A DNA stretch of 64,000 nt. It comes from Glycomyces sambucus. Its GTDB lineage: Bacteria; Actinomycetota; Actinomycetes; Mycobacteriales; Micromonosporaceae. Within the stretch, counting starts at the first letter, position 1. Every line of letters begins with the position of its first letter. The position numbers and the translations under genes are program-made. The notes under the pieces were generated by a model. The model saw only the letters and a program-made list of their open reading frames with translations. It had not been told where the DNA came from and did no database searches. The stretch is from positions 434,001 to 498,000 of the forward strand of contig NZ_FNGF01000004.1 in NCBI RefSeq assembly GCF_900102815.1, read 5' to 3'. This document shows positions 1 through 64,000 of this stretch, in pieces.

Positions 1-1
1 C

Positions 2-487
2 AAGCGGATCACCGACGAGGAGCGTCGAGCGCTCTACGAGCTCTACATGGACCGCCACGACCGCATCGACAGCTGGGACTTCGTGGACCGCGCCGCCCCG
101 CGGGTGGTCGGCTGGTACCTGCTGGACAAGCCCCGCGACCCGCTCTACGAACTCGCGCGTTCGAGCGACACGTGGGAGCGGCGCACCGCCGTCACGGCCT
201 CGTTCTGGCTCATCCGCCGAGGCGACCTGGACGACGCCCTGAGCCTCGCCGAGCTCCTTCTGCGCGATGAGGAACCGCTGATCCACACATCGGTGGGCGT
301 GGCACTCCGCGAGATAGGCCAGGTGGACGAGAACCGCCTGGTCGCCTTCCTGCGAGACCACGCGGGCGACGTCCCGGCGGTCACCTTCCGCTACGCGACG
401 GCGAAACTCCCGCCGGACCTTCGAAGGGACCTGAGGGCGAGAAACGCGCTCGAAGCGCAGGACCCGAACGGAGCAGCGAGCGCATGA
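2..487 (+). CDS. DNA alkylation repair protein, AlkD-like (3' part only)
   Basis: The frame is open from the first bases, so the gene begins upstream of the window; 161 C-terminal codons are visible. The text DRHDRIDSWDFVD followed by helical repeats is typical of the DNA alkylation repair (AlkD/AlkC HEAT-like) family, whose members excise 3- and 7-alkylpurines without base flipping. The visible part covers the middle and C-terminal HEAT-like repeats, including the family's aspartate/tryptophan segment IDSWD. It ends in a short, low-complexity tail (QDPNGAASA). No operon partner is visible; a tRNA gene on the opposite strand follows. The family call is fairly sure. The catalytic class (AlkC or AlkD) cannot be fixed without the N-terminus. 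Confidence 0.8.
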   Translation, partial: KRITDEERRALYELYMDRHDRIDSWDFVDRAAPRVVGWYLLDKPRDPLYELARSSDTWERRTAVTASFWLIRRGDLDDALSLAELLLRDEEPLIHTSVGVALREIGQVDENRLVAFLRDHAGDVPAVTFRYATAKLPPDLRRDLRARNALEAQDPNGAASA

Positions 488-689
488 CCGGCCGACCCGT
501 GGCTGGTCCGAAGCCCGGCCCGGCGAGGAACGTGCTTCTCGCCGGCCGGCCTCACACGCCATATGCTGAGGGGAGGACAAGGCGACCAAGCAGCACGCGC
601 GAGACCATAAAGGAGCATCAGGGAGCCAACTCGGCTCCAAGAACGGCTCCCAGTCAGCGAGCGTCAAAAGCAACGGCCCGATTCGGCCA

Positions 690-721
690 CAAAAAGAAGG
701 CCCCGGGGCATCCGGGGCCTT
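690..721 (-). terminator. Rho-independent terminator of tRNA-Leu
   Basis: Read on the minus strand, a 10-bp GC-rich stem (AAGGCCCCGG / CCGGGGCCTT, 697-721) with a 5-nt loop is followed by CTTTTTG. It lies directly downstream of the tRNA-Leu 3' end and is a textbook intrinsic terminator. Confidence 0.85.
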
Positions 722-729
722 CCTGTCTG

Positions 730-814
730 TGCGCGAGGGGGGACTTGAACCCCCACGTCCGTTAAAGGACACTAGCACCTCAAGCTAGCGCGTCTGCCAT
801 TCCGCCACCCGCGC
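730..814 (-). tRNA. tRNA-Leu (anticodon GAG)
   Basis: On the minus strand the sequence folds as a class II (long variable arm) tRNA of 85 nt. The acceptor stem is GCGCGGG/CTCGCGC with discriminator A. The anticodon stem CTAGC/GCTAG encloses loop TTGAGGT, giving anticodon GAG (decodes CUC/CUU). The variable arm is GTCCTTTAACGGAC, and the T-loop TTCAAGT lies in a GGGGG/CCCCC stem. The 3' CCA is not encoded. A terminator follows immediately. Confidence 0.95.
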
Positions 815-971
815 GTGCACAGAGAGAGTGTATATCTTGTTTGTTTTGCCTGCCAGTTGGGCCTTTCGGCTTGCCCCGGCACGAGACGAAACTTTACACG
901 ACGGTGCCGGGGGTTGCGCAAGGGGGGTTCGCGGTCGGTGCGGGGGGCGGGCGGCGGCTACGCTTGGGGGC

Positions 972-1985
972 ATGACCGTGACCGCGCCTCGACTCCCCGA
1001 CGCGGCGCTGGCGCATTGGGATCTGGGGCAGATCTTCCAGATGCAGCGGGTGCAGACCGGGTTGATGAACCGGTCCTGGCGGGTGGACACCTCGACCGGG
1101 TCGTACCTGCTGAAGCTGTTCCGGGACGTCACCGGCCCCGAGCTGCAGTTCCAGTTCCACGTCCTCCAGACGCTGGGCTCGTCGGGCGTGCCGGTCGTGC
1201 TGCCGGTGTTCAGCCGCGACGGGCGCACCACCATCTTCCTGGAGGGCGAGGAGTTCGGCGTCTTCCCGTGGGTCGGCGGCCGGCACCGCTCGGGTCTGTC
1301 GATGTCCCGCGAGGCGTGCCGCGACCTGGGGGCCGTCATCGGTCGCCTGCACCGGACCCTGCACGCGTCGATCCCCGCGGACCGGGCGCCGAAGGCGGAG
1401 AACCCGCCGACGACCGAGGCCGCATTGCAGAAGGTCGACCGGCTCCTGGAGCTGGTCGCGGCGGGCCGGGGCGACAAGACCGGGTTCGAGGCGACGGCGG
1501 AGCAGACGCTCCGGTTGAAGCGGGGGCTGCTGGTGCGGCTCGGAGACCGGCGGCCGCCGGACCTGGCGCCGCAGTACACCGGGTACACCCACGGCGACCT
1601 GCACCCGCACAACGTGCTGCACGGGCCCGACGACCGGATCTCGGCGATCCTGGACTGGGACCGGCTGACCGTGTCGTCGTACGCCCGGGAGATGGCGCGC
1701 GCCGCGGTGTTCTACTTCACCTACGGCGATGAGCGGGGTCTGGACTGCGACCGGATCCGGGCCTTCGCCGGTGGTTACCGCAGTGTGTTCGACGTCGGGG
1801 AGCCGGAGATCGGGCTCGCCACGCACCAGCTGTGGTGGGACCGCCTGACCGACAACTGGGTCATCGAGTGGCACTACGTGCGCCACAACTCCGCGTGCGA
1901 CCACCTGCTCCCCGGCCAGACCGGGCTCGTGAAGTGGTGGACCATCCACTACTCGCAGGTCGAGCAGTCGCTGATGGGCCGCTAG
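972..1985 (+). CDS. Phosphotransferase of the APH / homoserine kinase-like fold
   Basis: A 337-residue protein of the aminoglycoside phosphotransferase (APH) superfamily, protein-kinase-like small-molecule kinases. The Brenner motif HGDLHPHNVL holds the catalytic Asp and the metal-binding Asn; ILDWD about 15 residues later is the second metal-binding motif. The N-terminal lobe has a lysine in the strand SYLLKLF. The ATG at 972 was chosen because it opens the conserved fold (WDLGQIFQMQ); the longer open frame upstream runs into the tRNA promoter region and looks non-coding. The substrate is not identifiable. The family also covers homoserine kinase, fructosamine and macrolide kinases, so calling this an antibiotic-resistance gene would be unjustified. 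It stands alone, and the next gene starts 39 bp downstream. Confidence 0.8.
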   Translation: MTVTAPRLPDAALAHWDLGQIFQMQRVQTGLMNRSWRVDTSTGSYLLKLFRDVTGPELQFQFHVLQTLGSSGVPVVLPVFSRDGRTTIFLEGEEFGVFPWVGGRHRSGLSMSREACRDLGAVIGRLHRTLHASIPADRAPKAENPPTTEAALQKVDRLLELVAAGRGDKTGFEATAEQTLRLKRGLLVRLGDRRPPDLAPQYTGYTHGDLHPHNVLHGPDDRISAILDWDRLTVSSYAREMARAAVFYFTYGDERGLDCDRIRAFAGGYRSVFDVGEPEIGLATHQLWWDRLTDNWVIEWHYVRHNSACDHLLPGQTGLVKWWTIHYSQVEQSLMGR

Positions 1986-2001
1986 GGAAATTCGCGGTGG
2001 C

Positions 2002-2017
2002 GAGGCGATATCGCCTC
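2002..2017. promoter_or_regulatory. 16-bp perfect palindrome between two plus-strand genes
   Basis: GAGGCGAT/ATCGCCTC is a perfect 8+8 palindrome in the 39-bp gap before the C45 acyltransferase gene, about 8-17 bp upstream of its candidate starts. It could be an operator or a hairpin controlling translation of the downstream gene. No factor can be named. Confidence 0.4.
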
Positions 2018-2024
2018 TGTCACA

Positions 2025-3131
2025 ATGGCACGCATGACTCAACTGCCCCTCATCCACCTCCAGGGAAGCCCCTACCGGCAAGGCGTGCAGCACGGCGAGC
2101 AGCTCAGCGAGCAGATCGCCCAGAACGTGGCCGTCTACCGGTCCCGCATGCTCACCTCGGGTCTGAAGGAGGCGGAGCTCGCGGAGCGGTCCCAGCGGTA
2201 CCTCGGGGTCTTCACCCGGGAGGACTCGCTGTACCGGGCGATCATGGACGGGATCGCGGACGGGTCGGGGCAGAACCTCCTCGACATCGCGCTGTTGAAC
2301 GCGCGGTACGAGCTGCTGTACTCGGCCTGGAGCGAGTTCGGGCGGCCCACGGTCGACAGCATCCGGTCCGAGTGCACCTCGTTCGGCGGCGCCGACGGGG
2401 TGTTCACCGCGGGCGGCACCCACATCGGGCAGAACTGGGACTGGTTCACCGGCGTCGAGGGCGCGCTGCTCCAGTGGAAGCACGGCGAGACGACCGTGGT
2501 GGGGTTCACCGAGGCCGGCGTCGCCGGGACCAAGATCGGGATCAACTCGGCCGGGATCGGCCTGTGCGTCAACGGACTCGGGGCCAGCGCCGACGACTGG
2601 AAGATCGACTCGGTGCCGTTCCACCTGCGCACGTGGCGGATCCTCCAGTCCACGTCGCTGTCGGAGGCCGTGGGCCACGCGACGGCCCCGCGCCCGGCGT
2701 GCTCGGCGAACTTCTTCGTCGGGAGCGCGGCCTCGGGAGTGGCGACGGTGGAGACCTCGCCGCTGGGGTCCCGCGTGATCTACCAGACCGGTGACGCGCC
2801 CCTGGTGCACGCCAACCACTTCCGCGACCCCGAAGCGCTGGGCGTGTACCAGAGCTGGCTGGAGACCGGCCGCGTCTCGACGTACCACCGCTGCGAGCGC
2901 ATGGAGCACCTGCTGGCCGAGGAGGCGCCGGTGTCGACCGAGCGGCTGCACGCGGCCATGCGCGACCACGAGGGCGGGCCGCTGGGCCTGTGTCGCCACC
3001 CGGTCGAGACCGACCCGGAGGAGCTGCGGACGCACACCGCGCTCGCGGCGCACCTGGAGCTCGACGCGCTGAGGTTCTCCTACACGTGGGGCCCGCCCTG
3101 CGAGTCGGAGTTCACCACGGTCGCCTTGTAG
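2025..3131 (+). CDS. C45-family autoproteolytic acyltransferase/hydrolase
   Basis: A 368-residue Ntn-hydrolase related to isopenicillin N acyltransferase (peptidase family C45). These enzymes self-cleave before an internal Cys, which becomes the N-terminal nucleophile. Here Cys117 in SECTSFGG is the candidate nucleophile; the N-terminal segment IHLQGSPYRQGVQHGEQL (the family's GxxYxxG..HG signature) is the A-chain. HIGQNWDWF and the later GLCVNGLG fit the oxyanion/Asn region. Two ATGs, 2025 and 2034, are possible and neither has a strong Shine-Dalgarno. The substrate is unknown; many members hydrolyse N-acyl amino acids or amides. The last 52 bp overlap the convergent DUF6463 gene. Confidence 0.82.
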   Translation: MARMTQLPLIHLQGSPYRQGVQHGEQLSEQIAQNVAVYRSRMLTSGLKEAELAERSQRYLGVFTREDSLYRAIMDGIADGSGQNLLDIALLNARYELLYSAWSEFGRPTVDSIRSECTSFGGADGVFTAGGTHIGQNWDWFTGVEGALLQWKHGETTVVGFTEAGVAGTKIGINSAGIGLCVNGLGASADDWKIDSVPFHLRTWRILQSTSLSEAVGHATAPRPACSANFFVGSAASGVATVETSPLGSRVIYQTGDAPLVHANHFRDPEALGVYQSWLETGRVSTYHRCERMEHLLAEEAPVSTERLHAAMRDHEGGPLGLCRHPVETDPEELRTHTALAAHLELDALRFSYTWGPPCESEFTTVAL

Positions 3132-3499
3132 CCCTTGCGGGTCCCGGCGCCGAGGAGGACGGCGCCGATCGTGGCGGCGATCCACGGCGCGGGCTCGAAG
3201 ACCAGGCCCGCGGCGACCGACCAGGCGCCGACGATCCAGGCGAGGAACGCCGGAGGGACGATGCCGCGGCGCTCCAGCCACAGGACCGTGAGGCCGAGGG
3301 CCAGGAGCGGGGCGCCGAAGCTGCCGAAGGTCATCCAGAACGCGCCGGAGGCCGGGGACATCTCGGCGAGGGTGCCCTCGGGCAGCCACAGGTCGCCGCC
3401 GGCCCACGCGCCCGCGTGGCGGGGCGCGAGCAGCGCGAATCCGAGGACGAGGTGCAAGGCGCCCAGGACGGTGAAGATCCAGCCGGCCCACTTGGTCAT
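3080..3499 (-). CDS. DUF6463-type small integral membrane protein
   Basis: A 139-residue protein with four hydrophobic segments (about 5-25, 52-72, 82-102 and 104-122), ending in a short polar tail. The opening WAGWIFTVLGALHLVLG resembles the DUF6463 family, often found next to TetR regulators. It is divergent from the TetR gene at 3560, with a large inverted repeat between them, so it is the likely target of that repressor. Its 3' end overlaps the convergent C45 gene by 52 bp, an unusually long antisense overlap. Function unknown. Confidence 0.72.
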   Translation of the reverse strand: MTKWAGWIFTVLGALHLVLGFALLAPRHAGAWAGGDLWLPEGTLAEMSPASGAFWMTFGSFGAPLLALGLTVLWLERRGIVPPAFLAWIVGAWSVAAGLVFEPAPWIAATIGAVLLGAGTRKGYKATVVNSDSQGGPHV

Positions 3500-3516
3500 G
3501 ACGACTCCTTAATTAC

Positions 3517-3546
3517 GGAACTGATAGTTCCAATACTATCGGTTCC
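3517..3546. promoter_or_regulatory. TetR-type operator in the divergent DUF6463/TetR promoter
   Basis: GGAACTGATAGT, 6 nt, then ACTATCGGTTCC: a 12-bp inverted repeat with one mismatch. Nested in its left half is a perfect GGAACT-GAT-AGTTCC repeat (3517-3531). It sits between the two divergent starts (3499 and 3560), where a TetR dimer pair would bind and repress both genes. Confidence 0.65.
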
Positions 3547-3559
3547 CTATCCTAGGGGC

Positions 3560-4150
3560 ATGCCGGAACCGAAGCAGAACGTGGGCCGTCCTCGCGACGC
3601 CCAGATCGACGGCGCGATCGTCCGCGCCACCCGTGAGCTGCTCGTCGAGCGCGGGTACGCGAAGCTGACCGTGGACGCGGTGGCCGCGCGCGCCGGGATC
3701 GGGAAGGCCGCGATCTACCGGCGGTTCGCCACGAAGCAGGAGATGATCTTCGCGGCCACCGTCCACGACATGCGGGAGCAGCCGCCGCCGGACTCGGGGT
3801 CGCTGCGCGGGGACCTCGCCGCGGTCTGCCGCACCATCGCCGCGCAGCTCGGCGAGGCGCCGCCTGACGTGCTGCACGGGCTGCTCGCCGACATCCACGC
3901 CGACAAGGAACTCGGGGCCCGGTTCACGGGGAGCTTCATCGAGCGCGAGCGGTACGTCCTGGACGTAGTCCTCGACCGCGCGCGCGAGCGCGGGGAGCTG
4001 GAGGACCGGCCCGACACGGCCACGGTGCACGCGCTCTTGATCGGGCCGGTGTTCTTCTGGCTGCTCATCCTCGGCGGGGACCGCGAGCGGGTCGAGGCGC
4101 TGTCGGCGACCGTGGCCGAGTCGGTGGCGGACTTCCTGGTGAAGGCTTAG
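3560..4150 (+). CDS. TetR/AcrR family transcriptional regulator
   Basis: A 196-residue TetR-family repressor. The N-terminal helix-turn-helix spans about residues 13-58 (LTVDAVAARAGIGKAAIYRRFATKQEM). A ligand-binding C-terminal domain with the TetR_C_11-like helices FIERERYVLDVVLDRARERGEL follows. The ATG at 3560 follows the operator region by 13 bp and starts just before the HTH, which fits family length. It is divergent from the DUF6463 membrane protein and probably controls it and itself. The stop overlaps that of the convergent RNA methyltransferase gene by 4 bp. Confidence 0.88.
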   Translation: MPEPKQNVGRPRDAQIDGAIVRATRELLVERGYAKLTVDAVAARAGIGKAAIYRRFATKQEMIFAATVHDMREQPPPDSGSLRGDLAAVCRTIAAQLGEAPPDVLHGLLADIHADKELGARFTGSFIERERYVLDVVLDRARERGELEDRPDTATVHALLIGPVFFWLLILGGDRERVEALSATVAESVADFLVKA

Positions 4151-4974
4151 CGCGCCGGCTGCGACAGCTCCCAGCACGCGACGGCCGTGGCGGCCGCGAC
4201 GTTGAGCGAGTCGACGCCCGCGTGCATCGGGATCACCACGGTCCGGTCGCACGCGTCGAGCGCGGCCTCGGTGAGGCCGGGGCCCTCGGCGCCGAAGAGC
4301 AGGGCCGGGCGCTCGCGTTCGGCGGCGGTGAGCTGTGCGATGTCGACCGCGCCCCGCGAGGGGCTGAGGCCGTGGAGGGTGAAGCCCGCCTCGCGGACCT
4401 GCGCGAGCCCAGCGGGCCACGGGTCGAGGTAGGCGTACGGCACCGCGAACACCTCCCCCATCGAGACGCGCACGCTCCGCCGGTACAGCGGGTCGGCGCA
4501 GTCGGGGGCCAGCAGGACGCCGTCGAAGCCGAGACCCGCGGCGACCCTGAAAATGGCGCCGATGTTGGTGTGGTTGTTCAGACCTTCGAGGACCACCAGC
4601 CGCGTGACGCCGGCCAGGAGTTCGGCCGGTTCGGGGAGGGGCTTGCGGTGGAAGGAGGCCAAGGCGCCGCGGTGGACGTGGAAGCCGGTCACCGATTCGA
4701 GGACGTCGGGCCCGGCGGTGTAGCAGGGGGCGTCCTCGGCGAGGTGGGCGAGCTGGTCGGCGCGCTTGGCGTCGATGAGCATGGAGCGCATGCGGTACCC
4801 GGCGCGCAGGGCGCGGCCGACGACCTGGTGGCCCTCGGCGATGAACAGCCCGTGGGGCTGCTCGAAGCGGGTGCGCAGGGCCAGGTCGGTGAGCGCCCGG
4901 TAGTCCTCCAGGCGGTCGTCGGCGGGGTCGTCGATCTCGATTACGCGGTCGGGCACCCCGAGATTGTCCACCAC
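4147..4974 (-). CDS. TrmH/SpoU family RNA 2'-O-methyltransferase
   Basis: A 275-residue SPOUT-class methyltransferase that transfers methyl groups from S-adenosylmethionine to a ribose 2'-OH in rRNA or tRNA. All three SpoU motifs are visible: LNNHTNIGAIFR (motif 1, about residues 131-142), LLFGAEGPGLT (motif 2) and PMHAGVDSLNVAAATAVACWEL (motif 3, trefoil-knot SAM site). An N-terminal substrate-binding domain covers about residues 20-110. The target nucleotide cannot be told from sequence. It is monocistronic, with a strong 38-bp palindromic terminator between it and the upstream SPFH gene. Confidence 0.88.
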   Translation of the reverse strand: MVDNLGVPDRVIEIDDPADDRLEDYRALTDLALRTRFEQPHGLFIAEGHQVVGRALRAGYRMRSMLIDAKRADQLAHLAEDAPCYTAGPDVLESVTGFHVHRGALASFHRKPLPEPAELLAGVTRLVVLEGLNNHTNIGAIFRVAAGLGFDGVLLAPDCADPLYRRSVRVSMGEVFAVPYAYLDPWPAGLAQVREAGFTLHGLSPSRGAVDIAQLTAAERERPALLFGAEGPGLTEAALDACDRTVVIPMHAGVDSLNVAAATAVACWELSQPAR

Positions 4975-4983
4975 GGGACGCAG

Positions 4984-5021
4984 GACGCCCCCGGGCGGCC
5001 CGCGGGCCGCCCGGGGGCGTC
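4984..5021 (-). terminator. Perfect 38-bp palindromic terminator after the SPFH gene
   Basis: GACGCCCCCGGGCGGCCCG followed at once by its exact 19-nt reverse complement. It lies 11 bp beyond the SPFH stop codon and just before the downstream methyltransferase start. There is no U-tract, as is common for strong actinobacterial (I-shaped) terminators. It marks the end of the moxR-to-SPFH run. Confidence 0.75.
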
Positions 5022-5032
5022 ACTGGGCGGGT

Positions 5033-6067
5033 CTAGGCCGGGGCGGGCGGGAGCTCGCCGCGGTCCTTGCCCTCGCCGATGTCCTGGACCTCGCGGGCGG
5101 CCTGCTGGGCCGCTTCGAGGGCCTGGAGCGCGGAGTCGTCGAGTTCGAGCGCGCTGGTGTCGACCTCGACCTCCTCCTCCTCGCTCGGGCCGGACTTGTC
5201 GGCGCCGCCGAAGGCGTTGCCGATGCCGCCGAGGGCCTTGGTGAGCTCGGCGGGGACGACCCAGACCTTGTTGGCGGTGCCCTGGGCGATCGTGGGCAGC
5301 GTCTGGAGGTACTGGTAGGTCAGGAGGCGGTCGGTGGGCTTGGCCTTGTGGATGGCCGCGAAGACCGTCTGGATGGCCTTGGCCTCACCGTCGGCGCGGA
5401 GCACCGCGGCGTCGCGCTCGCCCTTGGCGCGCAGGACGGCGGACTGCTGCTCGCCCTCGGCCATGAGGATCGAGGAGCGCTTGGTGCCCTCGGCGTTGAG
5501 GATCGCGGCGCGGCGGTCGCGCTCGGCGCGCATCTGCTTCTCCATGGCGTCGCGGATGCTCAGCGGCGGTTCGATGGAGCGCAGCTCGACGCGGGTGACC
5601 TTGAGGCCCCACTTGTCGGTGGCCTTGTCGAGCTCGGCGGCGAGGCGGGCGTTGATCTCCTCGCGGCTGGTGAGCGTCTTCTCCAGGTCGAGGGAGCCGA
5701 CCACGTTGCGCAGGGTGGTGGTGGTGAGCTGCTCGACGCCGGCGAGGTAGTCGTCGATGTTGTACACGGCCGCGGTGGGCTGCGTGATGATGTAGTACAG
5801 CACGGTGTCGATCTGGACGCCGAGGTTGTCGGCGGTGATCACCGGCTGGGGCGGGAAGTTGACGACGCGCTCGCGGAGGTCCACTTTGGCGCGGACGGAG
5901 TCCACGAAGGGCACCAGGAGGCGCGGCCCGGGTTCGAGCGTGCGGCGGTAGCGGCCGAGGCGCTCGATGATGTAGTTCCACTGCTGCGGCACGATCTTGA
6001 TCGATCGGAAGAGCACGATGATCAGGAAGAACGCGACGATCAGGAGCAGTATGCCTACGGGTTCCAT
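5033..6067 (-). CDS. SPFH/band 7 (stomatin-like, QmcA-type) membrane protein
   Basis: A 344-residue stomatin/prohibitin-type scaffold protein. Residues 3-22 form an N-terminal membrane anchor, followed by the band-7 domain (QQWNYIIERLGRYRRTLEPG...), then an Ala/Glu-rich coiled coil (about residues 180-240, MEKQMRAERDRRAAILNAEG) and an acidic C-terminal tail. Such proteins oligomerise in membrane microdomains and regulate proteases or other membrane complexes. It overlaps the upstream nfeD gene by 13 bp, indicating translational coupling; NfeD-SPFH pairs work together. The order hemH-nfeD-SPFH matches M. tuberculosis Rv1485-Rv1488. Confidence 0.88.
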   Translation of the reverse strand: MEPVGILLLIVAFFLIIVLFRSIKIVPQQWNYIIERLGRYRRTLEPGPRLLVPFVDSVRAKVDLRERVVNFPPQPVITADNLGVQIDTVLYYIITQPTAAVYNIDDYLAGVEQLTTTTLRNVVGSLDLEKTLTSREEINARLAAELDKATDKWGLKVTRVELRSIEPPLSIRDAMEKQMRAERDRRAAILNAEGTKRSSILMAEGEQQSAVLRAKGERDAAVLRADGEAKAIQTVFAAIHKAKPTDRLLTYQYLQTLPTIAQGTANKVWVVPAELTKALGGIGNAFGGADKSGPSEEEEVEVDTSALELDDSALQALEAAQQAAREVQDIGEGKDRGELPPAPA

Positions 6068-6570
6068 GGTTTCTCAGCCTCCAGTGGTCTGGCGGATCGG
6101 CGGGCTATGGGCAGAAGACTACTTAACGACTGCTTCCACACGATCACGGTCGCTCCCTTGATCTCGACGACCGTCACCGTGTCGCCGGGCTCGAGGAGCT
6201 GGTCGGGTTCGAGGGGGTAGGCCGTCCAGTTGTCGCCGGCGATCTCGACGAGGCCGCCGGTGTGGTCGACCTTCTCGATGACGCGCGCGTTCGCGCCCTC
6301 GATCGCGCGGGTGCCGAACGGGCGGTGGGAGGTGTCGCCCTTGGAGTCGGATTCGAGGGCCTGCTTGAGGAACGGGCGCAGGCCGAAGATCGAGGCGACG
6401 GAGCCGACGCCGAAGAGCACGGCCTGGAGCCACAGCGGGGCTCCGACGGCGGCGCCCAGTCCGGCGAGCACGGCCCCGACGGCGACCATGGCGAGGACCA
6501 GGGTGCCGGTGAAGAGTTCGACCGCGCCGAGGATAACGGCGACGATGATCCAGATGAATACGTCGTCCAC
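6055..6570 (-). CDS. NfeD-family membrane protein
   Basis: A 171-residue short NfeD-like protein. Three to four transmembrane helices lie in residues 4-85. A C-terminal OB-fold (about residues 110-165) contains GIEGAN-like, VEIAGDNWTAYP and GDTVTVVEIKGATVIV strands. The start is GTG. These proteins associate with SPFH partners in membrane quality control. The downstream SPFH gene overlaps it by 13 bp. There is a gap of about 95 bp to hemH, so this pair may have its own promoter. Confidence 0.85.
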   Translation of the reverse strand: MDDVFIWIIVAVILGAVELFTGTLVLAMVAVGAVLAGLGAAVGAPLWLQAVLFGVGSVASIFGLRPFLKQALESDSKGDTSHRPFGTRAIEGANARVIEKVDHTGGLVEIAGDNWTAYPLEPDQLLEPGDTVTVVEIKGATVIVWKQSLSSLLPIARRSARPLEAEKPWNP

Positions 6571-6665
6571 CCGTCAAGCATGTCATGCGGGCGGGACCAG
6601 CGGGGATTACGGTCCGGGCCCGCGCACCGCGCGGCAGTGCGGGCGGTGCGGTGCGCGGGTCCGGT

Positions 6666-7724
6666 TCAGCGGTTGCGGTGCTTCTCCGGGGCCGGGGGCC
6701 GGCGCGCGGGGCAGCAGCCCTCGACGGTCGGGTCCCAGACCGGGAGCTTGCCGAGGCGGCGCAGGGGCGCGCCCTGGACGCGCTCGGCGACGAGGTCGCG
6801 GAACATGCCGACGAGGTCGGCGTCGACCGTGGGCGTCCCGGCCCGCAGGTAGCGCAGCCCGAGCTCGGCGGCGGTCTCCTTGGCCTCGTTGTCGAGGTCC
6901 CACAGGACCTCGATGTGGTCGGAGAGGAATCCGACGGGGCTGACCACGACGGTGTCGACGCCTTCGGAGGCGAGGACCTTGAGGTGGTCGTTGACGTCGG
7001 GTTCGAGCCACGGCATCGCCGGCGGTCCCGAGCGGGACTGCCAGACCACGTCGAAGGGCCCGGTCCAGCCCGCGTGCTCGGCGACGAGCGCGGCGGCCTC
7101 GGCGACCTGGTCGGAGTAGCGCGCGCCCTCGGGGCCCGAGCACTCCTCCATGACGTCGGGGATCGAGTGCGCGGTGAAGACGACCCGCGTCTGCGACCGG
7201 TCCTCGATCTGGTCGAGCGAGGCCCGCAGCTGCCGGGCGAAGCCGCCGACGAACCCGGGGTGGTCGAAGAAGTGGCGGATCTTGTCGATCTGCGGCGCGG
7301 TCTCGCCGACGGCGGCGCGGGCGGCGTTGATGTCCTCCACGTACTGGCGGCACGAGGAGTAGGAGCCGTACGCGCTGGTGCACAGGGCGAGGGCCTTCTT
7401 GACGCCGTCGCCGGTCATCTGCGTGACCGCGTCGACGAGCATCGGCGGCCAGTTGCGGTTGCCCCAGTAGATCGGCAGGTCGATGCCGGCCTTGCGGAAC
7501 TCCTGGCGCAGGGCCTCGATGACCTCGCGGCACCACTGGTTGATCGGCGAGATCCCGCCGAAGTGGTAGTAGTGCTCGGCGACCTCGGCGAGGCGCTCGT
7601 CGGGGATGCCGCGGCCGCGGGTGACGTTGCGCAGGAACGGCAGGACGTCGCCGGGCCCCTCCGGCCCCCCGAAGGAGACGAGGAGGACCGCGTCGTACGC
7701 GCTGGTGGTGTCGTTGGCTGTCAT
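6666..7724 (-). CDS. hemH: Ferrochelatase (coproporphyrin III ferrochelatase type)
   Basis: A 352-residue ferrochelatase that inserts Fe2+ into a porphyrin, in actinobacteria normally coproporphyrin III (CpfC), near the end of haem synthesis. It starts with AYDAVLLVSFGGPEGP, carries the metal/porphyrin-site text VVFTAHSIP (catalytic His) and QSRSGPP, and ends with VEGCCPARRP. The internal Cys residues and the C-terminal Cys pair fit the [2Fe-2S] cluster known in actinobacterial members. The ATG at 7724 has GGAGG upstream, 10 bp after the fabI stop. It is co-transcribed with fabG and fabI, as in the mycobacterial mabA-inhA-hemZ order. Confidence 0.93.
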   Translation of the reverse strand: MTANDTTSAYDAVLLVSFGGPEGPGDVLPFLRNVTRGRGIPDERLAEVAEHYYHFGGISPINQWCREVIEALRQEFRKAGIDLPIYWGNRNWPPMLVDAVTQMTGDGVKKALALCTSAYGSYSSCRQYVEDINAARAAVGETAPQIDKIRHFFDHPGFVGGFARQLRASLDQIEDRSQTRVVFTAHSIPDVMEECSGPEGARYSDQVAEAAALVAEHAGWTGPFDVVWQSRSGPPAMPWLEPDVNDHLKVLASEGVDTVVVSPVGFLSDHIEVLWDLDNEAKETAAELGLRYLRAGTPTVDADLVGMFRDLVAERVQGAPLRRLGKLPVWDPTVEGCCPARRPPAPEKHRNR

Positions 7725-7734
7725 GGCGCCTCCG

Positions 7735-8517
7735 CTACTGCTCGGTGCGCTCGACCCCGACGGCGTGGAAGCCGCCGTCGACGTGGACGATCTCGCCGCT
7801 GGTCGCCGGGAAGAGGTCGGACAGGAGGGCCGCGCACGCCTTCGCGACGGGCTCGGAGTCGGTGAGGGACCAGCCGAGCGGGGCGCGCTTGGTCCACGCC
7901 TCCTCGAACGCCTCGAAGCCGGGGATGGACTTGGCGGCCATGGTGCGCTGCGGGCCGGCGGAGACCAGGTTCACGCGGATGCCCTTGGGGCCCAGGTCGC
8001 GGGCGAGGTAGCGGTTGACCGCCTCCAGGCCGGCCTTGGCGACGCCCATCCAGTCGTAGACCGGCCACGCCTGCTGCGCGTCGAAGTCCAGGCCCACGAT
8101 CGACCCGCCCTCCTCCATGAGCGGCAGGGCGGCGACGGCCAGGGACTTGAAGGTGAACGTCGAGACCTCCACGGCCTTGGCGACGTCGGCCCACTCGGTG
8201 TTGAGGAAGTTCCCGCCGAGGGCGCCGGGCGGGGCGAAGGCGATGGCGTGGAGGACGCCGTCGATGCCGGAGACGTGCTCGCGGACCTTGTCGGCGAGGC
8301 CGGCGAGCTGCTCGGGGTCGGTGGCGTCGAGCTCGACCACGGGGGCGGGCTTGGGGAGCTTCTTCGCGATGCGCTCGACCAGGGAGAGGCGCCCGAAACC
8401 GGTGAGGACCACGTCGGCGCCCTGCTCCTGCGCGTACTTGGCCACGCCGAATCCGAGTGACTGCTCGGTGATGACACCGGTGACGAGCAGCCGTTTGCCG
8501 TCCAGGATTCCAGACAT
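7735..8517 (-). CDS. fabI: Enoyl-[acyl-carrier-protein] reductase (NADH), InhA/FabI type
   Basis: A 260-residue short-chain dehydrogenase that reduces the trans-2-enoyl-ACP intermediate in each round of type II fatty acid elongation. Features: NADH-binding LLVTGVITEQSLGFGVA near the N-terminus, with the family's divergent glycine motif; LHAIAFAPP; the catalytic pair YDWMGVAKA (Tyr-x6-Lys); and the C-terminal VDGGFHAVG. A GGAGGAA Shine-Dalgarno precedes the ATG. Order and sequence most resemble InhA of the mabA-inhA-hemZ operon. It is the family targeted by isoniazid and triclosan. Confidence 0.95.
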   Translation of the reverse strand: MSGILDGKRLLVTGVITEQSLGFGVAKYAQEQGADVVLTGFGRLSLVERIAKKLPKPAPVVELDATDPEQLAGLADKVREHVSGIDGVLHAIAFAPPGALGGNFLNTEWADVAKAVEVSTFTFKSLAVAALPLMEEGGSIVGLDFDAQQAWPVYDWMGVAKAGLEAVNRYLARDLGPKGIRVNLVSAGPQRTMAAKSIPGFEAFEEAWTKRAPLGWSLTDSEPVAKACAALLSDLFPATSGEIVHVDGGFHAVGVERTEQ

Positions 8518-8562
8518 GTGAGTTCCTCCGTCGTGATAGCTGCTTGAAAACTTGTGCGGGCC

Positions 8563-9369
<807 letters not shown>

Positions 9370-10320
9370 TCACGTGAGGCGGGAGGTCCAGGCCAGGCTC
9401 AGGCCCGCGGCGGCGAACAGGAGGACCATCGCGGTGCCGATGAACCACTGCGAGACGTCCTCGGCGATGGTGCGGTAGCCGAGGGAGGAGCCCATGTCCT
9501 CGTAGACGGCGCGCAGCTGCTCGGCGGTGACGGCCTCGTAGTAGTCGCCGCCGGTGGCCTCGGCGAGCCCGGCGAGGGCGTCGCGGTCGACCGGGACGGA
9601 GACGAGCTCCTCGTCGAGTTCGATGACGCCCTCGTCGGTGCCGAAGGCGACGGTGGAGACGGGGATCTCGGCCGCGGCGGCGGCCTCGCCGGCCTCCTCG
9701 ACGGTGCGCCCGGCGGTGCGGTAGCCGTCGGAGAGCAGCAGGATGCGGGCGGGCGCGAGCTGCCCGGACTCGTCGGCCATGACCTGCTGGACGGCCTGGA
9801 GCGAGGCGAAGACGGCGTCGCCGGTGGCGGTGGCCTCGGCGAGGGTGAGGCCGTTGATCGCGGTGGTGACCTCGGCGCGGTTCTTGGTGGGGGGCACCAC
9901 GACCGAGGCGAACCCGGCGAAGGACACGAGGCCGACGTTGTACTGCTCGGGCAGTTCGGCGACGAAGTCGGAGGCGGCGGCCTTGGCGGCGTCGATGCGG
10001 GTGGGGTCGACGTCGGAGGCCATCATCGACAGCGACACGTCGATGGCGAGGATGACCGTGGCCCGCTCCTGGGGCTCCTCGACGTCGACCGCGGGCCGGG
10101 TCATGCCGCCGACGAGGACGGCCAGCGCGATGACGAGCAGGCCCGCGGGCAGGTGGCGGCGCCAGCCGGGCAGGCGCGGGACGAGCTTGGCCAGGAGGGA
10201 GGCGTTGGCGAACCTGACGGCGACCCGCTGGCGGGCGAACTGGGCCCAGACGTACACCCCGGCGAGGATCGCGACGGGGACGAGCGCCAGCAGCCACGCG
10301 GGTTCGAGCAGGCGGATCAA
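9370..10320 (-). CDS. VWA-domain (BatA-like) membrane protein
   Basis: A 316-residue protein with two N-terminal transmembrane helices (about 7-24 and 55-72), a von Willebrand factor A domain (about 88-270) and a C-terminal helix (about 290-310). The metal-ion-dependent adhesion motif DVSLS (DxSxS) is intact. I chose a TTG start at 10320 because AAGGAG lies 5 nt upstream and the reading begins with IRLLEPAWLLAL, typical of the family; no ATG fits. It follows moxR and DUF58 in the conserved moxR-DUF58-VWA chaperone-like cassette (M. tuberculosis Rv1479-Rv1481), thought to help assemble metal-dependent or envelope complexes. Confidence 0.87.
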   Translation of the reverse strand: MIRLLEPAWLLALVPVAILAGVYVWAQFARQRVAVRFANASLLAKLVPRLPGWRRHLPAGLLVIALAVLVGGMTRPAVDVEEPQERATVILAIDVSLSMMASDVDPTRIDAAKAAASDFVAELPEQYNVGLVSFAGFASVVVPPTKNRAEVTTAINGLTLAEATATGDAVFASLQAVQQVMADESGQLAPARILLLSDGYRTAGRTVEEAGEAAAAAEIPVSTVAFGTDEGVIELDEELVSVPVDRDALAGLAEATGGDYYEAVTAEQLRAVYEDMGSSLGYRTIAEDVSQWFIGTAMVLLFAAAGLSLAWTSRLT

Positions 10321-10334
10321 CGGTTCTCCTTGGG

Positions 10335-11231
10335 TCAGCGGTAGGCGGCGAGGTGGCGGCGCTCGGCGACGAAGGCGGCGATGTCGCGCAGCCAGTCCGA
10401 GCCGGTCGAGAGGCGCAGGTGGGCGGCCCCGCCCGAGCGGATGCCGGCGGCGATGCGGGCGCGCTGCTCGGCGGCGGCCTCGGCGTAGCGGGCGCGGAAG
10501 CGGGCGTTGCCGGTCTGGACCTCCACCGTCTGGCCGGTCTCGGGGTCGATGAGGTCGAGGACGCCGACGTCGGGCAGGGCGAGTTCGGCGGGGTCGAGGA
10601 CTTCGACGCACAGGACCTGCTGGCGCACGGCCAGGCGGCGCAGTTCCCGGGGCCAGTCGCTGGGGTGGTCCTCGTCTTCGAGGAAGTCCGAGATGACGAC
10701 GGCGAGGCCGCGGCGGCGGGCGTGGCGGCGGGTCTTGTCGATGAGCTCGGCCAGGTCCCCTGCGCCCTCGCCGCGCGGCAGGCCGGTGACGGCGCGCAGG
10801 AGGGAGCGGGCGCCGCCGCGGCCGGGGCGCGGGGGGATCGCCTTGGCCGGGCCGCCCTCGGTGACGACGGCGCCGATGCGGTTGCCGCCGCGGCCGGCGA
10901 GGTAGGCGAACGCGGCGACGGCGCCTTCGGCGAGTTCGCGCTTGAGCATGCCGACGGTGCCGAAGTCGAGGCTCGGGGAGAGGTCGACGGCGAGCCAGGT
11001 CTCGAGTTCGCGGTCGGCGATGGTGGTGCGCACGTGGGGGACGGTGGTGCGGGCGGTGACGGGCCAGTCCATGCGCCGCACGTCGTCTCCGGCGCGGTAC
11101 TCGCGGGCCTCGCCGGGCTCGGATCCGGCGCCGGGGAGCAGGCCCAGGTAGTCGCCGTGGAGGAGCCCGTCGAGGCGGCGGGTGACCATGAGCTGGAGGC
11201 GGTCGAGGGCGCGCAGGTCGGCGGCGTTCAC
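10335..11231 (-). CDS. DUF58 domain-containing protein
   Basis: A 298-residue soluble protein with the DUF58 hallmark YRAGDDVRRMDWPVTART at about residues 45-62, then a degenerate VWA-like fold (VDLSPSLDFG; VVISDFLEDEDHP). It lies between moxR and the VWA gene, 3 bp downstream of the moxR stop, so the three form one operon. The MoxR-DUF58-VWA set is regarded as an ATP-driven chaperone system; the client in this organism is unknown. Confidence 0.88.
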   Translation of the reverse strand: MNAADLRALDRLQLMVTRRLDGLLHGDYLGLLPGAGSEPGEAREYRAGDDVRRMDWPVTARTTVPHVRTTIADRELETWLAVDLSPSLDFGTVGMLKRELAEGAVAAFAYLAGRGGNRIGAVVTEGGPAKAIPPRPGRGGARSLLRAVTGLPRGEGAGDLAELIDKTRRHARRRGLAVVISDFLEDEDHPSDWPRELRRLAVRQQVLCVEVLDPAELALPDVGVLDLIDPETGQTVEVQTGNARFRARYAEAAAEQRARIAAGIRSGGAAHLRLSTGSDWLRDIAAFVAERRHLAAYR

Positions 11232-11235
11232 GCGG

Positions 11236-12315
<1,080 letters not shown>

Positions 12316-12736
12316 TTCGGCTCCAGCTCTCTGGTCGACGGCGCGGCGGTCCGGTCCCCCGGGGCCGCCGGTGCGCTCGGTGGTGCGGTCCGGTGGTGTC
12401 GATGGTAGTGCGCCGTTTCGAGGGGCGCAGGGGCCCGGAGGGACCCGTTTCGCGACATCGCACCGCTTTTTGTCGGGAACCCGACAGTTGACGCCGAACC
12501 CCTTGGGGCGCAGCAGGTCTAGACTGCGCGCGTCGAAATCCGGCAAACCCCCAGGGGGTTTTTGCCCTGGAGCGTGACGCGCCGCGCGGATTCAATCCGT
12601 TGCTGCGAAATGTCGGAGCGCTATGCTTTCTGCAACCCGCACGACTTCCCCCGTGGTCGTGCGGGTCTCTCGTTTCCCGGGCGGCTCGCGTTTCGCGGGC
12701 CCGCCCGCAGGTCGAAGCGCCACTAGAATCACTCTC
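12316..12736. other. 421-bp intergenic region between divergent genes with serial inverted repeats
   Basis: No protein gene is credible here. Inverted repeats seen: 12471-12486 (TGTCGGGA/ACCCGACA, or 7+7 around AA), 12508-12529 (GCGCAG...CTGCGC around GGTCTAGAC), 12542-12566 (GGCAAA-CCCC / GGGG-TTTTTGCC, terminator-like) and 12636-12665 (CCCGCACGAC / GTCGTGCGGG with a C-rich 10-nt loop, followed by TCTCTCGTTT). Divergent promoters for moxR and the hydrolase gene must lie in this stretch. An attenuator or small RNA is possible. Confidence 0.5.
12636..12665 (+). terminator. Strong hairpin with pyrimidine-rich tail, upstream of hydrolase gene
   Basis: A 10-bp perfect stem (CCCGCACGAC / GTCGTGCGGG) with loop TTCCCCCGTG, followed by TCTCTCGTTTC. 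It lies 70 bp before the hydrolase start, where no upstream plus-strand protein gene exists. It may end a short leader or small RNA. The hairpin is certain; the role is inferred. Confidence 0.45.
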
Positions 12737-13300
12737 ATGTCCCGCCGTCGCCAGGCCCTCCTCCTCCCCGGACGCAACTACAGCGTCCAAGGGCCCTTGC
12801 TGATGTACACCCACGTGGCGCTGCAATCGCGTGGGGCGCATACCTATCCGATCGAGTGGACGAACGTCGACCGCCTCGCCGCGGACGGGCAGACCATGGT
12901 CGAGGGCGTGTGCGAGCAGACCGAGGCGGTCCTCGACCGGGTCCACAACGACGACCCGCCGCTCCTGGTCGGCAAGTCCCTCGGGACCGCCGCGGCCGTC
13001 CTCGCCGCCCACCACGGGCTCCCGGCGATCTGGTTCACCCCGTTCCTCCAGCACTACCCGATCGTCAAGGCCCTGCGCCGCGCCACCGCGCCGTTCCTGC
13101 TCATCGGCGGCACCGCCGACCCCGCCTGGAACGAGGCGCTGGCCCGGGACCTGCCCGGCGAGGTGTGCGAGGTCCGCGGCGCCGACCACGGCATGTTCCT
13201 GCGCGGGCGCCCCCTCGTGGACTCGGCGAACGCGCTCGCCGACGTCATCGAGGCGGTCGAGGCGTTCATCGACACAGCCGTGTGGCCTCGCCACGGCTGA
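12737..13300 (+). CDS. Alpha/beta-fold hydrolase
   Basis: A 187-residue small alpha/beta hydrolase. The nucleophile elbow is GKSLGTA, the acid is in GGTADPAWN and the histidine in GADHGMFL, all in canonical order and spacing. The opening RRQALLLPGRNYSVQGPLLMY is typical of KANL3/YheT-like small hydrolases in actinobacteria. The ATG at 12737 was chosen since an upstream in-frame extension crosses the hairpin region. The substrate is unknown. It is followed 23 bp later by a small Cys-containing protein and the PH-domain pair, probably in one transcript. Confidence 0.82.
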   Translation: MSRRRQALLLPGRNYSVQGPLLMYTHVALQSRGAHTYPIEWTNVDRLAADGQTMVEGVCEQTEAVLDRVHNDDPPLLVGKSLGTAAAVLAAHHGLPAIWFTPFLQHYPIVKALRRATAPFLLIGGTADPAWNEALARDLPGEVCEVRGADHGMFLRGRPLVDSANALADVIEAVEAFIDTAVWPRHG

Positions 13301-13323
13301 CCGCGGTGACGGACAATCGCACT

Positions 13324-13530
13324 GTGTCCGAGACCGACCCTGTGAACGCGCCCGTGTGCTCCTCCCGCGGCTGCCGCGCCGACGCGGCCTGGATGCTGCT
13401 GTGGCGCAACCCCCGCATCCACGGCGCCGAGCGCGTCAAGCGCTGGGCGGCCTGCGACGAGCACCTGCCGGTGCTCCGCGACTTCCTCACCGCACGCGGA
13501 TTCCCGTGCGAGACCGCGAAGGTGGAATGA
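13324..13530 (+). CDS. Small Cys/His-containing protein of unknown function
   Basis: A 68-residue protein starting at GTG. It has paired cysteines at the N-terminus (APVCSSRGCRADA), a central WRNPRIHGAERVKRWAACDEHLPVL and a C-terminal Cys, suggesting a small metal-binding fold (C-x4-C ... C-x2-H). Homologues are common just upstream of PH-domain membrane protein genes in actinobacteria, some misnamed acetone carboxylase. Only 7 bp separate it from the next gene, so they are probably co-translated. No biochemical role is known to me. Confidence 0.7.
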   Translation: MSETDPVNAPVCSSRGCRADAAWMLLWRNPRIHGAERVKRWAACDEHLPVLRDFLTARGFPCETAKVE

Positions 13531-13537
13531 TCGAGCC

Positions 13538-14044
13538 ATGAGCCCGAAAGCGACCCCGGTGTGGGACCTGTGGCCCGGCGACCTCCAGTGGCAGCCGATG
13601 TCCCCGCAGCTGCGCAAGGTGTGGGTGCTGCGGAGCTGGATCAACCTGTTCTTCCTCGCCGTCGCCGCGGCCGTGCCGCTGACGATCTGGCTCGGCTGGG
13701 AGGGCCCGCTGTGGGCCCTCGGCGGGTACGCCGTCCTCGCCTCGCTGCGGTCGTGGGCCGTCGCTCGCACGGTGGCGACCTGGGGCTACGCCGAACGGGA
13801 CGAGGACCTGCTGGTGCGCCACGGGCTCCTGACGCGCCGGCTCAGCATCGTCCCCTACGGCCGCATCCAGCTCATCGACCTCTCCGCGGGGCCGATCGAG
13901 CGCATGTTCGGCCTCACCACCGTCCAGGTGCGGACCGCGGCACTCGGCTCGACCACCGAGGTCCCCGGCCTCGACCCGCCCGTCGCCTCCGCGCTGCGCG
14001 ACCGGCTCGCCGTCCGGGCCGCCGAGGTCCGGGAGGGCCTGTGA
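13538..14044 (+). CDS. PH domain-containing membrane protein (YdbS-like)
   Basis: A 168-residue protein with two transmembrane helices (about residues 30-70, INLFFLAVAAAVPLTIWLG and LWALGGYAVLASL). A bacterial PH-like (bPH2, formerly DUF304) domain follows at about 85-155, with the family text LVRHGLLTRRLSIVPYGRIQLIDLSAGPIERMFGL (shown here as several motifs). It overlaps the following paralogous gene by 4 bp (GTGA), indicating translational coupling. YdbS/YdbT pairs in Bacillus are linked to antimicrobial peptide resistance; the role here is unknown. Confidence 0.85.
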   Translation: MSPKATPVWDLWPGDLQWQPMSPQLRKVWVLRSWINLFFLAVAAAVPLTIWLGWEGPLWALGGYAVLASLRSWAVARTVATWGYAERDEDLLVRHGLLTRRLSIVPYGRIQLIDLSAGPIERMFGLTTVQVRTAALGSTTEVPGLDPPVASALRDRLAVRAAEVREGL

Positions 14045-15459
14045 GCGACGAGCCCGCGCCCTCGCTCGCCGAGGCGCCCTACGGCCCTGAGCCGTCCGCG
14101 CCGACCGCGCCCCCCGCGGGCGTCCAGCGACAGCGCCTGCACCCGCTCACGCCGCTGCTGGAGAGCTTCCGGTTCCTCACCGCGGCGGTCGCGGCGGCGG
14201 GCCTCCAGGCGTTCACCTCCCGGAACTTCCTGTTCGCGATCTACATCGCACTCGCGGCGGCCGTGGTCGGCGGGATCGCGAGCCTCATCGCGCTCCAGTA
14301 CCGCGGCTTCGTCATCTGGGGCCGCGAACTGCACATCTACGGCGGCGTGTTCACCCGCAGCCACCGCACCGTCCCGCTCGACCGGCTCCAGTCGGTGGAC
14401 CTGGCCCGGCCCATCCGGGCGCGCCTGTTCGGGTTGGCGCAGTTGAACATCGAGGTCGCCGGGGGCGACGGGACCGACGCGAAGCTCGCGTACCTCAAGG
14501 CCGACCGGGCCCTGGAGCTGCGCGCGGAACTGCTGGCGATCGCCGGGCGCCCGCCCGCGGAGCCGGCCCCCGAGCCGGCCGAGGGCGCGGTGCCCGACCG
14601 GGACGCGGGGCTCCTGGTGCCGCAGCTGACGGTGAAGCGCCTGGCGCTGGCCTCGGTCCTGGAGGCCCTGCCGGTGCAGCTCACCGCGATCCTGGTGTTC
14701 GGCACGGCGTTCGCCGTCACCGGGTCGATCTTCGGGTTCAGCACGGTCGCCACGACCCTGTGGGTGGGCTTCTTCGCCCCCGCGCTGCTGGGGTACCTCC
14801 AGAGCACCGTGGCGATGGTGAACCGGTTCCTGCGCAACGGGCGCTTCAGGATCGGCCGCGACGGCACGAACCTGCTCATCCAGCGCGGCCTGACCGACAC
14901 CAGCCACGAGACGGTGCCGGTCGACCGGGTGACGGGCGTCAGCTTCGACGAGCCGGTCCTGTGGCGCTCGCGGCGGTGGCGGCGCGTCGAGGTGTGGACC
15001 GCGGCCGTGGCGCAGCAGTCCGCGACGGCGGTCAAGTCGACCACGGCGCTGCCGGTGGGCGAGCCGGACCAGGTGGCGGTGGTGGCCGCCGCGGCGGTCC
15101 CGGACCTGCCGAGCGTGTTCGCCACCGAGCGGCCCCCGCGGCGGGCGCGGTGGCGGATGCCCCTGCGCTGGAAGCGGACCGGGGCGGCGCTGACGGACCG
15201 GGCGTTCGTGGTGCGGCACGGGTACTGGGTGAACACCCATGTGGCGGTGCCCTACGCGCGCATCCAGTCGGTGAAGGTCACGCAGGGCCGCGTCCAGCGG
15301 ATGCAGGGCCTGGCGACGGTGCGCGCGCTCGCCGCGGGCGGGCTCGGGCACGACGCCGTGGCGCTCCACCGGGACGTGGGCGAGGCGGTCGCGATGGCCG
15401 CGGAGCTGCGCGAGCGTGCGGACGCCGCGGCGGCCCTGGAGCGGCCGCGGCTGTCCTAG
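14041..15459 (+). CDS. Multi-PH domain membrane protein (YdbT-like)
   Basis: A 472-residue protein, GTG start overlapping the upstream stop by 4 bp. After a Pro/Ala-rich N-terminus it has several transmembrane helices (about 45-90 and 205-265) and three bPH2-like segments. Each carries the VPxxRIQSV-type signature: TVPLDRLQSVDL (about 117), TVPVDRVTGVSF (about 295) and AVPYARIQSVKV (about 401). It looks like three diverged copies of the domain in the upstream small protein. Its 3' end overlaps hisG convergently by 4 bp. Likely partner of the upstream protein in the envelope. Confidence 0.85.
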   Translation: MSDEPAPSLAEAPYGPEPSAPTAPPAGVQRQRLHPLTPLLESFRFLTAAVAAAGLQAFTSRNFLFAIYIALAAAVVGGIASLIALQYRGFVIWGRELHIYGGVFTRSHRTVPLDRLQSVDLARPIRARLFGLAQLNIEVAGGDGTDAKLAYLKADRALELRAELLAIAGRPPAEPAPEPAEGAVPDRDAGLLVPQLTVKRLALASVLEALPVQLTAILVFGTAFAVTGSIFGFSTVATTLWVGFFAPALLGYLQSTVAMVNRFLRNGRFRIGRDGTNLLIQRGLTDTSHETVPVDRVTGVSFDEPVLWRSRRWRRVEVWTAAVAQQSATAVKSTTALPVGEPDQVAVVAAAAVPDLPSVFATERPPRRARWRMPLRWKRTGAALTDRAFVVRHGYWVNTHVAVPYARIQSVKVTQGRVQRMQGLATVRALAAGGLGHDAVALHRDVGEAVAMAAELRERADAAAALERPRLS

Positions 15460-16313
15460 AGCGGTCCTAACAGGCGGCAGGCGTCGATGTTCGAGGCGAG
15501 GATGCCGCGGGCGCCCAGCTCGTAGAGGGCGTCCATGACGCGGTGCAGGTCGGCGCGCTCGGTCATCGACTGGACGGCGACCCACCCTTCCCGATGCAGC
15601 GGCGAGACCGTCGGCGACTCGATGCCGGGCGTGAGCTCGACGGCGGCCTCCAGGAGCTCGGCGCGCACGTCGTAGGCGAGCATCACGTAGGAGCGGGCGA
15701 CCAGGACGCCGCGCAGGCGCCGCAGCAGCTGCTCGGTGGCGCCGTTGCCGGGGTTGCCGCCCTTGCGGACCAGGACGGCCTCGGAGTGCATGATCGGGTC
15801 GCCGAAGACGGCGAGCCCGGCCTGCTTGAGGGTCGTGCCGGTCTCGACGACGTCGGCGATCGCGTCGGCGACCCCGAGGGCGATGGCGTTCTCGACCGCG
15901 CCGGCGAGCTTGACGATCTCGGTCTTGACGCCGTGCTGCTCCAGGTCGCGGCGGACCACGCCCGGGTAGGAGGTGGCGATGCGCTTCCCGTCGAGCCCGG
16001 CGACGGCGTCGACCTCGCCGGGGCGGGCCGCGTACCGGAACGTGGAGCGGCCGAAGCCGAGGGCCAGGACCTCGTCGACCTCCGCGCCGGAGTTGACGGC
16101 GAGGTCGCGGCCGGTGATGCCGAGGTCGAGGTCGCCGGAGGCGACGTAGGTGGCGATGTCGCCGGGGCGCAGGTAGAAGAACTCGACGCCGTTGGCGGCG
16201 TCGACGGACTGGAGGTCGCGGCTGGAGCGGCGCTGCCGGTAGCCGGCCTCGGTGAGCATGTCGGTGGCGCCCTCGGAGAGCGCGCCCTTGTTGGGCACGG
16301 CGATGCGGAGCAT
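15456..16313 (-). CDS. hisG: ATP phosphoribosyltransferase
   Basis: A 285-residue enzyme for the first step of histidine synthesis: ATP + PRPP to phosphoribosyl-ATP. The opening MLRIAVPNKGALSEGATDML is the family signature. DLGITGRDL and DAIADVVETGTTLKQAGL (PRPP-binding loop) are intact. Its length and C-terminal domain (ESPTVSPLH...) indicate the long, HisZ-independent form with the histidine feedback domain. The ATG at 16313 lies 14 bp after the hisE stop; hisE and hisG form an operon, as is usual in actinobacteria. Confidence 0.95.
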   Translation of the reverse strand: MLRIAVPNKGALSEGATDMLTEAGYRQRRSSRDLQSVDAANGVEFFYLRPGDIATYVASGDLDLGITGRDLAVNSGAEVDEVLALGFGRSTFRYAARPGEVDAVAGLDGKRIATSYPGVVRRDLEQHGVKTEIVKLAGAVENAIALGVADAIADVVETGTTLKQAGLAVFGDPIMHSEAVLVRKGGNPGNGATEQLLRRLRGVLVARSYVMLAYDVRAELLEAAVELTPGIESPTVSPLHREGWVAVQSMTERADLHRVMDALYELGARGILASNIDACRLLGPL

Positions 16314-16327
16314 GCGGATGGGCCTTT

Positions 16328-16591
16328 CTAGAGGTACCGGTAGACGTCGTCGACGCTGATGCCGCGGGCGACCATCATCACCTGGAGGTGGTAGAGGAGC
16401 TGGGAGATCTCCTCGGCCGCGGCCTCGTCCGACTCGTACTCGGCGGCCATCCAGACCTCGGCCGCCTCTTCGACGATCTTCTTGCCGATGGCATGGACGC
16501 CGGCGTCGAGGGCGGCGACGGTGCCGGACCCCTCGGGGCGGGTGACCGCTTTCTCGGAAAGTTCGGCGTAGAGCTGCTCGAAGGTCTTCAC
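16328..16591 (-). CDS. hisE: Phosphoribosyl-ATP pyrophosphatase
   Basis: An 87-residue MazG-like pyrophosphohydrolase for the second step of histidine synthesis. The signature [18 protein letters not shown] with the downstream [14 protein letters not shown] (metal-binding EExxE and ExxD-like sets) is clear. GTG start. It is first in hisE-hisG; the other his genes are not in this window. Confidence 0.93.
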
Positions 16592-16755
16592 ATCCGTGAA
16601 TGCTACGCGCCGGACCGCTCCGGGCCCGCGCCGACGCGGCGCGGCGACCGCAGTGCGGGACGGGTGGGACCGGGATCACGCGGGGGCGGCGAGGGGCGAT
16701 GACGGTCGGTGACCGGGCTGGACATTAATTTGGACATCTGGTTTAATTAACGTAT

Positions 16756-16778
16756 CGACATTTGTCACTCGAATGTCG
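16756..16778. promoter_or_regulatory. Inverted repeat in the AT-rich GH12 promoter region
   Basis: CGACATT-N9-AATGTCG lies 40 bp upstream of the GH12 start, within an unusually AT-rich stretch (16723-16778, containing TTTAATTAA). It could be an operator for the glucanase gene. It does not resemble the CebR box seen at the other two cellulase genes. Confidence 0.4.
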
Positions 16779-16817
16779 GTGACTGAGACCGCGACTCTTG
16801 AGAAAGGCGCACCGCCT

Positions 16818-17522
16818 ATGCGACGCAGATCGCTCCTCACCGCCGCGCTGGCCGCCCCCGTGGCCACCGCGGGCGCCGTCGGCGCCCTGCAATCCCCGGC
16901 ACAGGCCGCCGTCTGGTCGTCCTCCGCCCAGTGGGGCAACTGGACCACCGGCGCCTACACGCTCTACAACAACATCTGGGGCTCGGGCGCGGGCCCGCAG
17001 ACGATCTGGGCGAACTCCGCCTCCAACTGGGGCGTGTGGGCGAACCACCCGAACACCGGCGGGATCAAGTCGTACCCGAACGTGTCGTACACGCTGGGGC
17101 GCAACGTCTCCAGCATGGGGAACGTCTCCAGCTCGCACAACATCACGGTGCCGAGCGGATCGGGACTGGCCTACAACGCCGCGTACGACGTGTGGGGCAA
17201 CGGCCACGCGCACGAGATCATGATCTGGACGAAGTGGACCTCGAACGTGGGCCCGCTCGGCAGCTTCCAGACCAACGTCAACCTCGGCGGCCGCAACTGG
17301 GGCTACTACCAGGGGCACAACGGGTCGAACCCGGTGTACAACTTCCTGGCGCACACCCAGACCACGACCTCGACGGTCAACGTCACGGCGCACTGCCAGT
17401 GGCTGGTGAACACCGGCCGCATGCCGAACGTGCGGATCGACCAGATCCAGTTCGGCTGGGAGATCACCTCCTCGGCCGGGGGCTACGACTTCAACTGCAA
17501 CAGCTACTCCCTCAGCGTCTAG
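16818..17522 (+). CDS. Secreted glycoside hydrolase family 12 (endoglucanase-like)
   Basis: A 234-residue secreted protein. The signal peptide MRRRSLLTAALAAP with an RRxSLL core is Tat-like, with cleavage near SPAQA-AV (about residue 31). The mature part of about 205 residues is a GH12 jelly roll: WSSSAQWGNW, YNNIWGSG and IKSYPNVSY at the start, with catalytic Glu residues in HAHEIMIW (nucleophile) and QFGWEITSS (acid/base). GH12 enzymes cut beta-1,4-glucan or xyloglucan with retention. The ATG at 16818 follows AGAAAGG by 11 nt; an upstream in-frame ATG at 16773 would mask the signal peptide. No carbohydrate-binding module is attached. Monocistronic, with a terminator 10 bp after the stop. 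Confidence 0.88.
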   Translation: MRRRSLLTAALAAPVATAGAVGALQSPAQAAVWSSSAQWGNWTTGAYTLYNNIWGSGAGPQTIWANSASNWGVWANHPNTGGIKSYPNVSYTLGRNVSSMGNVSSSHNITVPSGSGLAYNAAYDVWGNGHAHEIMIWTKWTSNVGPLGSFQTNVNLGGRNWGYYQGHNGSNPVYNFLAHTQTTTSTVNVTAHCQWLVNTGRMPNVRIDQIQFGWEITSSAGGYDFNCNSYSLSV

Positions 17523-17531
17523 GACGCGGAC

Positions 17532-17558
17532 GGGCCTCCCGCCTGGGGCGGGAGGCCC
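17532..17558 (+). terminator. Rho-independent terminator of GH12 gene
   Basis: A 12-bp perfect stem GGGCCTCCCGCC / GGCGGGAGGCCC with a 3-nt loop, followed by CTTTG, 10 bp after the stop codon. Confidence 0.85.
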
Positions 17559-17583
17559 CTTTGCCGTCGCCGTACGGCCCGGA

Positions 17584-18336
17584 TCAGGCCCCTCTCCGCT
17601 TGTCGCGGAACGCCTTCTGGCGGCAGGCCGGGGAGCAGTACTTCGCGGGGCGCCCGGTGCCGGCGGGGGCGATCGGCGTCCCGCAGACCGGGCAGGCGCC
17701 TTCCGTTACGGCGGTTTCGTTACTCGGTTCGGGCACGGACCGGGTTTCGTTACGAATCTGGGGGTTCCGTTGCACCCGGAGGCCGTCCCAGACGACCTCG
17801 ACCAGGCGCCGGGCGCGGTCCGGGGAGCCGGTGGCGCCGGCCATGCCCACGCAGCACGAGAGCAGCGCCCGCACGTCCTCCAGGTCGAGGTCGCCGCGCA
17901 CATGGCCGGACTCCTGGACGCGGCGCAGGAGGACGGCGAGGGGCGAGTCGATGACGCAGGCGCCGGACGCCTTGGCGGGCTCCATCCAGTCGCCCCGCCC
18001 GGCCAGGGCCTCGCAGATCGCGCGGTTGGCGAGCGCCTGGTCGGCGAGGAATCCCAGGTAGGAGAAGAACGCGGTCTCGGGATCGGGGTGGCCCGCCATC
18101 GCGGCGCCGTACTCCCCGAGGGCGCTCAGCCGCTCGTCGAGGACCGTGGCGAGGAGGGCGTCCTTGGTGGGGAAGTGCCGGTAGACGGTGCCGGCGCCGA
18201 CCCCAGCGGCGGCGGCAATCTCCCCCAGCGAGACGGCGGTGCCGCCCTCGCCGAAGAGGCGGTCGGCCGTCTCCAGGACCTTCCGCCGGTTGCGCTGCGC
18301 GTCGGCGCGCTCGGCCCGCTTCGCCGTCGTCGGCAT
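17584..18336 (-). CDS. TetR-family regulator with a C-terminal Cys-rich zinc-binding tail
   Basis: A 250-residue TetR-family protein. The HTH at about residues 12-55 reads VSLGEIAAAAGVGAGTVYRHFPTKDALL, and the ligand domain spans 70-195 with a SCCVGMAGATGSPDRA segment. An extra C-terminal module follows a Pro/Thr linker: CPVCGTPIAP...KYCSPACRQKAFRDKRR, a four-Cys treble-clef-like zinc ribbon. Start at ATG 18336 just before the HTH. It is divergent from the NmrA-type gene with an inverted repeat in between, so it likely represses that gene. The zinc tail could add DNA contact or metal/redox sensing. Confidence 0.86.
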   Translation of the reverse strand: MPTTAKRAERADAQRNRRKVLETADRLFGEGGTAVSLGEIAAAAGVGAGTVYRHFPTKDALLATVLDERLSALGEYGAAMAGHPDPETAFFSYLGFLADQALANRAICEALAGRGDWMEPAKASGACVIDSPLAVLLRRVQESGHVRGDLDLEDVRALLSCCVGMAGATGSPDRARRLVEVVWDGLRVQRNPQIRNETRSVPEPSNETAVTEGACPVCGTPIAPAGTGRPAKYCSPACRQKAFRDKRRGA

Positions 18337-18361
18337 CCCGCCCCCTCTCGTGCCCGCCGTT

Positions 18362-18383
18362 AAACGGGTGTAGTGTTCCGTTT
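18362..18383. promoter_or_regulatory. Operator candidate for the TetR/NmrA divergent promoter
   Basis: AAACGG-N10-CCGTTT, a perfect 6-bp inverted repeat with TGTAGTGT in the centre, between the TetR start (18336) and the NmrA start (18446). The form (AAACGG/CCGTTT) is close to known TetR-family operators. Confidence 0.55.
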
Positions 18384-18445
18384 CAGCAACCGGGTCGCCG
18401 CCTCCGATACTAGTCGGCGGCCCCTGGAACGGAAAGGACCTCACC

Positions 18446-19357
18446 ATGTCCTCCGATGGGAAGACCATTCTCGTGACCGGCGCGACCGGCCGCCAGGGCG
18501 GGGCCGTCGCGGCCCGACTCCTCGCCGACGGCTGGCGCGTCCGGGCCCTCACCCGGGACGCCTCCAGCGCGAAGGCCAAGGCGCTCAAGGAGTCCGGCGC
18601 GGAGGTCGTCGAAGGCGACCTCGGCGACCGCAACTCGCTCGACCGGGCCGCCGCGGGCGCCTGGGGCGTCTTCAGCGTCCACGCCGGGGCCTACGAAGGC
18701 GGGCCGTACGGCCACGACCTCGGACACGAGGAGCGCTCGGCCGCGAACCTCGGGGCCGCCGCGAAGCAGGCGGGGGCGGCGCACCTCGTGCACTCCTCCG
18801 CGGTCGGCGTCGGCGGCCCGCTGGAGCCGCACATGGAGATGCTCCAGCGCAAGGCCGAGGCCGAGCGGGCGATCCGGGCGAGCGGCGTGCCGTACACGAT
18901 GCTGCGGCCGACCTCGTTCATGGAGAACACGTTCGACTCGTTCCGGGAGCTCCAGGACGGCGCGCTCGTCACGGCCCTGCACGCCGGCACCTACGAGCCG
19001 CACATCGCCGCCGACGACATCGCGGCCTTCGCCGCCATCGCGTTCGCCGACCCCGCCGCGCATGAGGGGAAGGCGTACGAGCTCGCCGGGGACGACATCA
19101 CGCAGCTGGAGAAGGCCGCGATCATCTCGCGGGTCACCGGCCGCCAGGTGCCGTACGTCGGGATCAACCCCGCCGCCATCGCCGAGCAGAGCCCGTCGAC
19201 GGCGAAGACGCTGGCGCTCATCAACGAGCACCGCATCGAGGTCGACATCCCGGCGCTCAAGCGGGTCCACCCGGGCCTGCTGACGTTCGAGCAGTGGATG
19301 ACCGGGATCGGCAGGCCCCTGGTGGACGCCTACTTCGCGCGCGCCGACGCTACGTGA
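18446..19357 (+). CDS. NmrA-like NAD(P)-binding protein
   Basis: A 303-residue atypical short-chain dehydrogenase of the NmrA/HSCARG group. The Rossmann motif TILVTGATGRQGGAVAARLL lies at residues 7-26. HSSAVGVGG replaces the usual Ser-Tyr-Lys catalytic core, and TMLRPTSFMENT follows. Such proteins often act as redox-dependent regulators or oxidoreductases rather than classical dehydrogenases. The ATG has GGAAAGGA 9 nt upstream. It is divergent from the TetR-zinc regulator and probably induced when that repressor releases. The 3' end overlaps the convergent DUF1905 gene by 8 bp. Confidence 0.85.
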   Translation: MSSDGKTILVTGATGRQGGAVAARLLADGWRVRALTRDASSAKAKALKESGAEVVEGDLGDRNSLDRAAAGAWGVFSVHAGAYEGGPYGHDLGHEERSAANLGAAAKQAGAAHLVHSSAVGVGGPLEPHMEMLQRKAEAERAIRASGVPYTMLRPTSFMENTFDSFRELQDGALVTALHAGTYEPHIAADDIAAFAAIAFADPAAHEGKAYELAGDDITQLEKAAIISRVTGRQVPYVGINPAAIAEQSPSTAKTLALINEHRIEVDIPALKRVHPGLLTFEQWMTGIGRPLVDAYFARADAT

Positions 19358-19625
19358 GGCGCTGGGACAGGTGGACGGTCACCGGCTCGCCCGCGGCGCT
19401 CTTGCCGATGGCCTTGCACAGCGCGGCCCGCACGGGCAGCCAGTGCGGCCCCTGGCCCGAGGGCATGAGGGTCGCGGCGAACTCGTGGCCGTCCATCGTC
19501 CCGGTGACCTTGACGGCCCGGCGGGTGCCCAGGAGCTCCGCGGAGCCGGGCACGGTGAGGTAGGTCGCGAAGGCGCCGTCCTTCTCGATCGGCGCGGTGA
19601 AGTGGTGGTCGAGGTCCTGCGGCAT
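19350..19625 (-). CDS. DUF1905 domain-containing protein
   Basis: A 91-residue protein that is essentially one DUF1905 domain, a small beta barrel: FTAPIEKDGAFATYLTVPGSAELLGTRR-type strands, KVTGTMDGHEF, LMPSGQGPHWLPV and KAIGKSAAGEPVTVHL (given here as separate motifs). The ATG at 19625 has a perfect AGGAGG 6 nt upstream. These proteins often occur alone or fused to YdeI-like domains; their function is unknown. It overlaps the convergent NmrA gene by 8 bp. Confidence 0.85.
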   Translation of the reverse strand: MPQDLDHHFTAPIEKDGAFATYLTVPGSAELLGTRRAVKVTGTMDGHEFAATLMPSGQGPHWLPVRAALCKAIGKSAAGEPVTVHLSQRLT

Positions 19626-19805
19626 GTCGCCTCCTGGTGTCGGTGGTACCGGTGGAGACGACGCGCGGGCGGCGGATTCATCGCCCGGCCGCACCGACTC
19701 AGGCGGCCGCGGAAACCGCCCCGCGTGCGGCGAGGCGATGCGCGGGGGCGGGAGGGGGACGCGGTACGCTCGCCTCCGGGACCCCCTCACCCATGAAAGG
19801 CCGCC

Positions 19806-21245
19806 GTGCGACCGCTCCATCGACTCCACCCGACCTTGGCGAGCCTCGCGCTCGCCGCCGCCCTCGCCCTCACCGGCACCCGGTACGACTACCACCGCGA
19901 CGAGCTGTACTTCCGCATGCTCGACCCCGCCTGGGGCTACGTCGACCAGCCGCCCCTCACCCCGCTCCTCGGCCAGGCGTCCATCGCCCTCTTCGGCGAC
20001 ACGCTGTGGGCGCTGCGCCTCCCCTCGGTCCTGTGCATGCTCGGCGTGCTGTGGCTCGCCGTCCTCGTCACCCGCGAGTTCGGCGGCGGCAGGGCCGCGC
20101 AGGCGCTGTGCGCCTGGGGCCTCGCGTTCGGCGGGGTCGCCCTCGCCTTCGGCCACACGCTGTCCACCGCCACGGTGGACCTCCTGGTGTGGGTCGCGGT
20201 GCTGCTCTTCGTGGTCCGGGCCCTCATGCGCGACCCGCGCTGGTGGCTCGCGGTCGGCGCGGCCACCGGGATCGGGCTCTACAACAAGCACCTCATCGTC
20301 CTGCTGCTGCTCAGCCTCGCGCTGGGGCTGCTCGCGGCGCGCTCGCCGAACGGCCTGCGCTCCAAGTGGCTGTGGGCCGGGGTCGCGCTCGCGCTCGTCC
20401 TCGGGTCGCCGAACCTGGTGTACCAGGCCGTCAACGACTGGCCGCAGCTGGAGATGGCCTCGGCGATCGGCGAGACCGACGGCGAGGAGAACCGGATCCT
20501 CCTGCTGCCCTTCCAGTTCCTGCTCGTGGGCCTGTTCCTGGTCCCGGTGTGGTTCGCGGGGGTCTGGGGCCTGGTGCGCCGCACCGACTGGCGCCCGGCC
20601 CGCGCGCTCGCGATCGCCTATCCGGTGCTCCTGGTGATCGTCCTGGTCACCGGCGGCCAGTTCTACTACCCGATGGGCCTGGTCATCGTGTTCTACGCGA
20701 TCGGCTGCGCCCCGGTCGCGGCGTGGGCGCGCGGGCGCGGACGGCGCGTCCTCCTCGTGGGCGCGGTGGCGCTGAACAGCGCGATCTCCCTGGTGGTGGC
20801 GCTGCCGCTCATCGCCGTGGACGAGGTCGGCGAGACGCCGATCCCCGACATGAACAACTCGGTGCCCGACCAGGTCGGGTGGCAGGCGTACACCGACCAG
20901 GTCGAGGCCGTGGTCGCGGACGCGCCCGAGGCCGGGGCGATCGTCACGGCGAACTACGGCGAGGCCGGGTCCCTGGACCGGTACGGCGAGGACCTGCCGC
21001 CGGTCTTCAGCGGCCACAACGCCCTCCACCAGTACGGTCCTCCCCCGGCGGACGCCGACACGGTGGTCTTCGTCGGCATGCCGCCGGGCTTCGTGAGCGG
21101 GTACTTCGACGAGTGCGTCGCGGAGGCGGAGCTCGACAACGGCGTGGGCGTCGACAACGAGGAGCAGGGCGTCCCGGTCGTGGTCTGCACCGGCCTGCAG
21201 GGGACCTGGGACGAGGTCTGGCCGGACTTCCGGCGCTTCAGCTAG
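19806..21245 (+). CDS. Membrane glycosyltransferase, family 39/PMT_2-like
   Basis: A 479-residue polytopic protein with about ten transmembrane helices. It belongs to the dolichyl/polyprenyl-phosphate-sugar:protein mannosyltransferase-like (GT-C) group. The first luminal loop holds the acidic catalytic text YHRDELYFRMLDPAWGYVDQPPLTP, typical of PMT_2 enzymes. GIGLYNKHL and VTGGQFYYPMG are later conserved loops. A C-terminal extracytoplasmic domain (about 365-479) has two cysteines. It starts at GTG 19806 with GAAAGG upstream. Acceptor and sugar are unknown; actinobacterial members act on arabinan, lipids or proteins. It stands alone before a bidirectional terminator. Confidence 0.85.
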   Translation: MRPLHRLHPTLASLALAAALALTGTRYDYHRDELYFRMLDPAWGYVDQPPLTPLLGQASIALFGDTLWALRLPSVLCMLGVLWLAVLVTREFGGGRAAQALCAWGLAFGGVALAFGHTLSTATVDLLVWVAVLLFVVRALMRDPRWWLAVGAATGIGLYNKHLIVLLLLSLALGLLAARSPNGLRSKWLWAGVALALVLGSPNLVYQAVNDWPQLEMASAIGETDGEENRILLLPFQFLLVGLFLVPVWFAGVWGLVRRTDWRPARALAIAYPVLLVIVLVTGGQFYYPMGLVIVFYAIGCAPVAAWARGRGRRVLLVGAVALNSAISLVVALPLIAVDEVGETPIPDMNNSVPDQVGWQAYTDQVEAVVADAPEAGAIVTANYGEAGSLDRYGEDLPPVFSGHNALHQYGPPPADADTVVFVGMPPGFVSGYFDECVAEAELDNGVGVDNEEQGVPVVVCTGLQGTWDEVWPDFRRFS

Positions 21246-21252
21246 CGACGCC

Positions 21253-21286
21253 GAAAGCCGCGCCCGCGAATCCGGGCGCGGCTTTC
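21253..21286. terminator. Bidirectional terminator between GT39 and ribH
   Basis: A 14-bp perfect stem GAAAGCCGCGCCCG / CGGGCGCGGCTTTC with a 6-nt loop lies between two convergent stop codons (21245 and 21296) and can serve both genes. Confidence 0.88.
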
Positions 21287-21295
21287 GCGCGCGTG

Positions 21296-21766
21296 CTAGT
21301 CGAGCGAGCGGATCGCCAGGGCCGCACCGAGGGCGGCCACGACCGCCTCGTAGCCCTTGTCCTCGGTCGAGTCCGCGAACCCGGCGCGGGCGAGCGCCTG
21401 CTCCTGATCATCCACAGTGAGCACACCGTGGGCGACGGGGGTCGACTCGTCGAGCGCGACCCGCGTGAGCCCCTCGGTGACCGACTTGCAGACGAAGTCG
21501 AAGTGGGCGGTGCCGCCGCGGATGACGGTGCCGAGGGCGACCACGGCGTCGTACCTGCGGGCGAGCGCCTGCGCCGCGATCGGGAGTTCGACGGCCCCGG
21601 CGACGTGCAGGACCTTCACCTCCGCGACCTTGGCGTCGGCGGCGGCGTCGAGGGCGCGCTTGAGCAGCTGCCCCACGACGGCGGCGTTCCAGTCCGTGGC
21701 GACGACGCCGAGCGTGAGCCCGGTGGCGTCGGGGACCTTGGCTTCGGGTGCTCCGTGTCCGGCCAT
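21296..21766 (-). CDS. ribH: 6,7-dimethyl-8-ribityllumazine synthase
   Basis: A 156-residue lumazine synthase, which condenses 3,4-dihydroxy-2-butanone 4-phosphate with the pyrimidine dione before riboflavin synthase. GAVELPIAAQAL and GTVIRGGTAHFDFVC (phosphate/substrate loop with the conserved His) are present. It starts 1 bp after the ribBA stop, closing the ribE-ribBA-ribH operon under the FMN riboswitch. Confidence 0.95.
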   Translation of the reverse strand: MAGHGAPEAKVPDATGLTLGVVATDWNAAVVGQLLKRALDAAADAKVAEVKVLHVAGAVELPIAAQALARRYDAVVALGTVIRGGTAHFDFVCKSVTEGLTRVALDESTPVAHGVLTVDDQEQALARAGFADSTEDKGYEAVVAALGAALAIRSLD

Positions 21767-21767
21767 G

Positions 21768-23033
21768 CTATGCGGCTTCCATTGCGGTGACGGGCGCGAG
21801 CCGGGGCAGGTCCGCGAGGAGGTGCCCCATGCGGTCGCGCTTGGTGGTCAGGTAGGCGATGTTGTCGGGCGTGACGTAGGTCGGCAGCGCCACCCGGTCG
21901 ACGACCTTGAGGCCGTGGCCCTCGATCCCGGCGCGCTTGTCCGGGTTGTTGGTCAGCAGCCGCATCGACTTGATGCCCAGGTCGGCGAGGATCTGCGCGC
22001 CGATGCCCCAGTCGCGGGCGTCGGCGGGCAGGCCCAGTTCGAGGTTCGCGTCGACGGTGTCGCGGCCCTGGTCCTGGAGCTGGTAGGCCTGGAGCTTGTG
22101 GACCAGGCCGATGCCGCGCCCCTCGTGGCCGCGCATGTAGAGGACCACGCCGCGGCCCTCGGCCTCGACGGCGCGCAGGGCGGCCTGGAGCTGCGGACCG
22201 CAGTCGCAGCGCAGCGAGCCGAAGGCGTCGCCGGTGAGGCATTCGGAGTGGACCCGGACGAGGACGTCCTCGCCGTCGCCGATGTCGCCCTTGACGAGCG
22301 CGACGTGCTCGTTGCCGTCGAACACGGCCCGGTAGCCGACCGCGGTGAACTCGCCGGCCTCCAGCGGCAGGCGGGCCTCGGCGAGGCGCTTGACGTGCAC
22401 TTCGTTGCGCTGGCGCCACTCCACGAGCTGGGCGACGGTGATGAGCGCGAGGCCGTGCTCGTCGCAGAAATCGCGGAGCTCGGGCAGGCGCATCATGGTG
22501 CCGTCGTCGTTCATCATCTCGGAGAGCACGCCGACGGGCTGCTTGCCCGCGAGGCGGGCGAGGTCCACGGCGGCCTCGGTGTGGCCGGTGCGCACGAGCA
22601 CGCCGCCCTCCTTGGCGCGCAGCGGGACCACGTGGCCGGGGCGGCTGAGGTCGCCCGCGGCGGTGGCCGGGTTCGCGAGCACGCCGATGGTGTGCGCGCG
22701 GTCGGCGGCGGAGATGCCGGTGGCGATGCCGCGGCGGGCGTCGACGGTGACGGTGTACGCGGTGCCGCGCGGGTCCTGGTTCTCGGCGGCCTGGGGCGGC
22801 AGCTGGAGGAGGTCGGCGCGGTCGGCGGGCATGGGGACGCACAGGTAGCCGCCGGTGTGGCGGATGGTGAACGCGACGAGTTCGGGGGTCGCGTCCTCGG
22901 CGGCGAAGATGATGTCGCCCTCGTTCTCGCGTCCCTCGTCGTCGGCGACGATGACGGGCCGGCCGGCCTTGATCGCGGCGATGGCGTCGTCGACGGTGTC
23001 GAGGACGATGTCCTCCACGTGGATGTCGTTCAT
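21768..23033 (-). CDS. ribBA: Bifunctional 3,4-dihydroxy-2-butanone 4-phosphate synthase / GTP cyclohydrolase II
   Basis: A 421-residue fusion providing both branch entry points of riboflavin synthesis. Residues 1-205 are the DHBP synthase ([10 protein letters not shown] metal-binding motif, [14 protein letters not shown]). Residues 210-421 are GTP cyclohydrolase II, with the zinc cysteines in [21 protein letters not shown] and [15 protein letters not shown] at 23033 overlaps the ribE stop by 4 bp (ATGA), giving translational coupling. Both active sites look intact. Confidence 0.96.
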
Positions 23034-23620
23034 CGGTTGCCTCCGGCAGATTCCAAGAGCTTTTCGACGTGCTTGGCGACGACGTCGGTCTCGATGTGGA
23101 CCGGGTCGCCGACCTGCTTGCGGCCCAGGGTGGTCGCGTCCAGGGTGGTGGGGATGAGGCCGACGGTGAACTCGTCGCCGTCGATGTGGGCCACGGTGAG
23201 GGAGGTGCCGTCCACGGTGATGGACCCCTTCTCGACCACGTACTTCGCCAGGCCGGCGGGGAGGCGGAAGGTGACTTCCTCCCACTCGGCGGCGGGCGTG
23301 CGCTTGACGATGTGGGCGACGCCGTCGACGTGGCCCTGCACGAGGTGCCCGCCGAGGCGGGTGGTGAGGGTGGCGGCGCGTTCGAGGTTGACCCGGTCGC
23401 CTTCGCGCAGGTCGCCGATCGCGGTGCGGCGGTAGGTCTCCGCCATGACGTCGGCGGTGAACACGTCGCCGTCGACCTGGACGACCGTGAGGCAGACGCC
23501 GTTGACGCTGATCGAGTCGCCGAGGCCGGCGTCGGAGGTGACGAGCGGGCCGCGGACGGCCAGGAACGCTTCACCGGCCTTGACGACTTCGCCGAGTTCT
23601 TCGACGATTCCCGTGAACAC
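23030..23620 (-). CDS. ribE: Riboflavin synthase alpha subunit
   Basis: A 196-residue riboflavin synthase made of two tandem lumazine-binding barrels. The first begins FTGIVEELG and includes VNGVCLTV; the second, at about residue 98, has [12 protein letters not shown] and VDGTSLTV. It dismutates two lumazines to riboflavin. GTG start with GGGAG upstream. It is the first gene after the FMN riboswitch. The usual ribD gene (deaminase/reductase) is not in this operon or window. The symbol ribC is used for this gene in some species. Confidence 0.95.
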
Positions 23621-23711
23621 GATTGGAACTCCCTACCTGCTGCGTTGCTGTGCGGCGCGCAGGCGGGGGCAGGAGAAATGCTCGCAGGGGCCACCAGTGG
23701 CCTCCCGCGTT

Positions 23712-23851
23712 GCGTCTGCTCCCATCCGGACTTTGACCGTCGGTCCTGGATTCTCACCAGGTCAACCGTCCGCTGGTTGCGGACGGGTCGCGGACTCGCG
23801 GCCTCTCGGCCGCTCACCGCCGGCTCGGAATTTCACCGACCCCGCTGACGC
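23712..23851 (-). promoter_or_regulatory. FMN riboswitch (RFN element)
   Basis: On the minus strand the conserved RFN blocks occur in order: GGGGTCGGTGAAATTCCGA, GGCGGTGA, AGTCCGCGACCC, CTGGTGAGAATCCAG, GACCGACGGTCAAAGTCC and GGATGGGAGCAG. The closing stem is GCGTC (23847-23851) with GACGC (23712-23716). It lies about 90 nt upstream of ribE. A small GGCCAC-CA-GTGGCC hairpin (23689-23702) in that gap may belong to the expression platform, so control could be at translation or transcription. FMN binding should switch off ribE-ribBA-ribH. Confidence 0.95.
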
Positions 23852-23932
23852 GCGTTTGCTACAAGGAATTGTGCCACGGGGATATTCCACGGCGATGCGG
23901 ACTGTGACGCACCCTACTTGCCGCCCGGTCGG

Positions 23933-24922
23933 TCAATGCTCGTTCGTCCAGAAGACGGGCCGGCGTCCGGTCCGCCCGGGCGCGCGGCCCTCGGGATAGG
24001 CGACGTAGTTCCCCGAGTGCGACTTCGCGACGCTCTTGAGGGCCGTGGCCTCGGCGACGGCCTCGTAGGCGTCGCTGAAGCGGCGCTGGGTGGAGAGGGC
24101 GACGCCGATCGAGAGCGTGGGCAGGCGCGAGCGGGTCATGCGCCGCGAGGTGCGGTCGGCGTGCTCGATGTAGCCGCGCTCGGCGTCGGCGGGGTCGCAG
24201 AGCTGGCGCACGCGGCGGGCGAAGTGGTCGTTGAGGAAGCCGGTGACGGCCTCGGCGTGCTCGGGGACGCACAGGATGGTGAAGTCGTCGCCGCCGACGT
24301 GACCGAGGAAGACCGGGGCGGCGCCGGCGTCGCCGGCCGCGGCGTAGACGCATTCGGCGAGGGCGCGGATGAACTCGTCGCCGCGCACGAACCCGTAGAC
24401 GTCGTTGACGGCCTTGAACTGGTCGATGTCGATGTAGCACAAGGCGAACGGGTCGCCGCGCTTGATCCAGGACTGGAGTTCGCGCAGGATGCGGTCGTTG
24501 CCGGGCATGCCGGTGAGCGGCGAGGACTCGCGGACCTCGCGGTGGCGGCGGATCGCGGAGTCGATGCGCGCGGAGACCTCGGCGGGGTCGAAGGGCTTGG
24601 CGATGTAGTCGTCGGCGCCGGCCTTGAGGCCGGCGATCTTGTCGGCCGAGGAGGGCTGGGCGCCGAGCAGGATGATCGGCAGGCTCGCGGTGGCGGGGTC
24701 GGCGCGCAGCTGCCGGGTGAGGGCGAGGCCGTCGATGAACGGCAGGTCGGCTTCGAGCAGGACGATGCCGGGGCGGCGCAGGGCGATCCCGGCGAGGGCT
24801 TGGTAGCCGTCGCGCGCGAGCGCGGTGTCGAAGCCGTCGGCCCGCAGCCTCGCGGCGAGGAACTCCGCTATCTCGGGGTCGGCGTCGGCGATGAGGACCA
24901 GGTCAGGGGTGGTGGGGGCCAT
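23933..24922 (-). CDS. Receiver-GGDEF protein with atypical receiver
   Basis: A 329-residue two-domain protein. Residues 7-122 form a CheY-like receiver in which the phospho-acceptor Asp is replaced by Glu57 (VLLEADLPFIDG) and the usual Thr/Ser by Gly87; Asp13/Asp15 and Lys109 remain. Residues 135-300 form a GGDEF diguanylate cyclase domain with CYIDIDQFKAVND and the signature GGDDF (210-214). No RxxD inhibitory site precedes it. The Asp-to-Glu change may mimic constitutive phosphorylation. The likely product is c-di-GMP, but GGDDF is a variant. ATG 24922 follows the rpe stop by 7 bp, so the two are co-transcribed. Confidence 0.87.
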   Translation of the reverse strand: MAPTTPDLVLIADADPEIAEFLAARLRADGFDTALARDGYQALAGIALRRPGIVLLEADLPFIDGLALTRQLRADPATASLPIILLGAQPSSADKIAGLKAGADDYIAKPFDPAEVSARIDSAIRRHREVRESSPLTGMPGNDRILRELQSWIKRGDPFALCYIDIDQFKAVNDVYGFVRGDEFIRALAECVYAAAGDAGAAPVFLGHVGGDDFTILCVPEHAEAVTGFLNDHFARRVRQLCDPADAERGYIEHADRTSRRMTRSRLPTLSIGVALSTQRRFSDAYEAVAEATALKSVAKSHSGNYVAYPEGRAPGRTGRRPVFWTNEH

Positions 24923-24929
24923 GCGCGGC

Positions 24930-25625
24930 TCAATGGGGTGATCGGGCCGCGTCGGCGCGGGCGCGCAGGCGCCGGGCCGCATCGGCCGGATCGTCAGCGC
25001 CGTAGACGGCGGTGCCGGCGACGAACGCGTCGGCTCCCGCCTCGGCGGCGGCCGCGATGGTGTCGTCGGCGATGCCGCCGTCGACCTCGATCCGCAGCTC
25101 GAGGTGGCCGGCGCGCGCGTGGGTGCGGGCGGTGCGGACCTTGTCGAGCATCGCGGGGATGAACTGCTGGCCGCCGAACCCGGCCTTGATCGTCATGATC
25201 AGGAGCGTGTCGAACTCGGGGAGGAGGTCCAGGTAGTCCTCGACCGGGGTGTCGCGGTCGATGGCGAGGCCGGCCTTGGCGCCCGCGGCGCGCAGGTCCT
25301 TGGCGAGCGCGGCGGGGTCGGCGGCGGCCTCGGCGTGGAAGGTGACGTTGTACGCGCCCAGTTCGGCGTAGCCCGGGGCCCACCGGGCGGGGTCCTCGAT
25401 CATGAGGTGGCAGTCGAGCGGGATCGCGGTGGCGGCCTTGAGGGACTTGACGACCGGTGGGCCGAGCGTGAGGTTGGGGACGAAGTGGTTGTCCATGACG
25501 TCCACGTGGAGCCAGTCCACCGCGCCCTCGACCGCGTCGGCCGCCTCGGCGAGGCGGGCGAAGTCCGCCGCCAGGAGGCTCGGTGCGATGACGGTGTCGG
25601 CCTGCGCCGCTTGGAACTGTGCCAC
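24930..25625 (-). CDS. rpe: Ribulose-phosphate 3-epimerase
   Basis: A 231-residue TIM-barrel epimerase interconverting ribulose 5-phosphate and xylulose 5-phosphate. Motifs: [26 protein letters not shown] (metal His/Asp), [22 protein letters not shown] and VDGGI. I place the start at GTG 25625: a TACACT -10 box sits 6 nt upstream, which predicts a leaderless mRNA beginning at that codon. A longer ATG start at 25667 would overlap the promoter. First of a two-gene operon with the receiver-GGDEF gene. Confidence 0.93.
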
Positions 25626-25631
25626 ACGGAC

Positions 25632-25637
25632 AGTGTA
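25632..25637 (-). promoter_or_regulatory. -10 box of a leaderless rpe promoter
   Basis: TACACT on the minus strand, 6 nt before the GTG start of rpe, matches the TANNNT-N6-7-start pattern of leaderless actinobacterial transcripts. Confidence 0.6.
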
Positions 25638-25700
25638 GGTCGCGAAACCGCGACGCAGGCCGGACACCTGGTGCCTTCTGTGGCTCAGGTCAGTTTTCCG

Positions 25701-27053
25701 CTAGCACGGCACGTCGAAGTCGGCCGCGGGGCCGGAGGCGACGAAGCCGAACAGCTCCTTCGTCTGGCCCGCCCCGACGGCGGCGTTCCAGCCGACGTCC
25801 CGGGCCGTGACCGTCGATCCCGAGGTCGTGAGCTGCGTGTTCCAGCTCGACTGGACGGACTGCGAGCCCGGCCAGGTCCAGGAGACCGTCCACCCGTTGA
25901 CGGCGGAGTCGGCGGTCATCGAGACCTTGCCCTGCCAGCCGTTGTTCCACGAGGACACGGTGTCGATGTGGACCGTGCAGTCCCCTGAGGGGCCGCCGGT
26001 GGTCGGGTCGTCCGAGGTCGGGTCGTCGGAGGTGACCGGGTCGGTCGGCTCGACGTCGCCGGGCCAGCCGGAGCCGGCGTTGTTGGCGAGCTGGTAGGCG
26101 AGGTCGGGGATGAACTGGCCCGCCGCGCCGGCGCAGCCGTCGGCCTCGCCGGGGAGCTTGACCCACAGGTACGCGTCGATGCCGGCGACGCCGGTCGCGG
26201 TGGTCGGGAACTTGCCGATCGCGCGCCCGGGCGGGTCGCACCAGTCGTTGGGGTTCGGCGGGTTCAGCGGGCCGTTGCCGTTGCGGCTGGTGTCGATCAC
26301 GGCGGTCTTGCCGGAACCGACGATGCCGCGGACCTGGTTGGCCCAGGAGGTGGCCTCCTCGGTGGTGCGGTAGTTGGAGACGTTGAGCGAGAAGCCGTCG
26401 GCGTTCTGGATGCCGGCGGCCTGGAGGCGGGAGCCGGCGACGCTGGGGGTGAGCCAGGCCGAGTTCCCGGCGTCGATGTAGACCTTGGCCGCGGGGTCGG
26501 CGGCGTTCAGCTTCTGGGCCGCGTAGGAGAGCGAGGCGTTGATCTGGGCCCGCTCGGTCGAGTTGTAGCAGTCGTGCGCGATCACGTCGGGTTCGAGGAT
26601 GATGTACGCGGGGCCGTCGATCTGGGCCGCGATCTGGTCGATCCAGCCGCGGTAGACCTCGTGGCTGGACGCGCCGCCGCCGGAGGCGCCGCCGCAGTCG
26701 CGGTTGGGGATGTTGTAGACGACCATGATCGGGGCCGCTCCCGCGGCGGCGGCGCCGTCGACGACGGCCGAGACCTGGGCCGCGATGCCGCCGGTCGGGT
26801 TGGTCTGGGTGAACCAGGTGCCCGCGGGGGTCTCGGCGATCCGGTCGCGGATCATGTTGGCGCGCGAGTCGCCGGGATTCTGGGCGACCCAGCGGGCCGC
26901 CGCCGTGTTGGGGTTCGTCCACAGTGCTTGCGCCTGCGCGGAGACGTCCTGCGCGCCCGCGTTGGGGCTGAGGAGGAGGCCCGCGCTGAGCGCGGCGGCC
27001 ACGGCGGTGGCCGTTGCGGCGACGATCGCGGCGAGGCGCTGCCGTCGTTTCAT
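25701..27053 (-). CDS. Secreted GH6 cellulase with C-terminal CBM2
   Basis: A 450-residue secreted enzyme. Signal peptide (residues 1 to about 35, KRRQRLAAIVAATATAVAAA, cleavage near NAGA-QD). GH6 catalytic barrel (about 40-335) with VVYNIPNRDCGG and AYIILEPDVIAHDC holding catalytic aspartates, and WVKLPGEADG near the end of the barrel. Then a Thr/Asp/Pro linker (about 345-370) and a family 2 cellulose-binding module (about 372-450) bounded by Cys residues with WNNGWQGK, GWTVSWTWPG and SSWN. GH6 enzymes cut cellulose with inversion. ATG 27053 has AAGGAG 7 nt upstream. A CebR-like operator lies about 60 bp upstream. Inserted between the rpe and def-fmt-rsmB blocks. Confidence 0.92.
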   Translation of the reverse strand: MKRRQRLAAIVAATATAVAAALSAGLLLSPNAGAQDVSAQAQALWTNPNTAAARWVAQNPGDSRANMIRDRIAETPAGTWFTQTNPTGGIAAQVSAVVDGAAAAGAAPIMVVYNIPNRDCGGASGGGASSHEVYRGWIDQIAAQIDGPAYIILEPDVIAHDCYNSTERAQINASLSYAAQKLNAADPAAKVYIDAGNSAWLTPSVAGSRLQAAGIQNADGFSLNVSNYRTTEEATSWANQVRGIVGSGKTAVIDTSRNGNGPLNPPNPNDWCDPPGRAIGKFPTTATGVAGIDAYLWVKLPGEADGCAGAAGQFIPDLAYQLANNAGSGWPGDVEPTDPVTSDDPTSDDPTTGGPSGDCTVHIDTVSSWNNGWQGKVSMTADSAVNGWTVSWTWPGSQSVQSSWNTQLTTSGSTVTARDVGWNAAVGAGQTKELFGFVASGPAADFDVPC

Positions 27054-27091
27054 CTGGTGCTCCTTGGGGTCTAGGTGCCGGTAGCCCGGAG

Positions 27092-27127
27092 TACATTCAC
27101 TTATGTCAATGTATGGTAGCGCTTCCA
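27092..27127 (-). promoter_or_regulatory. GH6 cellulase promoter region with CebR-like operator
   Basis: TGGTAGCGCTTCCA at 27114-27127 matches 12 of 14 positions of the cellobiose-regulator CebR box TGGGAGCGCTCCCA. Just downstream on the minus strand is TTGACA, a consensus -35 hexamer, within a TACATT-N10-AATGTA inverted repeat (27092-27113). A LacI/CebR-type repressor would bind here and release with cellobiose. Confidence 0.65.
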
Positions 27128-27198
27128 ATTCGGGCACTTAAGCGGCATCACCCGGCAAAAGGGCAGGGCTCCGCCCCCACGGCCTTCGAACAGTGGTG

Positions 27199-28608
27199 TT
27201 AGCGGTTGCCGGTCTTGCGCAGGAGCGCCATGAACATCGCGTCGGTGCCGTGGCGGTGCGGCCACAGCTGCACATAAGCCCCTCCGGCACTGTCGCCGCG
27301 CGACGAATCGGGCACCCGGTCGAGGAGCCAGTCGGGACGCACCAGCTCCGCTCCCCCGGCCTTGAGCACCGATTCCACGGCCTCCGAGGTCTCGTCGAGG
27401 ACCGGCGAGCACGTCACGTACGCGACCAGGCCTCCCTTGCGCGCCAACCGGAGTCCTGCCGCGAGCAGCTCGCGCTGGAGCGGCACCAGCGCGTCCAGAT
27501 CCGACCTTTGCTTGCGCCAGCGCGCCTCCGGGCGGCGGCGCAGCGCGCCCAGCCCCGAGCAGGGCGCGTCGACCAGGACGCGGTCGGCGGTGCCCGGCTC
27601 GCCGAACAGGCGCCCGTCGCCGGTGTGGACGTTGACCGGGAGTCCCCTGGCGGCCTTGGCGACCAGTTCGGCGCGGTGCGGCTGGACCTCGACGGCGTCG
27701 AGGTGCGCGCCGCGCTGGGCGGCGAGCGCGCCCAGGAGTCCGGTCTTGCCGCCGGGGCCGGCGCACAGGTCGATCCAGGCGGCGTCGGGGCCCTCCAGGG
27801 GCGCCTCGGCGAGGGCGACGGCGACGAGCTGGCTGCCCTCGTCCTGGACGTGCGCGAGGCCGGTGGCGACGGACTTGACGCGGCCGGGGTCGCCGCCGGG
27901 CAGGTACACCGCGTACGGCGAGTACTGCCCGTGCAGGCCCCCGCGGGTCTCGCGGGAGAGGTCGCCCTTGGTGATGCGGCCGGGCTTGGCGCACAGGTGG
28001 ACCGGCGGGGCGGCGTTGTCGGCCGCGAGCGCGGGCGCGAGCTCGTCCGGCCCCAGGACGGCCTCGAACTCGCGGGCGATCCACTCGGGGTGGGCGTGGC
28101 GCAGCGAGAGGTCGTGGAGGCGGTCGCCGGTGGCGAGCTCCTCGCACCACTGGTCGAGGTCCTTGGCGGCGACCTTGCGCAGGACGGCGTTGGCGAGCCC
28201 GGAGACGCGGGGGCTGACGGCGGCCTTGACGAGGCTGACGGTGGTGGCGACGGCCGCGTGCGCGGGGATGCGCATGTACAGGAGCTGGTAGGCGCCCAGG
28301 CAGAGGGCGTCGAGGAGGTCCTGCTGGAGTTCGCGCACGTCGCGCCCGGAGGCGGCGGCGAGGATCGCTTCGAGGGTGCCGAGGCTGCGGAGGGTGCCGT
28401 AGGTGAGCTCGGTGATGAGCCCGGCGTCGCGGCCGGTGTGCCCGGTCTCGTTGATCATGCGCGGCAGCACGATGTTGGCGTACGCGTTGTCGGCGGTGAC
28501 GGCGCGGATCGCGTCGAAGGCGATGCGGCGCGGGTTGACGGTGGGGCGCGGGGCCTCGTCGTCGTCGCGGCGGCGCCGGCGGTCGTTGCGGGGCCTGCTG
28601 TCGCTCAT
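27199..28608 (-). CDS. rsmB: 16S rRNA (cytosine-967 C5)-methyltransferase
   Basis: A 469-residue RsmB/Fmu. An N-terminal basic tail (RRRRRDDDE), a NusB-like RNA-binding domain (about 25-170) and a C-terminal SAM-dependent m5C methyltransferase. [15 protein letters not shown] is the SAM loop; [21 protein letters not shown] and [10 protein letters not shown] carry the two catalytic cysteines. ATG 28608 overlaps the fmt stop by 4 bp. It ends the def-fmt-rsmB operon, a conserved translation-related set. Confidence 0.93.
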
Positions 28609-29525
28609 GCGAACCTCGGTGCGGTCTGGAGGCCGCGGCCCCACGATGCGGCGTCCATGGGCTTCTTGCCCGCGGGTTGGACCTGGCCGAGCCGGACCGC
28701 CTCGGTGGCGGTGCCGACGTGGACGGCCTTCTTGCCCACGGCGACCTCGCCGGGGGCGAGGCGGGGCGCGTCGGGGTCGGGGGTGACCGGGCCCAGGCGC
28801 AGGCGCTGGCCGTCGAGGTCGGTCCAGGCGCCGGGGGCGGGGGTGACGGCGCGGACGCGCCGGTCGACGGCGAAGGCGGGGTCGGTCCAGCGGACGCGGG
28901 CGTCGTCGACGGTGACCTTGGGGGCGTAGGAGATCCCGTCCTCGGGTTGGGGGGCGCCGGTGAGGGCGCCGACGTCGAGGCCGTTGACGACGTCGAGGGT
29001 GAGGCGGGCGCCGGCGACGGCGAGGCGGTCGAGGAGGTCCCCGGCGGTGTCGCGGGGGCCGACGGGCTCGGTGAGGCGGCCGTAGACGGGGCCGGTGTCG
29101 AGGCCCGGTTCGAGCTGGAAGACGCAGGCGCCGGTCATGGTGTCGCCGTTGAGGACGGCGTACTGGACGGGGGCGGCGCCGCGCCACGCGGGCAGGAGCG
29201 AGAAGTGGAGGTTGATCCAGCCCAGGCGCGGGATGTCGAGGGCGGCGGGGGGCACGAGGGCGCCGTAGGCGACGACGGGGACGAGGTCGGGTGCGATGGC
29301 GCGCAGGCGGTCGAGGAACTCGGGCTCGCGCGGCTTGGCCGGGGTGAGGACCTCGACGCCGTGCTCGTCGGCCCAGGCGGCGACGGGCGAGCGGTGGAGC
29401 CTGCGTCCGCGCCCGGTGGGCGCGTCGGGGCGGGTCAGGACGGCCGCGACCTCGTGGTCGGACGCGTGGAGGGCCGCGAGGGTCGGCAGCGCGACCTCCG
29501 GGGTCCCGGCGAAGACGATCCTCAT
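28605..29525 (-). CDS. fmt: Methionyl-tRNA formyltransferase
   Basis: A 306-residue enzyme that formylates initiator Met-tRNA using 10-formyl-THF. The start [19 protein letters not shown] is diagnostic; the catalytic [19 protein letters not shown] (Asn, His) and the C-terminal OB-like domain (about 205-306) are complete. It overlaps def upstream and rsmB downstream by 4 bp each, so the three genes are translationally coupled. Confidence 0.96.
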
Positions 29526-30073
29526 CGCTTGAAGAACACACCCTTGGAGTCGTGGGGGGTGACTTTGACTTTGACCTCCTCGTTGTACCAGTCCTGGGAC
29601 TGGATCTCGGTGAGCGCGGCCTTGCGGCGCTCCGAGTCGAGGCGGTCGATGAAGATGATGCCGTCGAGGTGGTCGGTCTCGTGCTGGAGGCAGCGGGCCA
29701 TGAGGCCGGTGCCGACGATCTGGAGGGGGTCGCCGTACTCGTTGAAGCCCTTGGCGACGACGTTCTGGCGGCGCACGGTGTCGAAGTACAGGCCGGGCAG
29801 GGACAGGCAGCCCTCGGGTCCGTCCTGCTCCTCCTCGTCGGGGAACTCCAGGACGGGGTTGACGATGTGCCCGACGACGTCGTCGACGTCGAACGAGAAG
29901 ACGCGCTTGCTGACGCCCAGCTGCGGTGCGGCGAGGCCGGCGCCGCCTTCGTCGCGCATGGTGTCGAGCAGGTCCTTCACGAGGTTCCGCAGTTCCTTGT
30001 CAAAGGTGTCGACGTCCTCGGCCGCGGTGCGCAGGACCGGGTCGCCGAAGATGCGGATGGGCTGGATCGACAA
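29522..30073 (-). CDS. def: Peptide deformylase
   Basis: A 183-residue metalloprotease that removes the N-formyl group from nascent proteins. All three motifs are present: [18 protein letters not shown] and HETDHLDG (metal ligands Cys and two His). I choose the TTG at 30073 because the protein then begins [16 protein letters not shown], the usual N-terminus, and GGAAGG lies 8 nt upstream. A GTG at 30109 is the alternative. First of def-fmt-rsmB. Confidence 0.93.
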
Positions 30074-30287
30074 TGTGCTGACCTTCCGGTGCGTGTACTG
30101 GCCGTTCACCAGTGTCCCATTCGCCTGCGCTGCGCGGTGCGGGGTCGGCGGGCCGTGTGGCGCGTCTCGGCCCGGGCGGCTGCGGCGGGGGGCCGGTGGT
30201 GAGCAGGAGGCCCGCGACGACGCCCGCCGCGATGCACGCGGCGACCACGAGCATCGGGAACGGGACGTCGGCGAGGAGGAGGCCCAC
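30000..30287 (-). CDS. Possible small membrane protein overlapping def
   Basis: A GTG-started frame of 95 codons lying 3 bp after the third permease gene stop and overlapping the 5' end of def by about 74 bp in another frame. Residues 8-30 (PFPMLVVAACIAAGVVAGLLL) are one good transmembrane helix; the rest is Pro/Arg-rich and unlike any family I know, and its 3' part is probably only the def shadow. It could be a short real peptide or chance. Weak call. Confidence 0.25.
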   Translation of the reverse strand: MGLLLADVPFPMLVVAACIAAGVVAGLLLTTGPPPQPPGPRRATRPADPAPRSAGEWDTGERPVHAPEGQHIVDPAHPHLRRPGPAHRGRGRRHL

Positions 30288-30290
30288 GGC

Positions 30291-30998
30291 TCAGCCCGTC
30301 CTCGGCCGCATCGGGGCGCGGCGCAGGAGCGCCCAGGCGAGGGCCGCGAAGAGCACGGCGCCGGCGGCGTCCACGGGGACCAGGGAGAAGCCCTCGATGG
30401 GCAGGGAGAGCATGACGCCGTCCTTCTGCGGGACCTCCCCGGCGAGGCCGAGCGCGCCCCAGACGGCGACCTCCCGGAAGATCACGGCGGCGAAGACGAA
30501 CGCGGCGGCCACGGCTCCAGCGGTGCGGCTGGTGAAGCGGGCCATGACGGCGCCGGCGGCGGCCCCGCAGGCGAGGTAGAGGGCGGGCCGGGCGAAGGAC
30601 TCGGCGACGGTGCCGCCGTAGAAGACCGCCTCATCGGGCGCGGCGGTGAGGTCGATGTAGAGCAGGCCGAGCTGGGTGAACGCGGCGGTGGCGAGGACGG
30701 CGGCCGCGCCGTGCAGTGCGGAGGCGCCCAGGAACTCCCGGCGGGTGACGCCGACGGCGACCATCCGCGGGTAGAGCTGCTGGGTGTGGCTCCAGCCCAG
30801 GCCCGCGGCCATGAGCGGCACCGACATGAGGACGAAGGTCGCGAGCTCCCCGCCGCCGCCGGTGGCGGCGCGCAGGAGCGCCGATCCCGCCGCGGCGGCG
30901 GCGAACGCGATGAGGGTCCACAGGCCCCAGGTCTTCGCGGCCCGCGCGGAGAAGGCGGCGGCGAGCCGGAGCGGGCGGCGTGCGAGGGTCGCGGTCAT
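30291..30998 (-). CDS. ABC transporter permease-like membrane protein 3
   Basis: A 235-residue protein with six predicted transmembrane helices, the third of three tandem paralogues. The shared loop motif is VAVGVTRREF at about residue 84. It overlaps the preceding permease gene by 4 bp (ATGA). Its substrate is unknown. The arrangement GntR - ATPase - permeases resembles Bacillus ytrA operons for cell-envelope stress or antimicrobial peptide export. Confidence 0.78.
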   Translation of the reverse strand: MTATLARRPLRLAAAFSARAAKTWGLWTLIAFAAAAAGSALLRAATGGGGELATFVLMSVPLMAAGLGWSHTQQLYPRMVAVGVTRREFLGASALHGAAAVLATAAFTQLGLLYIDLTAAPDEAVFYGGTVAESFARPALYLACGAAAGAVMARFTSRTAGAVAAAFVFAAVIFREVAVWGALGLAGEVPQKDGVMLSLPIEGFSLVPVDAAGAVLFAALAWALLRRAPMRPRTG

Positions 30999-31699
30999 GT
31001 CCGGCTCCTGACGGGGAGGGAGCGGAGGACGGCGGCGGTCCCGGCCGCGAGGACCGCGATCACGGCGAGGCACACGCCCAGCCACAGGGCGAGGTCGCCG
31101 CCGGAGCCGAAGAACCGGAACTCCAGGGCGAGGACGCCCGCGTAGTGGCCGGAGGCGGCCGCGACGACGACGATCGTGAACCAGTGGCTGCCGCCGAAGC
31201 GGATCGCCGAGGCGCCGATGAGCGCGCCGGAGAGGAAGTAGATCGGCGTGATGAGCAGGTAGCGGGCGCCGCCCGCCAGCGTCCCGGCCCACGTGTCGAC
31301 CGGCTCGGCGAACGCGGCGAGCAGGGCGTGCTCGGCGAGGGCCCCGGCGGTGACGACCGCGGCGGTCGCGACCGAGGCGAGGAGGCCGAAGATCATGTAG
31401 GCGGTGGTGATCTCGCGGCGGGTGACGCCGCGGGCGACCGTCCCGGGCAGGTTCTGGTAGAACCACATGCCCGCGACGCTGGCGACGAACCACTGGAAGA
31501 CCGTGGCGGTGATCGACCACAGGCCCGTCTCGACCGCGTCGTGGAAGAGCACCGACAGGAGCGGGGTCGCCACGACCCAGGCGAGCACGATCCAGCGCAG
31601 CCAGCGCGCGGATCCGAAGAAGAGGGACAGGCCGAGGCGGTAGCGGCGGCGCGCGAGCCGCGCGGTCGCGGCGGCGGCGGTGTCGTCGAGGGCGGCCAT
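30995..31699 (-). CDS. ABC transporter permease-like membrane protein 2
   Basis: A 234-residue six-helix protein. Conserved loop motif ARGVTRREITTAYMIFG at about residue 83, matching the same position in its two neighbours. An N-terminal basic region (ARLARRRYRLG) precedes helix 1. The start abuts the previous gene's stop (1-bp overlap) and the stop overlaps the next gene by 4 bp, so all three permeases are translated from one message. Confidence 0.8.
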   Translation of the reverse strand: MAALDDTAAAATARLARRRYRLGLSLFFGSARWLRWIVLAWVVATPLLSVLFHDAVETGLWSITATVFQWFVASVAGMWFYQNLPGTVARGVTRREITTAYMIFGLLASVATAAVVTAGALAEHALLAAFAEPVDTWAGTLAGGARYLLITPIYFLSGALIGASAIRFGGSHWFTIVVVAAASGHYAGVLALEFRFFGSGGDLALWLGVCLAVIAVLAAGTAAVLRSLPVRSRT

Positions 31700-32457
31700 C
31701 ACGCCTGCTTCGATCGGAGCGGCACGTCGATGAGGAGGCGGTACGCGGCGGCCGCGAGGCCGGCGGTGGCCAGGACGATCGCGGCGACGATGAGCCGGCG
31801 GTCCCACCCGTCCATGAACAGGCCCAGGAACCCGGCCCAGCCGGGGCCGACCGGCTCGGTGTCGAACAGGCCGTTGTCGAGGCTGAACACGATCGGGACG
31901 ATCGGCACCAGCAGCAGCCAGCCCGACGCCTCCCAGCGGTAGGACGCGGCGCCGATGACGGTGCCGGCCGCGAAGTACACCAGGTACAGCAGCGGGTAGG
32001 ACGCGCCGAGCGCGACCGTGTCGCCGAGGGAGCCGATGGGGGCGATGACGTCGTGGGCGTCGATGCCGTGGGACCAGTCGAGGGCGCCGTAGAGGTAGCG
32101 CTCGGCCACGAGCCCGGCGAAGGCGATCGCGCCGAGGAGCGCCGACCACAGGAGGCCGAAGACGCCCATGGAGACGGCGAGTTCGCGGCGGGTCAGGCCC
32201 GCGGCGATCATGTTGGGCACCAGCGAGTACACGAAGCCGCCGCCGACGAACGCGGTGAACCACTTGCCGACGTTCGCGGCGTAGAACCAGGCCGAGAGCC
32301 GGATGTCGTTGAACTGGGCGATGAACAGGGGCAGGGCGACCGACAGGATCACGGCCGCGATGAGCCAGTACCGGAAGTACTTGAGCCCTTCGAGCGCGAA
32401 GCCGGCGCCGAGCGCGTAGCGGCGGGTCGGGAGTCGCAGGTTGGCGGGGGCGGACAT
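31699..32457 (-). CDS. ABC transporter permease-like membrane protein 1
   Basis: A 252-residue six-helix membrane protein, first of three tandem paralogues. It has the motif IAAGLTRRELAVSMGVFG at about residue 85. The N-terminal half includes FRYWLIAAVILSVALPLF and WFTAFVGGGFVYSL helices. It starts 2 bp after the ATPase stop. ABC-2-like by context; probably pairs with the other two and the ATPase. Substrate unknown. Confidence 0.8.
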   Translation of the reverse strand: MSAPANLRLPTRRYALGAGFALEGLKYFRYWLIAAVILSVALPLFIAQFNDIRLSAWFYAANVGKWFTAFVGGGFVYSLVPNMIAAGLTRRELAVSMGVFGLLWSALLGAIAFAGLVAERYLYGALDWSHGIDAHDVIAPIGSLGDTVALGASYPLLYLVYFAAGTVIGAASYRWEASGWLLLVPIVPIVFSLDNGLFDTEPVGPGWAGFLGLFMDGWDRRLIVAAIVLATAGLAAAAYRLLIDVPLRSKQA

Positions 32458-32459
32458 GG

Positions 32460-33332
32460 TCAGGCTCCGGTTCGGTTCGGGTCGGTCAGGTGGATGAAGA
32501 GGTCCTGGAGGCCGACCGGGCCGACCTCGATCCCGGCGGCGGCGGCCCGCTGCCGGGTGCCGGCGTCGAGCGCGTCGGCGACGGTGATGCTCTTGGTGCC
32601 GCCCAGGCGCTGCTCGGCGAGGGCGGCGAGGCCGAGGGCGTCGACGGCGTCGGCCGGGCCGGTGAGGGTGGCGCCCATGCCCTGGAACGCCTCGATGTCG
32701 GCGTGGCGCAGGATGCGGCCGCGGTCGACGATGACCACCTCTTCGAGGTAGTTGGCGACCTCGTCGATGAGGTGGGTGGAGAGGACGACGGTGTGCGGGC
32801 GGTCCATGTACTCGGCCAGGAGCTCCTTGTAGAACGCGTCCCGGGTGGGGGCGTCCATGCCGAGGTGGACCTCGTCGAACATGGTGAGCTCGGCGCGGGC
32901 GGCGAGGCCGCAGATCGCGGCGAGGACCGAGCGCTTGCCGCGGGAGAGGGCGCTGACGCGCTTCTTGAGCGGCACCTCGAACTGGTCGGCGAGCTTGAGG
33001 GCGTACGCCATGTCGAAGGAGGGCCGGATCTGGCCGGTCTCGATGGTGGCCTTGACGGACTCGGTGTCGTCGAAGTCGCCGCCTTCGCGGATGAGGGCGA
33101 CGCGGGAGACGACCGGGGCGTTCTCCCAGACCGGTTCGCCGCCGACGAGGACGTCGCCGGCGGTGGGGCGGCGGAAGGCGGCGATGAGGCTGAGCAGGCT
33201 GGTCTTGCCGGCGCCGTTGCGGCCGAGGAGTCCGTAGATCTTGCCGGCTTCAAGGTCGAGGTCCACGTCGGCGAGCGCGTCCTCGGCCCCGTACTTCAGG
33301 GTGACGTTGCGGAGGTTGACGGAGAAGCTCAT
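32460..33332 (-). CDS. ABC transporter ATP-binding protein
   Basis: A 290-residue ATPase. Walker A GLLGRNGAGKTSLL (about residues 34-47), Walker B ELTMFDEVHLGMD and switch His VVLSTHLIDEV are intact. The signature motif is the divergent SALSRGKRSV in place of LSGGQ, as in YtrB-like ATPases. A C-terminal regulatory stretch (about 225-290) follows. ATG overlaps the GntR stop by 4 bp. It energises the three downstream permeases. Confidence 0.9.
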   Translation of the reverse strand: MSFSVNLRNVTLKYGAEDALADVDLDLEAGKIYGLLGRNGAGKTSLLSLIAAFRRPTAGDVLVGGEPVWENAPVVSRVALIREGGDFDDTESVKATIETGQIRPSFDMAYALKLADQFEVPLKKRVSALSRGKRSVLAAICGLAARAELTMFDEVHLGMDAPTRDAFYKELLAEYMDRPHTVVLSTHLIDEVANYLEEVVIVDRGRILRHADIEAFQGMGATLTGPADAVDALGLAALAEQRLGGTKSITVADALDAGTRQRAAAAGIEVGPVGLQDLFIHLTDPNRTGA

Positions 33333-33694
33333 TTGAGGGCGCCTTCCTGGTCTCTGAGGTAGTCGATGATGTCGGTCAGGGGGATGCCGGCCTGGCGGGC
33401 CTCGCGGACCAGGGGGGCCAGGACGCGTTCGAAGAAGCGCTCGCGGAAGTCGGCGGCGAGGCGGTCGCGGGCGTCGTCGGCGACGAACATGCCGACGCCG
33501 CGCTGCTTGTAGAGGACGCCCTCGTCGACGAGCTCGCGGAACGCCTTCTGGGCGGTGGCCGGGTTGATCTGGTAGAACGCGGCGTACTGGTTGGTGGACA
33601 TGACCTTGCCTCCCGGTTCGAGCGATCCGTTCAGAATCTCGGCCTTGATCTGGTCGGCGATCTGCCGGTAGATCGGTGTGCCGTCATCGAACAT
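33329..33694 (-). CDS. GntR-family regulator, YtrA subfamily
   Basis: A 121-residue short GntR protein. The winged HTH (about 5-70) begins with PIYRQIADQIKAEILNGSLEPGGKV; the segment STNQYAAFYQINPATAQKAFRELVDEGVLYKQRG is the recognition part (given as separate blocks). A short C-terminal helical dimerisation region (about 75-115) is diagnostic of YtrA. ATG has AGGAGG 6 nt upstream. It heads the ABC operon and likely represses it through the inverted repeat at 33733-33756. Confidence 0.9.
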   Translation of the reverse strand: MFDDGTPIYRQIADQIKAEILNGSLEPGGKVMSTNQYAAFYQINPATAQKAFRELVDEGVLYKQRGVGMFVADDARDRLAADFRERFFERVLAPLVREARQAGIPLTDIIDYLRDQEGALK

Positions 33695-33732
33695 CTCGCC
33701 TCCTAACGTGTGGATTGGTTGATTGGTTCAGA

Positions 33733-33756
33733 GGTTCATTACTTGACTAACGAACC
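33733..33756. promoter_or_regulatory. GntR/YtrA operator candidate
   Basis: GGTTCATTA-N6-TAACGAACC, a 9-bp inverted repeat with one mismatch, 38 bp upstream of the gntR start in an AT-rich stretch. It is the expected autoregulatory site of the YtrA-like repressor. Confidence 0.6.
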
Positions 33757-33770
33757 ATAGCACGAAGAAG

Positions 33771-33791
33771 CCCGGGGCGGGAGGCCCCGGG
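33771..33791 (-). terminator. Terminator of the two-component operon
   Basis: On the minus strand an 8-bp stem CCCGGGGC / GCCCCGGG with a 5-nt loop is followed by TTCTTCG, 30 bp beyond the response regulator stop. Confidence 0.75.
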
Positions 33792-33820
33792 TCGTGGAAG
33801 CGTCCTTGGACCTGCCGTCT

Positions 33821-34462
33821 TTAGACCAGGCCGCCTTCGTAGGCGGCGATGACGGCCTGGGTGCGGTCGCGGACGCCGAGCTTGGCGTAGACGGCGCTCA
33901 GGTGGGTCTTGACGGTCTCGCGGCCCAGGTACAGCTCGGCGGCGATCTCGGCGTTGGACAGGCCCCGGGCGGCGAGGGTGAGCACTTCGCGCTCGCGGTC
34001 GCTGAGGTCGCCGATGCCCTTGGGGGCGCTGCGGACCGGGGCCTTGGCGGCGAGGCGGCGGACCGCCTCGGGGAACAGGAGCGCGTCGGTGCGCGCGACC
34101 AGGCGCACCGCGGCGAGGAGGTCTTCGAGGCGGGTGCGCTTGAGCAGGAACCCGTCGGCGCCCGCGCGCAGCGCCTCCCACACGTAGTCGTCGTTGTCGA
34201 AGGTGGTGACGACAAGGATCTTCGGCGGGGCCGCGAGTTCGGCGGTGATGCGCGCGGTGGCCTCGATGCCGTCGACCTTCGGCATGCGCACGTCCATGAG
34301 CATGACGTCGGCCTTCCCGGAGCGGGCGATGGCGAGCGCGTCGATCCCGTCGGCGCCCTCGGCGACGACGTCGAGGTCCGGTTCGGCGCCGATGACGGCG
34401 GCGAACCCGGAGCGGATGAGCGCTTCGTCGTCGACGAGCGCGATGCGCAGCGGCGCGGTCAT
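33821..34462 (-). CDS. LuxR/NarL-family response regulator
   Basis: A 213-residue response regulator. Receiver (about 5-120) with IALVDDEALIRSG, phospho-Asp in VMLMDVRMPKVDG, Thr in VVTTFDNDDYV and Lys in FLLKRT. The LuxR-type HTH (about 150-205) begins LSDREREVLTLAARGLSNAEI and continues with GRETVKTHLSAVYAKLGVRDR. ATG overlaps the histidine kinase stop by 4 bp, so this is the kinase's cognate partner. Targets unknown; the adjacent ABC operon is a candidate. Confidence 0.93.
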   Translation of the reverse strand: MTAPLRIALVDDEALIRSGFAAVIGAEPDLDVVAEGADGIDALAIARSGKADVMLMDVRMPKVDGIEATARITAELAAPPKILVVTTFDNDDYVWEALRAGADGFLLKRTRLEDLLAAVRLVARTDALLFPEAVRRLAAKAPVRSAPKGIGDLSDREREVLTLAARGLSNAEIAAELYLGRETVKTHLSAVYAKLGVRDRTQAVIAAYEGGLV

Positions 34463-35676
34463 GCGGTCCCTTTCGGCAGTGCGACGCGGACGGTCCAGGT
34501 CCCGGGGGCGGCGGCGGTCGGCGCGGTCCAGTCGGCCTCGGCGGTGCCGCCGAGGACGGCGGCGCGCTCGGCGATCCCGATGAGGCCCCTCCCGCCCGGG
34601 CGCGGGCGGGGCCGGCGGGCGGCGGGGCTCGCGACGGCCACGGCCACCTCCTCCCCCGCGTCGACCAGGACGCTCGCGCGCGGCTCGTCGGCGTGGCGCA
34701 GCACGTTCGTGAGCGCCTCCTGGACGATCCGGTACGCCTCGCGGGAGGTCAGGCGGCCGACCGAGGCGAGGTCGCCGGTGACGCGCAGGTCGACCTCGAC
34801 GCCGGACTCGGCGGCGAGGGAGGCGAGGTCGGCGAGGTCCTTCTGGGGGCCGCGCGCGTCGTCGCGGTCCTCGCGGAGGGCCCCGATGACGGCGTCGAGT
34901 TCGGCGAGGGCGCCGCGGGCGGTCTCGCCGACGGCGGCCATGGCGCGGGCGGCGAACACGGGGTCGGCCTCGATGAGCCGGGAGGCAGCCTCGGACTGGA
35001 CCACGACCACCGAGAGCGCGTGGCCGACCGAGTCGTGCAGCTCGCGGGCGATGCGGTTGCGGGCGGCCAGTCGGGCGGTCTCGGCGCGCGAGGCGGCGAG
35101 CCGGTCGGCCGCGCCCTGCCCCAGCAGGCCCGGCGCGAGCGCCCGCATCCCGGCGGCCGCGGCGGCGACGAGGTAGACCAGGGCCAGGAGCAGGCCCGGC
35201 CCGGTGAGCAGGCCCCAGTCGGGGAGCCACCCGACGTAGGCGCCGGTGGGCGCCATGTCGAGCACGGCGCGGGCGCCCTGGATGAGGAGGTAGGCGCAGA
35301 AGGGCACGAGCCCGAGCGTGACGCCGCTGAGCGCGCCGCCGACGACCGCGTGGAGGGTGAACCAGCAGCCGGTGCGCCAGCGCGAGTTCCAGGTGCCGTC
35401 GTCGGCGGGCGAGGCGAACTCGGCGCCGAGGAGGCGGCGGGCGGCGGTGCGCTCGACCTCGCGGTCGGGCAGGAGCAGCGAGACCGCGGCGGTGAGCGGG
35501 ATGACGGCGGCGAACACGGCCGGGTGCAGGGCGCCCTCGAAGCCGGCCTCGGGGTGGAACCAGTTGTAGACGATGGCGCCGACCAGCATGAACGGCATCA
35601 TGAGGGCGCCGCCGAGGATGAGCCACACCCAGCCGCGGTAGGTGGCCCCGGACCGGAGCGGGGCGAGGAGGCGCAT
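34459..35676 (-). CDS. Sensor histidine kinase, HisKA_3 type
   Basis: A 405-residue sensor kinase. Four to five transmembrane helices fill residues 15-195, with no large extracellular domain. HisKA_3 dimerisation helix IARELHDSVGHALSVVVVQ carries the phospho-His; the HATPase domain has EALTNVLRHA (N box) and GRGLIGIAERAAVLGG (G box). ATG 35676 is preferred; a GTG at 35703 is possible, neither having a strong ribosome site. Such intramembrane-sensing kinases often detect envelope stress, which would fit the neighbouring ABC system. Confidence 0.9.
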   Translation of the reverse strand: MRLLAPLRSGATYRGWVWLILGGALMMPFMLVGAIVYNWFHPEAGFEGALHPAVFAAVIPLTAAVSLLLPDREVERTAARRLLGAEFASPADDGTWNSRWRTGCWFTLHAVVGGALSGVTLGLVPFCAYLLIQGARAVLDMAPTGAYVGWLPDWGLLTGPGLLLALVYLVAAAAAGMRALAPGLLGQGAADRLAASRAETARLAARNRIARELHDSVGHALSVVVVQSEAASRLIEADPVFAARAMAAVGETARGALAELDAVIGALREDRDDARGPQKDLADLASLAAESGVEVDLRVTGDLASVGRLTSREAYRIVQEALTNVLRHADEPRASVLVDAGEEVAVAVASPAARRPRPRPGGRGLIGIAERAAVLGGTAEADWTAPTAAAPGTWTVRVALPKGTA

Positions 35677-35757
35677 GGGGCCATTGTGCCAGCGGACGTT
35701 CACGGCTCCAGCCTGCCGGGCGCGCGCGGGCCCCGCCTCCCTCGCGGGGGCGGGGGC

Positions 35758-35777
35758 GGTCCCCCGCGCGGGGGACC
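35758..35777. terminator. Perfect 20-bp GC palindrome after the VOC gene
   Basis: GGTCCCCCGC immediately followed by its reverse complement GCGGGGGACC, 11 bp beyond the VOC gene stop and between it and the kinase gene. Likely I-shaped terminator for the VOC gene. Confidence 0.6.
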
Positions 35778-35788
35778 GGGCCGCGCCG

Positions 35789-36268
35789 CTACGCGCCCTC
35801 GTAGGCGTCCTTGAGGCCCTGGAGGTCGATCTTCTTCATGGCGTACATGGCCTTGACGGCGCGCTCGGCGCCGGCCCGGTCGGGCCCGCCGACGTACCGC
35901 TCGGCCTCGGTGGACCACACCTGCCAGTTGACGCCCCACTTGTCGGCGATCCAGCCGCATTCGATCTCCTTGCCGCCGTTGGCGAGGAACGCGTCCCACA
36001 GGCGGTCGATCTCGTCCTGGCCCTCGCAGTTGACCAGGAGCGACATGGCGTGGTCGTGCTTGGCGGAGTCGTCGCCGTTGATGCCGGTGAACTGCTGCCC
36101 GGCGAGCTCGAAGTTGACGACCATGGCCGTCCCGGGCTCGCCGTGCGCGTCCTCGACGAACGGGATGCTCCCGGTGATCCTGCCGTCGTCGAACAGGGAG
36201 GTGTAGAACTCGGCGGCCGCCTGGGCGGCCCCGTCGGTGTACCAGATGTTGGTGACGATCTTCTGCAT
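35789..36268 (-). CDS. VOC-family protein (PhnB / 3-demethylubiquinone methyltransferase-like)
   Basis: A 159-residue vicinal-oxygen-chelate protein starting MQKIVTNIWYTDGAAQAAAEFY, with NFELAGQQFTGINGDD, MSLLVNCEGQDEIDRLWD, CGWIADKWGVNWQV and a short C-terminal extension. These small beta-alpha-beta proteins of the PhnB-like group often carry the misleading name 3-demethylubiquinone-9 3-methyltransferase. ATG 36268 has GGAAGGA upstream. It is divergent from the DUF1801 gene. Function unknown. Confidence 0.83.
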   Translation of the reverse strand: MQKIVTNIWYTDGAAQAAAEFYTSLFDDGRITGSIPFVEDAHGEPGTAMVVNFELAGQQFTGINGDDSAKHDHAMSLLVNCEGQDEIDRLWDAFLANGGKEIECGWIADKWGVNWQVWSTEAERYVGGPDRAGAERAVKAMYAMKKIDLQGLKDAYEGA

Positions 36269-36373
36269 GGTCGGGTCCTTCCGAACTGGTGGCTCACGCC
36301 GATTGCACCAGTTGAGACGAGGCGGCGCGCCGGAACTCACCGGATCGCGGCGGGCGGGGGATACATTCGGCGC

Positions 36374-36724
36374 ATGGTGCAGAGCGACGCCGCGACCGTG
36401 GACGAGTACCTGGCCGGCCTCCCGGAGGACCGCCGGGCGGCGGTGGCCGCGATCCGGGAGGTCCTGCGCGGGGAGCTGACCGGGTTCACCGAGGCCATGG
36501 CCTACGGGATGCCGTGCTTCCGGCGCGGCGATGGCACCGAGGTCGCCTACGCGTCCCAGAAGCGGCACCTGTCGGTGTACCTCCTGCGCGACGACCTCAA
36601 GGAGGCGTTCGCCGACCGCCTCGCCGGGCACGACACGGGCAAGGGGTGCCTGCGGTTCTCCACGCCCGCGAAGGTGGACCTGCCGCTGGTCCGGGACCTC
36701 GCGCGGGCCGTCGCCGCGTCCTAG
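36374..36724 (+). CDS. DUF1801 domain-containing protein
   Basis: A 116-residue DUF1801 (YdhG/YjbR-like) protein. Motifs: VDEYLAGLPEDRRAAVAAIREVL at the N-terminus, YGMPCFRR and VAYASQKRHLSVYL, GKGCLRFSTPAKVDLPLV at the C-terminus. It is divergent from the VOC gene (105 bp apart), and the two could share a promoter. Function unknown; homologues often sit beside VOC/PhnB genes. Confidence 0.85.
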   Translation: MVQSDAATVDEYLAGLPEDRRAAVAAIREVLRGELTGFTEAMAYGMPCFRRGDGTEVAYASQKRHLSVYLLRDDLKEAFADRLAGHDTGKGCLRFSTPAKVDLPLVRDLARAVAAS

Positions 36725-37018
36725 ACGGGCCGGCGGCCCCGCCACCGACCGCGGCTGGACCCAGAACCTCGGCGCGGCCCTCGCGGGCCTCGCCCCCGTC
36801 GAGGTCCGGAGCCGCGACCCCGGTACCGCGGCCGACCTCCTCGAACGGCGCTCGACGCCTACCGCGAGTGCGGCGACGATCTCGGGGAGGCGTTCGTCCG
36901 CAGCCGCCTCGCGCACGCGCGCCCTCCAGGGCTTCGCCTGCACGAGGCGATCGGGACCTACGGCAGCGCCGAACTCGCCGGACTGCTCGGCGACCCGCTC
37001 GCCGACGGGAACGCGTGA
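36725..37018 (+). pseudogene. Frameshifted remnant of an unidentified gene
   Basis: Third-position GC and residue composition look coding, but the reading frame changes. A frame reading DRGWTQNLGAALAGLAPVEV... runs to about 36848, then a second frame continues with ALDAYRECGDDLGEAFVRSRL... to a TGA at 37016-37018. No start codon is seen. Its 3' end overlaps the end of the convergent MFS gene by 61 bp, which may explain that transporter's unusual Ser/Pro tail. The family is not recognised. Confidence 0.4.
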
Positions 37019-38187
37019 CGGCGCGCCCCGAGCGCCACCAGCAGCACCGGGACGCCGAGGACCGCCACGGTCCACGCCAGCGACAGCGGCCCGAACTGCA
37101 CCAGCAGGAGCCCGCCCAGGGCCCCGCCCGCGGCCGTCGCCGCGTTCCACAGGGTCACGACCACCGCCTGCACGGTGTCGGCGGCCTTCGCGCCCGCCTG
37201 CCCGGCCGCGGTCTGGAGCAGCGTCGGCACCCCGCCGTGCCCCAGGCCCCACAGCGCCACGGCGACGTAGACGAGCACCGGGGACTCCGCGGCGACCGCC
37301 AGGAGCGTCGCGGCCGCCGCGGTGAGGACCGCGGCCCCGATCGTGAGCCGCCGCAGCCTCCGGTCGATCTGCGCGCCGGTGATCCAGATGCTCGCGATCG
37401 ACGCGACCCCGAACACCAGCAGCACCCGGTCGACCGCGCCGCCCATCCCGAACCGCTCCAGGAACGCCGCGATGTACGTGTACAGGACGTTGAACGCGAC
37501 CACGTAGGCCGCGATCACCGCCAGGACCGCCGCGACCCCCGGAATCGCCACCGCGCGCGCCACCGGCGTGCGCTGCCCCGACCGCTGGCCCGGGAAGTCC
37601 GGGACCGCCAGCGTGATCCACACGATCGACAGCACCGCCAGCGCCGACATGACGCCGAACGACTCCCGCCAGCCCAGGAACCCGCCGATGAACGTCCCCG
37701 CCGGCACCCCGAGCGCCAGCGCCAACGGGATGCCCGCCATGACGATCGCGATGGCCCTGCCCTCCATGCCCTTCGGGGCCAGGCGCCGCGCGTACCCGAC
37801 CATGAGCGCCCACGACAGGCCCGCGGCCATGCCCGCCACGAAGCGCGCGCCCATCGTCAGCAGGTAGTCCGTGGAGACGGCGGTGACGGTGTTCGCCGCG
37901 ACGAACCCGGCCATCGCCAGCAGCAGCACCGGGCGCCGGCCCCACCCGGCGGTGAGCGCGGACAGCGGGATCACCGTCAGGGCCGTGCCGATCGCGTACA
38001 CGGTGACCGCCTGGCCCATCGCGGCCTCGCCCACCCCCAGGCTCGCGCGCATCCCCGGCAGGAGCCCGGCGGGCAGCGACTCGGTGATGACGGTGATGAA
38101 CACCGCGGTCGACAGCGCGAGGAGCCCGGAGACGGGCAGCCGCTCCCGCGGCGGCGCCCCTGACGGGGAGAGGGTCGTTTGACTCAT
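36958..38187 (-). CDS. MFS transporter (DHA1-type drug/sugar efflux-like)
   Basis: A 409-residue, 12-helix major facilitator protein. After a short cytoplasmic N-terminus, helix 1 reads ALSTAVFITVITESLPAGLLP. The loop 2-3 motif is GWGRRPVLL. The pattern, with YAIGTALTVIPLSALTAG and GARFVAGMAAG, fits AraJ/sugar-efflux-like DHA1 exporters. The last about 15 residues (SASGSPSSPASSALP) are low complexity and lie over a gene remnant. It is divergent from a MerR regulator with a MerR-type operator between, so it is likely an inducible efflux pump. Confidence 0.88.
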   Translation of the reverse strand: MSQTTLSPSGAPPRERLPVSGLLALSTAVFITVITESLPAGLLPGMRASLGVGEAAMGQAVTVYAIGTALTVIPLSALTAGWGRRPVLLLAMAGFVAANTVTAVSTDYLLTMGARFVAGMAAGLSWALMVGYARRLAPKGMEGRAIAIVMAGIPLALALGVPAGTFIGGFLGWRESFGVMSALAVLSIVWITLAVPDFPGQRSGQRTPVARAVAIPGVAAVLAVIAAYVVAFNVLYTYIAAFLERFGMGGAVDRVLLVFGVASIASIWITGAQIDRRLRRLTIGAAVLTAAAATLLAVAAESPVLVYVAVALWGLGHGGVPTLLQTAAGQAGAKAADTVQAVVVTLWNAATAAGGALGGLLLVQFGPLSLAWTVAVLGVPVLLVALGARRHAFPSASGSPSSPASSALP

Positions 38188-38203
38188 GTGGAAAAGCGTC
38201 TAA

Positions 38204-38223
38204 CCTTGACACTAATGTCAGAG
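38204..38223. promoter_or_regulatory. MerR-type operator/promoter between MFS and merR
   Basis: CCTTGACA-CTAA-TGTCAGAG contains a perfect TGACA/TGTCA repeat. Its TTGACA also reads as a -35 box, as expected when a MerR protein acts inside a long-spacer promoter. It lies 16 bp upstream of the MFS start and 25 bp upstream of merR. Confidence 0.65.
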
Positions 38224-38247
38224 TCCAGTCGGAGTGAGGCGGGCCAT

Positions 38248-38610
38248 ATGAGGATCGGCGAGCTGGCGGAGCGCACCGGCGCCCCCGCCCGGATGCTGCG
38301 CTACTACGAGCAGCACGGCCTCATCACCGCCGAGCGCTCCCCCAACGGCTACCGGGACTTCCCCGAGGCCATCGTCGACCGCGTCCGCCAGATCCGCGGC
38401 CTCCTCGACGCCGGCGTCCCCGTCAAGATCATCAAGCAGATCCTCCCCTGCCTCGGCAGCCCCGAGGAGATCTACTTCCCCGTGCCCGACCCCGAGATGC
38501 TCGCCCAGCTCGAGGAGCAGCGCGACCGCATGACCCGCAAGGCCGAGTGCGTCCTGCGGAACCGCGACGCCATCGCCGCCTACCTCGAACGCGTCAGCGG
38601 CACCGCGTGA
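38248..38610 (+). CDS. MerR-family transcriptional regulator
   Basis: A 120-residue MerR protein. The winged HTH starts MRIGELAERTGAPARMLRYYEQHGLI, followed by RSPNGYRDF. A dimerisation helix spans about 75-110. The short C-terminal region has CLGSPEEIYFPVPDPEML with a single Cys, without the Cys cluster of metal sensors, so a small-molecule sensor is likelier. The ATG at 38248 follows GTGAGG; an in-frame ATG at 38179 lies inside the MFS gene and would span the operator. The next small gene overlaps its stop by 4 bp. Confidence 0.9.
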   Translation: MRIGELAERTGAPARMLRYYEQHGLITAERSPNGYRDFPEAIVDRVRQIRGLLDAGVPVKIIKQILPCLGSPEEIYFPVPDPEMLAQLEEQRDRMTRKAECVLRNRDAIAAYLERVSGTA

Positions 38611-38849
38611 ACCGCCTCCGCACCCTGATCCTCGCCCTCGCCGTGCGCGCCCAGACCATGACCGTCCTCGGCTACATGGGCGTCATCTCGCTCATCGGCG
38701 TCGAAGCGCTCGTCGTGGTCCTCGGCTTCACCACGGTCTTCCCCATCGCGATCCCCTTCGTCCTCATCGCCGTCGCCGCCGCCTGGTACGGCCGCGACCG
38801 CCTCCGCGCCCTCTGGACCGCGATCAAGTCCAGACGCGAACGCGCCTAA
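38607..38849 (+). CDS. Small two-helix membrane protein coupled to merR
   Basis: An 80-residue protein starting at GTG inside the merR stop (GTGA overlap). Two transmembrane helices (about 18-38 TVLGYMGVISLIGVEALVVV and 40-60 FTTVFPIAIPFVLIAVAAAW) are flanked by basic segments RLRTLILALAVR and KSRRERA. I know no family for it. Its coupling to merR and the divergent MFS pump suggests an accessory role in efflux. Its last 4 bp overlap the convergent priA stop. Confidence 0.65.
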   Translation: MNRLRTLILALAVRAQTMTVLGYMGVISLIGVEALVVVLGFTTVFPIAIPFVLIAVAAAWYGRDRLRALWTAIKSRRERA

Positions 38850-40762
38850 GCGATCTCGCGCGGGTCGATCTGGACTCTGACCGGGTCGGCCTTCGCGTTC
38901 GCGCGTTCGGCCGTGGCCTTGGCGAGGGTCGCCGCGAGGGCGGCGCCGTCGCGGCGGCGCACGCGCAGGAGCAGGCGCTCGGTGTGCTCGTCGACCGGGA
39001 TCGGGCCGATCGGCTCGGCCCCGAGGTCGTGCGGGAGGTCGGTCGCCAGCTTCTCCGGCTCGCCGTTCGGGCCCGTCAGGGCCGCGAACTTCATCACCGG
39101 CGGGAAGCCCAGCTCGGTGCGCTCCTCCAGTTCGCGCGCCGCGAACCAGGCCGGGTCCCAGCGCATGAGGGCCTGGACCACCGCGAGCCCGCCGTCCGCG
39201 ACCACGACCGCGGTCCCGTCCGGCCGCGCCAGCGCCACCGCGTTCATCCAGCGCCGCAGCGCCTCCTCGCTCGCCGTCAGCTCCGCGCGCGTCAGCAGCG
39301 CCCACGTGTCGAGCAGCAGCACCGCGCCGTAGCCCTCGGCCGCCGCCGGTTCGACGCCCGGGGTCGCCACCACCACGGCCGCACCCGCGGGCGCCGACTC
39401 GAGGCGGTTGACGCCCGTCGACTCCACGACCGGGGTGTCCGGGAACGCCTGGGCCAGCTCCTCCACCGTCCGCTCGGCCCCGATCACCACCGCGCGCACG
39501 CGGTTCGATCCGCATTCGGCGCAGCGGAAGTCGCGCGCGACCGTCCCGCACCACCCGCACACCGGGTCGCGGCGCGGGCCCAGCAGCCGCAGCGGGCCCG
39601 AGCAGTTCGGGCAGGCCGCGCGGGTGCGGCAGCGCTGGCAGGAGACGGCGGGCACGTAGCCGCGGCGCGGGACCTGGACGAGGACGGGCCGGTCCTTGGC
39701 GAGCGCCGCCCGGGCGGCCTCCCAGGCGACGGTCGGCAGGCGCGCGGTGCCGCCGGAGGGGTCGCGTTCGAGGTCGGACTCGTCGCCGACCGGGACGATG
39801 CGGGGCGTGGCCGAGCGGATCTCGCCGCGCGGGGCGGTCATCGAGACCGCCCAGCGGGTCTCCACGAGCAGCTGCGCCTGCGGGGTCCGGGCGTGGGCGC
39901 CGACGAGGCAGGCGGCCTTCGCGAGGCCCGCGCGGGTGAGGAGGACTTCGCGCGCGTGCGGGTAGGGCGCGTGGCGGTCGACGTGGGAGCCGTCGCCGTC
40001 GTCCCAGATCGCGACCAGGCCGAGGTTCGGGACGGGCGCGAACGCGGCGGCGCGGGTCCCGGCCACGATCCTCACGTCGCCCCGCGCGGCCTTCAGGAAG
40101 GCCCTGTAGCGCTTCGTGGGCCCGGCCTGCGCCGAGAGGACCACGTGCCGGTCAGGGCCGAGCACGGCCTCCAGGGCGGCGTCGAGGCGGTCGAGGTCGG
40201 TCTGGTCGGGGACGACGAGCACCGCGCCGCGCCCGGCGGCGGCCGTCGCCGCGGCGGCCTCGGCGAACCGGGCCGGCCAGTCCTCCCCCGGCACCGCGGT
40301 CCACACGGCCCTCGGCGACTTGGTGTCGTGCAGCGCGCGCAAGAATGCCTCGCCCGCGATATACCTCTTCCAGTGATCCGAGGAGGGCGCCGCCACCGGC
40401 AGCACCTCGGCGGGGGCCTCGGCCTCGACCCGCACGCGCCGCTCCGGCACCGCCAGGCGCAGCACGTCGGACATCGTCCCCGCGTACCGGTCGGCCACCG
40501 CACGCGCCAGCACCGCGATCTCCTCGGTCACCACCGGCTGCGGGGAGACGAGGTCGGAGATCCACAGGAGCTTGCCCGCGAAGTCGGTCGAGGGCTTGAC
40601 GGCGATGACGAACCCGGCGACCTTCCTGCGCCCGAACCGGACCCGCACCCGGCACCCGGGCCGCACGTCCATGCCCTCGGGCACCAGGTAGTCGAAGAGG
40701 CGGTCCAGCTGCGGCAGCGGCTGGTCGATGCAGACCGCTGCGATCGCCGGGGACTCGTCCAT
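38846..40762 (-). CDS. priA: Primosomal protein N' (PriA), helicase-inactive actinobacterial form
   Basis: A 638-residue PriA homologue. Residues 1-105 are the 3'-DNA-binding domain (RLFDYLVPEGMDVRPGCRVRVRFGRR, in parts). The helicase region lacks the Walker A GxTGSGKT and the DEEH box; the corresponding text reads VAIWDDGDGSH. Zinc-binding cysteine pairs at about residues 379-420 (CQRC, CPNC, CGWC, CAEC) are kept. The C-terminal domain runs to about 638. This loss of ATPase motifs is usual for actinobacterial PriA, which may load the replisome without unwinding. Separated from metK by a terminator. Confidence 0.9.
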   Translation of the reverse strand: MDESPAIAAVCIDQPLPQLDRLFDYLVPEGMDVRPGCRVRVRFGRRKVAGFVIAVKPSTDFAGKLLWISDLVSPQPVVTEEIAVLARAVADRYAGTMSDVLRLAVPERRVRVEAEAPAEVLPVAAPSSDHWKRYIAGEAFLRALHDTKSPRAVWTAVPGEDWPARFAEAAAATAAAGRGAVLVVPDQTDLDRLDAALEAVLGPDRHVVLSAQAGPTKRYRAFLKAARGDVRIVAGTRAAAFAPVPNLGLVAIWDDGDGSHVDRHAPYPHAREVLLTRAGLAKAACLVGAHARTPQAQLLVETRWAVSMTAPRGEIRSATPRIVPVGDESDLERDPSGGTARLPTVAWEAARAALAKDRPVLVQVPRRGYVPAVSCQRCRTRAACPNCSGPLRLLGPRRDPVCGWCGTVARDFRCAECGSNRVRAVVIGAERTVEELAQAFPDTPVVESTGVNRLESAPAGAAVVVATPGVEPAAAEGYGAVLLLDTWALLTRAELTASEEALRRWMNAVALARPDGTAVVVADGGLAVVQALMRWDPAWFAARELEERTELGFPPVMKFAALTGPNGEPEKLATDLPHDLGAEPIGPIPVDEHTERLLLRVRRRDGAALAATLAKATAERANAKADPVRVQIDPREIA

Positions 40763-40763
40763 C

Positions 40764-40805
40764 CGATAAAAATACCGGGCGCCTCCGACGGTGGAGGGCG
40801 CCCGG
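40764..40805 (-). terminator. Rho-independent terminator of metK
   Basis: On the minus strand, CCGGGCGCCCTCC pairs with GGAGGCGCCCGG (one bulge) and is followed by TATTTTTATCG, 18 bp after the metK stop and just upstream of the priA start. Confidence 0.9.
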
Positions 40806-40822
40806 CGCGAAGTCCCGGCCGC

Positions 40823-42016
<1,194 letters not shown>

Positions 42017-42050
42017 GGCACTCCTCATAACCATTGCTCAAAACATGCCA

Positions 42051-42139
42051 CGCCGCCCAGCGGCGCACTTCGACCGACTTCGCAGCTCACAAGTCTATGC
42101 GCTCAAGATCTTCCCACCAAGTCGCCGCGCTGGGCGGCG
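42051..42139 (-). promoter_or_regulatory. Inverted repeats in the metK leader
   Basis: CGCCGCCCAGCG at 42051-42062 is the exact reverse complement of CGCTGGGCGGCG at 42128-42139. The first arm can alternatively pair locally as CGCCGC-CCA-GCGGCG (42051-42065). Two mutually exclusive folds upstream of metK suggest an attenuator-like leader. No known SAM riboswitch sequence is recognisable. Confidence 0.4.
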
Positions 42140-42145
42140 GCGGTG

Positions 42146-43336
42146 TCAGTGCCGTCCACCCACCGGGAGCCGGGCGGCCACCGCGTCCCAGACGGCGTCC
42201 GCGACCAGTTCTTTCGAGGTCTCGGCCAGCGCGGCGACGGGCCCGGCGGCGTCGAACACAGTGACGGAGTTCTCCAGGCGGCCGAACACGGCCCCGCCCG
42301 AGACGTCGTTGAGCACGACCAGGTCGGCGCCCTTCGCCTCGCGCTTGGCCTTGGCGTGCTCGGGGCCGTCGTGGGTCTCGGCGGCGAAGACGACGAGGAC
42401 CTGCCCGGGCCGCTTGGCGCGGCCCACGGCGGCGGCGATGTCCGCGGTCGAGGTGAGCGCGAGGTCGAGGTCGCCCTTGCGCTTGATCTTGCGGTCGGAG
42501 GTCTCCTTGGGGGTGAAGTCGGCGGGCGCGGCGGCGAGGACCACGGCGTCGGCCTCGGCGGCGGCCTTGACGGTGGCCTCGTGGAGCTCCCCGGTGGTCC
42601 CGGCGCGCTCGACGCGGACGCCGGCGGGCAGCGGGGCGTCGATGTGCGCGGCGATCAAGGTGACGTCGGCGCCGCGCGCGGCGGCCGCGGCGGCGAGGGC
42701 GATGCCCTGGCGGCCCGAGGAGTGGTTGCCGATGAAGCGGACCGGGTCGATCGGCTCGCGGGTGCCCCCGGCGGTGACCAGGACCCGGCGGCCGGCGAGG
42801 TCGCGGGCGGGCGAGGTCAGGAAGCCCTTGAGGAGGGCGAAGACCGCCTCGGGCTCGGGCAGGCGGCCGGGGCCGGTGTCGGCGCCCGTCAGGCGCCCCG
42901 AGTCGGGCTCGACCACGTGGTTGCCGCGCTCGCGCAGGACGGCGACGTTGGCGCGGGTGGCGGCGTGCTCCCACATCTCGGTGTGCATCGCCGGGGCGAA
43001 CACGACCGGGCAGGTAGCGGTGAGCAGCGTGGAGGTGAGCAGGTCGTCGGCGCGGCCGTGCGCGGCCCGCGCGAGCAGGTCGGCGGTGGCCGGGGCGACG
43101 ACGACGAGGTCGGCGGCGCGGCCGAGCCGCACGTGCTTGACCTCGGACACGTCCGAGAACACGCCGGAAGCCACCGGGCGGCCCGACAGGGCCTCCCAGG
43201 TGGCTTCACCGACGAACTTGAGCGCCGCCTCGGTGGGTATCACGGTCACCTCGTGACCGGACTCCTTGAGGAGGCGGAGCAGAATGCACGCCTTGTAGGC
43301 GGCGATGCCGCCCGACACGCCCAGGACGACGTTCAA
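42146..43336 (-). CDS. coaBC: Bifunctional phosphopantothenoylcysteine decarboxylase / phosphopantothenate-cysteine ligase
   Basis: A 396-residue fusion for two steps of coenzyme A synthesis. The CoaC flavoprotein part (residues 1 to about 180) begins VVLGVSGGIAAYKACILLRLL and has APAMHTEMW. The CoaB ligase part has VTAGGTREPIDPVRFIGNHSSGRQG, and KIKRKGDLDLALT. It starts at TTG 43336, 8 bp after the rpoZ stop, with GAGGGCC as ribosome site. Conserved order gmk-rpoZ-coaBC-metK. Confidence 0.94.
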   Translation of the reverse strand: MNVVLGVSGGIAAYKACILLRLLKESGHEVTVIPTEAALKFVGEATWEALSGRPVASGVFSDVSEVKHVRLGRAADLVVVAPATADLLARAAHGRADDLLTSTLLTATCPVVFAPAMHTEMWEHAATRANVAVLRERGNHVVEPDSGRLTGADTGPGRLPEPEAVFALLKGFLTSPARDLAGRRVLVTAGGTREPIDPVRFIGNHSSGRQGIALAAAAAARGADVTLIAAHIDAPLPAGVRVERAGTTGELHEATVKAAAEADAVVLAAAPADFTPKETSDRKIKRKGDLDLALTSTADIAAAVGRAKRPGQVLVVFAAETHDGPEHAKAKREAKGADLVVLNDVSGGAVFGRLENSVTVFDAAGPVAALAETSKELVADAVWDAVAARLPVGGRH

Positions 43337-43344
43337 CTGGCCCT

Positions 43345-43617
43345 CTACGCCTCGGTGTCGTCGAACGCCTTCGTCTCGAGCAGGCCCTTGTCGAGCTCGC
43401 GCATGGCGATCGACAGCGGCTTCTCCTCGGGCGTGGTCTCGACGAGCGGACCGACGTACTCCAGCAGGCCCTCGCCGAGCTGGGAGTAGTAGGCGTTGAT
43501 CTGACGGGCCCGCTTGGCGGAGTAGATGACCAGCTGGTACTTCGACTGGCTCTTCTTCAGCAGGTCGTCGATCGGCGGGTTGGTGATGCCGACGGGGTCG
43601 GCGACAGTCCCTGACAC
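43345..43617 (-). CDS. rpoZ: DNA-directed RNA polymerase omega subunit
   Basis: A 90-residue omega subunit that helps assemble RNA polymerase. [32 protein letters not shown] is the family core (in parts), followed by [21 protein letters not shown] start with AAGGA upstream. It lies between gmk and coaBC, as in other actinobacteria. Confidence 0.94.
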
Positions 43618-43666
43618 GTGTTGTCCTTCGTGTGCGACTTGTGGGTGTTGCCAGCGCAGATCGGCG

Positions 43667-44269
43667 CTAGCGCGCCCCGGTCTTGAGTACGGCCGGAGAA
43701 CTGAGCAACTCTACCAGCTCGGAGGCCGCCTGCTCGATCGACACGTTCGTGACTGTGTGATCGAACTCGGCTTCCGCGTCGAGCTCGCCGCGCGCGGCGT
43801 CGAGCCGGCGCGCGATGGTCGCGGCGTCCTCGGTCCCCCGCCCGGTGAGGCGGCGGACGAGCTCGTCCCACGACGGCGGGGCCAGGAACACCAGTTGCGC
43901 GTCGGGCATGGCCCGGCGGACCTGGCGGGCCCCCTGCAGTTCGATCTCCAGCAGCGCCGGGAGTCCGGCGCGCAGGCGCTCCTCGACCGGGCCGCGGGGG
44001 GTTCCGTAGAGGTTCCCCGCGTAGGAGGCCCATTCAAGGAACTCCCCCGCGGCGATCATCGACTCGAACTGCTCGGTCGACACGAAGTGGTAGTCGGCGC
44101 CGTCGACCTCACCCGGACGCGGCTTGCGGGTCGTGCAGCTCACGGAGAGCCAGACCCACGGGTAGTACTCCTGGATGAGTGCCTTGACGCTGCCCTTGCC
44201 AACGCCGGACGGGCCGGAGAGGACCGTCAGTCGCTGGGCGAGGGCGGCGTGGTGGTGATCGATGCTCAC
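43667..44269 (-). CDS. gmk: Guanylate kinase
   Basis: A 200-residue kinase phosphorylating GMP to GDP. P-loop [14 protein letters not shown] (about residues 17-30), [21 protein letters not shown] (GMP site) and [17 protein letters not shown] are complete. GTG start. It comes 20 bp after mihF and before rpoZ, in the usual order. Confidence 0.95.
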
Positions 44270-44289
44270 GCGACTACTACTACCCGAAC

Positions 44290-44613
44290 TTAGGCCGCGT
44301 CGCCCTTGAATTCATCCAGAAGCGCGGCGCGCTGGTGCTCGCCCAGGCCGCGCAGCCGACGCGAGTCGGCGATCTTGAGCTTCTCCATGATCTGGGTGGC
44401 GCGCTTGTCGCCGATGCCGGGGAGGGCCTTGAGCACGGCCGAGACCTTCATCTTCCCGGAGATGTCGTCGGTGGCAGCGGACTTGAGGACCGCTTCCAGG
44501 GTGGTCTCGCCCGACTTCAGCTTCTCCTTGAGCTCGGCGCGGGCCTTGCGGGCCGCCGCCGCCTTCTCAAGGGCGGCTGCGCGCTGTTCCGGAGTCAGTT
44601 TAGGGAGCGGCAC
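44290..44613 (-). CDS. mihF: Integration host factor, actinobacterial type (mIHF)
   Basis: A 107-residue nucleoid-associated protein of the mycobacterial IHF/sIHF family. An Ala/Lys-rich N-terminal helix ([24 protein letters not shown] in parts) precedes a helix-two-turn-helix DNA-binding region [23 protein letters not shown] and [21 protein letters not shown] 44613 with AAGGAG 5 nt upstream sets the expected length; a longer frame is not conserved. It bends DNA and is essential in mycobacteria. Located between pyrF and gmk as usual. Confidence 0.94.
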
Positions 44614-44762
44614 GGGGTCTCCTTGCAGTCGATGGTTTCGTCCCTGTGGACCTTGACGTGCGGGTATCGCCAAAGCATACCCAGCTCGGAGACGGTAACC
44701 CCACCTACCGACACGCCTGCGACCGGGGGTGGGGCAAATCCCGGGCCCGGAAATCGCCGGTT

Positions 44763-45677
44763 TTATTCCCCCATGGCGGCGCGGCATTCCTCCTGGAGCG
44801 CCTCGACGGCGGTGCGAATGCTCGCCGCGGCCGGACCGGGCTGTGCGATTTGCCGGGAATAGGACGGTATTGCGAAGTTCGTCGCCGAGCCGAGGACGCG
44901 CGGAAGATCACTCGGGCGCCCGCCCTGGGCGCCCATGCCCGGCACCAGGATGGGCCCGTTGAACTGGGAGAGGTCGTGAGCGGAGTCACGTTGGCTCACC
45001 GTGGTGTGGGTGATTCCGTAAGTCGACTCACGCAGGCGCGCCTCGCCCTCGGCCGCGCAGGCGCCGATCGTCGCGCCCATGACGATGCCGAAGGAGCCCA
45101 TCGGCTCGGCGTCCCCGTTGCGCTCGTTGACCTCGTCGATGACGCTCTGCGCCACCGAGCGGCCGTCGCGGCGCTTGGCCATCTGGAGGTACTTGCCCTC
45201 GGGGTTGGAGGTGCGGGCGAGGACGAACACGCCCTTGCCGTGCGCGGCGGCGGTGTCGAACGCGGGCTGGAGTGAGCCGGTCCCGAGGTAGGGGCTGACG
45301 GTGATCGCGTCGGCCGCGAGCGGCGAGGCGGGATCGAGGTACGCCTGGGCGTACGCGGCCATCGTGGAGCCGATGTCGCCGCGCTTGACGTCGAGGATGA
45401 CCAGGGCCCCGGCCCGGCGGGACTCGGCGATCACCCGCTCCAGGAGCGCGATGCCACCCGACCCGAAGCGCTCGAAGAACGCCGACTGGGGCTTGACGAA
45501 CGCGCACCGCTCGGCGACCGCCTCGGTGAGCGTCATCGCGAAGCGCTCGGCGCCGGCGAGGTCGTCGTCGAGGCCCCACTGGAGGAGCTGGGACCCGTGC
45601 GGGTCGATGCCGGCGCACACCGGGCCGCGCTCCTGGGAGAGGCGGAAGGCGCGGGCGCCGAATTCCTTGTTAGGCAT
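44763..45677 (-). CDS. pyrF: Orotidine 5'-phosphate decarboxylase, type 2
   Basis: A 304-residue type 2 OMP decarboxylase for the last step of UMP synthesis. Core motif ILDVKRGDIGSTMAAYAQAYL (Lys/Asp pair) and CAGIDPH at the N-terminus; VTVSPYLGTGSLQP and VPGMGAQGG follow. It is 13 bp downstream of pyrD and last of the seven pyrimidine genes. Confidence 0.95.
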   Translation of the reverse strand: MPNKEFGARAFRLSQERGPVCAGIDPHGSQLLQWGLDDDLAGAERFAMTLTEAVAERCAFVKPQSAFFERFGSGGIALLERVIAESRRAGALVILDVKRGDIGSTMAAYAQAYLDPASPLAADAITVSPYLGTGSLQPAFDTAAAHGKGVFVLARTSNPEGKYLQMAKRRDGRSVAQSVIDEVNERNGDAEPMGSFGIVMGATIGACAAEGEARLRESTYGITHTTVSQRDSAHDLSQFNGPILVPGMGAQGGRPSDLPRVLGSATNFAIPSYSRQIAQPGPAAASIRTAVEALQEECRAAMGE

Positions 45678-45690
45678 GGTTCCTCGATTG

Positions 45691-46764
45691 TCAGGCGTGA
45701 GAGGCGGATCGGTGGCGGCTGGCGGACTTGCGGTAGCGGCGCGCGCTCGCGCGCACCACGCCCGGCCCGTTGTAGATGAGGCCGGAGTAGATCTGGACGA
45801 GCGAGGCCCCGGCGTCGAACATGGCCTGCGCGTCGTCGGGGGTCATGATCCCGCCCGAGCCGATGATCGGCAGGCGCCCGCCCGTCTCGCGGTGGACGAA
45901 GCGCACGATCTCGCGCGAGAACGCGGTCAGGGGCCGGCCGGACATGCCCCCGGGCTCGGCGGCCACGGCGTCCTCGCTCGGGACGATGCCGTCGCGCCCG
46001 AGCGTGGTGTTCGTGGCGATCACCCCGGCGACCCCGGTGTCGAGGCAGACCTCCAGGAGCTGCGCAAGGGCCGGCTCGGTGAGGTCGGGGGCGATCTTGA
46101 CCAGGATCGGGCGGACGGGCCGCCCGGCGGCGAGCCGGTGCCCCTCGGTGTGCAGGGCCCCGAGGAGGGCGCGGAGCGCGCCGGCGTCCTGGAGCTGGCG
46201 CAGGCCGGGCGTGTTCGGCGAGGACACGTTGACGGCGAAGTAGTCGGCGTAGGGGTAGAGGAAGCGCAGCGAGGTCAGGTAGTCGTCGACCGCCCCTTCG
46301 AGCGGGACGGCCTTGGACTTGCCGATGCTGATCCCGAGCGGGCAGTCCACGGCCGGGCTGGCCTGGAGGCGGGCCGCGAGGGCCTGGGCGCCCTCGTTGT
46401 TGAAGCCCATCCGGTTGACGATGGCCTGGGACTGCTTCGCGCGGAACATCCGCGGCTTGGGGTTGCCGGGCTGGGCCTGGGCGGTGACGGTGCCGATCTC
46501 GGCGAAGCCGAAGCCGAGCGCGGGCCAGGCGCCGACGGCGACGCCGTTCTTGTCGAGGCCGGCGGCGAGGCCGATGGGGTTGGGGAAGGGGATGCCGCAG
46601 ACGGTCACGGGCGCGCTCAGCCGGTTGAGCTTGATGAGGGCGTTGCGCGCCTGCCGCTGCTCGGACAGGCGCGTCAGCCAGCGCATCGTGGTGTCGTGCG
46701 CTCGTTCGGCGTCACCGCGGCCGATCCGGAAGAGGACGGGGCGGGCGAGATTCTGGTACAGCAT
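45691..46764 (-). CDS. pyrD: Dihydroorotate dehydrogenase (quinone), class 2
   Basis: A 357-residue class 2 enzyme oxidising dihydroorotate to orotate with FMN and a quinone. The N-terminal helical membrane-association part ([22 protein letters not shown]), [15 protein letters not shown], the catalytic-Ser motif [11 protein letters not shown] and IIGSGGI are present. The short tail is rich in Ser/Arg. ATG 46764 has AGGAAAG upstream. Its presence inside the pyr cluster between carB and pyrF fits the pathway. Confidence 0.94.
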
Positions 46765-46854
46765 GGTCTTTCCTGTATACGTCACTTTCAAGACGGCACG
46801 GCGCGGGGTGAGCGGAACGGCCGCGGGCCGGACGCCGCTCACCCCGTGATCGTG

Positions 46855-50167
<3,313 letters not shown>

Positions 50168-50175
<8 letters not shown>

Positions 50176-51304
50176 CTGCCTTGGCCCCCTTGGTGGTCTC
50201 GATCAGTTCGACGAGCCGGTCGAACAGGTAGTCGGCGTCGTGCGGCCCGCCGGCGGCCTCGGGGTGGTACTGGACGGAGTAGGCGGGGGCGTCGAGGCAG
50301 GTGAGCCCTTCGACGACGCCGTCGTTGAGGCACACGTGGCTGACCTGGACGCGCCCGAACTCGGTGTCGAAGAACTCGCCGCTCTCGGGTGCCTTGAGGG
50401 CGAACCCGTGGTTGTGCGAGGTGATCTCGATCTTGTTCGTGTGCCGGTCGAGCACGGGCTGGTTGATCCCGCGGTGGCCGAACTTGAGCTTGTAGGTCTC
50501 CAGGCCGAGGGCGCGGCCGAGGATCTGGTTGCCGAAGCAGATGCCGAAGACCGGCACGCCGCGGCGCAGCAGCTCGCGGGTGAGCGCGACCTGGTGGTCG
50601 GCGGTGGCGGGGTCGCCGGGGCCGTTGGAGAGGAACACCGCGTCGGGGCCGTCGGCGAGGACGGTGTCGGCGTCGGCGTACGCGGGGAACACGGTGGTGG
50701 TGATGCCGCGCTCGGCGAGGCGCCGGGGGGTGTTGCGCTTGATGCCGAGGTCGAGGGCGGCGACGGTGTACTTCGCGGTGCCCTTGGCCTGGTAGGTGTA
50801 CGGCTCGGAGGCGGTGACGGCGCCGACGTGGTTGGCGCCGGCCATCTGCGGCGTGTTGCGGACCTTCGCCAGGAGCTCGTCGGCGTCGGTGGTGCGCGAG
50901 GAGATGCCCACGCGCATGGCGCCCTTGTCGCGCAGGTGGCGCGTGAGGGCCCGGGTGTCGACCTCGCAGATGCCGACGACGCCCTGGGAGGCGAGCTCGT
51001 CCTCGAGGCCGCGCTTGGCGCGCCAGTTGGAGGCGATGCGGGAGGCGTCGCGGACGACGTAACCGGCGACCCAGACGCGGCGGGACTCGTCGTCCTCGTC
51101 GTTCCAGCCGGTGTTGCCGATCTGCGGCGCGGTCTGGACCACGACCTGCCCGTAGTAGGACGGGTCGGTGAGGGTCTCCTGGTAGCCGGTCATGCCGGTG
51201 TTGAAGACGGCCTCGCCGAAGGTCTCGCCGACGGACCCGAACGCCTCGCCGCGGAAGACGCGGCCGTCCTCGAGGACGAGGATCGCTGGTGCTCTGCTGC
51301 TCAT
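50168..51304 (-). CDS. carA: Carbamoyl-phosphate synthase small subunit
   Basis: A 378-residue glutamine amidotransferase subunit. N-terminal domain with [14 protein letters not shown] and [10 protein letters not shown]-terminal class I amidotransferase domain with the nucleophile in [17 protein letters not shown] and the His-x-Glu in [13 protein letters not shown]. It overlaps pyrC by 4 bp upstream and carB by 8 bp downstream. Confidence 0.97.
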
Positions 51305-52599
51305 TCGGTCGTCTCCTCTGCGATCTTGCCGTTCAGCACGGTGGCGCGTCCGCGGAGGAACGTCGCCTGGACGGTGACCGGGAGGACCATCCCGGCGTAG
51401 GGGGTGTTGCGCGACAGGGACGCGAGGTCGGCGGGGACGACGGTCCAGGTCGCGGTCGGGTCGACGAGGGTGAAGTTCGCCTCGGTGCCCGGCTGCGGGT
51501 CGCGGCCGTGGGCTTCGAGCCCCGCGATGCGCGCGGGGGTGCGGGAGGTGCGCTCGGCGACGGTGTCCCAGTCCACGCCTTCAGGCCCGCCGAGGGCGAG
51601 GACGGTGATCGACAGGGCGGTCTCCAGGCCCAGCATGCCCGGGCGGGCCGCGGCCCACTCGCAGTCCTTGTCCTGCGGGGCGTGCGGGGCGTGGTCGGTG
51701 GCGACGGCGTCGATGACGCCCTCGGCGAGCGCGCCGCGCAGGACCGCGACGTCGGACTCGCGCCGCAGCGGCGGGTTCACCTTGTAGACGGGGTCGTAGG
51801 TGCGCGCGGCCTCGTCGGTGAGGAGGAGGTGGTGCGGGCAGACCTCGGCGGTGACCTTGGCGCCGCGGGCCTTCGCCTCGCGGATGATGTCGACCGAGCG
51901 GGCGGTGGAGACGTGGCAGAAGTGGACGCGCGCGCCGGTGTACTCGGCGAGGAGCACGTCGCGGGCGATGATCGCCTCCTCGGCGACCGCGGGCCAGCCG
52001 GGCAGGCCGAGTTCGGCCGAGACGGCGCCCTCGTTCATCTGGGCGCCCTCGGTCAGGCGCGGCTCCTCGGCGTGCTGGGCGATGAGCCCGCCGAAGGTCT
52101 TCACGTACTCCAGGGCCCGGCGCATCATGATCGGGTCGGCGACGCAGTGGCCGTCGTCGGAGAACATGCGGACCTTCGCCGCGGAGTGGGCCATCGCGCC
52201 GATCTCGGCGAGCTGCTTGCCCTCCAGGCCCACGGAGACGGCGCCGATGGGCTGCACGTCGGCGTACCCGGCGGCCTTGCCGAGCGCGGCGACCTGCTCC
52301 ACGACCCCGGCGGTGTCGGCCACGGGGTAGGAGTTCGCCATGGCGCACACCGCGGTGTAGCCGCCCTTGGCGGCGGCGCGGGTGCCGGAGCGGACGGTCT
52401 CGGCGTCCTCGCGGCCGGGCTCGCGCAGGTGCGTGTGGAGGTCGACCAGACCGGGCAGGAGGATGAGGCCGTCGGCGTCGACCACCTCGGCGTCCTTCGC
52501 GGTGACCGAGCCGGTCTCCACCACGCGGCCGTCGCGCACGAGGACGTCCTGCCGTCCCTTCCCGACGATGTCGGCGGACTTGATCAGGAGGTCGGTCAC
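51301..52599 (-). CDS. pyrC: Dihydroorotase
   Basis: A 432-residue class I dihydroorotase of the amidohydrolase superfamily. Metal-binding motifs: [15 protein letters not shown] (His-x-His), the later [11 protein letters not shown] and [13 protein letters not shown] (catalytic Asp). GTG 52599 overlaps the pyrB stop by 4 bp with GGAG upstream. It converts carbamoyl-aspartate to dihydroorotate. All metal ligands look intact, so it is probably the active enzyme, not a pseudo-DHO partner of pyrB. Confidence 0.95.
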
Positions 52600-53516
52600 C
52601 GGGTTTCTCCGTTCGTCAGCAGCAGGTAGAGGACGGCCATGCGGACCCAGACGCCGTTGGTCACCTGCTCGGTGATGGTGGCGCGGGGCGAGTCGGCCAC
52701 GGTCGCGGCGATCTCCATGCCGCGGTTCATCGGGCCGGGGTGCATGACGATCGCGTGGTCGGGCAGCAGCCGCAGGCGGCGCTCGTCGAGGCCGTAGAGG
52801 CGCGCGTACTCGTTGGCCGTGGGGAAGAACGCGGCGTGCATGCGCTCGCGCTGGACGCGGAGCATCATGACCGCGTCGACGCCCTTGAGGCTCGCGTCGA
52901 GGTCGTAGCCGACCTCCACGGGCCAGTCGCCGATGTCCTTGGGCAGCAAGGTGGGCGGGCCCACCAGGCGCACGTTCGCGCCGAGCTTGGACAGGAGCCA
53001 CACGTTCGAGCGGGCCACGCGCGAGTGGAGGATGTCCCCCACGATCGCGACGGTGCGGCCCTCGACGGACCCGAGGCGCTTCTTCATCGTGAACGCGTCG
53101 AGGAGCGCCTGGGTCGGGTGGGCGTGGGTGCCGTCGCCGGCGTTGAGGACGGCGCCGTCGATCCACTCGGTGAGCCGCTGCGGGGCGCCCGCGGCGGGGT
53201 GGCGGATGACGACCGCGTCGGCGCCCATGGCCTGCAGGGTGAGCGCGGTGTCGCGCAGGCTCTCGCCCTTGTTCACGCTGGAGGTCTTGGCGGCGAAGTT
53301 GACGACGTCGGCCGAGAGGCGCTTGGCGGCGGTCTCGAACGAGGTGCGGGTGCGGGTCGAGTCCTCGAAGAAGAGGTTGACGACGGTGCGCCCGCGCAGG
53401 GCGGGGAGCTTGGGGACCTCGCGCCCGGTGACGGCCTCGGCCATCTGCTCGGTGACGTCGAGGATGAGCTCGGCCTCGTCGCGGGTGAGCTCCTTGGTGG
53501 TGAGCAGGTGCTTCAT
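52596..53516 (-). CDS. pyrB: Aspartate carbamoyltransferase catalytic subunit
   Basis: A 306-residue ATCase. Carbamoyl-phosphate loop [19 protein letters not shown], and [12 protein letters not shown] at the C-terminus are diagnostic. ATG overlaps the pyrR stop by 4 bp. No pyrI regulatory subunit gene is nearby, as expected for actinobacteria. Confidence 0.96.
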
Positions 53517-54091
53517 CGCTCCCGGCCTCCGGTGAGGATCACGGCGTCGAAGCCGTCGTACTCGGTCAGCCGCACCGAGACGCTCTCGTCGCGCGCGGTG
53601 GGGATGTTCTTGCCGACGTAGTCGGCGCGGATGGGCAGCTCGCGGTGGCCGCGGTCGACCAGGATGGCGAGCTGGACGCTGGCGGGGCGGCCGAGGTCGT
53701 GGACCGCGTTGAGCGCGGCGCGGACGGTCCGTCCGGAGTAGAGCACGTCGTCGACGAGGACGACCCGCTGGTCGTCGACGCCGCCGGGCGGCAGCTCGGT
53801 GGGGCCGAGGGGCCGGAGCGCGTTGCGGCGCAGGTCGTCCCGGTAGAGCGTGATGTCGAGGGTCCCGGCGGGGACGTCGAGTCCGGCGAAGCGGCGGATG
53901 CGGTCGGCGAGCCGGCCGGCGAGCGCGACGCCGCGGGTGGGGATGCCCAGGAGCATGGTGTCGGGGGCGCCCTTGGTCTTCTCCAGGATCTGGTGGGCGA
54001 TGCGGTCGAGGATGCGGCCGATGTCCTCGCCCGAGAGGATGTGCTTGCCCGACGGGTCTTCCTCGGTCTGCCTGAGGGCAGGGGAAACCAC
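53513..54091 (-). CDS. pyrR: PyrR: pyrimidine operon RNA-binding attenuator / uracil phosphoribosyltransferase
   Basis: A 192-residue phosphoribosyltransferase-fold protein that binds pyr mRNA in response to UMP, with weak UPRTase activity. The PRPP loop [18 protein letters not shown] and [14 protein letters not shown] are clear. GTG 54091 is set by a strong AAGGAGG 5 nt upstream. Just before it is an RNA hairpin that matches the PyrR-binding loop consensus, so the protein probably represses its own translation and that of the coupled downstream pyr genes. Confidence 0.95.
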
Positions 54092-54094
54092 GCG

Positions 54095-54138
54095 AACCTC
54101 CTTCTCCGCCTCACTGGACGGTCTGTTAAAGAACGGTT
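54095..54138 (-). promoter_or_regulatory. PyrR-binding RNA hairpin overlapping the pyrR ribosome binding site
   Basis: Read on the minus strand, the loop GTCCAGTGAGGC (54108-54119) matches the PyrR-binding consensus RUCCNGNGAGGY. It is closed by CCG/CGG; the lower stem pairs AACC with GGTT and TTCTT with AAGGA, the latter being the Shine-Dalgarno of pyrR. PyrR plus UMP would stabilise this fold and block translation, as reported for mycobacterial pyr leaders. No terminator follows, which favours translational control. Confidence 0.75.
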
Positions 54139-54150
54139 TCGTCGCGGGCC

Positions 54151-54179
54151 ATGCTACGCCGCCGGTGACGGAGCGTAAA
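54151..54179 (-). promoter_or_regulatory. Likely pyr operon promoter
   Basis: On the minus strand TTTACG (54174-54179), a 17-bp spacer and TAGCAT (54151-54156) form a reasonable sigma-70-like promoter. Transcription would start near 54144, just ahead of the PyrR hairpin. Confidence 0.5.
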
Positions 54180-54224
54180 CCCGAGTCCCAAAACCAGGGC
54201 GGCTTTAGCTGCGTCTTTGACGGG

Positions 54225-54230
54225 TATGAT
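54225..54230 (+). promoter_or_regulatory. Possible -10 box of bldD
   Basis: TATGAT lies 134 bp upstream of the bldD start. No good -35 is seen at the right spacing, as is common in actinobacteria. It would give a 5' UTR of about 125 nt. Confidence 0.35.
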
Positions 54231-54303
54231 GTGTTTTGCCGGTCAGTCTTTCGGGCCTTGCGCGACGAAGAACACTGTTTGGGGGCACCCCAACGGCCGA
54301 TGG

Positions 54304-54316
54304 TCACCGACGGTAG
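54304..54316 (+). promoter_or_regulatory. Possible BldD box upstream of bldD
   Basis: TCAC-N5-GTAG matches 7 of 8 fixed positions of the BldD site TNAC-N5-GTNA, 48 bp before the bldD start. BldD is known to autoregulate in Streptomyces. A nearby TTGGGG-N3-CCCCAA repeat (54279-54293) may also take part. Confidence 0.4.
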
Positions 54317-54363
54317 TCAACAATAGGATTCCTCTCGTACCGAAAATTGGAGTTGATCCCAGC

Positions 54364-54864
54364 ATGGCGACATCTGACTACGCCAAGGCGCTCGGCAACC
54401 GGCTGCGCGACATTCGGATGCAGCAGGGCCTGTCCCTGCAAGGCGTCGAGGACAAGTCCGGCGGCAAGTGGAAGGCCGTCGTCATCGGTTCCTACGAGCG
54501 GGGCGACCGGTCCATCACCGTCAGCCGCCTCGCCGAACTGGCCGACTTCTACCGGATCCCCGTCTCGGAACTGCTCCCCGAGGGCGTGCCGCTCCCGGTC
54601 GAGCAGGCCGAGAAGATCGTCCTCAACCTCGAGGCGCTCTACGACCACCCCGACCCCGAGCTGGAGCACGTCGCCAAGCTCGCGCGCTCCATCCAGCAGC
54701 GCCGCGGCGACTACAACGGACGGATCCTCTCGATCCGCGCCGACGACCTGTACACGCTCGCGGTCGTCTACTCGACCACGCCCTCCGGCCTGATCGAGAA
54801 GCTCGAGGACTTCGGCGTGCTCGTGCACGACCTCCAGGCGTTCTTCGCCTCGGACGGCGAGTAG
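54364..54864 (+). CDS. bldD: Developmental master regulator BldD
   Basis: A 166-residue XRE-type regulator. The HTH (about residues 10-75) includes NRLRDIRMQQGLSLQGVEDKS and WKAVVIGSYERGDRSITVSRL (in parts). The C-terminal domain carries the c-di-GMP-binding signature RGD (114-116)-x8-RADD (125-128), at the same residue numbers as in Streptomyces BldD. There it holds a c-di-GMP tetramer that dimerises the protein to repress sporulation genes. Short, single gene; terminator follows. It sits next to pyrR divergently, as in other actinobacteria. Confidence 0.96.
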   Translation: MATSDYAKALGNRLRDIRMQQGLSLQGVEDKSGGKWKAVVIGSYERGDRSITVSRLAELADFYRIPVSELLPEGVPLPVEQAEKIVLNLEALYDHPDPELEHVAKLARSIQQRRGDYNGRILSIRADDLYTLAVVYSTTPSGLIEKLEDFGVLVHDLQAFFASDGE

Positions 54865-54877
54865 CCCCGGAACACGA

Positions 54878-54918
54878 GAAAGCGGCTGGGCCCGGGATCG
54901 GAGGGCGCAGCCGCTTTT
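54878..54918. terminator. Bidirectional terminator between bldD and nusB
   Basis: AAAGCGGCTG (54879-54888) pairs with CAGCCGCTTT (54908-54917); T runs flank the stem on both strands (TTTTCG on plus, TTTCTCG on minus). It lies between the convergent bldD and nusB stops. Confidence 0.82.
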
Positions 54919-54934
54919 CGCTTGTCCTGGAACC

Positions 54935-55381
54935 CTACTCCTCGGCCTTCGCCGCCGCGTCGAGGACCGCGTTCACGAACGAGGTGTCGTCGGAGGAGCC
55001 GATCTGCTCCGCCACGCGCATGGCCTCCTTGATGGCCACGGGCGTGTCGACGTCCTCGACGTAGATGATCTCGTACAGCGCCACCCGGAGCACGTTCCGG
55101 TCGACCGCGGGCATCCGCTCGACCGCCCAGCCGCTGGCGGCGCGGCCGATGGCCTCGTCCAGCTCGTACCGGTACTCGTCGACGCCGCGCACCAGCTCCT
55201 CGGCGTACTTCGGGAGCCGCGGGGCCTCGGGGTCGGTGAAGGCGCGGTCGGCCCGCTCGGCGAGGACGCGCTTGGCGCTCTCGCCGCGGGACTCGGCCTC
55301 GTACAGGATCTCGACGGCCCGCATGCGCCACTTGGTGCGGGCGGTCAGCCGGTCGGGTCCGCTGCTCTGCTGGTTCGCCAC
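54935..55381 (-). CDS. nusB: Transcription antitermination factor NusB
   Basis: A 148-residue helical NusB that binds boxA RNA with NusE during rRNA transcription. Motif blocks: RMRAVEILYEAESRG at the N-terminus, VDRNVLRVALYEIIY and TPVAIKEAMRVAEQIGSSDDTSFVNAVLD (in parts). GTG 55381 lies 2 bp after the efp stop, so it is probably coupled to efp; no strong ribosome site is seen. Order aroC-aroK-aroB-aroQ-efp-nusB is conserved in actinobacteria. Confidence 0.94.
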   Translation of the reverse strand: MANQQSSGPDRLTARTKWRMRAVEILYEAESRGESAKRVLAERADRAFTDPEAPRLPKYAEELVRGVDEYRYELDEAIGRAASGWAVERMPAVDRNVLRVALYEIIYVEDVDTPVAIKEAMRVAEQIGSSDDTSFVNAVLDAAAKAEE

Positions 55382-55383
55382 CC

Positions 55384-55941
55384 CTAGGCTCGCGAGAGGT
55401 ACTTGCCGTCGCGGGTGTCGACCTTGATCTTCTCGCCGTTGTCGATGAACAGCGGCACGAGGACCTGGGCGCCCGTCTCGACGGTGGCGGGCTTGGTGCC
55501 GCCGGAGGAGCGGTCGCCCTGGAGGCCCGGCTCGGTGTAGGTGATGACGAGCTCGACCGAGGCCGGGAGCTCGACGTACAGCGCCTTGCCGTCGTGCCAC
55601 GCGATGGTGACCTCGGAGTTCTCGAGCATGAACTTCGCGGCGTCGCCGACGAGGCCCGGGCCGAGCGGGAACTGCTCGTAGGACTCCATGTCCATGAACA
55701 CGAAGTCCTCGCCCTCCTTGTAGAGGTAGCTCATGGTGCGGCGGTCGACGTTCGCGGTCTCGACCTTGGTGCCGGCGTTGAACGTCTTGTCGACGATCTT
55801 GCCCGAGGGGATCTGCTTGAGGGTGGTGCGCACGAACGCGGGGCCCTTGCCGGGCTTGACGTGCTGGAATTCCTGCACCTGCCAGAGCTGGCCCTCCAGG
55901 TTGAGCACCAGGCCGTTCTTGAGGTCGTTCGTGGATGCCAC
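55384..55941 (-). CDS. efp: Elongation factor P
   Basis: A 185-residue EF-P that relieves ribosome stalling at polyproline. KOW-like N-terminal domain with [17 protein letters not shown], then OB domains with [14 protein letters not shown] and the C-terminal [29 protein letters not shown] signature (in parts). The loop PGKGPAF carries Lys at the usual modification position. GTG start. It pairs with nusB downstream. Confidence 0.95.
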
Positions 55942-56049
55942 GGGCGTTCGTCTCTTTCGGTAGTGGGTCTGACTGGGCCGACCGTCAATGCTAGCGGGCG
56001 GCCCGGCAGGTCAGGGCGCAGGCCGCGTCGGCTGTGACCAGGGGCGCGG

Positions 56050-56484
56050 CTAGGCGGTGAGGGAGGCGAGGTGGCGCAGGGCCGCGGTGTAGCCGTCGGC
56101 GCCCAGGCCGGCGATGACGCCCTTGGCGTGGGCGGACACGAAGGAGTGGTGCCGGAACGCCTCGCGCTGGTGGACGTTGGAGAGGTGGACCTCGATGAGC
56201 GGGGCCGTGAGCTGCGCGCACGCGTCGCCGACGGCCACCGAGTAGTGGGTCCAGGCGGCCGAGTTGAGGACCACCGGGTACGACTCGTCGGCGGCCTCGT
56301 GCAGCCACTCCAGCATCTCGCCCTCGTGGTTGGTCTGGCGGAAGTCCACGTCCAGGCCGAGCTCCGCGCCGGTCTTGGCGCACAGCGCCTCGAGGTCGGC
56401 GAGGGTCTGCGAGCCGTAGATCGCGGGCTCCCGCTTGCCGAGCCGGTTGAGGTTGGGGCCGTTGAGCACGAGCACAGTCGTCAT
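56050..56484 (-). CDS. aroQ: 3-dehydroquinate dehydratase, type II
   Basis: A 144-residue type II dehydroquinase. [22 protein letters not shown] (in part; Arg and catalytic Tyr), [26 protein letters not shown] and [18 protein letters not shown] are the complete active-site set. It overlaps the upstream aroK-aroB gene by 4 bp. Third step of the shikimate pathway. Confidence 0.96.
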
Positions 56485-58037
56485 GCGGTCAGCCTCTCAT
56501 AGGCTTCCCGCTGCTGCTCGGCGGTCACGTCGTCCACGACGACGGGCGCCGCGAGGGCGTCGAGGAGGACGAAGCGCTGGGTGGCGCCGACGTTCTTCTT
56601 GTCGATCTTCATGACCTGGAGCAGCTCATCCCAGCGCCCGGCCTCGTACGTGGTGGGCAGCCCGAGCGATTCGAGGACGGCCTCGGTGCGCTCCACCAGG
56701 TCGACCCGGCCGGTGATGGCGTTCAGGTGCGCGGCGTAGACCATGCCCACGGCGACGGCGTCGCCGTGGCGCCAGCGGTAGTGCTCCAGCTTCTCGATGG
56801 CGTGCGCGAAGGTGTGCCCGTAGTTGAGGACGGCGCGCAGGCCGCCCTCCTTGAGGTCGGAGGCGACGACCTCGGCCTTGACGGCGATGGCGCGCTCGAC
56901 GAGTTCGGCCACGACCGGGCCGGTGGCGTCGAGCGCGGCCCGCGGGTCGGCCTCGACCAGGTCGAGGATGGCCGGGTCGGCGATGAAGCCGGCCTTGACG
57001 ACCTCGGCGAGGCCCGCGGCGAGGTCGCGTTCGGGCAGGGTCGCGAAGTTGTCGAGGTCGACCAGGACCGCGCGGGGCGGGTGGAAGGCGCCGACGAGGT
57101 TCTTGCCGGCGGCGGTGTTCACGCCGGTCTTGCCGCCCACGGCCGCGTCGACGGCGCCGAGCAGCGAGGTCGGGACGTGCACGACCGCGACGCCGCGGAG
57201 CCAGCAGGCGGCGACGAACCCGGCGAGGTCGGTGACCGCGCCGCCGCCGACGCCCACGACGAGGTCGGTGCGGGTGAAGCCCTCGGCGCCGAGCGCGTCC
57301 CAGCACTGCTCGGCGACGGCGACGGTCTTGCCGTCCTCGGCGTCGGGCAGCTCCATGAGCGTGGCCTCGACCCCGTCGGGCAGGAGGGAGCCGACGCGCT
57401 GCGCGAGGAGCGCGGTGCTCTCGGTGTGGAGCACGGCGACGCGGGCGGCCTTCCCGAGGAACTCGGGGAGCCGTTCGACGGTGCCGCGGCCGATGAGGAC
57501 CGGGTAGGGGGTCTCGGCGTCGTTCACGGCGACGGTGCGCACGGCGAGCCTCGCGCGGATCTCGGCGGCCAGGTCGTCCACGTCCCTCCCGGTGGTGTCG
57601 ACCTCGACGTCGGCGACCTCGCGGTACAGCGGCAGGCGCTCGTCCAGGAGGCGGCGCAGCGTGGCGCGGGGGTTGACCTGGAGGAGCGGGCGGCCCTTGT
57701 CGATCTCGTTGCGGCGCACGGCTTCGGCGAGGTCCACGCGGAGGTGGACCACGGGCACGTCGGCGAGGAGCTTGCGGGTGGCCTCGGACAGGACCGCGCC
57801 GCCGCCGAGGGCGAGGACGCCGTCGTGCTCGGCCACGGCCCGGCGCACGGCCTCGCGTTCGAGCGCCCGGAAGTGGTCCTCCCCGTCGTCCACGAAGATG
57901 TCCGCGATCGGCTTGCCCGCGACCGCGACGATGTCGGCGTCGGCGTCGCGGAAGGGCGCGCCGAGCGCGTCGGCCAGCGCGCGGCCGACCGTGGTCTTGC
58001 CGGAGCCGGGCGGCCCGACGATCACGATCAGACTCAT
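56481..58037 (-). CDS. aroKB: Shikimate kinase / 3-dehydroquinate synthase fusion
   Basis: A 518-residue two-domain enzyme. Residues 1-165 are a full shikimate kinase: P-loop GPPGSGKT (8-15), [22 protein letters not shown] and RPLLQ. Residues from about 167 to 518 are a full 3-dehydroquinate synthase: [12 protein letters not shown]-binding [22 protein letters not shown] (260-281), [11 protein letters not shown], and [12 protein letters not shown] and HGDAVAVGM metal ligands. No stop or frameshift separates them; the junction is short ([11 protein letters not shown]). In most actinobacteria aroK and aroB are separate adjacent genes, so this is an uncommon fusion covering steps 2 and 5 of the pathway. 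Confidence 0.93.
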
Positions 58038-58099
58038 CAGCGTTCACTCCGGTTCGGGGAGGGGCGCCGCGGTGCGGCGCCGGCGGGCGGGACGGCGGG

Positions 58100-59278
58100 C
58101 TACTTCACCCGCAGGTGCTCCAGGTACTGCTCGAAGTTGCGGCGCGATTCGCCGACGGAGTCGCCGCCGAACTTCTCCAGGGCGGCCTCGGCGAGGACGT
58201 AGGCGACCATGTGCTCGGCGACGACGGCCCCGGCGGGGACCGCGCAGACGTCGGAGCGCTGGTTGATGGCCTCGGCGGCCTGGCCGGTCTCGGTGTCGAT
58301 GGTGCGCAGCGGGCGCGTGAGCGAGGAGATGGGCTTGAGCATGGCCGAGACGCGGAGCGGCTGGCCGGTGGTGATGCCGCCTTCGAGGCCGCCGGCGCGG
58401 TCGGTGAGGCGCTGGACGCCGTCGGGGCCGGGGACGATCTCGTCGTGGGCGGAGGAGCCGCGGACGGCGGCCTGCATGAGGCCGTCGCCGATCTCGACGG
58501 CCTTGACCGACTGGATCGACATGAGGGCGGTGGCGAGGCGGGCGTCGAGCTTGCGGTCCCACTGGACGTGGGAGCCGAGGCCGGGCGGGACGTTGTAGGC
58601 GAGGACCTCGACGACGCCGCCGAGGGTGTCGGCGTCCTTCTTGGCGGCGTCGACCTCGGCGACCATGCGGGCGGAGGCGTCGGGGTCCATGCAGCGCAGC
58701 GGGTCGGCGTCGACGGCGGCGGCGTCGTCGGGGGTGGGGACGAGCCCTTCCTTGGCGCGGACGGGGCCGAGGGCCTTGACGTGGGAGACGATCTCGATGC
58801 CGAACGCCTGCTTGAGGAAGGCTTTGGCGGCGGTGCCGCCGGCGACGCGGGCGGCGGTCTCGCGGGCGGAGGCGCGCTCAAGGATCGGGCGGGCGTCGTC
58901 GTGGTCGTACTTCTGCATGCCGGCGAGGTCGGCGTGGCCGGGGCGGGGGCGGGTGAGGGGGGCGTTGCGGGCGACGCCTTCGAGTTCGGCGGGGTCGACC
59001 GGGTCGGCGGCCATGACGGTCTCCCACTTGGGCCACTCGGAGTTGCCGACGCGGACGGCGACGGGCGAGCCGAGGGTGCGGCCGTGGCGCAGGCCGCCGA
59101 TGAAGCTGACGGCGTCGGCCTCGAACTTCATGCGGGCGCCGCGGCCGTAACCGAGGCGGCGGCGGGCCAGTTCGGCGGCGACCGCCTCGGTGGTCAGTTC
59201 GATCCCGGCGGGCAGGCCGTCGATCGTGACCACGAGTTCGGGGCCGTGGGACTCTCCAGCTGTCATCCATCGCAACAC
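58100..59278 (-). CDS. aroC: Chorismate synthase
   Basis: A 392-residue FMN-dependent enzyme making chorismate, last step of the shikimate pathway. Signatures: [61 protein letters not shown] and GGITTGQPL with [15 protein letters not shown] start at 59278. First of aroC-aroKB-aroQ-efp-nusB on the minus strand. Confidence 0.96.
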
Positions 59279-59425
59279 GCGTCAAGTCTGCCATCCGGGC
59301 CGGTGTGATCCCGCCCCTGGTGGGACGCGCCTCCCAGATTTCGGACAGGACCGTGATTCAACCGGACGGCGGAGGGGGTCCTGTCCGGACGGCGGGCCTT
59401 GGGGGCTGCGGAAATACAAGTTACC

Positions 59426-59436
59426 GAATAGTATTC
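59426..59436. promoter_or_regulatory. Small palindrome in the aroC / lipoprotein intergenic region
   Basis: GAATA-G-TATTC lies in the only AT-rich patch of the 231-bp gap between the divergent aroC (59278) and the lipoprotein gene (59510). It may mark promoter or operator elements; nothing else is recognisable in the gap. Confidence 0.3.
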
Positions 59437-59509
59437 TCCGTGCACCCGGGTACCGCTTCCCATCAACGTTCATCAATGCGGCGCCCGGTACCACGAAGAG
59501 GTGATCGAC

Positions 59510-60787
59510 ATGCGGACCCCCGCGAAGACGTCGAGGAGCGCGGCGGCCCTGGCGGCCCTGGCGGTCCTCGTCCTGGCCGGCTGCACGGCCCCCGGCGGTG
59601 AGGAGGAGGCGGCCGCGACCCCCGGCGTCACCGCCGACACGGTGACCATCGGGACCCACCAGCCGCTGTCGGGACCGGCCGCGGCCGGGTACTCGGCGGT
59701 GTCGGCGGCGACCTCGGCGTACTTCGCGTACGTCAACGCCGGCGGCGGCGTCAACGGCAGGAGCATCGAGTACCTGGTCAAGGACGACGCGTACGAGCCG
59801 CAGCAGACCAACGAGGTCGTCACGGAGCTGGTCGAGGACGACGAGGTCCTGGCGATCGTCAACGGCCTGGGCACGCCCACGCATTCGGTGGTCCTCGACT
59901 ACCTCGCCGACGAGGGCGTCCCGGACCTGTTCATCGCCTCCGGCTCGCGGGTGTGGAACCAGCCCGCGCTGTACCCCAACGCGTTCGGGTACAACGCCGA
60001 GTACACGACCGAGGGCGCCGCGCTCGCGCAGTACGCGCTGGAGCGGGAGCCGGGCGCGAAGGTGTGCGTCCTGGGCCAGGCCGACGACTACGGCGAGGGC
60101 CTGCTCGAAGGGGTCGAGGCGGTCCTGGGCGGCAACGAGATCACCGAGATCCAGACGTACGCGACCTCGGCGACCGACCTCACCGTGCAGATGGGCGTCC
60201 TCAAGGCGGCCGGGTGCGAGGTGAACATCCTGGGGACCATCAACGGGTTCACCGCGCTCGCGGTGGGCACCGCGGCGCAGATGGACTGGTCCCCGCAGTG
60301 GTACGTGTCCTCCTCGGGCGCGGACTACCCGACGCTGGTGGGGCACCTCGGGGAGGAGGCGGCCGCGCGGCTCCTGGAGGGCATGGTGTGCGTCAACTAC
60401 CTGCCGTTCGGGCCCGACAGCGAGTGGACGGCCCTGTTCCGGCAGATCAACGAGGAGTACAACGGCGGCGCGCCGTTCACGGCGAACACGGTGCTCGGCA
60501 TGAGCGTGGGCTACCTGTTCGCGGAGGCGCTCGCGGCGGCCGGGGAGGACCCGACGCGCGAGTCGCTGATCGCGGCGGTCGAGTCGGGGTCGTTGCAGGG
60601 CAACGGGATCGTGCCGCTGTCGTTCAGCGAGACGAACCACGGCGGGTACAGCACCGTGGGGATCATGACCGTCGAGGACGGCGTGCAGGACTACAACGGG
60701 ACCACGTACCGGGTCGAGGTCGGGCAGGTGACCGAGGTCGAGGCGGACCCGGTGCCGCTGGTGAACGGCGGCATCCCGGCCGGATGA
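59510..60787 (+). CDS. Branched-chain amino acid-type ABC substrate-binding lipoprotein (orphan)
   Basis: A 425-residue periplasmic-binding-protein fold (Peripla_BP_6, LivJ-like). A lipoprotein signal (LAVLVLAGCTAPGG, lipobox LAGC with Cys at about residue 25) anchors it. Mature protein: TVTIGTHQPLSGPAAAGY, YFAYVNAGGGVNGRSIEYLVKDDAYEPQQT (in parts) and SRVWNQPALYPNAFG. The ATG at 59510 follows GAGG by 8 nt; a GTG at 59501 is the alternative. No permease or ATPase genes flank it, so it probably serves a transporter encoded elsewhere or acts as a sensor. Terminator follows. Confidence 0.88.
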   Translation: MRTPAKTSRSAAALAALAVLVLAGCTAPGGEEEAAATPGVTADTVTIGTHQPLSGPAAAGYSAVSAATSAYFAYVNAGGGVNGRSIEYLVKDDAYEPQQTNEVVTELVEDDEVLAIVNGLGTPTHSVVLDYLADEGVPDLFIASGSRVWNQPALYPNAFGYNAEYTTEGAALAQYALEREPGAKVCVLGQADDYGEGLLEGVEAVLGGNEITEIQTYATSATDLTVQMGVLKAAGCEVNILGTINGFTALAVGTAAQMDWSPQWYVSSSGADYPTLVGHLGEEAAARLLEGMVCVNYLPFGPDSEWTALFRQINEEYNGGAPFTANTVLGMSVGYLFAEALAAAGEDPTRESLIAAVESGSLQGNGIVPLSFSETNHGGYSTVGIMTVEDGVQDYNGTTYRVEVGQVTEVEADPVPLVNGGIPAG

Positions 60788-60790
60788 GCA

Positions 60791-60822
60791 GGACGGGCCC
60801 GGCCGCCAGGCCGGGCCCGTCC
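60791..60822 (+). terminator. Terminator of the substrate-binding lipoprotein gene
   Basis: A 14-bp perfect stem GGACGGGCCCGGCC / GGCCGGGCCCGTCC with a 4-nt loop, 4 bp after the stop, followed by TCAT. It may also serve the convergent oxidoreductase gene. Confidence 0.85.
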
Positions 60823-60841
60823 TCATAACCCCAGAGCAAAG

Positions 60842-61843
60842 TCATTCCTTGTAGAAGTCCGGCCGCGCGGGCAGGTCGACCGGCACGATCGCACCGGTGC
60901 GGCGGGCCTCGACGGCGGCGTTGGTGACCACGGTGGCCGCGTAGCCGTCCCAGGCGCTCGGCCCGGCCGGGAGCCCGGCGTGCAGCGCGTCGACCCATTC
61001 CTGGAGCTCGGTGTCGAAGGCGTCGGCGAAGCGGCTCGGGAAGTCCTGCACGAGCGGGTACGCGGCGCGGCCCCCGCTGCGCACCAAGGGGGCCGCGGGG
61101 TCGGGGAGGCGCACGGTGCCGGTCTCGCCGACGATCTCGCACTGGATGTCGTAGCCGTACTGGCAGTTGACGAACACCTCGACGTCGACCCGGGCCCCGG
61201 ACTCGGTCTCCAGCAGCAGGATCTGCGGGTCGACCAGGTGCGGGTACCGCTTCGCGGTCGAGCGCGGCACCACGACCTGGACGGTGGCGAACTCCTCGCC
61301 GAGGAGCCAGCGGAGCACGTCGATCTCGTGGACCGCGGTGTCGACCATCGGCTTGTCGGAGTGGTACGACTCGGGCTGGGTCGGGTTGCGGTGCGCGCAG
61401 TGGGCCATGAGCGGGGTCCCGACGCCGCCCGCGTCGAGGACCGCCTTGATCTGGCGGTACCCGGCGTCGTAGCGGCGCATGAAGCCGACCTGGACGAGGC
61501 GCTTGCCATGGGCCTGTTCGGCTTCGAGGATGCGCAGGCCGTCGGCGGCCTCGGTGGTGAGCGGCTTCTCGCAGAACACCGGCTTGCCCGCCGCGATGCA
61601 GGCGAGCACCTGCCCGGCGTGCGCCGGACCCCAGGAGGCCACCACGACGGCCTCGACCTCGGGGTCCGCGATGAGCCGGTCGGCGTCGGCGGCGACCCGC
61701 GCCCCGACCGCCTTCGCCACGGCGGCGGCGCGCTCGGGGTCGATGTCGGACACGGCGGCCACCTCCGCGCCGCTGATCCGCCCCGAGAGGCGCCTGGCGT
61801 GCTCCTCACCGATCCAGCCGGTGCCGATCAAGCCGATCTTCAT
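60842..61843 (-). CDS. Gfo/Idh/MocA-family oxidoreductase, inositol 2-dehydrogenase-like
   Basis: A 333-residue NAD(P)-dependent dehydrogenase. Rossmann motif KIGLIGTGWIGEEHARRL, the family lysine in VFCEKPLT, then FMRRYDAGYRQIKAVL, MAHCAHRNPTQ and VDTAVHEIDVLRWLLGEE carrying the catalytic His. These blocks closely resemble inositol 2-dehydrogenase (IolG) of actinobacteria. ATG 61843 with AAGGAGG 11 nt upstream. It stands alone and is divergent from the LacI-family gene. Substrate is inferred, so no gene symbol is given. Confidence 0.82.
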   Translation of the reverse strand: MKIGLIGTGWIGEEHARRLSGRISGAEVAAVSDIDPERAAAVAKAVGARVAADADRLIADPEVEAVVVASWGPAHAGQVLACIAAGKPVFCEKPLTTEAADGLRILEAEQAHGKRLVQVGFMRRYDAGYRQIKAVLDAGGVGTPLMAHCAHRNPTQPESYHSDKPMVDTAVHEIDVLRWLLGEEFATVQVVVPRSTAKRYPHLVDPQILLLETESGARVDVEVFVNCQYGYDIQCEIVGETGTVRLPDPAAPLVRSGGRAAYPLVQDFPSRFADAFDTELQEWVDALHAGLPAGPSAWDGYAATVVTNAAVEARRTGAIVPVDLPARPDFYKE

Positions 61844-62024
61844 GGGCCGCTGCCCTCCTTCGCGGATCCGTTCGGGTGACCCGTCCACAGTAGCCAATGG
61901 GGCGCCGGTCGGGGCGGGCCGAGCCCGCGCCGCCTCCGGAGCGGACGGGCCCTCCGAACGCGGCGCGGCGGCCGCCGGGGAAGGCGGTCGCCGTTTGGGC
62001 GGTGTATGTCGGTTTCGCGCGCGC

Positions 62025-62042
62025 CACTAGAGCGCGCTAGTG
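62025..62042. promoter_or_regulatory. LacI-type operator candidate
   Basis: CACTAGAGC/GCGCTAGTG is an 18-bp palindrome with one mismatch pair and the central CG typical of LacI-family operators. It lies between the divergent oxidoreductase (61843) and LacI-family gene (62131) and may be an autoregulatory site. Confidence 0.55.
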
Positions 62043-62130
62043 AAGCGAGGATGGCATGCGCCACGTGGTCCGGTCAAGTGGTCGCGTATGAAAAACTTCA
62101 GTACGCATCGACCGGAAGGACCACCACTCG

Positions 62131-63183
62131 ATGACCCCCCAGAACCTGCGACAGGGAAACGACCGCTCCCCGGCACCGCGGTCGCGCAAGCCCACCATGG
62201 CCGACGTGGCCGCCGAGCTGGGCGTCTCGCGGGCGCTCGTGTCCCTCGTCTTCAGGGACCAGCCCGGCGCGAGCCCCGAGACGCGCGAGCGCGTCTTCGC
62301 GGCGGCCGCCCGGCTCGGCTACAAGCCCGACATGGCCGCGCGCCTCCTCGCGCGCGGCAGGAGCAAGGTGCTCGGCGTGCTCTTCACCGCGCGCAACCCC
62401 CACCACGTGGACCTCGTCGAGGCCATCTACCCCACCGCCGAGGAGCTCGGCTACGACCTGGTGCTCAGCGCCGCCGTCCCCAGCCGCGACGAGCACAAGG
62501 CGATCGAGGCCCTGGTGGGCCACCGCTCCGAGGCGCTGCTGCTGTGCGGACCCACGATCGCGGAGGAGGACATCGCCGACCTGGGCACCCGCCTGCCGGT
62601 CGTGGTCCTCGGCCGCCACCTCAAATGCGCCCCGGTCGACATCGTGACCTCGTACGACCGCCCCGGCGCGCGGGAGGTCGTGGACCACCTGGTGGGCCTG
62701 GGGCACCGCGACATCGCGCACGTCGACGGCGGCTCGAAGCCCGGCGCCCCGGAGCGGCGGCGGGCCTACCGGGACGCGATGCGCTCCCACGGCCTGGCCG
62801 ACCGCGTCCGCATCCTCCCGGGCAACCACACCGAGGAGGGCGGGCAGGAGGCCGCGCGCGGGATGCTCGCGGGCGACGAGGGCCTGCCCACGGCGGTGTT
62901 CGCCTCGAACGACCAGTGCGCGATCGGCCTGCTCGACGTGTTCACGCGGGCCGGGGTGAAGATCCCCGAGCAGGTCTCGATCGTCGGCTACGACGACTCG
63001 CACATCGCCGGGCTCAGCCACATCGACCTCACCACGGTGCGCCAGGACGTGCCGCGGCTGGCGCGGCTCGCGGTCGAGGCGGCCGACGAGCAGCTCCGGG
63101 GCGTGCGCGACCCCGGCGCCACGCTCAAGCTGGAGTCGAAGCTGGTCGTGCGCGGCACCAGCGGCCCGCCGACGCAGCGCTGA
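62131..63183 (+). CDS. LacI-family regulator (CebR-like candidate)
   Basis: A 350-residue LacI/GalR repressor. The HTH (about residues 21-75) reads TMADVAAELGVSRALVSLVF and ends with the hinge GYKPDMAARLLARGRSK. The Peripla_BP_3 ligand domain follows (VLGVLFTARNPHHVDL, PTAVFASNDQCAIGLLD, SIVGYDDSHIAGL). A 20-residue tail precedes the HTH. ATG has GGAAGGACC upstream. It precedes a cellulase gene by 84 bp, whose promoter has a CebR-like box, so it may sense a cello-oligosaccharide. An inositol-type ligand is the alternative, given the oxidoreductase next door. Confidence 0.88.
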   Translation: MTPQNLRQGNDRSPAPRSRKPTMADVAAELGVSRALVSLVFRDQPGASPETRERVFAAAARLGYKPDMAARLLARGRSKVLGVLFTARNPHHVDLVEAIYPTAEELGYDLVLSAAVPSRDEHKAIEALVGHRSEALLLCGPTIAEEDIADLGTRLPVVVLGRHLKCAPVDIVTSYDRPGAREVVDHLVGLGHRDIAHVDGGSKPGAPERRRAYRDAMRSHGLADRVRILPGNHTEEGGQEAARGMLAGDEGLPTAVFASNDQCAIGLLDVFTRAGVKIPEQVSIVGYDDSHIAGLSHIDLTTVRQDVPRLARLAVEAADEQLRGVRDPGATLKLESKLVVRGTSGPPTQR

Positions 63184-63194
63184 GGAGCGGACTC

Positions 63195-63243
63195 CTTGAC
63201 ATTCACGTCTATCAATGACAGGATGTGCGTGGAATCGCTCCCA
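63195..63243 (+). promoter_or_regulatory. GH9 promoter with CebR-like operator
   Basis: TTGACA at about 63197-63202 is followed by a plausible CAGGAT -10 box 17 bp later. TGGAATCGCTCCCA (63230-63243) matches 12 of 14 positions of the CebR box TGGGAGCGCTCCCA and lies over the start of transcription, 24 bp before the ATG. Confidence 0.65.
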
Positions 63244-63267
63244 ACCCCCTGCGAGGAGACCACCTCC

Positions 63268-64000
63268 ATGCCGCGACCCGCACGATCGACCCGCTCCCGG
63301 CGCCGACGCCTGGCACTCGCCGCCGCGACCGCCTTCGCCCTGGGCGCGGCGGCCGCCGCGCCCTCGGCGCAGGCCCAGGACGAGCCCAACGACCTCATCA
63401 CCAACGGCGACTTCGCGAACGGGACCACCGGCTGGTGGACCACCGCCAACCTCACCGGCGCCGTCGACGCCGGCGAGTGGTGCATCGACGTCCCCGGCGG
63501 CACCGCCAACGCCTGGGACGCCATCGTCGGCCAGGACGGCCTGCCGCTGGTGACCGGCGAGTCCTACGAGCTGAACTTCACGGCGCGGGCCTCCGCTGAC
63601 GTCAGCGTCCGGGCCCTCGTCCAGCGCCCCGTCGACCCCTGGCCGACCGCGCTGGAGGAGTTCCCGGCGCTCGGGGCCGAGGCCCAGGACTACAGCTTCA
63701 CCTTCACCGCCGGCGCCGACTGGTCCGACGCGCAGCTCGCGTTCCAGATCGGGCGCCACGCCGACCCGTGGCAGTTCTGCCTATCGGAGGTCCAGTTGCT
63801 CACCGGAGCCGAACCGCCCGTGTACGACCCCGACACCGGCCCGCGCGTGCGGGTCAACCAGGTCGCCTACCTCCAGGACGGGCCCAAGCGGGCCACGCTC
63901 GTCACCGAGGCCGCCGACGCCGTCCCGTGGCAGCTCCACGACGCCGAGGGCGCGCTCGTCGCCGACGGGGACACCGCCCCGTACGGCGCCGAGTCCACCT
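63268..64000 (+). CDS. Secreted multidomain cellulase, GH9-type N-terminal part (3' truncated by window)
   Basis: The frame stays open to the window end (244 codons). A signal peptide RSRRRRLALAAATAFALGAAA with cleavage near AQA-QD (about residue 36) is followed by a CBM4/9-type carbohydrate-binding module (about 45-185: LITNGDFANGTTGWW, ..AFQIGRHADPWQFCLSEVQL). Then comes the N-terminal Ig-like domain of GH9 cellulases (VRVNQVAYLQDGPKRATLV). The catalytic barrel lies beyond the window, so the GH9 class is inferred from this domain order. ATG with AGGAG 10 nt upstream. A CebR-like operator precedes it. Confidence 0.85.
   Translation, partial: MPRPARSTRSRRRRLALAAATAFALGAAAAAPSAQAQDEPNDLITNGDFANGTTGWWTTANLTGAVDAGEWCIDVPGGTANAWDAIVGQDGLPLVTGESYELNFTARASADVSVRALVQRPVDPWPTALEEFPALGAEAQDYSFTFTAGADWSDAQLAFQIGRHADPWQFCLSEVQLLTGAEPPVYDPDTGPRVRVNQVAYLQDGPKRATLVTEAADAVPWQLHDAEGALVADGDTAPYGAEST

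Follow-up and report, generated by a model that had tools for sequence, protein, structure and literature searches.

The reading frame at 56481-58037 (minus strand) of the window, that is, the whole stretch of 64,000 nucleotides that was analysed, raises the question of whether the soil bacterium Glycomyces sambucus makes shikimate kinase (AroK) and 3-dehydroquinate synthase (AroB) as one protein, and how two genes came to share a single frame. We propose that this gene, aroKB, is very probably translated from the ATG at 58037 into one bifunctional polypeptide, with shikimate kinase (step 5 of the shikimate pathway) at its N-terminus and 3-dehydroquinate synthase (step 2) at its C-terminus.

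The fused frame and its two halves

The frame runs from the ATG (58037-58035) to a TGA (56483-56481) and comprises 518 codons and the stop, encoding 518 amino acids. That it holds a full AroK and a full AroB, as the first-pass annotation had claimed, is confirmed, and the motifs named there are present in the translation. The kinase part takes up residues 1-164 (57546-58037, minus strand), as delimited by Pfam PF01202, the predicted model and the structure 1l4u, and the synthase part takes up residues 167-518 (56484-57539, minus strand), as delimited by PF01761, PF24621, TIGR01357 and the structure 3qbd. All three Pfam matches lie far above their cut-offs, with SKI (PF01202) at residues 10-164 (145.7 bits), DHQ_synthase (PF01761) at residues 228-339 (146.4 bits) and DHQS_C (PF24621) at residues 342-482 (144.4 bits), and the product passes TIGR01357 (aroB) with 349.6 bits against a cut-off of 305. 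A complete N-terminal kinase is therefore joined to a complete C-terminal synthase in one uninterrupted frame. In the predicted structure of the fusion (mean pLDDT 87.6, pTM 0.79, from a 22-sequence alignment) the last kinase helix, residues 153-164, is followed by the first synthase strand, residues 167-171, with nearly no linker, and the two-residue joint between them (165-166; 57540-57545, minus strand) falls within 57530-57560, the interval correctly given earlier for the junction. The nearest solved structures are 1l4u for the kinase half (E 3.4e-37) and 3qbd for the synthase half (E 3.6e-109), both from Mycobacterium tuberculosis, where AroK and AroB are, however, two polypeptides. The best 50 PDB rows found by Foldseek with the model are all synthases or AROM.

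A GGAG word resembling a Shine-Dalgarno sequence (58047-58050, minus strand) stands 9 nt 5' of the aroKB ATG. The gene lies between aroC, encoding chorismate synthase, upstream (58100-59278, minus strand) and aroQ, encoding type II 3-dehydroquinate dehydratase, downstream (56050-56484, minus strand), and the aroQ ATG shares four nucleotides with the aroKB TGA (ATGA, 56481-56484). This ATGA overlap is found in 26 of the 31 members of the wider Glycomyces/Stackebrandtia-type clade described below; three have other spacings, and in two the aroQ start was missed by the motif used. Elsewhere in the window a 215-aa ORF (54217-54864, plus strand), located between nusB/efp-like and pyr-like genes, has residues that we take, judging by eye, to be BldD-like, BldD being a developmental regulator.

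The catalytic residues of the G. sambucus protein are intact in both halves. The kinase residues G11, K14, D31, D33, R57, G79, R116 and R134 are present, as are the metal ligands E345, H408 and H424 of the synthase half. Across all 41 fusions compared, 21 of the 23 checked catalytic or ligand positions, which were picked by motif, are invariant, the exceptions being T15 (S in seven) and N307 (D in one). These two exchanges, each confined to some of the other fusions, are all that would speak for one half being inactive or having another job, and with its own catalytic residues intact and no second copy of aroB or aroK found in the genome by protein and Pfam profile searches, we regard such a loss of function in G. 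sambucus as scarcely credible. The searched assembly measures 5.6 Mb, is divided among 16 contigs and has a completeness of 99.5%. PF01761 has a single match in it and PF01202 has two above cut-off, the true one in aroKB and a weak one (31.7 bits, G000:C5, L033) that was rejected as a second aroK, being a 182-aa ORF that is gluconokinase-like by eye. The second protein match in the genome covers only residues 4-94 at 35% identity, inside a 754-aa frame. Other matches of pathway type, two to PF08501 and three to PF00275, would agree with the rest of the pathway being present.

Origin and spread of the fusion

In all 22 Glycomyces genomes, G. sambucus included, the match extends from residue 1-3 to residue 517-518 and contains no internal stop. 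As counted here, the protein has 518 residues in 21 of them and five extra residues at the joint in one, and the nearest named loci are those of Glycomyces species at 83-93% identity. An indel or stop at the junction had been named beforehand as the finding that would overturn the fusion, and this comparison shows no stop inside. Since the same stop-free frame recurs in 22 of 22 genus genomes, an overlooked frameshift or stop can in practice be dismissed; likewise, two real genes joined by a sequencing or assembly error would have to have been joined at the same joint in many named species from separate records, to which we attach a negligible probability. In the wider Glycomyces/Stackebrandtia-type clade the fused state is found in 31 of 31 rows, of which 22 belong to the genus Glycomyces and nine do not; among these nine is one named Stackebrandtia albiflava.

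In relatives without the fusion the two genes are adjacent, as the first-pass annotation had stated. At the order level the junction was read in 22 of 24 genomes (G041 is without a full match, and in G044 the halves are on two contigs), giving 18 overlaps of 4 nt, two fusions, one pair that lies apart and one in another frame. Of the 20 order-level genomes from other families in which the genes are unfused, 18 thus have an aroB start codon that overlaps the aroK stop codon (ATGA, GTGA or TTGA) in a different frame, so that loss of the stop between them, the cause put forward earlier, is insufficient by itself and a net +1/-2 shift is needed. Judged from these junctions, the fusion probably needed an indel, beyond the mere loss of a stop. 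We suggest that, in the ancestor of the Glycomyces/Stackebrandtia-type clade, this indel would have arisen where aroK and aroB overlapped by 4 nt, and that the aroB start signals of the clade would have decayed afterwards. Within the family the unfused arrangements vary, and so they do among all 88 unfused unique loci, where there are 23 overlaps, 19 adjacent pairs in another frame, 15 pairs in frame with a stop and 31 pairs that lie apart.

Because the aroKB protein was used to collect the loci, the 129 unique sequences are enriched in fused forms, and any statement of frequency rests only on the family, order, class and phylum draws, in which a fusion that scores as two pieces is overlooked. 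The family draw of 250 genomes gave 37 matches at E <= 1e-130, of which 33 are stop-free and four (G172, G174, G198 and G084) have one in-frame stop; the order draw of 397 genomes gave 22, 16 of them stop-free. NF010627 gave a stop-free full-length match for seven of the 394 class-draw genomes and three of the 396 phylum-draw genomes, both counts being lower bounds because the fusion in G052 was missed at an order-draw-type threshold; the earlier impression of rarity in actinobacteria thus holds in that the fusion is uncommon. None of these drawn actinobacterial genomes, in the class draw (394) or the phylum draw (396), passes the NF010627 cut-off. The G052 locus (L195, family f2) appeared first as two separate matches and proved fused once its junction was read; it is absent from the trees, and L188-L199 lie outside both trees and outside the start-signal counts given below.

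In a synthase-domain tree made by a quick method from 104 of the 129 unique sequences (25 were dropped to thin near-duplicates, namely 23 Micromonospora/Verrucosispora loci in which the two genes are separated, Micromonospora L061 and Streptomyces L076), the 31 fused clade rows, two of them long-branched, stand together with an SH-aLRT of 100. A careful tree of 61 hand-picked rows, from which long-branched rows were excluded, retains 14 clade members as one clade at 100/99. Fused rows outside the clade comprise the Streptomyces-like L127, L154 and L157, which group with a named Streptomyces, family f8 (L125, L126 and L160), the Frankia MAG L064, L028 from G040, and genus g56 (L119 and L120). 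Seven changes between fused and unfused are counted in both trees, and the starred branches force at least four in the quick tree and at least six in the careful one. A common origin for the actinobacterial fusions as a whole is rejected by the AU test (p 8.33e-05; 24 fused rows, Actinomycetota only). On the sequences compared, the fusion state has changed several times, a count that by itself does not separate gains from losses.

Start signals at the joint

A fused frame may still be read as two proteins, and we searched the 27 codons 5' of the conserved start of the synthase for a potential start codon (ATG, GTG or TTG) preceded either by a Shine-Dalgarno-like word at a distance of 4-12 nt or by TANNNT at 5-9 nt. 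A start codon with such a signal is present in 70 of 88 unfused controls and in 9 of the 10 fusions that do not belong to the clade, and in only 5 of 31 clade members. Background windows inside the synthase gene are positive in 24 of 248 cases for the clade and in 30 of 704 for the unfused loci. The clade differs from the other fusions (Fisher p 4.9e-05) and does not differ from background (p 0.34), these p-values being descriptive, as the rows are related and the ten other fusions amount to about six lineages. No conserved internal ribosome-binding site was found in the 31 clade members scored, although some ATG, GTG or TTG without a signal occurs at the joint in 27 of the 31. As the signal in the clade is near background, the clade probably makes the fused protein only.

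G. sambucus is itself among the five positives, with a GAGG (57549-57552) that stands 6 nt before a GTG at codon 166 (57540-57542, minus strand), where aroB would start, and it thus has one candidate internal start. This arrangement, and the retention of a start codon with a signal by nine of the ten fusions elsewhere, would favour a fused frame that nevertheless yields some free AroB, either from that GTG or by cleavage of the protein. The GAGG is, however, missing in the nearest relatives of G. sambucus, two of the 22 Glycomyces have no ATG, GTG or TTG at all from the last kinase motif to the synthase start, and the signal in the clade is at background level, and we therefore consider free AroB unlikely. 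We retain the reading of a single fused product for the clade.

Signals at the old aroB start are seen in several other groups. In 38 of 41 unfused Micromonospora/Verrucosispora loci (among L058-L116), against 0 of 328 background windows, a TAGGCT (a TANNNT -10 box) stands 7-8 nt before the aroB ATG, and this element between aroK and aroB looks like a leaderless aroB promoter. In L119 and L120 of genus g56 a TAGGCT followed after 8 nt by ATG is still found inside the fused frame at the old aroB start, and a promoter within the fused gene may yield free AroB too. At the old aroB start of five further loci (L125, L127, L154, L157 and L160; Streptomyces-like and f8) an ATG is still accompanied by a Shine-Dalgarno-like word, and these loci are perhaps fused by annotation and two proteins in the cell.

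With about even odds in our judgement, the fusions would come in two grades, 'nominal' ones (Streptomyces, f8, g56) that keep the aroB start and make both proteins, and the Glycomyces/Stackebrandtia-type clade as an obligate single polypeptide, with decayed start signals and a joint of about two residues. If this holds, overlapping unfused pairs, leaky fusions and a fixed bifunctional enzyme would form a readable series. Since unfused, leaky and tight forms coexist in related actinobacteria, one can trace how the internal start was lost, and the locus offers a clean case of a translationally coupled gene pair turning into a fusion. It also calls for caution, as annotation of a gene as fused does not preclude a second, internally started protein.

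Function and relation to known fusions

Both halves of the aroKB product would be active, the synthase half dimerising as free AroB does and carrying one kinase per subunit, with the two sites acting independently and a fixed 1:1 supply as the main effect. The first-pass annotation had suggested that the fusion channels intermediates or fixes stoichiometry. A fixed 1:1 stoichiometry is a direct consequence of the fusion, provided that no free AroB is made, and this part of the suggestion stands on that condition. For the other part we found no evidence: steps 3 and 4 intervene between steps 2 and 5, and direct channelling is therefore not expected. The fused state in 31 of 31 clade rows and the repeated origin of the fusion could be taken to mean that it is retained for channelling or for a coupling of the two activities, but such conservation fits mere irreversibility too, and with the two steps apart in the pathway we hold this explanation to be improbable. 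The independent action of the two sites remains our preferred reading; the order of the steps is set out in PMC3018139.

Two NCBIfam models describe bifunctional proteins with the domain order seen here. For NF010627 (PRK14021, bifunctional shikimate kinase/3-dehydroquinate synthase), presumably linked to Bifidobacterium, the Glycomyces protein matches positions 9-540 of 542 with 497.1 bits, short of the required 565. For NF010556 (PRK13951, bifunctional shikimate kinase AroK/3-dehydroquinate synthase AroB), which we associate with Thermotoga, it reaches 201.3 bits against a cut-off of 560, and the match stops at position 410 of 492. The pentafunctional AROM (Aro1) of fungi includes both enzyme domains but has five domains in a different order, and the synthase part of our model matches the AROM structure 6hqv (Foldseek).

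That the idea is not new, as had been conceded from the outset, is borne out by these two models and by fusions in print, each cited here from a portion of its source. In the actinobacterium Gardnerella a protein is named bifunctional shikimate kinase/3-dehydroquinate synthase in a table (PMC12372832), Herbaspirillum seropedicae HSERO_RS20920 is an AroL-AroB fusion (PMC7311316) and Methylobacterium extorquens CM4 Mchl_1923 is a kinase-synthase fusion (PMC3621897); the latter two likewise carry kinase and synthase in one protein but belong to another phylum, and were compared by description only. The available portions of PMC3018139, PMC9026213 and PMC11237513 name no AroK-AroB fusion, the last of these naming aroE-aroK and aroD-aroE fusions in archaea, and no paper on an AroK-AroB fusion in Glycomyces is among the matches listed in our literature searches. 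Glycomyces aroKB, which encodes a housekeeping enzyme of a less common form, is a clade-wide addition to an already known fusion type, and its product passes neither NCBIfam bifunctional cut-off.
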